Part shown: piece after piece, positions 1 to 34,230 of the stretch
Position numbering within the stretch: position 1 is the first letter of the stretch
Layout of the letters: each line of letters opens with the position of its first letter
Assembly: GCF_016463295.1 (NCBI RefSeq)
Contig: NZ_JAEMRO010000019.1
Location: 1 to 34,230 of the forward strand
Length of the DNA: 34,230 bases
Direction of reading: 5' to 3'
Origin: Brevundimonas sp.
Lineage (GTDB): Bacteria > Pseudomonadota > Alphaproteobacteria > Caulobacterales > Caulobacteraceae
Translations under genes and position numbers: made by a program
Notes under the pieces: model-generated
Seen by the model: only the letters and a program-made list of their open reading frames with translations
Told to the model about the DNA's origin: nothing
The model's database searches: none

Positions 1-51
1 ATCAGACTACGAATCTGAGGGTCGGACGTTCGAATCGTTCCGGGCGCGCCA
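1..51 (+). tRNA. tRNA-Arg(ACG), 3' part (5' end outside window)
   Basis: The window opens inside a tRNA. Positions 2-6 and 14-18 form a 5-bp anticodon stem around the 7-nt loop at 7-13, whose anticodon at 9-11 is ACG (Arg). A T-arm follows, with stem 24-28/36-40 and loop TTCGAAT, then the 3' acceptor strand 41-47, discriminator G48 and an encoded CCA at 49-51. The 5' half (acceptor and D arm) is outside the window, so I cannot confirm that the gene is complete. It is the integration target of the island. Confidence 0.85.
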
Positions 52-56
52 TTTTT
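7..56 (+). repeat. Left attachment repeat of the island (50-bp direct repeat, copy 1)
   Basis: Positions 7-56 are identical to 23429-23478. The repeat starts at the first base of the anticodon loop, covers the T-arm, acceptor strand and CCA, and ends in a run of T. The flanking bases differ (A6 versus G23428; A57 versus T23479). A tRNA 3'-half repeat with a tyrosine recombinase gene next to the other copy is the usual outcome of site-specific integration into a tRNA gene. Confidence 0.92.
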
Positions 57-592
57 ACCAATAAAATCAGCAGCTTGACAGCGCCGGGGCGAGCGGTGTT
101 GTCCGGTTATCAATGATTCCAAATCCATCCGGAAAATTCCGCTTAAAACCAATCAGTTACCACCTTTTGCGGTTTGGGTCCGGATCGTTCACAGCGCTTC
201 CGAAGAGCAATTTTGGAGCATCAACTGTTTGCCGAAGCCATCGAATAGCACGACGATTTCAAGTCACATTCACCCAACCCGGCGACCATCGACTATTGGC
301 TAAACTGCCAGTTTGCCCCGCTAGGTTACCGCTGCCTGAAGCGATCTGCGCACGAAATTTGCAGGCCAAACCAACCGTCAACGATGCAGCCGCAGAGGCA
401 GGTGTCACCTTGTCTGACATGCTGTGCGAGCCAAACACACACCTGTGTCAGTGAAACTGGTAAGGTGCGCCAACAAAAACTGCATCGGGTGTCAACGAGG
501 CCCCACACCTCCTTTTCGCGCCTGGTGACGCTCGTGCTAGCTGAAAGCATACGCCCCTTTGGATGGGTGGCTGGTGAGAAGTCACAATCGCT
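57..592. other. Left-end spacer with no recognised gene
   Basis: These 536 bases lie between the left attachment repeat and ynfA and are visibly less GC-rich than the cargo. The longest frame (113-454, plus) has no recognisable domain and no good ribosome binding site, and other frames overlap it equally, so I do not call a gene. The stretch may hold recombinase arm-binding sites or decayed sequence, plus the promoter for ynfA near its right end. Confidence 0.5.
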
Positions 593-964
593 ATGAAGCT
601 ATCCATCCTTGCATTCGTCGGGGCCGCAATCGCTGAGATCGTAGGATGCGTCGCGTTCTGGGCCTGGCTGAAGATGGGTAAGTCCATCTGGTGGGTGCTG
701 CCAGGTGTGCTCTCGCTGGCTGTGTTCGCCTCCCTCCTCACACTGGTGGATTCCGAACACGCGGGCCGCAGCTACGCGACCTACGGCGGCATCTATATCG
801 CCGCAGCCGTTATCTGGATGTGGGTCGCGGAAGGTGTGCGACCAGATCGATGGGACATTCTAGGGGTGTGCATATGCCTTGTCGGCGCCGGCGTCATCTT
901 GTGGGCGCCACGGGCACTGACACAGTTTGAAATTCAGGTCCCTTTGCCGGTGGGCCAACCGTAG
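593..964 (+). CDS. ynfA: YnfA/UPF0060 family small membrane protein
   Basis: This 123-residue protein consists almost entirely of four hydrophobic segments (roughly residues 3-24, 34-52, 62-82 and 88-106). It has the order typical of YnfA: an N-terminal helix containing AEIVGC, then YATYGGIYI near residues 62-70, [14 protein letters not shown], and a last helix ending in a short polar tail. The family sits in the inner membrane and resembles small multidrug resistance proteins; efflux has been proposed, but the substrate is uncertain. A GAGAAG sequence about 12 nt upstream is a loose ribosome binding site. It is the first cargo gene after the left end, and the next gene follows 59 bp downstream on the same strand after a hairpin. 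Confidence 0.85.
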
Positions 965-984
965 CAAGAGTCTTGCGCCCGACA

Positions 985-1010
985 TGACGGAGGCAACAAC
1001 GCCTCTGTCA
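985..1010 (+). terminator. Hairpin between ynfA and the 57-aa gene
   Basis: The arms 985-994 and 1001-1010 pair over 10 bp with one G-T pair, around the 6-nt loop AACAAC. No T-tract follows, so it may be an attenuator or an mRNA 3'-end-stabilising stem rather than a strong terminator. It ends 2 nt before the GGAG (1013-1016) of the next gene, close enough to influence its translation. Confidence 0.4.
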
Positions 1011-1023
1011 TCGGAGCACGGCT

Positions 1024-1197
1024 ATGACAGGCCAAGACTACAAGATCATCATTCATAGGGGCGAGCGCACCATCACAATCGTCGTCGATCCCTGTGTCGC
1101 GAACGACCGCTTCATCGGCCTCGTCGATGGTGTCGAAGTGGCCACCGCTGAAGACCCGTCAATGGTCATGGCGAAGCTGTTGTCGGACTGGGGCTGA
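1024..1197 (+). CDS. Small unknown protein (57 aa)
   Basis: The ATG at 1024 has a GGAG 7 nt upstream. The product begins MTGQDYKIIIHRGERTITIV and ends KLLSDWG. It looks like a small soluble alpha/beta protein with a single Cys (DPCVANDRFIGLVDG) and no signal peptide or membrane segment. I do not recognise a family. A hairpin precedes it and a perfect 11-bp hairpin starts 5 nt after its stop codon, which supports an independently bounded transcription unit. Its middle and end (C-V, F-x-G-x-x-D-G, then A-x-x-LL) loosely resemble the small protein encoded at 10681-10863, so the two may be related; that is an inference from pattern only. Confidence 0.55.
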   Translation: MTGQDYKIIIHRGERTITIVVDPCVANDRFIGLVDGVEVATAEDPSMVMAKLLSDWG

Positions 1198-1201
1198 CCG
1201 T

Positions 1202-1231
1202 AAACGGCGCGTTGGTGATGACGCGCCGTTT
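1202..1231. terminator. Perfect 11-bp hairpin, probable terminator
   Basis: Arm 1202-1212 (AAACGGCGCGT) is the exact reverse complement of 1221-1231, with an 8-nt loop. The stem ends in TTT on either strand, so it could stop transcription coming from the 57-aa gene on the plus strand or, after a gap, from the glutaredoxin-MauE gene on the minus strand. Confidence 0.6.
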
Positions 1232-1408
1232 GTCTGCCGCCGCTAGGTTCTGCACCCTTCTATGGCTCTTGGCGGCCGCGCGAGCAGCAGACGTCCTGAA
1301 CCGCCGCGCGAGTGGGGGGGGAGACAAAGCCATCGCGATCAGCGTGTCTGGAAAGCACCAGTTGCGGACCTTGACTGCTCGCCTGAAGCAGACGCTCAGA
1401 TCGTGATT

Positions 1409-2173
1409 TCACATGAGCATCGGCGCGCTGATCAGGCTGATCTCCATCGCCAGCATCCACACCGCCATCGCGATCATCATCAGGTTCTCGGTCAGGGACA
1501 GGAAGCCGAGCGGCACATTGCTGTCGCCGCCGACGCAGGCGCATTTGAGCTCCCGCTTGTCGATATAGACGGCCTTGAACACCGAAACTGCGCCGATGCC
1601 CCCGATGATCAGGGCGACCGGTGCCGACAGCCAAGTCAGGACGCCCGCCACCATCAGCGCGCCCGCCCCGAATTCCGCGAAGGGGTAGACCTTGCCGTAG
1701 GGGACCCACCGCTTCGCCAGCAGATCGTAGTTCAGGAACATCGACGAGAAACTCTCGACGTTCTGAAGTTTCAGCATTCCAAGCACCATCATCGACAAGG
1801 CGATGAACCACTCGCCCGCCTGCACGGTCAGCGGCGTGCCATAGACGACAAGGCTGAGCATCGCGGCCATGACGGCGGTCGTCAGAAACACGACCAGCAC
1901 AGGCGTATAGGTCGTCGCCTTGGGGTCGCGGACCTTCAAGCCCAGGTAGCGACGCAGGTCGTCGTGACCGCCGATCCGCTGTCCGTCGATGAACACCTGC
2001 GGCGTAGTCTTCACCCCGTGCTCGGCCTTGAAGGCATCGGTCTGCTCGCGTGTCGTCAGCCAGTGATCCTCAACCGTGTAGCCCCGGCTTTTCAGCAGAT
2101 GACGGGCCTTGAGCCCCCAGGGGCAGGTGTGGTCGGGCATCACCATGCGGTGGATGATGGCGGTCTTGGTCAT
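1409..2173 (-). CDS. Glutaredoxin-MauE/DoxX fusion membrane protein
   Basis: This is a 254-residue fusion. Residues 1-85 are a glutaredoxin-like domain with the active site HTCPWGLKA (Cys17, no second Cys) and the TTPQVFIDG cis-Pro loop. Residues 93-254 are a MauE/DoxX-type module with four or so membrane helices and a conserved CACVGGDSNVPLG near residue 215. Proteins of this layout are redox-associated and often sit beside MerR regulators and metal-resistance genes; a thiol-transfer role in metal stress is likely but unproved. The start is ATG 2173, because GGAGG lies 6 nt upstream; a longer upstream frame would run through the operator. It is transcribed divergently from the merR-like gene and shares its control region. 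Confidence 0.82.
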   Translation of the reverse strand: MTKTAIIHRMVMPDHTCPWGLKARHLLKSRGYTVEDHWLTTREQTDAFKAEHGVKTTPQVFIDGQRIGGHDDLRRYLGLKVRDPKATTYTPVLVVFLTTAVMAAMLSLVVYGTPLTVQAGEWFIALSMMVLGMLKLQNVESFSSMFLNYDLLAKRWVPYGKVYPFAEFGAGALMVAGVLTWLSAPVALIIGGIGAVSVFKAVYIDKRELKCACVGGDSNVPLGFLSLTENLMMIAMAVWMLAMEISLISAPMLM

Positions 2174-2208
2174 TGCAGCCTCCGTGATCTTCAAATCCGA
2201 GGCGCACT

Positions 2209-2239
2209 CCTTAAGTTCCGTAGCATGATACGGAGTCAA
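2209..2239 (-). promoter_or_regulatory. mer-like MerR operator/promoter for the glutaredoxin-MauE gene
   Basis: On the minus strand, TTGACT (2239-2234) and TTAAGG (2214-2209) are separated by 19 bp, the over-long spacer typical of MerR-activated promoters. The spacer begins with the 16-bp dyad CCGTATCATGCTACGG (2233-2218). From memory, the Tn501/Tn21 mer operator has the same TTGACT start and CCGTA/TACGG arms with the same dyad length. The site lies in the 68-bp gap between the divergent genes, so it probably also represses the regulator gene. Confidence 0.8.
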
Positions 2240-2241
2240 GC

Positions 2242-2655
2242 ATGAGTGTGCGGACGATAGCAGGCCTGGCGCGAGAGGGTGGCGTTGGCGTGGAGACGAT
2301 CCGCTTTTATCAGCGGCGCGGGCTACTGCCGACGCCGGATCGCTGGTCGCGCGACGGCGTGGGCGCCGGCATCCGCCGCTATGGCGAGGAGGACGTGCGC
2401 CGGCTGAAGTTCATCCGCTCGGCTCAGACGGCTGGGTTCACCCTTGAGCAGATCAAAGAACTTCTGTCGCTGGACGCGGGCGAGGATCGGGCGCGCGCCC
2501 GCGTGCTGGCGGCCGAGCGTATGGCCGCGTTGGATCGAACGATCGCCGATCTGGAAGACGCGAGAGCGGCGCTGAGGCGGTTGGCTAACGCCTGCGCGTC
2601 GACGGACAGCGGCCCTTGCCCAATCATCGAGGCCTTCCAGGGCGAAGCCGCCTGA
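2242..2655 (+). CDS. MerR-family metal-responsive regulator
   Basis: This 137-residue protein has a mer-like N-terminal winged helix (VETIRFYQRRGLL, IRRYGEEDVRRL, SAQTAGFTLEQIKELL), a dimerisation helix at about residues 83-112, and a C-terminal metal loop with Cys118 and Cys126 followed by PII. The 8-residue Cys spacing matches CueR-type copper sensors (C-x7-C-P-I-I) more than mercuric MerR. The position that aligns with MerR Cys82 is Arg83, so a standard trigonal Hg site is not present. It probably twists the 19-bp spacer promoter of the divergent glutaredoxin-MauE gene. The inducer is unclear; copper or another soft metal is plausible. It ends 3 bp from the convergent copG-like gene. Confidence 0.85.
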   Translation: MSVRTIAGLAREGGVGVETIRFYQRRGLLPTPDRWSRDGVGAGIRRYGEEDVRRLKFIRSAQTAGFTLEQIKELLSLDAGEDRARARVLAAERMAALDRTIADLEDARAALRRLANACASTDSGPCPIIEAFQGEAA

Positions 2656-2658
2656 GGC

Positions 2659-3114
2659 TCAGGCCCCGTTGTGGCGGCCGAAGACGGTCGCCTCTCCGGC
2701 CCGGTTGATCAGCAGGGTGACATAGGGCTGGCGACCTGCCGCTTCCATGCCGGGCGATCCGGCGGGCATGCCGGGCGCGGCCAGCGCCACGGCCGTCGGC
2801 CGCTCGCGCAGCAGGCGGTCGACATCTGCAGCGGGCACATGGCCTTCGATGGCATAGGCGCCGACCACGGCGGTGTGGCATCCGGCATAGCGGTCCGGCA
2901 CGCCGTAGCGAGCCCGAATCGGGGAGAGGTCCTCGCGCTCGACGACATCAACGGTCCAGCCCGCGCCGCGCATATGGGTCACCCAGCCGTCGCAGCATCC
3001 GCACCACGGGGTCTTGTAGGCCGTCATGCGCCGCACCTGCGCCACCGCCGTGCCGGTCGAGGCAAGAGCGATAGCGCCGCCCAGCAACAGGCGACGGTTC
3101 ATTCGGACTGTCAT
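2659..3114 (-). CDS. copG: CopG-like DUF411 periplasmic copper protein
   Basis: This 151-residue exported protein has an N-terminal signal (RRLLLGGAIALAS, cleavage near AVAQ26). The mature part carries the DUF411 signature: PWCGCC (Cys38, Cys40, Cys41), CHT at 79-81, YAIEGHVPA, and PGMPAGSPGMEA near the C-terminus. DUF411 proteins such as Pseudomonas CopG bind copper through a Cys cluster and are linked to copper resistance. The ATG at 3114 shares one base with the upstream copC stop (TGATG), so translation is probably coupled. A TTG one codon earlier is less likely; an internal ATG at 3102 is another option. It is the last gene of copA-copB-copC-copG. Confidence 0.85.
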   Translation of the reverse strand: MTVRMNRRLLLGGAIALASTGTAVAQVRRMTAYKTPWCGCCDGWVTHMRGAGWTVDVVEREDLSPIRARYGVPDRYAGCHTAVVGAYAIEGHVPAADVDRLLRERPTAVALAAPGMPAGSPGMEAAGRQPYVTLLINRAGEATVFGRHNGA

Positions 3115-3539
3115 CAATGGACCATGAAACGAACGACGCCCGCCATCTCGTGACCGTCCGCGCCTTCAGCGGTCCAGTTCAGGACGTAGTTGCCGGGCGC
3201 CAGGGTCGGCAGATCGGCGGACACGCGCGTCGTCGCAGCGGCGGCCGCGACGGGGACTTCAACGGCGGCCTGACCCTCGGCGGTCACAGTGACGGCCTTT
3301 AGCGTCATTGCGTGTGGGAAGGTCGCGGTGAACCAGTCGGGAGAGCCGTTGGTCATCGCGCCATCCGCCGGGCTGGTGACGACGCCGTGCGCGGCATTAT
3401 CGGCAGGCGCGGCCTGGCTATGACCTGCGTGCGCGTCCTGGCCCTCATTTCCGCAGCAGCAACAAGCGGCTGCGGCCTGGGCCAATGTGGGGACCACCAG
3501 GGCCAAGGTCATGGCGACGGCGGGGATGATCTTGCGCAT
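3114..3539 (-). CDS. copC: CopC-domain periplasmic copper-binding protein with Cys4 N-terminus
   Basis: This 141-residue protein has a signal peptide ending near AQA22. An unusual run of four Cys (26-29) follows, then a His-rich linker (AHAGH), and from about residue 49 a CopC beta-sandwich: AHGVVTSPADGA at its start and the EGADGHEMAGVVRF copper-site region near the end. CopC proteins bind copper in the periplasm and hand it to CopD or the oxidase. The start was chosen at ATG 3539, which has AGGAG 8 nt upstream. It lies 11 bp after copB and its stop overlaps the copG-like start. The island has a second, more standard copC at 9295-9648. Confidence 0.85.
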   Translation of the reverse strand: MRKIIPAVAMTLALVVPTLAQAAAACCCCGNEGQDAHAGHSQAAPADNAAHGVVTSPADGAMTNGSPDWFTATFPHAMTLKAVTVTAEGQAAVEVPVAAAAATTRVSADLPTLAPGNYVLNWTAEGADGHEMAGVVRFMVH

Positions 3540-3550
3540 GGACAACTCTC

Positions 3551-4627
3551 CTAGAACCAGGCCTTCAGGCCGATGACAAAACGGGTGTGTTCGGGCTCGC
3601 CGCCTGCGGCGCGCGTGAAGTCGGCGGTGTCGCCGAGTTCGCGGCTCCATTCGATCCCGACATAGGGCGCAAACTCCTTGGCGATTTCATAGCGCAGGCG
3701 CAGACCGGCCTCGATGTGTGTCAGACCCGATCCCAGCCCCAGTTCGGGGATGTCAGCAGCCGAGGCCTCGACCTCGACGCGCGGTTGAAGGATTAGCTTC
3801 TGAGTGATCCGCTGATCGTATTCGGCCTCGACCCGCGCCGTCAGGTCGCCTTCGCTGGACACAAAGGCTGCGGCGTCGACCTCCCACCAGTAGGGGGCCA
3901 GCCCCTGAAGTCCGAGCACCAGATGGGTCGGATTCTCGTCGCTCTCGCCGAAGTCCTGACGCACGCCCGCCTGCACGTCCCAGAAGGGCGAGATCGCGCG
4001 GCTGTAAAGCGCCTGAACCTCGCCTTCGATCTCGCCGTCGAAGTCGCCCTCGGCCTCGGACTTCCACCATAGGCGGTTGATGTCGCCGCCGGTCCAGCCC
4101 GCAACGTCCCAGGTCCAGCTCTCTTCGCCATCGCCGAAGCCGACTTCCAGGCGATCGACGATGACGGCGGTGGCGCGCACGTCGCCATTCTCGCGCCTCA
4201 AGCCTTCGCGGGCTCCGGTCATCCGGTCCGCGCCCCAGATCGCGTCGGCTGCATGGGCCGGGCCGGACAGGGCGGCGGGCGGCAAGGGCGGTTGCCGAGG
4301 CCGGCCCGCGTCATCGGCGCTGGTCGGGACGTCGGGCGGCCCGCTCGCCGCGTGGCCGCCCATGTCGTGACCTGCGTGGGGATCGCCCTGGGCGGGCATC
4401 GTATGACCGGCGTGAGGATCAGCGGCCTGAGACGGCGCGCCCATGTCGTGCCCGGCGTGCGGGTCCGCGCTCTGCGCCAACGGGGGCATGGCGTGTCCCG
4501 CATGCGGGTCGGCCGCAGGAGCCTGAGCCGACTGCTGCGGGACCGCCGGATGATGGCTGTGATCCTGTGCGGCGGCGGCTCCTGCGGCCAGCATCAGGGG
4601 GACCAGCGCGGTCATCATCCGGATCAT
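3551..4627 (-). CDS. copB: Copper resistance protein B (outer-membrane)
   Basis: This 358-residue protein has a signal peptide (MIRMMTALVPLMLAAG). A His/Met-rich segment (about residues 20-100) carries four copies of a DPHAGHxM motif. The CopB beta-barrel domain begins near residue 125 (AADAIWGADRM) and ends in a C-terminal aromatic residue (GLKAWF), as outer-membrane proteins usually do. The family cooperates with the CopA oxidase in periplasmic copper resistance. The start is ATG 4627, whose ATGA overlaps the copA stop by 4 bp. A longer open frame upstream overlaps copA and is an artefact. Confidence 0.9.
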   Translation of the reverse strand: MIRMMTALVPLMLAAGAAAAQDHSHHPAVPQQSAQAPAADPHAGHAMPPLAQSADPHAGHDMGAPSQAADPHAGHTMPAQGDPHAGHDMGGHAASGPPDVPTSADDAGRPRQPPLPPAALSGPAHAADAIWGADRMTGAREGLRRENGDVRATAVIVDRLEVGFGDGEESWTWDVAGWTGGDINRLWWKSEAEGDFDGEIEGEVQALYSRAISPFWDVQAGVRQDFGESDENPTHLVLGLQGLAPYWWEVDAAAFVSSEGDLTARVEAEYDQRITQKLILQPRVEVEASAADIPELGLGSGLTHIEAGLRLRYEIAKEFAPYVGIEWSRELGDTADFTRAAGGEPEHTRFVIGLKAWF

Positions 4628-6429
4628 GAGGCCGCTCCATCCAGAGGGCGGACGGTGACGACGTTGAACATCCCCGCATGCATGTGCATCAGCATGTGGC
4701 AGTGGAAGGCCCAGTCGCCGGGCGCATCGGCCGTCAGGTCGAAGGTCACCTTGGACCCCGGTGCGACATTGACCGTGTGCTTCAACGGCTGATGCCCAGC
4801 GGGTCCGCCCGTCACCAGCTCGAAGAAGTGGCCGTGCAGGTGGATGGGGTGGGCCATCATGGTGTCGTTGACCAGGGTCACTCGCACCCGCTCGTCCCGC
4901 TCGAAGCGGATCGGCTCGACGATCTCGGAGAATTTGCGTCCGTCGAACCCCCACATGAACCGTTCCATGTTTCCGGTCAGGTGGATTTCCAGCGCGCGGG
5001 AGGGCGGCCTCTGGTCTTTGTTGGCGGCCAGCGAAACAAGGTCCGTGTAGACCAGCACCCGGTGGGGCGCGTCCTCCAGTCCCATGGGCCGTTCGCTCAG
5101 GCGGTTGGCCGGGTCCGATGAAATCATGTCGACCCCGACGCCGACGGCCATGTCGGCGGGCGCGTTGTCCGGGTTGCGCATGTCGTGATCCATGCTGCCG
5201 TGACCCATGGCGGCGTGATCCATCGGCGCGGAGGCGGGGGCTTCGTGTCCCATGGCAGAATGATCCACGCCGCCGTGTCCCATCGCCGAATGGTCCATCC
5301 CGGCCATCCCGCCCATGCCCATGTCGCGCATCGTCAGGGTCGGCACCTCGCGCAGCGGAGGAACCTCTGCCGTCATCCCCAGACGGGGCGCCAGCGTCGC
5401 CCGCGCCATGCCGGAGCGATCCACCGACTCGGCGACCAGGGTGTAGGCGCGGTCCTCCGTCGGTCGGACGACCACGTCATAGGTCTCGGCCACGGAAATC
5501 TGGAACTCGTCGGTCTCGACGGGTCGCACGTTCTCGCCGTCGGCATTGACCACCGTCATCTGCAGGCCCGGAATGCGCACGTTGAAGATCGACATGGCCG
5601 AGGCGTTGATGACCCTCAGCCGCACCCGCTCGCCGGGCCGGAACAGGCCGGTCCAGTTCTCGGCGGGCCCATGCCCGTTGACCAGATAAGTGTAGGTCGT
5701 TCCGTTGACGTCGGCGATGTCGCGGGGGTCCATCCGCATCTGACCCCACATCTGGCGGTCGGCGAGCGACATGCCGTCCTCACCGGAGATCAGGCCCGAC
5801 AGGGTCGTGCGCGACTGGTTGAAATAGCCGGGGCTCTTCTTCAGCCGGTCCAGAATCTCGTGGGGATGCAGGAAGCTCCAGTCCGACAGGACGATCACGT
5901 GCTCGCGGTCATAAGCCACCGGATCGGCACCGGCCGGGTCGATGATCAGCGGCCCGTAGTGGCCCATCGCCTCCTGAAGATTGGAATGGCTGTGATACCA
6001 GAAGGTGCCCGACTGAATGACCGGGAACTCGTAGTCGAAGGTCTCACCGGGCCTGATGCCGGGAAAGCTGACGCCCGGCACGCCGTCCATGTGAAAGGGA
6101 AGCAGCACGCCATGCCAGTGGATAGAGGTGTCCTCGTCCAGGGTGTTGGTCACCGACAGCCGAGCCGTCTCGCCTTCGCGCAGGCGGATCAGCGGCGCAG
6201 GCAGGGTCCCGTTGACCGTGATGGCGTGGCCGGAGCGACCGCCGACCGTGAACGGCGAATGGCCGACGCTGAGCCGAACGTTCGGCCCTTGAAGGGTCGG
6301 CAGATCGGCGCGCAACCCCGTTGATCCGCTCTGGGCCCAGGCGGGCAGAAGTCCTTGCGCGGCGAGCAGCCCCGTGCCGCCCGCGAAGCCGCGCAGCAGG
6401 GCGCGGCGGTCTGTCTGGATCGATCTCAT
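4624..6429 (-). CDS. copA: CopA-type periplasmic multicopper oxidase
   Basis: This 601-residue protein starts with a Tat signal (DRRALLRGF, residues 7-15). All four copper-binding motifs are present: HWH at 104-106, WYHSH at 144-148, HPIHLHGHFF at about 527-536 and HCHMLMHMH at about 576-584. A Met/His-rich insert around residues 375-420, with repeated DHSAMGH/DHAAMGH units, is typical of copper-resistance CopA and probably binds extra Cu(I). It oxidises Cu(I) in the periplasm. The gene heads copA-copB-copC-copG, with a 4-bp overlap into copB. An ECF-type promoter lies 31 bp before the start, so it can be transcribed separately from the sigma-factor gene 78 bp upstream. Confidence 0.95.
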   Translation of the reverse strand: MRSIQTDRRALLRGFAGGTGLLAAQGLLPAWAQSGSTGLRADLPTLQGPNVRLSVGHSPFTVGGRSGHAITVNGTLPAPLIRLREGETARLSVTNTLDEDTSIHWHGVLLPFHMDGVPGVSFPGIRPGETFDYEFPVIQSGTFWYHSHSNLQEAMGHYGPLIIDPAGADPVAYDREHVIVLSDWSFLHPHEILDRLKKSPGYFNQSRTTLSGLISGEDGMSLADRQMWGQMRMDPRDIADVNGTTYTYLVNGHGPAENWTGLFRPGERVRLRVINASAMSIFNVRIPGLQMTVVNADGENVRPVETDEFQISVAETYDVVVRPTEDRAYTLVAESVDRSGMARATLAPRLGMTAEVPPLREVPTLTMRDMGMGGMAGMDHSAMGHGGVDHSAMGHEAPASAPMDHAAMGHGSMDHDMRNPDNAPADMAVGVGVDMISSDPANRLSERPMGLEDAPHRVLVYTDLVSLAANKDQRPPSRALEIHLTGNMERFMWGFDGRKFSEIVEPIRFERDERVRVTLVNDTMMAHPIHLHGHFFELVTGGPAGHQPLKHTVNVAPGSKVTFDLTADAPGDWAFHCHMLMHMHAGMFNVVTVRPLDGAAS

Positions 6430-6460
6430 GCGTCAGTCTTGGCCCATCTGTCTGACTGGC

Positions 6461-6489
6461 TTACGCCAGAACCGCGCGCGCCCCTCGCG
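6461..6489 (-). promoter_or_regulatory. Predicted ECF promoter of copABCG
   Basis: On the minus strand, CGCGAGGGG (6489-6481), 13 nt, then GGCGTAA (6467-6461). The same two boxes at the same spacing occur upstream of the YXH operon and the SnoaL-like gene, and a weaker version precedes copC2-copD. The -10-like GGCGTAA ends 31 bp before the copA ATG. Confidence 0.65.
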
Positions 6490-6507
6490 GCGGCTGGTCG
6501 CAGGGGC

Positions 6508-7110
6508 TTATCCGGATGGGCCGAGGCGATCCAGCAAGGCCTTGCGGGCGCGGGCGATCCGCAGCTCGACCGCCTTGGACGACAGGCGCAGTATCTGGCC
6601 GATCTCGGCATGGGAGCGGGCTTCCAGAACCGCGAGGAGCAGCGGCGCACGTTGACTGTCGGGCAGTTCACCCAAGGCGCGGGTCAGCCGCTCGACCCGT
6701 CGCCGGTCGTCCATCCGGTCCTCGGCGCCGGGCTCCGGATCGCCGACCGCCATGGCTTCGGGCGCGTCGAGGCCCATGACACCCCGAACCAGCCGACGCA
6801 CGCGGCGACGTCGGCTCCAGTCGCGGCATTTGTTCAGGGCGATGGTGCGCAGCCAGGCGCCGAACGGTCGGCCGGGATCGTATCGCCGGATCGACACCCA
6901 GGCAGCGGCGTAGGTCTCCTGGGTCAGGTCCAGCGCCTCGTCCGGATCACCGACATAGCGGGTGGTGAAGCGATGCAGGTCGCCCTTCGTCGCCGTCATC
7001 AGGCGCGAGAAGGCCGCCCGGTCTCCCTGGGCGGCAAGGGCTTCATCGGTGTCGCCGGCCCCCACGCTCGCGTCAGTCGGCGTCGGCGCGCAGCGTCTCG
7101 ACCACGGCAC
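6508..7110 (-). CDS. ECF sigma factor (CnrH-like)
   Basis: This protein of about 200 residues has sigma region 2 (AFSRLMTATKGDLHRFTTRY, then DPDEALDLTQETYAAAW and FGAWLRTIALNKCRDWSRR) and sigma region 4 (LGELPDSQRAPLLLAVLEARSHAEIGQIL, then KAVELRIARARKALLDRL). It is the third gene of a Y-X-H arrangement, after a small membrane protein and a periplasmic metal sensor, the order of cnrYXH in Cupriavidus. The likely start is GTG 7110, 38 bp inside the sensor gene, with GGAAG upstream; GTG 7065 is an alternative. It probably recognises GAGGG-N16-CGTA promoters in this island. Confidence 0.87.
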   Translation of the reverse strand: MPWSRRCAPTPTDASVGAGDTDEALAAQGDRAAFSRLMTATKGDLHRFTTRYVGDPDEALDLTQETYAAAWVSIRRYDPGRPFGAWLRTIALNKCRDWSRRRRVRRLVRGVMGLDAPEAMAVGDPEPGAEDRMDDRRRVERLTRALGELPDSQRAPLLLAVLEARSHAEIGQILRLSSKAVELRIARARKALLDRLGPSG

Positions 7111-7510
7111 GATCGAATTCTTCCGCCTGTTCGGGCGTCAGCACCGCGCGCATCTCGAACACATGGCGGATGGTCGCCATCTGGAGTTCGCCCATGGCAC
7201 CGTGGAAATGCTCTACGGCGGCCTGCACCTCGGGCGTGTCGCCCCGGCTCTGGGCGATGGCGGCGGATAGTTCCTGGTTCGCCGCGCGCACTTCGGCTTC
7301 CAACGGGCCGCGCTGCGCAGCGAAAGCGGCCTCGACCTGGTCCAGCCGACGGTCCTGGTCCGGGGTCAGGTCCAGCCGCTCATGCACGATATGATGCAGA
7401 TCGGCGGGCTGATCCTGTTGCGCCGACCAGGTCATCGCCCCCCAGGCGGCGGTGGCTCCCACGACAGCGGCCAGGACAGCGGTGACGAGCGTGGACTTCA
7501 GGCCGCTCAT
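7073..7510 (-). CDS. Periplasmic heavy-metal sensor (CnrX-like)
   Basis: This 145-residue protein has one N-terminal membrane anchor (about residues 8-26) and a helical periplasmic domain. The CnrX ligand set appears with unchanged spacing: His39, His43, Glu60, His116 and Met120, each exactly three less than CnrX His42, His46, Glu63, His119 and Met123 as I recall them. It should bind a transition metal and release the sigma factor from the small anti-sigma partner. Its ATG overlaps the upstream stop by 4 bp (ATGA), and its end overlaps the likely sigma-factor start. Its position beside copper genes, rather than nickel/cobalt efflux genes, is unusual. Confidence 0.85.
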   Translation of the reverse strand: MSGLKSTLVTAVLAAVVGATAAWGAMTWSAQQDQPADLHHIVHERLDLTPDQDRRLDQVEAAFAAQRGPLEAEVRAANQELSAAIAQSRGDTPEVQAAVEHFHGAMGELQMATIRHVFEMRAVLTPEQAEEFDRAVVETLRADAD

Positions 7511-7782
7511 CCCAGGACGCTCCGCATATCCAGCGGCGCCGCCGCCATACGGGGGCTGAATACGGTGAGTTCGCTTCGACCCTGGTCGACCGCCGGGGCG
7601 GACACGCCGCCGGCGACGCCGCCGATGCCCGCCGCAACGCACAGGGCCGCGACCCGCAGCTTCCGTTCGCGCGACCGTGCCTGCGTCTGCGCGACCCGGT
7701 TCCAGACGCCATCCTCCAGGCCGTCCAGAGCCTCGGCGCGCGACGATGGCGTTTGTGCGATCAAAGTATCCAGGTCTGTCAT
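7507..7782 (-). CDS. Small membrane anti-sigma factor (CnrY-like)
   Basis: This 91-residue protein has a short cytoplasmic N-terminus (residues 1-42, with LEDGVWNRV resembling a sigma-binding helix), one membrane segment (about 43-60) and a short periplasmic tail. Size, topology and place as first gene before the sensor and sigma factor match CnrY-type anti-sigma factors; sequence similarity in such proteins is always low. The start is ATG 7782, with GGAG 9 nt upstream; ATG 7797 is possible. Its own ECF-like promoter ends 28 bp before the start, implying positive autoregulation. Confidence 0.7.
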   Translation of the reverse strand: MTDLDTLIAQTPSSRAEALDGLEDGVWNRVAQTQARSRERKLRVAALCVAAGIGGVAGGVSAPAVDQGRSELTVFSPRMAAAPLDMRSVLG

Positions 7783-7810
7783 ACCGATCGTCTCCATGCG
7801 TCTCGCCCCT

Positions 7811-7839
7811 CTACGCACCGGTCCGATAGCCCCCTCGCG
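7811..7839 (-). promoter_or_regulatory. Predicted ECF promoter of the YXH operon (autoregulatory)
   Basis: On the minus strand, CGCGAGGGG (7839-7831), 13 nt, then TGCGTAG (7817-7811). The -35 box is half of the perfect palindrome CCCCTCGCGAGGGG at 7831-7844, whose other half serves the divergent promoter. Confidence 0.65.
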
Positions 7840-7864
7840 AGGGGCCGGTTGGTCTTCGGCGTAA
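7836..7864 (+). promoter_or_regulatory. Predicted ECF promoter of the SnoaL-like gene
   Basis: On the plus strand, CGCGAGGGG (7836-7844), 13 nt, then GGCGTAA (7858-7864). This leaves a leader of roughly 35 nt with AAGGAG before the ATG at 7905. It overlaps the -35 box of the divergent YXH promoter, so the two polymerases would compete for or share this site. Confidence 0.65.
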
Positions 7865-7904
7865 ACGGAGCATAGTCCTGATCCAGACTTTCAAGGAGCC
7901 ATCG

Positions 7905-8384
7905 ATGAAGCGCCTGATTCTCGCCGCTGTTCTGGCCGTTTCGGCATCGACCGCATTGGCCCATGAGCCGGCTCTCGCGCCTGCGTCCGCACAGGTCGTC
8001 AATGAAGCTGCGGCTCCGGCGATCGCAGTCGTGGACGCCTTTCATGCCGCCCTGAGTTCCGGTGAGAGTGAGGCGGTCCTCGCCCTCCTCACTGGAGACG
8101 TCATGGTGTTGGAAGAAGGCGGCGTCGAGCGGTCGCGCGACGAATACGCCGGCCATCACCTACCCGCCGACATGGCCTATGCCGCCGCCGCCGAGGCCGA
8201 GATCACCCGCCGCGTGGCCTGGGTGGAGGGCGACATCGCCTGGGTTCTGACAGAGGGCCGCACCAGTGGCGCGTTCAATGGTCGGCCCGTTGATCGTCTG
8301 ACCGCCGAGACCATGATCCTGCACCGCCAGGCCGAGGGCTGGCGCATCCGCCACATCCACTGGTCGTCGCGCGCGCCGGCCTGA
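7905..8384 (+). CDS. Exported SnoaL/NTF2-like protein
   Basis: This 159-residue protein has a clear signal peptide (MKRLILAAVLAVSASTALA). It is followed by an NTF2/SnoaL-like fold pattern: VVDAFHAALSSGESEAVLALL near residues 43-63, a middle strand region, and a C-terminal RQAEGWRIRHIHWSSR. Such exported domains appear in copper and metal gene clusters, but their function is not established; ligand binding or a small-molecule role is possible. AAGGAG lies about 7 nt before the ATG. It is divergent from the YXH operon, and its ECF-like promoter suggests membership in the same metal regulon. It ends 3 bp from the convergent copD. Confidence 0.75.
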   Translation: MKRLILAAVLAVSASTALAHEPALAPASAQVVNEAAAPAIAVVDAFHAALSSGESEAVLALLTGDVMVLEEGGVERSRDEYAGHHLPADMAYAAAAEAEITRRVAWVEGDIAWVLTEGRTSGAFNGRPVDRLTAETMILHRQAEGWRIRHIHWSSRAPA

Positions 8385-8387
8385 GCC

Positions 8388-9293
8388 TCACATCGAGGCG
8401 GGCGGCATCTGCACGCCCATCGCCGCGACCAATCCCAGCAGGGCAAACCCCGCCAGCATCTCCAGACCTATGCTGGTCCGCAGTCGCCGCACCGCGTCGT
8501 CGGCGTCGGTCTGCGCCTCGACGGCGCGCGACAGCGCGGGCGTCAGGTTGAACCGGTTGTGCGCCGCCAGTCCCACCATCACGGCGAACAGAACCAGCTT
8601 TGCGATCAGCAAAAGCCCCCAGGTTGAACTTGAAATATGGACGAGACCCTCCGCACCAATCAGGAAGGCCGCATTGATCAGACCGGTTATGACAAGGACG
8701 GCGACCGTGACCGTCCCGATCGACGCGAACCCTGCCAAGGACCGCGCCGTTGCGCCGACCTCTCTCGTAGAAGGGCGGATCAGCAGCAGGCAAAAGCCGG
8801 CCAGTGCGCCGATCCAGACGCAGGCGGCAAGCGCGTGGGCTATGTCGGCGGCCAGATGCAACAGGCCGAGGGAGCCTTCGCTGGCGGCACCATGGCCGCT
8901 CCAGGCGAAACTGGCGACGGCCCCAGCAAAGGCGAGGATCGCGATCAACTCTCCTGACTTACGACGCCACGCGACCAGGGTGGCGACTCCCAGCATAGCC
9001 AGTCCCGCCCGCACCACATGGGCAATGCCGAGGCTTGTGGACTGGACGACATAGCCGAGGGCTGCCGGGTCCACGCCTGCCGTCCAGCCCCCCGCCATCA
9101 TCGCCGTCTGGGCTAAAAGACCGCCCATGGCCGTGACCGCAAGGACGAGGCCAGCGATGACAGCCGCGCGTCTGACTGATGGCGGACCGGGTTCGCTCAA
9201 GCCAAAGCCGTGGAACAGCGGCAGGCCGAGAGCCAAGACCGCCGCAGCAAACTGAAGCCAGCGAAGACCGACGACAGTCAGATCGATCGGCAC
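8388..9293 (-). CDS. copD: CopD inner-membrane copper protein
   Basis: This 301-residue protein has about eight hydrophobic helices across its whole length. Conserved features include WSGHGAASEGSLGLLHLAADIAHA (about residues 130-155) and VWIGALAGF, typical of CopD/PcoD, which moves copper across the inner membrane together with CopC. The start is GTG 9293, one base after the copC stop, so the two genes are translationally linked. The copC-copD pair has its own ECF-like promoter and is separated from copABCG by the YXH set and the SnoaL-like gene. Confidence 0.88.
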   Translation of the reverse strand: MPIDLTVVGLRWLQFAAAVLALGLPLFHGFGLSEPGPPSVRRAAVIAGLVLAVTAMGGLLAQTAMMAGGWTAGVDPAALGYVVQSTSLGIAHVVRAGLAMLGVATLVAWRRKSGELIAILAFAGAVASFAWSGHGAASEGSLGLLHLAADIAHALAACVWIGALAGFCLLLIRPSTREVGATARSLAGFASIGTVTVAVLVITGLINAAFLIGAEGLVHISSSTWGLLLIAKLVLFAVMVGLAAHNRFNLTPALSRAVEAQTDADDAVRRLRTSIGLEMLAGFALLGLVAAMGVQMPPASM

Positions 9294-9294
9294 G

Positions 9295-9648
9295 TCAGCG
9301 GACGGTGAAGCTATAGGTCCCGGTCATCCGATGGCCGTCGGCCGCCGCGATAGCCCAGGTCACTCGATAGACCCCGGCCGTCAGCGGCGCGCCAAACGTG
9401 CCACCCAGAGTCTTGCCGTCTTCTGACACCGTCTTGCTCATGCCGACCACTCGCCCCCGACTGTCCTCGACCTCAACGGTCGAAAAAGGCGCGGCGAACC
9501 GCTCGCTGAAGGTCAGGCTGATTGTCCGGGGAGCGGTCACGGTGGCACCATTGCCGGGGGTAGCGGACACCAGTCGGGCATGAGCCAGCGCCGGAGATGC
9601 GCTGAGAATCATGGCCGAGGCGACTGCAACGGGTAGAATCCGGTTCAT
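9295..9648 (-). CDS. copC: CopC periplasmic copper chaperone (second copy)
   Basis: This 117-residue protein has a signal peptide ending in ALA just before HARLVSATPGNGATV, so the mature protein begins with the copper-binding His of canonical CopC. The C-terminal AAADGHRMTGTYSFTV supplies the D-x-H part of the site. Cys is absent, in contrast to the Cys4-bearing copC at 3114-3539. ATG 9648 has AAGGAG 7 nt upstream; an in-frame upstream codon is rejected for lack of a binding site. It is the first gene of copC-copD and probably delivers copper to CopD. Confidence 0.9.
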   Translation of the reverse strand: MNRILPVAVASAMILSASPALAHARLVSATPGNGATVTAPRTISLTFSERFAAPFSTVEVEDSRGRVVGMSKTVSEDGKTLGGTFGAPLTAGVYRVTWAIAAADGHRMTGTYSFTVR

Positions 9649-9672
9649 GACAAACTCCTTCAATGCCCTCTC

Positions 9673-9701
9673 CTACGCCTGCCGCTTTGTCATCCCTCAT
9701 A
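9673..9701 (-). promoter_or_regulatory. Predicted ECF promoter of copCD (weaker -35)
   Basis: On the minus strand, TATGAGGGA (9701-9693), 13 nt, then GGCGTAG (9679-9673). It shares the GAGGG core and the full -10-like box with the other three sites. The -10-like box ends 24 bp before the copC ATG. Confidence 0.5.
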
Positions 9702-9766
9702 GTCGACGGCGCGGCGCAGGCACCCGACTTTGACCAGACGCCAGGCTGCGCTGTTCGTCTATCTTA

Positions 9767-10186
9767 TCAGGTGTGAGGGGCGGCCATTGCCAACGCCGCT
9801 ATAAGCCACCTTCGGGCTCGCGGGTTACAGTCCCGGGACGTCAGGAAGCGGACCATAGCTTGAGCCTGCTCGACCGAGCCCAAAATGACGTAGACGGCCA
9901 CGCTCCAATCGACGGCACCCGCCGGGACACCGTATTCGTGCGTGACAGCTTCGAACGGCACCTCGTCCTGGTTCACATACCGCATGTGGGCGATCAGATC
10001 GGCGTGAATCTGCCCACCCAACCAGGCTGCCCCGGCCTCGGTCGGACAGCCGTCGATCCTGATCACGGCGGCAACTTCTCCTCCGTGCAGCGATCGGGTC
10101 CCAACGAACACTTCCTGTCCGCCCGGTTTGACCTGCGAGCCCTGGAAGTGCTGGCGAAGACCATGGCCCAGCGGGAGATACGTCAT
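9767..10186 (-). CDS. Unknown protein (139 aa)
   Basis: I do not recognise this protein. It is soluble with no signal peptide, has two Cys, and shows an alpha/beta composition (EVAAVIRIDGCP, WSVAVYVILGSVEQAQAMVRFL). The second phrase ends like a small ferredoxin-fold or ACT-type strand-helix unit, but that is weak. GAGG lies about 9 nt before ATG 10186. It follows a 68-aa gene by 28 bp on the same strand, suggesting a two-gene unit. A plus-strand frame of similar length overlaps it and is judged the shadow because of its unnatural composition. Confidence 0.5.
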   Translation of the reverse strand: MTYLPLGHGLRQHFQGSQVKPGGQEVFVGTRSLHGGEVAAVIRIDGCPTEAGAAWLGGQIHADLIAHMRYVNQDEVPFEAVTHEYGVPAGAVDWSVAVYVILGSVEQAQAMVRFLTSRDCNPRARRWLIAALAMAAPHT

Positions 10187-10214
10187 GTGACGCGCACCTC
10201 GCTATCAGGGCGGA

Positions 10215-10421
10215 TTAGTTCTTGACCTGGTCAGTCGGCGGCTTGCGCGCCATACGCTCGGCGAGCGCCTTGATCTTCTCGCGAGAGGGTTGGGAGAACC
10301 GGGACAACACCTTCGGATCGGCGATTTCCCCGTCGTCGATGAACGGGCTGCCGTCCGCGTTGATCTGGCCGGTGGTGCGCTTCAGTTCCTGAAGGAGAGC
10401 GGCGCGTTCTGCCTTGTTCAT
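10215..10421 (-). CDS. Small unknown charged protein (68 aa)
   Basis: It begins MNKAERAALLQELKRTTGQI and has a charged, helical composition with no Cys, signal or membrane segment. I do not recognise a family. The start was set at ATG 10421 because GGAGG lies directly upstream (GGAGGCAGTTG-ATG); the longer frame reaching 10517 has no such site. It is the first gene of the unit with the 139-aa protein, and its control region is the GANTC-dense spacer. Confidence 0.6.
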   Translation of the reverse strand: MNKAERAALLQELKRTTGQINADGSPFIDDGEIADPKVLSRFSQPSREKIKALAERMARKPPTDQVKN

Positions 10422-10680
10422 CAACTGCCTCCTGCGCCTATGGCGACTCTTACCAAAATAGTGCCGAGTGACCAAATACGACCACTTGATCGACTCGTCT
10501 TTCGCAAATCGAGTCAAAAAACGCCGTCATGAGTCCGTATTCTGATTTGAGCGCTCCTATATCGATAACGCGGAGTCCAGCCTAATTATTGACCGCGTCC
10601 GGTACACTATATCTGAACGGTTGGACTCGAGTCTAAGGCGAACTCCGACCTTGTTTCATCACCGTTATTAGAATGCCGGT
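10422..10680. promoter_or_regulatory. AT-richer spacer with seven GANTC sites
   Basis: This 259-bp non-coding stretch has GANTC (the CcrM methylation site of Caulobacterales) at 10445, 10492, 10511, 10531, 10573, 10624 and 10629. The last two form the perfect palindrome GACTCGAGTC (10624-10633). Fewer than one site would be expected by chance in this length. It probably contains the promoter for the two small genes to its left. Confidence 0.5.
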
Positions 10681-10863
10681 CTAGTGGACGGTGGCGTGAC
10701 AGGAGCGGCGCAGCAACGACTGGACGGCGCCTTCGAAAGTGGGAGAGTGAACACAGTCGCGGCCATCGATGGTGCCGACGAACTGGACGGAGCCGTCCAC
10801 ACATCGGCGACGGACAGCCAGTTTGGCGAAGGGGATCGAGACGAAATCAGTTCTGTGCCGCAT
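10681..10863 (-). CDS. Small unknown protein (60 aa)
   Basis: ATG 10863 has GGAG 9 nt upstream. The product starts MRHRTDFVSIPFAKLAVRRR and ends CHATVH, with three Cys and His at the C-terminus, which might bind metal. I know no family. Its pattern RCVDGSVQFVGTIDG...A-x-x-LL recalls the 57-aa protein at 1024-1197. Overlapping frames exist on both strands, so the call rests mainly on the ribosome binding site. Confidence 0.35.
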   Translation of the reverse strand: MRHRTDFVSIPFAKLAVRRRCVDGSVQFVGTIDGRDCVHSPTFEGAVQSLLRRSCHATVH

Positions 10864-11042
10864 TGGGACATCTCCAGAGTTGGTCTGGAGGTCGTGTCTC
10901 CGGGTGGCACACCCCTCAACGCCTAATTTCAAACTGTGTCAGTGCCGCGCCACGGACCGCCATCTAATCGAGGAGCCGTGGTGGGACCCCAAAGCCGTAG
11001 CAGGCCTCATTGAGACCGCACGTCGTTCTGAGAGTTCCCGCT

Positions 11043-11636
11043 TCACGGCACTGTACCGCCTTCGCCTCCGGCATTCCGCAAGATTTCTATGCCGCCCTTG
11101 ATCGCCAGGCCGGCTACCATCAATCCGATAACTAGGTCCGGCCAAGCCTGGCCAAGCCACCACACGAGCCCGCCAGCAACGAGAATGCCGCCATTGGCGG
11201 CGAAATCGTTAAGGCTAAACGTCTCCGCAGCATCCATGTTGACGTCGTCGGACCTGACGCGTTTCAACAGCATTAGGCAGATCAGGTTCACGACCGCAGC
11301 CACGAGCGCGAGTCCCATCATCGTCCAGCCGACCGGTTCGGCCCCGACCCACCACCGCCGCCCAACGTCTATCAGCACCCCGACAGCGAACAGCAGCAGC
11401 AGAATGCCGGATAGACGCGCCGCGCCCTTCTTCCAGGACAGGGCGCGGCCAACCGCGAGAAAGCTGATCAGATAGACGACCGAGTCCGCCCCGTTATCTA
11501 CGGCGTTGGCCAGAAGGGCGCTGGAGTCGGCGAGGATGCCGCCCGCGCCAAGCCCCACGAAGAGCAGCGCGTTGAGGATGAGGACCACCAGCAGTGTCCG
11601 TCGCTGCTGATGATCTCCCGAGGGTCGAGCCGTCAA
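11043..11636 (-). CDS. Short CDF-type cation transporter without C-terminal domain
   Basis: This 197-residue protein has five to six membrane helices typical of the cation diffusion facilitator core and ends right after the last helix, so the usual cytoplasmic metal-sensing C-terminal domain is missing. The TM2 metal motif reads DNGAD (a D-x3-D pattern as in YiiP). In TM5 the usual H-x3-D is F-S-L-N-D, so the His is absent. It probably takes Zn/Cd/Co from the cytoplasm and supplies the RND pump. The TTG start overlaps the czcA stop (TTGA), so it is the last gene of the czc operon. Confidence 0.8.
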   Translation of the reverse strand: MTARPSGDHQQRRTLLVVLILNALLFVGLGAGGILADSSALLANAVDNGADSVVYLISFLAVGRALSWKKGAARLSGILLLLFAVGVLIDVGRRWWVGAEPVGWTMMGLALVAAVVNLICLMLLKRVRSDDVNMDAAETFSLNDFAANGGILVAGGLVWWLGQAWPDLVIGLMVAGLAIKGGIEILRNAGGEGGTVP

Positions 11637-14600
11637 TCTTCCATTCCTTCCGGAGCCCGGTGCTTGACTGCCCTGGCCGCGAACGTCGGCAGCACAAGCA
11701 GCGTCAGGATGGTCGCCGTCAACAGGCCCCCGATCACGACGGTAGCCAGGGGTTTCTGCACCTCCGCCCCCGCGCCGTGGGCCAGCGCCATCGGGATGAA
11801 GCCGACGATGGCGACCAGGGCGGTGGTCAGCACAGCCCGCAGGCGGCTGGAAGCGCCTTCGATGGCGGCGTCGTGGGGCGTCAGACCCGCCGTCAGCCGT
11901 TCCCGAATCGCCTGCATCAGCACGAGACCGTTCAGGGTCGCCACGCCGGAGACGGCGATGAAGCCGACCGCCGCAGAGACCGAGAACGGCATTCCGCGCA
12001 GCAGCAGCGCCAGCGCACCGCCGACCAGGGCCAGGGGCACGCAGGCGAAGACCAGACCGGCCTCCGCGAACGAGCCCAGCGCCAGGAACAGCAGCACGCC
12101 GATCAGGACGAAGACGACCGGGATGACGAGGCCGAAGCGTTGTTCCGCCCGTTTCAGGTTCTCGAACTGGCCGCCCCAGTCCAGATAGACGCCGGCGGGC
12201 AGTTCGATCTCCGCGACCTGGCTTTGGGCGTCTGTGACGAAGCCACCCAGATCGCGGCCGCGCACATTGGCCTGGACCACCATGCGGCGGCTGCCGTTTT
12301 CGCGGCTGATCTGGTTCGGACCTTCGCCGGTCTGGATGCGCGCCACCGACGACAGCGGCACGATGACGCCGGTGTCCGACACGATAGGCAGGGCGGCCAG
12401 CGCCGCCGGATCATTGCGGGCGTCGTCGGGCAGGCGGACGACGACGTCGAAGCGTCGGTCGCCCTCGAAGATGCGTCCGGCCTCGGCGCCGCCGATCCCG
12501 GCCGACACCGCTTCACTGACGTCGGCGGCGGACAGACCGTAACTGGCGGCGGCGGTGCGATCGACGCTGACGGTCAGGGTGGGCAGGCCGGAAGCCTGTT
12601 CCACCCGCACGTCCGCAGAGCCGGTCGTCTCGCGTAGAGAGGCCGCCACCTGATCGGCGACGCGCTGGAGCGTATCGAAATCGTCGCCGTAGACCATGAC
12701 GGCGAGATCGGTGCGGACGCCCGAGATCAGTTCGTTGAACCGCAGTTCGATCGGCTGGCTGAACTCGAAATTGTTGCCAATCTGCTGACCCGCGACCTCC
12801 TCCAGTCGTTCGATCAGTTCCTCTTTCTCAAGGCCCGGTTCGGGCCAGTCTTTGCGGTCCTTCAGCACGATGACGCTGTCGGAGATGTTCGGCGGCATCG
12901 GGTCCACGGCCGCCTCGGCCGTGCCGGTGCGAGAGAACATGGTCTCGACCTCGGGCTGGGCCTTGATGGCGCGCTCCAGAGCCATCTGCATGGCCAGGGA
13001 CTGCTCCAGCGAGGCCGAGGGCACGCGCAGCGCCTGCATGGCGATGTCGCCTTCATCGAGCGTCGGGATAAACTCGCGACCCAGGGACATGAAGGAGACC
13101 GCGCCGATTGCCAGCGTGGCGACTGCCGAGATCAGAACGACCTTGGGCCGCGCGACCGCCGCCTTGATCGCCGGCTGAACGAACCGACGGGCGAATCGCA
13201 GAATCCAGGTTTCGTGTTCGACCGCCTGACCGTCCGCATCGACGTGGACCGTCTTGGGATCGCGCACGAGCAACGCCGTCATGGCGGGCACGAAGGTGAA
13301 GGAGAAGATGAAGGCTCCGACCAGGGCTAGCATGACGGTCGCGCCCATCGGCTGGAACGTCTTGCCCTCGACCCCTTCCAGCATCAGCAGCGGCGCGAAT
13401 ACCAGCAGGATTATAAGCTGGCCGAAGGCGGCGGGCTTGACCATCTGGCGCGCCGACTGGACCGCGACTTCCAGACGCTCATGCCGGGTGAGCATCCGCC
13501 CGACCGCCGCCCGACGCTGGGTCAGCATCAACAGGGTGTTCTCGATCACGACGACCGCCCCATCGACCATCAGGCCGAAGTCGAGGGCGCCGAGGCTCAT
13601 CAGGTTTCCGCTTATGCCGAACCGGTTCATGCCGATGACGGCGAACAGGAAGGACAGCGGGATCATCAGGGCTGTGATCGTCGCGGCGCGAATGTTGCCG
13701 AGCAGCAGGAACAGCACGACCACGACCAGAAGCGCGCCCTCGGTCAGGTTCCGGGCCACGGTCGAGATGGTCGAGTTGACCAGTTCGCTGCGGTTCAGCA
13801 CCGGCAGGGCGACGATGCCCGGCGGTAGGCTATCGTCCACCTCTGCCAGCCGTTCGGCGGCGGCCTGGGCCACGGTCCGGCTGTTGCCGCCCGCGATCAT
13901 CAGGGCCGTGCCGAGAACCGCTTCGTGCCCGTCTCGGCTGGCGCCGCCCAGGCGCGGGGCCTGACCGATCTCGACCGTGGCTACGTCGGCGACCCGGACG
14001 ACCAGACCGCCACGATTGACGACCGGGGCCTGGGCCAGATCGTCGATCGTCAGGGCCAGGGCGTCGGTGCGCACGACCAGGGCCTCGCCCGCTCGTTGGA
14101 TGTAGCCTGCACCCGCCTGGGTGTTGGCTCGCTCGACCGCCTCCACCAGATCGTCCAGCCCGAGGCCATAGGCGGCAAGCTGCGAGGCATTAGGCCGGAC
14201 AGCGTATTCCTTGACGTAGCCTCCCACGGTATCGACCCCGGCGAGGCCGGAGGTGGTGCGCATCTGCGGCGCGATGATCCAGTCCTGGACCGTGCGCAGA
14301 TAGGTCGCCTGTTGTTCCGGCGTGGTCAGCCGCTCTCCTTCCGGCGTCAGATAGACACGTCCGGCCTGCCAGCCGGGCTGGCCGGGCGTGGACAGGGTCT
14401 CGCTGTTGAAGGGGACGTAATCGACCGTCCACATCAGCACTTCACCAAGGCCGGTGGTGATGGGCGACAGGCCCGGCTCCACGCCTTCCGGCAAGCCCTC
14501 GGACGCGGCGGCGAGGCGTTCGGCGACCTGCTGGCGGGCGAAATAGATGTCGGTCTGGTCGGTGAAGATCGCGGTGATCTGGCTGAAACCGTTGCGGGAC

Positions 14601-14854
14601 AGCGACCGCGTGCTGGTCAGGCCGGGGATGCCGGCCAGGGCGGTCTCCAGCGGGTAGGTGACCTGACGCTCGATCTGTTCGGGCGCCAAGGCGGGGGCGA
14701 CCGTGGTGATCTGCACCTGACGGTTGGTGATGTCGGGGACCGCGTCGATCGGCAACTTGGTCAGTTCGAACAGACCCAGGGCCGCGACAAGGCTGACGGC
14801 GATGATGACGAACCAGCGGAACCGGACCGACGCTTGGATGATAGCTGTGAACAT
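11633..14854 (-). CDS. czcA: CzcA-type heavy-metal RND efflux pump
   Basis: This 1073-residue inner-membrane RND transporter has the usual two repeats of membrane helices and large periplasmic loops. The TM4 proton relay reads LGALDFGLMVDGAVVVIEN, with Asp425, Asp431 and Glu438. This matches the D-F-G-x3-D-G-A-x5-E form of divalent-cation pumps (CzcA, CnrA, NccA) rather than the Cu(I) pump CusA. It expels Zn/Co/Cd/Ni-type cations through CzcB and CzcC. It starts 11 bp after czcB, and the CDF gene overlaps its end. Confidence 0.93.
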   Translation of the reverse strand: MFTAIIQASVRFRWFVIIAVSLVAALGLFELTKLPIDAVPDITNRQVQITTVAPALAPEQIERQVTYPLETALAGIPGLTSTRSLSRNGFSQITAIFTDQTDIYFARQQVAERLAAASEGLPEGVEPGLSPITTGLGEVLMWTVDYVPFNSETLSTPGQPGWQAGRVYLTPEGERLTTPEQQATYLRTVQDWIIAPQMRTTSGLAGVDTVGGYVKEYAVRPNASQLAAYGLGLDDLVEAVERANTQAGAGYIQRAGEALVVRTDALALTIDDLAQAPVVNRGGLVVRVADVATVEIGQAPRLGGASRDGHEAVLGTALMIAGGNSRTVAQAAAERLAEVDDSLPPGIVALPVLNRSELVNSTISTVARNLTEGALLVVVVLFLLLGNIRAATITALMIPLSFLFAVIGMNRFGISGNLMSLGALDFGLMVDGAVVVIENTLLMLTQRRAAVGRMLTRHERLEVAVQSARQMVKPAAFGQLIILLVFAPLLMLEGVEGKTFQPMGATVMLALVGAFIFSFTFVPAMTALLVRDPKTVHVDADGQAVEHETWILRFARRFVQPAIKAAVARPKVVLISAVATLAIGAVSFMSLGREFIPTLDEGDIAMQALRVPSASLEQSLAMQMALERAIKAQPEVETMFSRTGTAEAAVDPMPPNISDSVIVLKDRKDWPEPGLEKEELIERLEEVAGQQIGNNFEFSQPIELRFNELISGVRTDLAVMVYGDDFDTLQRVADQVAASLRETTGSADVRVEQASGLPTLTVSVDRTAAASYGLSAADVSEAVSAGIGGAEAGRIFEGDRRFDVVVRLPDDARNDPAALAALPIVSDTGVIVPLSSVARIQTGEGPNQISRENGSRRMVVQANVRGRDLGGFVTDAQSQVAEIELPAGVYLDWGGQFENLKRAEQRFGLVIPVVFVLIGVLLFLALGSFAEAGLVFACVPLALVGGALALLLRGMPFSVSAAVGFIAVSGVATLNGLVLMQAIRERLTAGLTPHDAAIEGASSRLRAVLTTALVAIVGFIPMALAHGAGAEVQKPLATVVIGGLLTATILTLLVLPTFAARAVKHRAPEGMED

Positions 14855-14865
14855 GATCGTCGCCC

Positions 14866-16059
14866 CTAGTGACCGTGCTCGGCCTCGCCCTTGGCGAGTT
14901 CGGCTTTCAGGAGGAAGGCGTTGGCCCCGGCGATGCGTTCGGCCCCGGTTAGGCCGCTCAGGATTTCAGTGCGACCTCCCGCCTGCCGACCCGCAAGGAC
15001 CGGGACTGCGCGGAAACCTTCGGCGGTTCGCACGAACACGACGCTCGCGCCTTCCACCGTCTGGATCGCGTCTGATGGCACGGTTAGGCCGCTGACGACG
15101 CCCCCCGTCACTACCGTGCCTGACACCGCCGATCCGGCCGGCGGCAGACTGCCCCCGGACGGCCGGGCGCGTATTACGGTCCCTCCGCTCTCGGCACCGG
15201 CTCCGGCTGCGACGCCGGTGACGACGGCGTCGAACTCTCCGGCTGGTCCCTGCACCCGGACCGCGCTGCCCGCGCGAACCTGGGCGGCGAGCGCCGGCGG
15301 GGCGTTGAAGACGATCTCGACCCGCGCGGGGTTGGTGACCTCGGCGATCACCCCGCCCTGGGCGGCGAAACCGCCCGGCCCGACCTGGACGCTGGTGACC
15401 ACGCCCGAGATCGGGCTGGTCACGCTCAGCCGACCGGAGGCGTTGGGCGATCCGGCGGCTGAGGCGCGCGCGCGGGCGGCGCGGGCCGCCGCCTGGGCGC
15501 TGAGCGCCTGGGCATGGGCGACCTCGGCATCGCGGCGAGCCACGACGCCCTGATCGGCCAGACTCTCTTCGCGACTGTGCGCCTGTTCGGCGGCGATGGC
15601 GTTGGCCTGGGCCGCGTCTGCGTCAGCGCGAAGGCTGGCGGCGTCGCCGCTGACGAGGATGGCCAGCGACTGCCCGGCGCGCACGGATTGGCCCGGCGCG
15701 ACTAGAACCCGCTCGACCCGTCCGCCGACGGACGCCGCGACGGCAGCCCTGGCGTCGATCATCGGTTCAACCCGGCCCGACAGTCGGGTTTCGCCGCCGC
15801 CGCCGCCGGTTACGGCGACGATCGCGATGTTGGCGGCGGTTATCTGGGCCGCCGTCAAAACGACGACGCCTTCTTCGCCGCCCGCTTCCTCGCCCTCGGC
15901 GTGCTCGCCTTCCTCTTCGGAGTGTCCGGCCTCACCCTCCGCCGCCGGAGCCTCGGCGGGTGAGCGCGTCATGGCATAGAGCCCCGCGCCGCCCAGGACG
16001 ACGGCGGCGGCGACCCCGGCCATCAGCCAGGTCTTGTTGATCTGTGGTGTGCGTTTCAT
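14866..16059 (-). CDS. czcB: CzcB-type membrane fusion protein
   Basis: This 397-residue periplasmic adaptor has an N-terminal membrane anchor (about residues 11-30). A His/Glu-rich stretch (about 38-63) probably binds metal. The HlyD-type core has a lipoyl half-motif (GGRVERVLVAPGQSVRAGQSL), an Ala-rich coiled-coil hairpin around residues 135-195, and the second half (TSPISGVVTSVQVGPGGF). It bridges CzcA to the outer-membrane channel. The ATG overlaps the upstream czcC stop by 4 bp. Confidence 0.92.
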   Translation of the reverse strand: MKRTPQINKTWLMAGVAAAVVLGGAGLYAMTRSPAEAPAAEGEAGHSEEEGEHAEGEEAGGEEGVVVLTAAQITAANIAIVAVTGGGGGETRLSGRVEPMIDARAAVAASVGGRVERVLVAPGQSVRAGQSLAILVSGDAASLRADADAAQANAIAAEQAHSREESLADQGVVARRDAEVAHAQALSAQAAARAARARASAAGSPNASGRLSVTSPISGVVTSVQVGPGGFAAQGGVIAEVTNPARVEIVFNAPPALAAQVRAGSAVRVQGPAGEFDAVVTGVAAGAGAESGGTVIRARPSGGSLPPAGSAVSGTVVTGGVVSGLTVPSDAIQTVEGASVVFVRTAEGFRAVPVLAGRQAGGRTEILSGLTGAERIAGANAFLLKAELAKGEAEHGH

Positions 16060-17309
16060 AGCGATGTTCCAAACGGGGCGCGGCCTTGCAGGCGCGCGAG
16101 GTCGATTTCGGCTCGGACCCGCGCGAGGCGGGCGTCCACGGCGGCGTTGCGGGCGGCGATGAGGGCTGTGCGAGAAGACCGCAGTTCCAGTTGCGAGATG
16201 CGCCCCGCCTCGAACCCGATCCGCGAGAGGCGATAGGCTTCCTCGGCGGCCGTGACGCCGGCGTCACTGGCGGTGACGCGGCTGACGGACGCTCTGAGAC
16301 GTGCTTGCGCGGCGTTGCGATCCGCCTCGGCTTCCTGACGCGCGCCCATTAGACGGGCCTCGGCAGCGCGGAAGTCCGCCTGTGCGGCTTCGATATTGCC
16401 CCGGTTCCGGTCGAACAGCGGCAGAGGGACGCTGAGCCCGAACGTCAGTGCGGTCGCGTCCTCGGCCTCGTAGCGACGCACCCCGACCGAGGCGCGGACG
16501 TCGGGCCGGGCGCGGATGCGTTCGACCTCGATCCGGCTCTCGGCCGCTGCACGCTCGGCCTCGGCCACGCGAACCTGCGGCGTCGCGCCGGGCATCACGT
16601 CCGCTGCGGCGGGCACCCGGTCGATCAGGCTGTTGTCGATCGAGGTGACCGGGGTCGGCAGCATCGCCACGGCGGTCAGCCGCGCGAACGCCGCGTCCCG
16701 TTCCGCCTCGGCCTCGTCCAGGGTCGCGCGCGCAGCGGCGGCTTCGCTCTCGCCCTGGATGCCGCGCAGCAGGGGCTCGCGCCCTTCCTCGACCAGGATC
16801 AACGCCGCGCGGGTGTCGGCGATGGTGACCGTGAGGGCCTCCTCGGCCAGCAGGAACCGCCGCTGGGCGGCTTCCGCCTCGGCATAGACCAGGGCCAGCC
16901 TCGCACCCGCCTCGACGGTCGCCAGGTCACGCCTTAGTCCCGCCGTGCCGGCCTCGGCCCGCGCGACCTCGACCCGCGCGCCGCGCCGTCCCCAAAGTTC
17001 CAGGTCCTGGGACAAGGACAGGGTCGTTTCGGCGTTGTCGTAGCCGGAGAAGGGTCCGCTGCCGAACGCGTTCTCCGCTTCCAGCCCCAGTTCCGGGTTG
17101 GGGCGAACCCAAGCCTGACGGACCCTCGCCTCGGCCGCGTCGAGCAGAGCGCCGGCCTCCAGGGTCGTCGGTGTCAGGCCTATGCGTTCAAGCAGCGCCT
17201 CGAACGAGGGCGCGGGATCGGCCCAGGCAGGGCCGGTGACCGCTGTCGCCATCGCGACCACGGCGCAGCCGATCGCGAGACGCGACCGAGCAAATTTTAG
17301 GGGTGGCAT
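16056..17309 (-). CDS. czcC: CzcC-type outer-membrane efflux channel (TolC family)
   Basis: This 417-residue protein has a signal peptide ending near AWA30 and two long Ala/Glu/Arg-rich coiled-coil repeats, the TolC/OEP architecture. Recognisable phrases are RVRQAWVRPNPELGLEAEN near residues 62-80, SLSQDLELWGRRGARVEVARAE, and in the second repeat AEEAYRLSRIGFEAGRISQLEL. It forms the exit duct for CzcAB. It is coupled by ATGA to czcB and follows the His/Cys-rich small protein by 57 bp. Confidence 0.92.
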   Translation of the reverse strand: MPPLKFARSRLAIGCAVVAMATAVTGPAWADPAPSFEALLERIGLTPTTLEAGALLDAAEARVRQAWVRPNPELGLEAENAFGSGPFSGYDNAETTLSLSQDLELWGRRGARVEVARAEAGTAGLRRDLATVEAGARLALVYAEAEAAQRRFLLAEEALTVTIADTRAALILVEEGREPLLRGIQGESEAAAARATLDEAEAERDAAFARLTAVAMLPTPVTSIDNSLIDRVPAAADVMPGATPQVRVAEAERAAAESRIEVERIRARPDVRASVGVRRYEAEDATALTFGLSVPLPLFDRNRGNIEAAQADFRAAEARLMGARQEAEADRNAAQARLRASVSRVTASDAGVTAAEEAYRLSRIGFEAGRISQLELRSSRTALIAARNAAVDARLARVRAEIDLARLQGRAPFGTSL

Positions 17310-17366
17310 GTTCCATATCCCAGCAGTTCCAGACGATTGACGCGCGCCAAAAGGCGCAGGGCATCG

Positions 17367-17711
17367 TCAGGCTCTGGGAGGGCGTTCGAGACCGCTGGGC
17401 GCGCGAGACGCCAACGGCTCGTCGGCCGGGCGCAGCAGACTCGGCGCGACAGCCGCCGTCACAGCGACAGTTTGGGGCTGTGAAGGCATCGCGGTGCCGC
17501 TGTGGTGACAGTGGCCGTGCGAACAGATGGCATGGTCGTCGGGATCAGACGGCAGATCGCCACCGTCGTCTGCGACTGACGCCGCCGCATGAGCGGGTTC
17601 CAGTTCCACTGCGCAGGCCGCAGCATCGACGGTCGGGATCAGAACGAACACGGCGACGAACAGCGCAAAGAGCACCGCGATGAAAACATGCCTGTTCGCA
17701 ACTCGAACCAT
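17367..17711 (-). CDS. Exported His/Cys-rich small protein (CzcI-like position)
   Basis: This 114-residue protein has one N-terminal hydrophobic segment (RHVFIAVLFALFVAVFVLIPTVDA), an acidic stretch, and a striking metal-binding cluster HAICSHGHCHHS near residues 60-71. It lacks a domain I can name, but a small exported metal-binding protein just ahead of czcC is the position of CzcI, a modulator of czc expression. The ATG at 17711 has GGAG 6 nt upstream; the longer frame to 17744 is not needed. It is the first gene of the czc operon; no ECF-like motif is found upstream. Confidence 0.65.
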   Translation of the reverse strand: MVRVANRHVFIAVLFALFVAVFVLIPTVDAAACAVELEPAHAAASVADDGGDLPSDPDDHAICSHGHCHHSGTAMPSQPQTVAVTAAVAPSLLRPADEPLASRAPSGLERPPRA

Positions 17712-17831
17712 GCGGCTCCATAGCACGCCTTTAGGTAACAACAATGAACGCTTGGTCGCAGCACGTGCGTGGACGTTGTAACTGGCCCCATTATCTGGCG
17801 CATGGGGGATCTGAGGATTAGGCCTGTCTGC

Positions 17832-18134
17832 TCAGGAACGCCTGAAACCCGTCGGTTCGAAGTTTGGATCGATAAGGCGTGCGCCGACACCCATGTCGTC
17901 AGCATCAATGAAGGCTACGCCGGCACCTTCGAGGGTCGATCGCAGCAACTCGGCGTTCGGCCTGTAAACAGACATAAAATCTCGCGCGTTCTCCGCCTTC
18001 CGTACGGTGCCAAGAGCCAAGCCGGCTCGCTCGGCCAGTTCCGCAACCGACCAGTTTAGGAGGCCTCTCGCTGCTCGTAGTTGGGCCGGCGTGACAAGGA
18101 CGCCAAGCTGAATGTCACTCTTCTTTGCGGGCAT
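17832..18134 (-). CDS. XRE-family transcriptional regulator
   Basis: This 100-residue protein has a Cro/CI-type helix-turn-helix in residues 14-50 (TPAQLRAARGLLNWSVAELAERAGLALGTVRKAE) and a short C-terminal region (VYRPNAELLRSTLEGAGVAFI) with the conserved I/LRxxLExxGVxFI pattern common in these small regulators. It is divergent from the HNH-like gene. The 55-bp gap between them holds a perfect 9-bp inverted repeat, the likely operator. It probably controls itself and the HNH-like / 159-aa pair, in the manner of immunity or toxin-system regulators. Confidence 0.85.
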   Translation of the reverse strand: MPAKKSDIQLGVLVTPAQLRAARGLLNWSVAELAERAGLALGTVRKAENARDFMSVYRPNAELLRSTLEGAGVAFIDADDMGVGARLIDPNFEPTGFRRS

Positions 18135-18149
18135 TGTTGACCGTTAAGG

Positions 18150-18178
18150 CTATCGATGTCATATAGCATCATCGATAG
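18150..18178. promoter_or_regulatory. Inverted-repeat operator between XRE and HNH-like genes
   Basis: CTATCGATG (18150-18158) and its exact reverse complement CATCGATAG (18170-18178) flank an 11-bp AT-rich centre that includes CATATAG. Each arm holds an ATCGAT palindrome. The site fills the 55-bp divergent gap and ends 11 bp before the HNH-like ATG, so binding would block or gate both promoters. Confidence 0.7.
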
Positions 18179-18189
18179 AGGATGTGCTG

Positions 18190-18762
18190 ATGTACGGTGA
18201 TACCCTTCTTCCGGCGATTTGTCCGGATCACGGAACGCCCAAAAACCGGCAAGCGTGCGCAGGCTGCAACGCAGCATATATGCGCGACTATTTGCGCCGT
18301 CGCAGTCGCGAACAGCCGGAATGGGCGGTGCGCCACCGCGCGAAGAAGCGCGCGGAAAAGCTGCGCATCGCTTTCGACCTTCCTCTTCAGGCGGTCATCA
18401 TCCCGATCTTCTGTCCCGTGTTGGATGTCCGTTTGGTCATCGGGGAAGGTCGGCTCCCCGAATCCCCTTCGCTGGATCGCATCAACCCCAACAAGGGGTA
18501 CGTCGTTGGCAACTGTCGCGTGATCTCGGACAAAGCCAACCGCTTGAAGTCCAACCTCGATCTGATCGCGCTGAAAGCCCGGGCAAAGTTCGGACCGGCA
18601 GGCCTGCGCGGCGATTACGCCAAGGTCGTCGATTACGTCGAGCGCGAGGAAATCTTGGCTCAGGTCCGGCAGAAGGCTGCCGCCGGTGGCGGCGTGGCCG
18701 ACGATCTGGAGAAGGTCGCCGACTGGCTTGACCGTCGCTTCACCAACGGCCCGGTCCGCTAG
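18190..18762 (+). CDS. HNH-like endonuclease with N-terminal zinc-finger-like motif
   Basis: This 190-residue protein has an N-terminal C-x2-H ... C-x2-C (Cys11, His14, Cys23, Cys26), a basic helix, then from Cys75 a segment CPVLDVRLV ... SPSLDRINPNKGYVVGN ... VISDKANRLKS (about 75-121). That is the pattern of a family of phage-type HNH/His-Me-finger nucleases, although the canonical His is replaced by the SLDR form. It could cut DNA as a defence or homing nuclease. The start is ATG 18190 (GAGG upstream), preferred over GTG 18184. It is followed 3 bp later by a 159-aa gene and controlled from the inverted-repeat gap. Confidence 0.6.
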   Translation: MYGDTLLPAICPDHGTPKNRQACAGCNAAYMRDYLRRRSREQPEWAVRHRAKKRAEKLRIAFDLPLQAVIIPIFCPVLDVRLVIGEGRLPESPSLDRINPNKGYVVGNCRVISDKANRLKSNLDLIALKARAKFGPAGLRGDYAKVVDYVEREEILAQVRQKAAAGGGVADDLEKVADWLDRRFTNGPVR

Positions 18763-18765
18763 GCG

Positions 18766-19245
18766 ATGGGGCAATCAGTGAAAAGCCAGACCTCAGTCAC
18801 CCTGCTTCACACCGATTGCTTGCAGGCTGACGTCGCCTTGACCCCGCCGGGGCCAGGAGCATTCGCCGTCGTGTTGGTCGTTGAAGTCACCATCCAGAGC
18901 CCCTTCAACACCGAGACGATCTGTCTGCCGGAGGGGACGCCGCTGTTGGGTATCGCCCAGGTCAATGACCTTGCCGAAGCGGCTGACCTCCATCTCCGTG
19001 GGGAGCTGATGGATTCCGACCTTCGACTGGGCGTCGCAATGTTGCTCGGTCACCACCCTGCCGAACATGTCAACGATTCTGGCAGCGCCATGGTCCGAGC
19101 CGCCGTCGATGATTGGCTCGGCAAGAACACCGCCTTTATCTTCTGGCCACGGCCGGGCGACCCGGACAAGTCCGGTGAAGATGGCTTGTTCGCCGGGATG
19201 GCTCGCTCTTGGGCCGCGCAGAACTGCCCGACCAACCCTGTCTAG
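18766..19245 (+). CDS. Unknown protein (159 aa) downstream of the HNH-like gene
   Basis: The ATG is only 3 bp after the HNH-like stop, so the two are very likely co-translated. The protein is soluble and mixed alpha/beta, with a hydrophobic centre (GAFAVVLVVEVTIQSPFNTET) and the phrase AFIFWPRPGDPDKSGEDGLFAGMARSW near the C-terminus. I do not recognise a family. As partner of a putative nuclease it could be an immunity, specificity or accessory protein; this rests on position only. Its TAG shares CTAG with the convergent DUF3644 gene. Confidence 0.6.
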   Translation: MGQSVKSQTSVTLLHTDCLQADVALTPPGPGAFAVVLVVEVTIQSPFNTETICLPEGTPLLGIAQVNDLAEAADLHLRGELMDSDLRLGVAMLLGHHPAEHVNDSGSAMVRAAVDDWLGKNTAFIFWPRPGDPDKSGEDGLFAGMARSWAAQNCPTNPV

Positions 19246-20564
19246 ACTTCGCCTGCTGGTGGTCTTGGCGTGGCACGATAGCGATCTGGATTCTGTTGGC
19301 ATTCTTCGAAGACCCGATTGATCCACGGGTCGTACCAGCACCACTGCTTACCGACGACGACGGCCCCATAGCCCTTCGCTGGGTCCTTAGCGCCGAGCCG
19401 CTGCCACAGCCGCGTGTGGCTATCCAATGTGAAGCGGTTCCAGCCTTCAGCCCGGACCTTCGCCACGACTTCGGTAGGTAGATACTTGCGCTTCTCGACC
19501 TCCTTCAGCGCCATGCTGAACTTCTCTTCGACGTCGGAGCCGGGTGGCACGAGTTCGACGGCAAGGTCGGCGCCGGGGGCGCGGTTCGCCGTCTTGCGGA
19601 TCATGAAGACGCGATAGGCGAAGCGCGGATCGTCCTGCTGCTCAGGCGTCAGCTTCTGCTCGAAGCCCTCCATCATCGTCTCGACATGGCGGGGCAAGTT
19701 GCCGGCCTTCTTGAGCAGCGCACGCTGGTCCGGGCTGAAGGTGACGAACTGAAGCGCGATCGGCAGACGTCGTTCAAGAGCGTACTGAGCCCCGAACTGG
19801 CTCTTGATGACATCATTGAAGTTAATGCAGCAGGCCTGGAGTTTGGCGCTAACAGCGTCGTCGAGTCGGCTTGTCGAGCGATGCTCGATCTCGTGGCGCA
19901 GGTCGAGCAGGAAAAGCAGATTGTCTGCGGCCCCGCGCTCGACCGGGCATCGCGGGTGCTTCAGACACTGGGCCAGTTCCCAGTATTTGTCGGCTCCGTT
20001 CGGCGTCTTGAGGACGACCCTCTGGCCCGCTTCCGTCTTGGTATGTCGGTAGTCGATACCCTCGCGCTTGAACCAGGCGTGCAGCAAGTACGTCCAGGCG
20101 ATCACGGCCGTGACGATGAAAAGTTCGGTGCGGAACGTAAGACCCGCGCTGTTGAAGATGTGAACCGCTGCGATCATGGCCTCGCGCGCTTTGATCAGCA
20201 GTTCGTCGCCCTGGAGGCTGAGCCCCGTCTCGGGATCAACGTCGGGCCAACAGGCCAGGAAGGCGTCCAGGTCCTCGGCGGCCGCCGGCTTGACGGCAGT
20301 ATGCTTCTTTTTCGTACGGATTTCGGCGATGGCACGGTGGTTCACCGACCGGGTCGGGCGGGTGAAGTAGGCCAGGATGTCCTGATCGTTTGGCCATCGC
20401 CCATCGGCGATCATGGCCTTGATCAGCGCGATCTCCCACCGCTCCAGGGTGTTGCCCCGTCTGCGGACCGGCGATCGGTTGGCTGAGGCAGGCGCTGCGG
20501 CAGGGGCCGGCGCAGGTTCTGGCTTGGGCAAGGCGGGCGGCACTCGACCAGTGAACGGCGTCAT
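19242..20564 (-). CDS. DUF3644-domain protein
   Basis: This 440-residue protein has an N-terminal Pro/Ala-rich linker (1-35), a helix-turn-helix-like segment (about 40-80: WEIALIKAMIADGRWPNDQDILAYFTRPTRSVNHRAIAEIR), and a DUF3644-like helical core (about 110-260). The core contains AREAMIAAVHIFNSAGLTFRTELF, a motif LLDLRHEIEHRS and nearby buried helices. The C-terminal part has a repeated Trp-rich segment (GKQWCWYDPWINRVFEEC). DUF3644 proteins are common in defence islands and near restriction genes, and their activity is unknown. The start was chosen at ATG 20564, whose ATGA overlaps the upstream restriction-like gene; the longer frame to 20648 lies inside that gene. Confidence 0.75.
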   Translation of the reverse strand: MTPFTGRVPPALPKPEPAPAPAAAPASANRSPVRRRGNTLERWEIALIKAMIADGRWPNDQDILAYFTRPTRSVNHRAIAEIRTKKKHTAVKPAAAEDLDAFLACWPDVDPETGLSLQGDELLIKAREAMIAAVHIFNSAGLTFRTELFIVTAVIAWTYLLHAWFKREGIDYRHTKTEAGQRVVLKTPNGADKYWELAQCLKHPRCPVERGAADNLLFLLDLRHEIEHRSTSRLDDAVSAKLQACCINFNDVIKSQFGAQYALERRLPIALQFVTFSPDQRALLKKAGNLPRHVETMMEGFEQKLTPEQQDDPRFAYRVFMIRKTANRAPGADLAVELVPPGSDVEEKFSMALKEVEKRKYLPTEVVAKVRAEGWNRFTLDSHTRLWQRLGAKDPAKGYGAVVVGKQWCWYDPWINRVFEECQQNPDRYRATPRPPAGEV

Positions 20565-21103
20565 CCGGCGATCTCGGCGTCGGGCTGGCCCGCCATCCGG
20601 GTGTTGAGCCACGCCAGGGCCAGATCGCGGCGGCGATAAGCGCCCCACTTTGCGATCCCTTCGCGCTCGACGATGGGGAAGGTCGAGTAGATGTATCGGA
20701 TGTCGTCGCGGCTCTCGTCGCGGCCGGAAGCCCGATACAGCGGGCGGTCCCAGCGCTTGCTCTCAACCACCTCGAGGCCGTGAGCATCCCGACGCCACAT
20801 ATCGTCCTGGGCGTTGGCGGTGGCCTGGGCCTCGGCGAACAGCAAGCCGTCGGGAACGTCATCCCGGCCCGTGACCGTCAGGTTCTGCTGGCGTAGCGAG
20901 TCGGTCCAGCCGAGGGCTGTCAGCACCGGCCAGATGAAGTCGTCCTCGGTCTGGCTCTCGTTGGTGCGGGCGTTCTGAGGGAAGGCGACTGCGATCTCGT
21001 CCAGCCTGACGCGCAGGCCAGCTACGTCCACCGAGCGGTAGGCTGTTGTCTCCTTGATCGCCTCATCGAGGTAGTCGGTGCTGAAAAATGTGGAATCAGA
21101 CAA
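20561..21103 (-). CDS. Restriction-methylase-like gene reduced to N- and C-terminal parts
   Basis: This 180-residue protein joins two pieces typical of one very large Eco57I-type restriction-methylase. Residues about 49-127 (NESQTEDDFIWPVLTALGW, ... DVPDGLLFAEA, ... LEVVESKRWDRPL) are its N-terminal nuclease-like domain. Residues about 130-180 (RDDIRYIYSTFPIVEREG, ... YRRRDLALAW, ... AGQPDAEI) match its extreme C-terminal tail. The methyltransferase and target-recognition regions that normally separate them (of the order of 1000 residues) are absent. The frame stays open, so this is an in-frame internal deletion or a reduced protein. The start is TTG 21103 with AGGGGG upstream. It is coupled by ATGA to DUF3644. 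Confidence 0.65.
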   Translation of the reverse strand: MSDSTFFSTDYLDEAIKETTAYRSVDVAGLRVRLDEIAVAFPQNARTNESQTEDDFIWPVLTALGWTDSLRQQNLTVTGRDDVPDGLLFAEAQATANAQDDMWRRDAHGLEVVESKRWDRPLYRASGRDESRDDIRYIYSTFPIVEREGIAKWGAYRRRDLALAWLNTRMAGQPDAEIAG

Positions 21104-21543
21104 GCGCGGCCCCCTATGCCTGATCAATAGCCATCAAGGCCGGCTGTAGCAAAGACACCGGTGACGCCGTCTCGTTCTAGTTTCGAGTGTCCCACCATGG
21201 CTCAGTCACGTTTCGGGAGCGATATTCCGAGCCTATAATTTCCGGCATTTGCCAGTCCGGTCCCAAATCAGTGGCGGCTTGACCCAACTGGGGTCCGACG
21301 CGGACAAAAAATTTGAGGCAGCATGGCCATCATCCCATGGATTGCCGTGTGACGCCCCGAATCCAATGTTTGTAAGGGTTTGCTTAACGCCAAAGATGAC
21401 TCCTCATCTAATCAAAGTAGTCGTGGCCTTAACAGGTTGTTAAGGCTGAAAAAAATTATGTCTATCTTGGTTAAGGTTGGCCCAGACATTGCTGCCCCCA
21501 CCCTCGTCTCTGACACCCCGTCAGATCATACGAGGAACGAACC
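21104..21543. promoter_or_regulatory. Control region upstream of the excisionase/integrase operon
   Basis: These 440 bp have no convincing gene. The right half holds four TTAA words (21384, 21429, 21440 and 21471) and two GANTC sites (21359 and 21398). Two of the TTAA words form a perfect CtrA-type box. The decamer TTTCGGGAGC occurs at 21211-21220 and again at 23335-23344 beside the right attachment site, so it could be a recombinase or Xis arm site. Confidence 0.45.
21426..21446. promoter_or_regulatory. CtrA-type TTAA-N7-TTAA box inside an 8-bp inverted repeat
   Basis: GCCTTAAC (21426-21433) and GTTAAGGC (21439-21446) flank 5 bp and create TTAA-N7-TTAA at 21429-21443, the binding pattern of the cell-cycle regulator CtrA. 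It lies about 100 bp before the xis-like start. No T-tract follows on either strand, so a terminator is unlikely. Confidence 0.5.
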
Positions 21544-21777
21544 ATGCATTATCACTCTAACCCTGCCCGCCGTGTACATAACCGACCGCTGGATGTGCTG
21601 AAGGGGGCCGCCGCAATCGCCGAGTTCATCTTCGGGACGAAGCGCCGTCGTCGCGAAGTCTACTACCTCGTGGAACGTAACGGGCTTCCGCATTTCAAGA
21701 TGGGCACGATGATCTGCGCCCGCACGTCGACCATCGAGGCCTGGATTCAGAGCCAAGAAGCGGAGGTGAACCGCTAA
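21544..21777 (+). CDS. Excisionase/AlpA-like DNA-binding protein
   Basis: This 77-residue protein has the winged-helix pattern of Xis/AlpA proteins: GAAAIAEFIFGTKRRRREVYYLVERNGLPHFKMGTMICARTSTIEAWI (about residues 21-68), that is, helix-turn-helix, a Gly-Leu-Pro-x-F turn and a short wing. Such proteins bend the attachment site to favour excision and often regulate the integrase gene. GAGG lies 8 nt before the ATG. It is the first gene of a three-gene operon; its stop overlaps the next start (TAATG). Confidence 0.75.
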   Translation: MHYHSNPARRVHNRPLDVLKGAAAIAEFIFGTKRRRREVYYLVERNGLPHFKMGTMICARTSTIEAWIQSQEAEVNR

Positions 21778-22070
21778 TGCCCAATCACCCCTCACCTGCC
21801 GTCACGGTTTCTCGCAACCCCGGTATCGGGCGTCCGTGGGCCGTCTCCCTCGCTGCTCCGAACATTTTCGTTTGGCGCCTGTACGACAACTATCCGGATG
21901 CCTTCTCCGCCGCCCGCGCCCTTGCCGTCGGCAAGCTGGAAGAGGGTCAAGACTTCTCTGTCGCAATGGCCCAACTGCCTCACGACATCCCCGCAGTATC
22001 CGCGATCGAGGTCAGCATCGAACTGGCCGACGCGCTCTTGGCAGCCGCGCTGTCGAAGCAGGTGCCCTGA
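21777..22070 (+). CDS. Unknown protein (97 aa) between xis-like gene and integrase
   Basis: The ATG overlaps the xis-like stop and its own stop overlaps the integrase start (TGATG), so it is locked into the recombination operon. The protein is soluble, with one aromatic segment (NIFVWRLYDNYPDAFSAARALAVGK) and an Ala-rich C-terminus (SIELADALLAAALSKQ). I do not recognise a domain. Position suggests an accessory role in integration, excision or its control. Confidence 0.7.
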   Translation: MPNHPSPAVTVSRNPGIGRPWAVSLAAPNIFVWRLYDNYPDAFSAARALAVGKLEEGQDFSVAMAQLPHDIPAVSAIEVSIELADALLAAALSKQVP

Positions 22071-23320
22071 TGGCAAGCATCAGAAAGCGGAAATGGTCGG
22101 GCGAGAAAGGCGGCGCACGCAAGGTTGATGGCAGCCGGACCGGAGTGTCCTGGGAAGTCAGTTGGACCGAGGAAGGGAAGCGGCGGAAGAAGTCTACGTT
22201 CAAAACCCGCGCTGAAGCGGAGTTGTTCTTGCTGGAAAAACAGCAGGCCGTGAACGACGGCACTAGCCGCCCAGCAGGTGATCGCATGTCGCTCACTGAA
22301 CTGAGCGTCATCTATCTCCAGCACGAGGAACAACGCGCTGCACGTGACGCGATCGGACAAGGGCATCTTCGTAACCAGCGTGCCCATTTCCGGAACTACA
22401 TCGCTCGCGCTCCTGATTTTCAGGGATCAACGCGGGGGCGTGCGGTGAAGCCCTTCGGTGACGCGCTTGGTCACTACAAGCTGACCAAAATCAAACCGTC
22501 TACGGTCATTCGCTTCCGTGACGCCCTCTTCGCGACCGGTCTGGGTTACAAGGCGGTCCGCGCGCATATCATAACGCTCGGATCAGCGTTGGAATGGGCA
22601 CGCCTGCGCGATCTGGTCGCAACTAACGCAGCCAATAAGGTGCCTGTCGATGCGCCGGCCAAGCAGAAGGAAGCCCGGGTGACGCCGCCGTCCAAAGCGG
22701 CGATCACGGAAGTGCTACGGGCGGCCCCGCCCGAACTTGCTGAGATCATTCTGTTCTCGGCTTGCACCGGGCTGCGGGCCGGCGAACTTCGTTGCCTGCG
22801 CTATCGTCACATCGACTTTGAGAAGTTGACCGTCCGTGTGAAAGTCGCGCTGGAGATCAATGACACCGAAGGTCCGCCCAAGAGCAAGGCCGGATACCGT
22901 ACGATCCCCATCGGGGCCGAGTTGGCTGCGCGACTTCTGAAGCGAAAAACGATGGCCTGTGCCAACACCAAGACCCTTGTCTTTCCCAACGACAAGGGCG
23001 GCTACATCTATCGTGGATCGCTGCTCAAGCAGTTGAACAAGGTCACCGCCAGCTTGGGTTGGCTTGCCGCCGGCGAAATTGACCCCGATTCCGACGAGGA
23101 CGACGAAGATGACGGCAACACGCGCTTCACGTGGCACGCTCTGCGTCACTACGCGATCTCCTCGTGGATCGCTGCGGACTTCAATCTGAAGGCCGTTCAA
23201 GTCTACGCTGGCCATGCCGACGTGAACACGACCTGGAACCGTTATGGGCATCTCTTCCCCCAGGACGACCAATCCGTTAAGATGGCATCGGCCTCGGCGG
23301 ACATCATCGCTATCGTCTAG
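22070..23320 (+). CDS. int: Tyrosine recombinase (island integrase)
   Basis: This 416-residue protein has an N-terminal arm-binding region (SIRKRKWSGEKGGARK, about 3-18, then WEVSWTEEGKRRKKSTFKTRAEAE), a SAM-like core-binding domain (about 75-190) and a catalytic domain with Arg236 (CTGLRAGEL), Lys273, His356-x2-Arg359 (WHALRHY), His382 (GHADVNTTW) and the nucleophile Tyr392 (RYGHLFPQDD). It should recombine the tRNA-Arg sites. An unusual acidic stretch (DPDSDEDDEDDG, 338-349) lies just before HxxR. It ends 108 bp from the right repeat; a longer upstream frame overlaps the preceding gene and is rejected. Confidence 0.94.
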   Translation: MASIRKRKWSGEKGGARKVDGSRTGVSWEVSWTEEGKRRKKSTFKTRAEAELFLLEKQQAVNDGTSRPAGDRMSLTELSVIYLQHEEQRAARDAIGQGHLRNQRAHFRNYIARAPDFQGSTRGRAVKPFGDALGHYKLTKIKPSTVIRFRDALFATGLGYKAVRAHIITLGSALEWARLRDLVATNAANKVPVDAPAKQKEARVTPPSKAAITEVLRAAPPELAEIILFSACTGLRAGELRCLRYRHIDFEKLTVRVKVALEINDTEGPPKSKAGYRTIPIGAELAARLLKRKTMACANTKTLVFPNDKGGYIYRGSLLKQLNKVTASLGWLAAGEIDPDSDEDDEDDGNTRFTWHALRHYAISSWIAADFNLKAVQVYAGHADVNTTWNRYGHLFPQDDQSVKMASASADIIAIV

Positions 23321-23428
23321 ATCGGCGAGGAGCATTTCGGGAGCATAATGGCACTCCAAGCCGTTAACTCCCGAGATTCCCCAGCATTTTCATACTCGAA
23401 TACATTTAGCGGAAGTGTAGACTAGAGG

Positions 23429-23478
23429 CTACGAATCTGAGGGTCGGACGTTCGAATCGTTCCGGGCGCGCCATTTTT
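23429..23478 (+). repeat. Right attachment repeat (50-bp direct repeat, copy 2)
   Basis: This is identical to 7-56. Only the anticodon-loop-to-CCA part of the tRNA is present, preceded by island sequence without a matching anticodon stem, so it is an attachment-site duplicate and not a second tRNA gene. Confidence 0.92.
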
Positions 23479-23558
23479 TCCAGGTCAGTGACCCACTTCA
23501 ACTTTCACAGAGTGAACAGCCGTCGGCATTTGGCTGTCTGAAATCTGAAAGCAGCACC

Positions 23559-23607
23559 TTGACTCTTGCCCCTGGATGAGAGGCATATAGGAGAACATAA
23601 CAGGAAC
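23559..23607 (+). promoter_or_regulatory. SOS promoter with LexA box of imuA-imuB-dnaE2
   Basis: GAACATAACAGGAAC (23593-23607) is a perfect GAAC-N7-GAAC alphaproteobacterial LexA site. TTGACT (23559-23564) and a TATA-like GCATAT (23583-23588) upstream form a plausible promoter. The box also contains the AGGA ribosome binding sequence of imuA, so repressor, transcription start and translation start are almost superimposed. Confidence 0.85.
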
Positions 23608-23612
23608 ATTTG

Positions 23613-24407
23613 GTGCCTTCGACCTTTCAGATCGAGCAGTTGAAATCCCGTCTGGCCAAGCTGTCTCGTGATGAGGCCGAGGGCGAGCCGGCACGGTTCA
23701 CGCTCGGGATCGACAGGGTCGATGCGTATCTGGACCCCGGACCTTGCCTCTTCTGCCTTCACGAGATTCATGCCGAGACCGCCGCCGACGCTGTGGCCGC
23801 GAATGCCTTTGCGCTGGGTCTGGCGTCGCGTGCCACACGGGACCGGCCTTTGCTCTGGGCATTTCAGAACCTGGCGTCGCAGGAAGCTGGCGGCTTGCAT
23901 GGATCGGGGCTGCACGAATGGGGCTTGCGCCCAGAAACTGTGCTGATCGTACGGGTGCGCGACGCCGTGGCCATGTTGGCGGCGGGCGAGGAGGCCTTGA
24001 AGAGCGGCGCGGTCGGCGCGGTGCTGATGACCAGCTGGGGCGAGGCCAAGGCCATGACCCTGACTGCAAGTCGGCGTCTAGCCCTGGCCGCACGGTCGGG
24101 GGGCAGTACGGCCTTTGTCGTACGGGCGGCGGCGGCGGCAGTGCCCAGCGCGGCCGAGACCCGCTGGTCGGTGCGCGCGGCCCTGTCGACAGCGCTGGAG
24201 GCCGGGGCTCCCGGACGCCCGGCCTTCGTCGCCGCATTGACCCGAAGCCGACAGGGCGCGGCCTCGACCGAATGGACGCTGGAGTGGGATCGTGAAAGCG
24301 GCGCCTTCTGCGAGCCCGCGCCGCTATCTGGCCGTCTGGTTTCCGTTCCTGTCGTCGGATCGGCTGCGACGCGAGGAGACGCGGCGGAACTTCGTCGAAC
24401 CGGGTGA
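23613..24407 (+). CDS. imuA: ImuA, RecA-like accessory protein of SOS mutagenesis
   Basis: This protein of 264 residues is a degenerate RecA-like ATPase-fold protein. Recognisable phrases are FTLGIDRVDAYLDPG, CLHEIHAETAADAVAANAFALGLASR, PLLWAFQ, LHEWGLRPETVLIVRVRD and GAVGAVLMTSWGEAKAMTLTASRRLALAA. With ImuB and DnaE2 it forms the inducible mutagenic translesion complex. The start is GTG 23613 (or TTG 23610), 5 bp after the LexA box. Its 3' end overlaps imuB by 116 bp. It is the first host gene to the right of the island. Confidence 0.88.
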   Translation: MPSTFQIEQLKSRLAKLSRDEAEGEPARFTLGIDRVDAYLDPGPCLFCLHEIHAETAADAVAANAFALGLASRATRDRPLLWAFQNLASQEAGGLHGSGLHEWGLRPETVLIVRVRDAVAMLAAGEEALKSGAVGAVLMTSWGEAKAMTLTASRRLALAARSGGSTAFVVRAAAAAVPSAAETRWSVRAALSTALEAGAPGRPAFVAALTRSRQGAASTEWTLEWDRESGAFCEPAPLSGRLVSVPVVGSAATRGDAAELRRTG

Positions 24408-25863
24408 GCCCAGTTCGCAAGATGCGGTCGTGCTGGTCGAGAAAGTCCGGGGAGCCTTGCGGCTCGCCGCGCTGAACCCTCAGGCCTGTAGCCTGGGGCT
24501 GACGCGGGGCATGACCCTGGCCGACGCCCAGGCGCGGACGCCCGCCCTTCGCACGGTTGTGCATCGCCCCGAGGCCGACGCGGCCCTGCTCGCCCGGGTG
24601 CTGGAGGATTTCGGACGTTTCACCCCGATGGCGGCGACCGATGGCGACGACGGCCTGATCCTGGATGTGACGGGCTGCAGCCATCTGTTCGGCAATGAGG
24701 CCGGGCTGCTCCTTGCAGTCGAAGCACGGGCCGGTCGCATCGGGCTCGGCGTCCGGACCGCACTGGCCAGTACGCCACAGACGGCACGGGCCTTGTCCCG
24801 GTTCGGGCGCGGAGGCCTGTTTGTTCCGGGTCAGGACCGAAAGGCGGTGCGCACCCTGCCGATCGCTGCGCTGGAACTGGACGACAAGGAACACCAGGCC
24901 CTGACGCGTGCTGGCCTGCGCACACTGGGCGATCTCGACGACCGCCCGACCGCGCCCCTGGCCGCGCGGTTCGGCACCGACCTGCCGGTCCGGCTGGCGC
25001 GCATCCTGGGCCAGGAGGATGTACGGATCACGCCGCTGCGCTCGCCGCCTCCTTGCGTCATCGATCGCATCCTGTTCGAGCCGATCACTGAGACGACGGA
25101 TGTCGAGGCGGTGATCGGTGACCTGCTGATCGAGGCCATGGCCTGGCTAGATCAGCGGCGGCTGGGCGGGCGGGCGTTCGCGGTAGCCTTCTTCCGCATC
25201 GATGGCGCGACCCGACGGATCACCGTGCGGACTGGGCGGGCGACCCGCGATGCGCCCGGCGTGATGCGGCTTTTCAAGGAGCGGCTGACGGCCTTGGCCA
25301 CTCCTCTGGAGCCCGGCTTCGGTTTCGACCATCTGCGGTTGTCCGTGCCGGTGACCCAGGCGATGGCTCCGGCTCAGCCCGGTTTCGAGGCCGAACCGAC
25401 CGGCAGTGAAGACCTGGACCGCCTGATCGACCGTCTGACCGCGCGCTTGGGCCCCGAGGCCGTGGGCCGGTTCGAGCCGGTGGAGTCGCATTTACCCGAA
25501 AGGGCCGCGCGCCTGGTCTGGGCCGGGCGACGTCATGGAGATGTGTCGTGGCCCGCGCGCGATTCAGCGTCCCCGCCGCTGCGTCCGTTCCAGATGTTCG
25601 ACCCGCCACAGCCGATCGAGACCGTGGCCCTGGCCCCCGATGGCCCGCCCGCCCGATTCCGTTGGCGACGGGTGACGCATTCGGTCGTACGCGCTGAAGG
25701 GCCGGAACGGATTGGCGGCGAATGGTGGCGAAGGCCCAGCCACCGGACCCGCGACTACTATCGTGTCGAAGACCGTCAGGGTCGCCGGTTCTGGTTGTTC
25801 CGCGCAGGTTTCTATGGTGAGGAACCGGAGCCGAGCTGGTACATCCACGGCCTGTTCGCATGA
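24292..25863 (+). CDS. imuB: ImuB, inactive Y-family polymerase of the mutasome
   Basis: This 523-residue protein begins RRYLAVWFPFLSSDRL, the conserved ImuB N-terminus. It has Y-family finger and palm regions (LAALNPQACSLGLTRGMTLADA, DGLILDVTGCSHLFG), a little-finger region and a C-terminal tail ending in FYGEEPEPSWYIHGLFA. ImuB lacks the full acidic catalytic set and serves as a clamp-binding hub between ImuA and DnaE2. The GTG start lies 116 bp inside imuA. This is required because the conserved N-terminus begins only 10 codons later. Confidence 0.9.
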   Translation: MKAAPSASPRRYLAVWFPFLSSDRLRREETRRNFVEPGEPSSQDAVVLVEKVRGALRLAALNPQACSLGLTRGMTLADAQARTPALRTVVHRPEADAALLARVLEDFGRFTPMAATDGDDGLILDVTGCSHLFGNEAGLLLAVEARAGRIGLGVRTALASTPQTARALSRFGRGGLFVPGQDRKAVRTLPIAALELDDKEHQALTRAGLRTLGDLDDRPTAPLAARFGTDLPVRLARILGQEDVRITPLRSPPPCVIDRILFEPITETTDVEAVIGDLLIEAMAWLDQRRLGGRAFAVAFFRIDGATRRITVRTGRATRDAPGVMRLFKERLTALATPLEPGFGFDHLRLSVPVTQAMAPAQPGFEAEPTGSEDLDRLIDRLTARLGPEAVGRFEPVESHLPERAARLVWAGRRHGDVSWPARDSASPPLRPFQMFDPPQPIETVALAPDGPPARFRWRRVTHSVVRAEGPERIGGEWWRRPSHRTRDYYRVEDRQGRRFWLFRAGFYGEEPEPSWYIHGLFA

Positions 25864-28800
25864 CCGGACCCCGGCCATCTCCTGGCCCCGCTCCCGCCTA
25901 TGCTGAACTGGCCAGCGCCAGCAATTTCTCCTTTCTGCGGGGGGCGTCGCATCCGAAGGATTTGGTGCTGACGTCGATCCTGCGCGGCCACACAGGACTG
26001 GGACTGGCCGATCGCAACTCGGTCGCAGGCGTCGTTCGGGCGTGGAGCGCCTTGAAGCGGATGCGTAAGGAGGGAACGTCGCCTCCCGATGTCGTGCGTG
26101 ACGGCGGCGGTCCGGGAGAGGTGACCTATGTCGACGATCCGCTGAGCGACCCCGCCCTTTCAAAGCTGGTCAAGGCGCGAGCGGCGAGGTTCAAGCTGGC
26201 GACCGGGGCGCGACTTGTCTTCAATGACGGCACGCCCGACATCGTCGCCTATCCTGAGACGCGGGCGGGCTGGGGGCGGCTGACACGGCTGCTGACCCTG
26301 GGCAACCGGCGGGCGGTCAAGGGTCAGTGCGAGATCGGCCTGCGCGACCTTCTGTCCGTGACCGAGGATCTGTTGCTGATCGTCATGCCGGACCGCCGTA
26401 CGGACGGACTTGAGGCGACGCTGGCGAAACTGGTCGAGGTCACGCCGGCCGGGGTCTGGCTGGGCGCGGTCATGGGGCGGAATGGGGATGATCGTCGGCG
26501 TCTGGCGCGGCTGAACTCGCTGGCGGAGCGGAAGGATGTCCCGCTCCTGGCCGTCAATGACGTCCTGTATCACGACCCGGTGCAGCGCGATCTGCAGGAT
26601 GTCCTGACGTGTATTCGCGAGGGGGTGGCGATCGAGGCGGCGGGCTTGCGGCTGAACGCCAATGCCGAACGCTGGCTCAAGCCACCGACCGAGATGGCCC
26701 GCCTGTTTGCCGATGTGCCCGAGGCCATCGCCGAAACCCAAGCCCTGCTTTCCCGCATCGGTTTCGACCTGGGACAGCTCAGCTATCAATACCCGGAGGA
26801 ACCGATACCGCCCGGATGGAAGCCCCAAGCCTGGCTGGAGCATCTGACCTGGAGGCATGCCGGGATACACTATGCCTATGGTGTGCCGGACAAGGTACGT
26901 GTCCTGCTGGAAAAGGAACTGGCCTTCATAGAGAAGGCGAAGTACGCGCCCTATTTCCTGACCATCTACGACATCGTGCGGGTGGCGCAGGACAAGCGGA
27001 TCCTGTGTCAGGGGAGGGGGTCGGCGGCGAACTCGGCGGTCTGTTTCGTGCTGGGGATCACGGCGGTGGATCCAGCGGAATCCGACCTGCTGTTCGAACG
27101 CTTCCTGTCCTCGGACCGCGACGAGCCCCCCGATATCGACGTCGATTTCGAGCACGAGCGGCGCGAGGAGATCATCCAGCACATCTATGAACGCTATGGC
27201 AGGGAGCGCGCCGGTATCGCCGCCACCGTAATCCGCTATCGCCCCAAGAGCGCGATCCGCGAGGTCGGCAAGGTCTTGGGCCTGACCGAGGACGTGACGG
27301 CCCGACTGGCCGCCAGCCAGTGGGGTAGCTGGGGTGCAGAGATCGGCGACAAGCACATCGAACAGGCCGGGCTGGACCCCGCCAATCCGATGATCATGCG
27401 GGCGGTCTCGATGGCGACGCGGCTGCTGAATTTTCCGCGCCATCTGTCCCAGCACGTCGGCGGCTTCATCCTGACTCAGGATCGGCTGGACGAGATGGTG
27501 CCCATCGGCAATGCAGCCATGCCGGACCGCACCTTCATCGAATGGGACAAGGACGACATCGACGACCTGAGGCTGATGAAGGTCGATATTCTGGCGCTGG
27601 GGATGCTCACCTGTATCCGAAAGGCGTTCGATCTGGTGCGTACCCATGAAGACCGTGACTGGGCGCTGAACACCATCCCCGCCGACGATAACGCTACATA
27701 CGACATGCTGTGCCGGGGCGATTCCATCGGCGTGTTCCAGGTCGAGAGCCGGGCCCAGATCAATATGTTGCCCCGACTGAAACCGCGCAAACTCTACGAT
27801 CTGGTGATCCAGGTAGCGATCGTGCGACCCGGTCCGATCCAAGGCGACATGGTTCACCCTTATCTGAGACGCCGGAGCGGCGCCGAGGAGGTGGTCTATG
27901 CTTCGCCAGCTCCCGAACACGGCCCGGCGGACGAGTTGAAGGCGGTTCTGGAAAAGACCCTCGGCGTGCCCCTGTTTCAGGAGCAGGCGATGAAGGTCGC
28001 CCTGGTCGCTGCCCGATTTTCGGATGCGGACGCCAACGGTCTGCGCAGGGCCATGGGCACGTTTAAGGGCGATGGAGACCTGGTTCGTTATGAGGACAAA
28101 TTCGTCTCAAAAATGACTGCGCGCGGCTACGATCCTGCCTTCGCCCAGCGATGTTTCGACCAGATCAAAGGCTTTGGCTCCTACGGTTTCCCAGAGAGCC
28201 ACGCCGCCAGCTTCGGCAAGCTGGTCTACATCTCCTCCTTCATCAAATGCCGTCATCCGGCAGCCTTCGCCTGTGCCCTGCTGAACAGCCAGCCCATGGG
28301 TTTTTACGCACCGGCCCAGATCGTGAGGGATGCCCAAGAACATGGAGTCGAGATCCGGCCCATCGACGTCAATCTGAGCGATTGGGACAACCGGCTGGAG
28401 GGATCACCGGGATCGCTGGCGCTGAGATTGGGCTTTCGCCAGATCGACGGGTTCCGTGCAGAGTGGGCCCAACGGATGATGGCGGTGCGTGACCGGGCGT
28501 TTGCAGGGGTCGAGACCCTGGCCCGCCGCGCGACCCTGCCGGGAGCGGCGATGCGCAAGCTGGCCGATGCCGATGCGTTTCGTTCCATCGGCCTGGATCG
28601 GCGCGAGGCGCTTTGGGCCGTGCGACGTTTGCCGGATGATGCGCCCTTGCCGCTGTTTGCCGCCGCCGATGCCCGCGAGCTAGGTGATGAGGCTGATGCG
28701 CGTCTGCCCCGGATGAAGCTGGGCGAACATGTCGCCGCCGACTACCAGACCACCCGGCTGTCGCTTAAGGCCCACCCGATGGCGATCTTGCGCCCGATTT

Positions 28801-29240
28801 TCGCGGCGGAGAACATGCTGACCTGCGCCGAGCTAGAGACCAGGCGCAGCGGCACCAAGGTCCGCACGGCGGGCGTTGTCCTGGTCCGGCAACGTCCGGG
28901 AAAGGGCAATGCCATCTTCATTACCCTGGAGGACGAGACCGGCGTCACCAACCTGGTTCTGTGGGCGCGGATGTTCGAAGAGTATCGGGGCGTCGTCATG
29001 GCTGCCCGGCTGATGGGCGTCGAAGGCGTGGTCGAGAAAAGTCCGGAGGGCGTCGTGCATCTGATGGCGCATCGGGTCTTCGATCGCTCCGGCGAGCTGA
29101 ACCGCCTATCGGAAGGGCACTGCCCGGAGATCGCCCTTTGTCGCGCGGACGAAATCGTGCGCCCGCAGTACCCGCGCCAGCCCGGTCAAACCCACCCCCG
29201 TAACGCTCGGATACTACCGGGATCACGCGACTTTCACTGA
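25860..29240 (+). CDS. dnaE2: DnaE2, error-prone DNA polymerase III alpha subunit
   Basis: This 1126-residue protein has an N-terminal PHP domain (YAELASASNFSFLRGASHP), the C-family polymerase core with CQGRGSAANSAVCFVLG and the catalytic PDIDVDFEHERREE (about residues 421-434), GVFQVESRAQ and PFQEQ-like segments, a helix-hairpin-helix region, and an OB-fold near residue 1000 (AIFITLEDETGVTNLVLW). It copies damaged DNA during the SOS response. ATGA couples it to imuB. About 100 bp separate it from the next gene. Confidence 0.95.
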   Translation: MTGPRPSPGPAPAYAELASASNFSFLRGASHPKDLVLTSILRGHTGLGLADRNSVAGVVRAWSALKRMRKEGTSPPDVVRDGGGPGEVTYVDDPLSDPALSKLVKARAARFKLATGARLVFNDGTPDIVAYPETRAGWGRLTRLLTLGNRRAVKGQCEIGLRDLLSVTEDLLLIVMPDRRTDGLEATLAKLVEVTPAGVWLGAVMGRNGDDRRRLARLNSLAERKDVPLLAVNDVLYHDPVQRDLQDVLTCIREGVAIEAAGLRLNANAERWLKPPTEMARLFADVPEAIAETQALLSRIGFDLGQLSYQYPEEPIPPGWKPQAWLEHLTWRHAGIHYAYGVPDKVRVLLEKELAFIEKAKYAPYFLTIYDIVRVAQDKRILCQGRGSAANSAVCFVLGITAVDPAESDLLFERFLSSDRDEPPDIDVDFEHERREEIIQHIYERYGRERAGIAATVIRYRPKSAIREVGKVLGLTEDVTARLAASQWGSWGAEIGDKHIEQAGLDPANPMIMRAVSMATRLLNFPRHLSQHVGGFILTQDRLDEMVPIGNAAMPDRTFIEWDKDDIDDLRLMKVDILALGMLTCIRKAFDLVRTHEDRDWALNTIPADDNATYDMLCRGDSIGVFQVESRAQINMLPRLKPRKLYDLVIQVAIVRPGPIQGDMVHPYLRRRSGAEEVVYASPAPEHGPADELKAVLEKTLGVPLFQEQAMKVALVAARFSDADANGLRRAMGTFKGDGDLVRYEDKFVSKMTARGYDPAFAQRCFDQIKGFGSYGFPESHAASFGKLVYISSFIKCRHPAAFACALLNSQPMGFYAPAQIVRDAQEHGVEIRPIDVNLSDWDNRLEGSPGSLALRLGFRQIDGFRAEWAQRMMAVRDRAFAGVETLARRATLPGAAMRKLADADAFRSIGLDRREALWAVRRLPDDAPLPLFAAADARELGDEADARLPRMKLGEHVAADYQTTRLSLKAHPMAILRPIFAAENMLTCAELETRRSGTKVRTAGVVLVRQRPGKGNAIFITLEDETGVTNLVLWARMFEEYRGVVMAARLMGVEGVVEKSPEGVVHLMAHRVFDRSGELNRLSEGHCPEIALCRADEIVRPQYPRQPGQTHPRNARILPGSRDFH

Positions 29241-29342
29241 GGTTCAATCAAGCACCATTGGCAACCCTGGGTATTATCCACGTCGCTTTACGTGCCCTCA
29301 AAGGTTGCAGCGTTAAGCGTGAGCTGCGTTGGAGGGCAGGCT

Positions 29343-29756
29343 ATGCATGCTTCGATGGTCTCTAAGTCAGAGCGCGGTTCGGCGGCCATCGAGTTCGCTC
29401 TGATCGGGCCCCTGTTCATTCTGCTGCTGATCGGCGCTGTCGTTTACGGCGGTTGGATGTGGATGGCCCAGGGCGTTCAGTCTCTGGCGGCCGAAGGGGC
29501 GCGGGCCGCGATCGCGGGCATCGACGTCGATGAGCGCATCTCCCTGGCACGTTCGTCCGTCTCCGACAGCGTGGACGGCAGCACGATCCTTCAGCCCGAG
29601 GCCGTACAGGTGGCGGTGGCCAGCGATGCCGGAGCGATCCGCGTGACGGTCACCTATGACGCCACGGAGCATCCGCTGATGGCGCTGTCCAATCTGGTGC
29701 CGTCGCCGCCGCGCGTCATCCGCCGCGAGGCCGTCGTTCGCACGGGAGGATACTGA
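29343..29756 (+). CDS. TadE-like pilus assembly protein
   Basis: This 137-residue protein has the TadE signature: a short polar N-terminus, then GSAAIEFALIGPLFILLLIGAVVYGGW (about 11-37), a single membrane segment beginning with A-I-E-F-A, and a soluble periplasmic tail. TadE-type minor pseudopilins take part in Flp/Tad pilus assembly. GGAGG lies 8 nt before ATG 29343; the longer frame to 29292 is not supported. Its stop overlaps the next start (TGATG). No other tad genes are in the window. Confidence 0.85.
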   Translation: MHASMVSKSERGSAAIEFALIGPLFILLLIGAVVYGGWMWMAQGVQSLAAEGARAAIAGIDVDERISLARSSVSDSVDGSTILQPEAVQVAVASDAGAIRVTVTYDATEHPLMALSNLVPSPPRVIRREAVVRTGGY

Positions 29757-31393
29757 TGCGTGATCTAAAGGCTCTCTGGCATGACCGGCGCGGCGGCGTG
29801 GCGACCATGGGCGCGGCGGGCGCGGCCCTGGCCTGCTTGCTGGCGGCGATTGTGATCGACGGCGGTTCCATCGCCCTGGCCACGCGGCACGCGCAGACGG
29901 CGGCCGATCTGGCGGCGCTGGCGGCAGCGCGCGACCTGCCCCGTGCCCAGCAGGCGGCCAAGGCCACGGCGGCAGAGAATGGCGGCAGTGACCTGCGTGT
30001 CGTGACTACGACCGGCACCTATGTCCCAAACGCTGCCGTTGCACCCGCCCAGAGGTTCACAACCGGGGAGGCTGACGACAATGCGGCCCGGGTGACGGTG
30101 ACCATTCCGGCCCGGGTCTGGTTCGCCGGCTGGGTCATGGGCAAGGACCGTGTCGAGGTGACCCGAACCGGCACGGCCGCGGTGCGGGCTTCGGAACCCC
30201 TGGCGACCCTGTCGATCGGTTCGCGCCTGGCCTCCTTGAACGGCGGGGTCGCCAATCAGGTGCTAAGCGGCCTGACCGGCAGCGAGGTGTCACTGAGCCT
30301 GCTGGACTATCGCGCCCTGGCCGATGTGAAGGTCGATCTGCTGGGCTTTACCGATGCACTGGCGACGCATGCCGGCGTGACGGTCGGCGACTATGACACC
30401 CTTCTGGATCAGGAGGTCGATGCGGGCGATGCCCTGCGCATTCTCGAAACGGTCAGTGAGGGCGCCGACAGCGGATTAAACCGACTGGCCCGCGCGGCGG
30501 ATGGGCAGACATTTCGTGTGGGCCAGTTGATCGGGGCCGAAGCCGGTGCGGAACAGGGGCTGCGCGGGGGGCTGGACGTCGGCGTCTCGGCCCTGGACCT
30601 GGCCAATGCCATGATCGAACTGTCGGGTGGCGACCGTCAGGTGAAACTGGACCTCGGGGCCAGGGCCGGTCTGGCCGATCTGGATGTCTGGCTGGCGATC
30701 GGCGAGCGTCCGAACCGCTCGCCCTGGATGGCGGTGGCCAAGAACGGCGAACCCGTCATTCGTACCGCCCAGGCGCGTCTGTATGTCGAGGCGCGCACGG
30801 CCCAGAGCCTGGCAGGCCTGGCCCAGGTCAAGGTGCCGCTGCTGGTTGAACTGGCTTCGTCCGAAGCCCGGCTGAACAGGATCGATTGCGAGGGATCGCG
30901 TGCGGTCCAGGTCGGCGTCAGGCCAGGCGTGGCGAGAGCCCGCATCGGTTCGACCAATGTGGCCGCCTTGAACGACTTCAAGGCCGCCCCGGTGGTGCAG
31001 CCCGCATCGCTGGTCAATGTCGCCAATCTGGTGACGGTGAAAGGCTCGGCCGATGTGGAAGCCGCCGATCAGGGCTTCAAGCCCGTGAACTTCAGCGAAA
31101 GCCATATTGCAGGCCAGACGCCACAGACCGTGAAATCCACCGGGTTCACATCCGGGGCGGTATCGTCGCTGTTGGGGCGGTTGTCGCTGGATGTGAAGGT
31201 TATCGGTCTGGGCCTGGGACTAGGGAATCTGACCCAGTCGCTGAACGCTCTGCTGGCCCCGCTCGGCCCGGTTCTGGATGGTGTGGTCAACGGCGTGCTG
31301 GACACGCTGGGCCTGTCGTTCGGCGAGGCCGACGTCACGGTGCATGGCGCGACGTGCCCGGCGGATGGCGGCGCGGCCTATCTGGTCGGCTGA
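29756..31393 (+). CDS. TadG-like membrane-anchored pilus-associated protein
   Basis: This 545-residue protein has a short basic N-terminus (WHDRRGGVATMG), one membrane segment (about 19-37) and the TadG-type AIVIDGGSIALATRHAQTAADLAALAAARDL. A large periplasmic domain rich in short Leu/Val repeats follows (GLGLGLGNLTQSLNALLAPLGPV near residue 490). The N-terminal pattern is shared by TadG and putative pilus-assembly proteins; the large domain is not recognised. It is translationally coupled to the TadE-like gene. Confidence 0.82.
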   Translation: MRDLKALWHDRRGGVATMGAAGAALACLLAAIVIDGGSIALATRHAQTAADLAALAAARDLPRAQQAAKATAAENGGSDLRVVTTTGTYVPNAAVAPAQRFTTGEADDNAARVTVTIPARVWFAGWVMGKDRVEVTRTGTAAVRASEPLATLSIGSRLASLNGGVANQVLSGLTGSEVSLSLLDYRALADVKVDLLGFTDALATHAGVTVGDYDTLLDQEVDAGDALRILETVSEGADSGLNRLARAADGQTFRVGQLIGAEAGAEQGLRGGLDVGVSALDLANAMIELSGGDRQVKLDLGARAGLADLDVWLAIGERPNRSPWMAVAKNGEPVIRTAQARLYVEARTAQSLAGLAQVKVPLLVELASSEARLNRIDCEGSRAVQVGVRPGVARARIGSTNVAALNDFKAAPVVQPASLVNVANLVTVKGSADVEAADQGFKPVNFSESHIAGQTPQTVKSTGFTSGAVSSLLGRLSLDVKVIGLGLGLGNLTQSLNALLAPLGPVLDGVVNGVLDTLGLSFGEADVTVHGATCPADGGAAYLVG

Positions 31394-31456
31394 CACCGCC
31401 CTCTTGCCAAGGGCCGGATGTGGCGCAAGATTAGCTCCGGGAACGGGGAGAAGGTC

Positions 31457-31903
31457 ATGAAAACGTCACTGCTTGCCGCAGCCATCGCGATGAGCCTGAC
31501 CGCGCCGGTGGCGGCAGAGGATTGGAACACGGTCTCCCGCAGTCCCAACAGCGCCTTCATGGTCGAGGTCGACGGCATTGTCGTCAACGGCGAGATCACT
31601 ACCGTGCCCGTGGCGACCGTTTCGCGCCGGGGTGAGGCGGGCGACTACAGCCATTCGGTCGAGACCTATGAGTTCAAATGTGCCGCCAGCCAGTGGCGCA
31701 CCGCCGGCATCGTCGAATACGGCGAGGATGGAGCGGAAGCCGACCGCATCCCGGAAGAGGGTGGCAGCTGGGAACCGATCCGCTCCAATACCCTGCCGGA
31801 CTTCCTCAAACAGGTCGCCTGCGACGGTGTCCGCGCCGACCCGCCGACCTGGCCCTCGATCAAGGCCTTTGTCGACGGGGGGCGGGTCCTGCCCACGACC
31901 TGA
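31457..31903 (+). CDS. Exported protein of unknown function (148 aa)
   Basis: A signal peptide (MKTSLLAAAIAMSLTAPVAA) is followed by a domain with SVETYEFKCAASQWRTAGIVEY (about 68-89) and a second Cys in KQVACDGV near residue 126, which could form a disulphide. The pattern of a short beta-rich exported domain with S-x-E-x-x-E-F-x-C is reminiscent of surface-adhesin-E-like proteins, but I am not certain. GGAGAAGG precedes ATG 31457. It ends 9 bp from the convergent gyrB. Confidence 0.7.
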   Translation: MKTSLLAAAIAMSLTAPVAAEDWNTVSRSPNSAFMVEVDGIVVNGEITTVPVATVSRRGEAGDYSHSVETYEFKCAASQWRTAGIVEYGEDGAEADRIPEEGGSWEPIRSNTLPDFLKQVACDGVRADPPTWPSIKAFVDGGRVLPTT

Positions 31904-31912
31904 CTGTTGGCG

Positions 31913-34230
<2,318 letters not shown>

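What the first reader, a model, noticed from the sequence alone, without database searches (positions are those of the whole stretch)
6461..9701. One ECF promoter motif, GAGGGR-N13-KGCGTAR, before four copper-block transcripts
The same two boxes at identical spacing appear before copA (6489-6461, minus), the Y-X-H operon (7839-7811, minus), the SnoaL-like gene (7836-7864, plus) and, with a weaker -35, copC2-copD (9701-9673, minus). Three of the four share the full CGCGAGGGG. Counting GAGGG to CGTA gives 16 bp, the spacing usual for ECF sigma factors. It implies that the CnrH-like sigma factor encoded in the middle drives the whole copper block and itself. I found no copy before the czc operon.
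Basis: partly seen in the sequence, partly recalled or inferred. Interest (0 to 1): 0.75.

Follow-up and report, generated by a model that had tools for sequence, protein, structure and literature searches.

The report
Copper genes sharing one sigma-factor promoter
Four neighbouring copper-gene transcripts in a Brevundimonas-like bacterium carry the same promoter boxes, which are conserved beside one sigma-factor gene in many relatives and match the known nickel switch CnrYXH, so the block is very probably turned on as a unit by its own metal-sensing sigma factor.

Summary
GAGGGR-N13-KGCGTAR occurs exactly four times in the window (0.02 expected), at the stated places, and nowhere else in the 2.74-Mb genome. 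In 80 related loci GAGGG-N16-CGTA occurs 293 times against 6 for the reversed control; the other spacings tried (10-23) give 0-10. A site lies upstream of Y-X-H in 78 of 79 loci, and ahead of copA or copC in 84 of the 92 loci that hold a site (94 examined). Motif number per genome follows sigma-gene number: means 3.3, 6.5, 12.2, 15.0 for 0-3 genes. The sigma's best solved relative is CnrH. Published 5' ends of cnrY and cnrC in C. metallidurans lie at the right distance from the same boxes, with a spacer one base longer.

Y is not detectably CnrY-like. This looks like a copper-linked variant of the CnrYXH kind.

The parts
6461..6486 (-). promoter boxes before copA (GAGGG -35, GCGTA -10); start expected near 6453
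   Evidence: exact match; boxes kept in 8 close relatives aligned, with ACGTA instead of GCGTA in L016, L017 and L103
7811..7836 (-). promoter boxes before the Y-X-H operon; start expected near 7803
   Evidence: exact match; equivalent site in 78 of 79 loci
7839..7864 (+). promoter boxes before the SnoaL-like gene; start expected near 7872
   Evidence: exact match; a divergent site exists in 65 of 79 loci, but it is altered in L017/L103 and one base shorter in L018
7831..7844 (.). palindrome formed by the two back-to-back -35 boxes, 2 nt apart
   Evidence: read; gap of 2 nt in 36 and 4 nt in 21 of 64 loci with both sites
9673..9698 (-). promoter boxes before copC2-copD; start expected near 9665
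   Evidence: exact match; kept in L014, L015, L021, altered in L017
6508..7110 (-). H: ECF sigma factor, CnrH-like (start codon not verified)
   Evidence: Sigma70_r2 and r4_2; best solved relative CnrH 4cxf, 1.7e-26; 39.7% identity to CnrH
7073..7510 (-). X: periplasmic metal sensor, CnrX-like, with H103 and M106
   Evidence: Metal_resist PF13801; CnrX 3zg1 2.7e-22; residues; fold
7507..7782 (-). Y: small protein with one likely membrane helix, presumed anti-sigma (start ATG 7782 chosen by eye)
   Evidence: position and size; no Pfam or NCBIfam match
4624..6429 (-). copA, multicopper oxidase
   Evidence: TIGR01480, 4e-254
3551..4627 (-). copB
   Evidence: PF05275, 1.3e-86
3114..3650 (-). copC1-like ORF, start uncertain, presumed in the copA transcript
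   Evidence: NF033814 CopC 3.6e-07, below its cut-off
7905..8384 (+). SnoaL-like gene
   Evidence: PF13474, 3.1e-11
9295..9648 (-). copC2
   Evidence: NF033814, 5.9e-30
8388..9293 (-). copD
   Evidence: NF033808, 2.3e-67

Best explanation
The motif is the promoter recognised by the ECF sigma factor H (6508-7110). Y and X hold H inactive at the membrane. When periplasmic metal, most likely copper, binds X, H is released and directs RNA polymerase to GAGGG (-35) and GCGTA (-10) ahead of copA-copB-copC1, Y-X-H itself, the SnoaL-like gene and copC2-copD. Shown: motif, its conservation and gene partners, its co-occurrence with the sigma gene, homology of H and X, and agreement with mapped cnr promoters. 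Inferred: binding by H, inhibition by Y and X, copper as signal, and operon extents.
For: Exact motif 61 times against 1 control in 80 loci; GAGGG-N16-CGTA 293 against 6; sites ahead of copA or copC in 84 of 92 loci; counts follow sigma-gene number in 121 genomes; H nearest to CnrH and in one tree group with it; published cnrY and cnrC starts put CGTA at -12 to -9; five same-class ECF sigmas without X lack the motif.
Against: No transcript data for this organism. The 80 loci are closely related: 33, 24 and 28 distinct sites after thinning. The co-occurrence test ignores ancestry. Table 4 of PMC9045368 lists the cnrY start under RpoD-dependent promoters. In Caulobacter and Asticcacaulis plasmids Y-X-H lacks a GAGGG-N16 site directed at Y. 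X keeps the nickel/cobalt ligands, so copper is not assured.
Confidence: 0.88

Rival explanations
1. The promoters and sigma work as described, but X answers mainly to nickel or cobalt, or to several metals, so the copper genes are not specifically copper-induced.
For: The CnrX ligand positions (H39, H43, E60, H116, M120 here) are kept in nearly every row; CnrX has been crystallised with Ni, Co, Zn and Cu (titles).
Against: Extra H103/M106 in the rows from these loci against Glu/Ala in CnrX relatives; gene content is copper genes, and no nickel pump was seen beside 16 of the 18 H/M loci, which have copA or copC.
Confidence: 0.25
2. The boxes are bound by a separate copper activator or repressor instead of a sigma factor.
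For: Most copper operons known to me are under two-component or MerR control (recalled); a MerR-like gene lies at 2242-2655.
Against: Two unlike boxes at one fixed spacing, oriented to the gene, at the published start distance in C. metallidurans; counts follow the sigma gene.
Confidence: 0.05
3. Another ECF sigma of the cell also uses these boxes, so H is not the sole driver.
For: Many genomes of the genus carry two or three sigmas of this type: 21 with two and 5 with three, of 121.
Against: This genome has one match to H at E up to 1e-20; the five more distant ECF sigmas examined lack the motif nearby.
Confidence: 0.07

Closest known systems
CnrYXH of Cupriavidus metallidurans CH34 (nickel/cobalt), and NccYXH
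   Same: Gene order Y-X-H; H and X homologous; AAGGG/GAGGG and CGTA boxes at cnrY and cnrC.
   Different: Controls an RND nickel pump; spacer N17 in the four cnr/ncc promoters seen in L116 and L122 against N16 in most copper-linked sites; X has Glu/Ala at positions 103/106; Y has no detectable similarity to CnrY.
CorE/CorE2 of Myxococcus xanthus (ECF238, metal-responsive)
   Same: ECF sigma factors tied to metal response (PMC8103513, passage; that the metal is copper is recalled).
   Different: Regulated through a C-terminal extension per that passage; no Y-X pair.
SigF-NrsF of Caulobacter crescentus
   Same: ECF regulon induced by copper in the same family of bacteria (PMC8224329, passages).
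   Different: Other anti-sigma and regulon; the passages do not ascribe pcoAB to it.
SigAb of Acinetobacter baumannii
   Same: ECF sigma that responds to copper and autoregulates (PMC12153292, passages).
   Different: Boxes GTCAAC and CGTT; anti-sigmas AabA/AabB; small direct regulon.

Membership tests
CnrYXH/NccYXH | ECF sigma homologous to CnrH | tested here: met
   4cxf 1.7e-26; 58 sigmas including CnrH in one group, 100/100
CnrYXH/NccYXH | X homologous to CnrX with its metal ligand positions | tested here: met
CnrYXH/NccYXH | Gene order Y-X-H in one operon | tested here: met
   overlapping ORFs in the window and in annotated plasmid loci; co-transcription not tested
CnrYXH/NccYXH | Y belongs to the CnrY/NccY anti-sigma family | tested here: not met
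   NF033790 matches CnrY and the L122 protein, not window Y; hhalign probability 0.25%
CnrYXH/NccYXH | Controls a nickel/cobalt RND pump (cnrCBA/nccCBA) | tested here: not met
   sites precede copA, Y, SnoaL-like and copC2; none before czc
CnrYXH/NccYXH | Same promoter boxes | tested here: met
   spacer N16 here, N17 at cnrY and cnrC
CnrYXH/NccYXH | Induction by nickel or cobalt | not testable with these tools
   needs transcript measurement
ECF promoter hallmark (AAC -35, CGT -10; PMC8103513 passage) | CGT in the -10 | tested here: met
   GCGTA in all four sites
ECF promoter hallmark (AAC -35, CGT -10; PMC8103513 passage) | AAC in the -35 | tested here: not met
   GAGGG in all four sites; the same passage says later classifications dropped this as a defining feature

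The most novel reading that the evidence does not exclude
A widespread alphaproteobacterial branch of the CnrYXH kind has been turned to copper by adding a His/Met pair (H103, M106) to an otherwise intact nickel/cobalt sensor. It carries an unrelated or unrecognisably diverged Y protein and has spread a GAGGG-N16-CGTA promoter over several copper transcripts, so the metal choice of this sensor fold may rest on two residues.
Probability: 0.5. Interest if true: 0.7.

Novelty: new variant of a known kind. Interest (0 to 1): 0.55.

Why it matters
It gives a concrete promoter and regulon for a copper-linked ECF system present in 87 of 121 genomes sampled from the genus and on Sphingomonadales plasmids, and ties it to the structurally known CnrYXH switch. 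The His/Met against Glu/Ala split makes it directly testable how CnrX-type sensors choose their metal.

Tried and rejected
Rejected: a copper activator box (two unlike boxes, gene-oriented, at the published start distance). Rejected for lack of evidence: a wider regulon in this genome; RAGGG-N15-GCGTA has 8 matches in all, four outside the window, against 10 for the reversed control. Rejected: a site within 300-400 bases before czc, the CDF gene, the 9767-10186 ORF, the MerR-like gene or the 1409-2239 ORF (best 25-mers 2-3 mismatches). Genome motif counts are inflated in some Brevundimonas by a repeat beginning GAGGGCTTGAG; it was not removed. In one search the letters searched for are invariant by construction; only unforced positions are informative. 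Y could not be tied to CnrY. Spacing does not cleanly separate copper from nickel: N17 also occurs in L133, L136 and L141 and L112, L113. Literature: the listings (12 of 47 shown) named no paper recognisable as describing a CnrYXH-type copper system in alphaproteobacteria; only openly licensed papers are held, and the ECF classification paper asked for by DOI was not held. Rhodius et al. (PMC3817407, passages) built a model for 29 ECF groups and tested an ECF20 sigma; its boxes are in a figure not held, so I could not compare them.
Full report
CHECK OF THE OBSERVATION. The four sites are in the sequence as described. The exact pattern occurs 4 times in the window; 100 dinucleotide shuffles gave a mean of 0.02 and never 4. 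At up to 2 mismatches there is no clear excess (10 against a mean of 6.3). Because the pattern was drawn from these same sites, that test is partly circular, so independent tests were made. The whole genome, of which the window is one contig (C116), holds exactly these four exact matches. With the relaxed core RAGGG-N15-GCGTA it holds 8, four of them here, against 10 for the reversed control, so there is no sign of further sites.

RELATED LOCI. GAGGG-N16-CGTA occurs 293 times against 6 for the control; the other spacings from 10 to 23 give 0 to 10, controls 0 to 13. Of 79 loci with enough sequence, 78 have a site upstream of Y, 65 a divergent site on the other strand, and 73 a site just after the sigma gene. 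Thinned at 80% identity these are 33, 24 and 28 distinct sites. The G before CGTA was not forced and is present in 31 of 33, 22 of 24 and 27 of 28.

CLOSE RELATIVES. Aligned to the window, the copA and Y boxes are kept in the relatives that could be aligned, with ACGTA for GCGTA at copA in L016, L017 and L103. The SnoaL-gene site is altered in L017/L103 and has one base less in its spacer in L018; the copC2 site is altered in L017 and could not be compared in several others. So the SnoaL and copC2 sites are less constant than the other two.

DOWNSTREAM GENES. In 94 loci (L014-L093, L103-L106, L112-L121) 370 sites of [GA]AGGG-N16-CGTA were found, in 92 loci. A site precedes a copA-like gene in 79 loci, a copC-like gene in 50, either in 84. 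Others precede a DUF2231-like protein (29 loci), an acyltransferase-like protein (26) and a SnoaL-like protein (7). 105 of the 370 had no assigned gene; 35 of these have an ORF of the size and place of Y. In L057 the genes after the sigma are a small His/Met-ending lipoprotein-like ORF and a copC-like ORF, and copA lies on the other strand with its own site.

CO-OCCURRENCE. In 121 genomes of the genus, mean motif counts were 3.26 (34 genomes with no sigma hit at E up to 1e-20), 6.51 (61 with one), 12.24 (21 with two) and 15.00 (5 with three). The control pattern gave 2.38, 3.49, 3.43 and 4.00. Spearman correlation with sigma number was 0.75 for the motif and 0.25 for the control. Shared ancestry was not corrected for, and an unrelated repeat inflates some counts.

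LINK TO A MAPPED PROMOTER. The nearest solved protein to H is CnrH (4cxf, 1.7e-26); to X, CnrX and NccX. On plasmid pMOL28 of C. metallidurans CH34 the cnrY and cnrC promoters read AAGGG-N17-CGTA (53252-53277) and GAGGG-N17-CGTA (54626-54651). Published starts are 53286 and 54660 (PMC9045368, passages), which puts CGTA at -12 to -9 in both. The same text cites older primer extension 24 and 25 bases upstream of the genes and control by CnrH. Its Table 4 lists 53286 under RpoD-dependent and 54660 under non-RpoD-dependent promoters, so only the cnrC start is free of that doubt. A second cnr/ncc-like locus (L122) has N17 at both places. N17 also occurs in some copper-linked loci (L133, L136, L141), so spacing does not separate the metals cleanly.

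OTHER GROUPS. Sphingomonadales plasmid loci L115, L117-L121, L123 and L124 carry Y-X-H, most beside copA-copB and copC-copD, with N16 sites; in L117 no cop gene is annotated, and in L121 there is no site just before Y. In Caulobacter (L112, L113) and Asticcacaulis (L114) plasmids no N16 site points at Y.

SIGMA TREE. In a tree of 63 sigmas (of 103, near-identical and short rows left out), the 58 with an X gene nearby, CnrH included, form one group (100/100). Five ECF sigmas of the same class without X fall outside, and their 3.5-kb loci have no GAGGG-N16-CGTA site. The CnrH branch is long, the root is a midpoint, and the tool warned of long branches.

SENSOR RESIDUES. Aligned X proteins keep the CnrX ligand positions. 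Two more positions split the set: H103 and M106 in 95 of 96 rows from the loci other than the two cnr/ncc ones (the remaining row is truncated there), and in 119 and 120 of the 120 listed homologs of X (of 321 found). Both cnr/ncc loci and 64 of 65 homologs of CnrX have Glu and Ala (one truncated). Not every one of the 96 rows was shown to lie beside a copper gene, and the protein lists carry no gene context. In a draw of 398 genomes of the phylum, 20 loci were found. By eye 18 have H and M, of which 16 have a copA or copC match within about 1.5 kb; the 2 with Glu and Ala have neither. At least seven of the 20 (L128, L129, L134, L137-L140) repeat or nearly repeat loci seen before. The predicted model of X (mean pLDDT 80) puts both residues and H116/M120 on one helix (92-121 of the model, which lacks the first Met). 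That the pair binds copper is a hypothesis; it may also mark ancestry only.

THE Y PROTEIN. Y lies where CnrY lies and has the same size and a likely membrane helix. It matches no family, while CnrY matches NF033790, and profile comparison finds no relation. Its anti-sigma role is inferred from position.

MECHANISM AND VERDICT. The best reading is a membrane-held ECF sigma released by periplasmic metal, switching on copper-handling genes and its own operon. It works like CnrYXH. It is not filed as a member, because the CnrY family test and the nickel-pump target were not met. The two -35 boxes between Y and the SnoaL gene lie back to back 2 nt apart; with usual polymerase footprints (recalled) two polymerases could hardly bind at once, so the two promoters may fire in turn.

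Noticed in passing
7073-7510 (X), residues 103 and 106: His and Met here where CnrX relatives have Glu and Ala; candidate copper signature.
   Followed up: partly
7831-7844: Back-to-back -35 boxes form a palindrome; gap 2 nt in 36 and 4 nt in 21 of 64 loci with both sites.
   Followed up: partly
L025, L043, L057, L080, L093 (examples): The divergent site often precedes a DUF2231-like (29 loci) or acyltransferase-like (26 loci) gene, possible further regulon members of unknown role.
   Followed up: partly
L112-L114: Caulobacter and Asticcacaulis plasmids carry Y-X-H near copper genes but without an N16 site directed at Y.
   Followed up: no
G289, G295, G313 and others: A multi-copy repeat beginning GAGGGCTTGAG and ending GCGTA occurs in several Brevundimonas genomes and mimics the motif.
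   Followed up: no
L042, L058: Records titled Pseudanabaena and Bordetella carry Brevundimonas-like versions of this locus, perhaps misassigned contigs.
   Followed up: no
L126: A Caulobacteraceae locus with a CnrX-type X (Glu/Ala by eye) has no such motif and no copA/copC match nearby.
   Followed up: no
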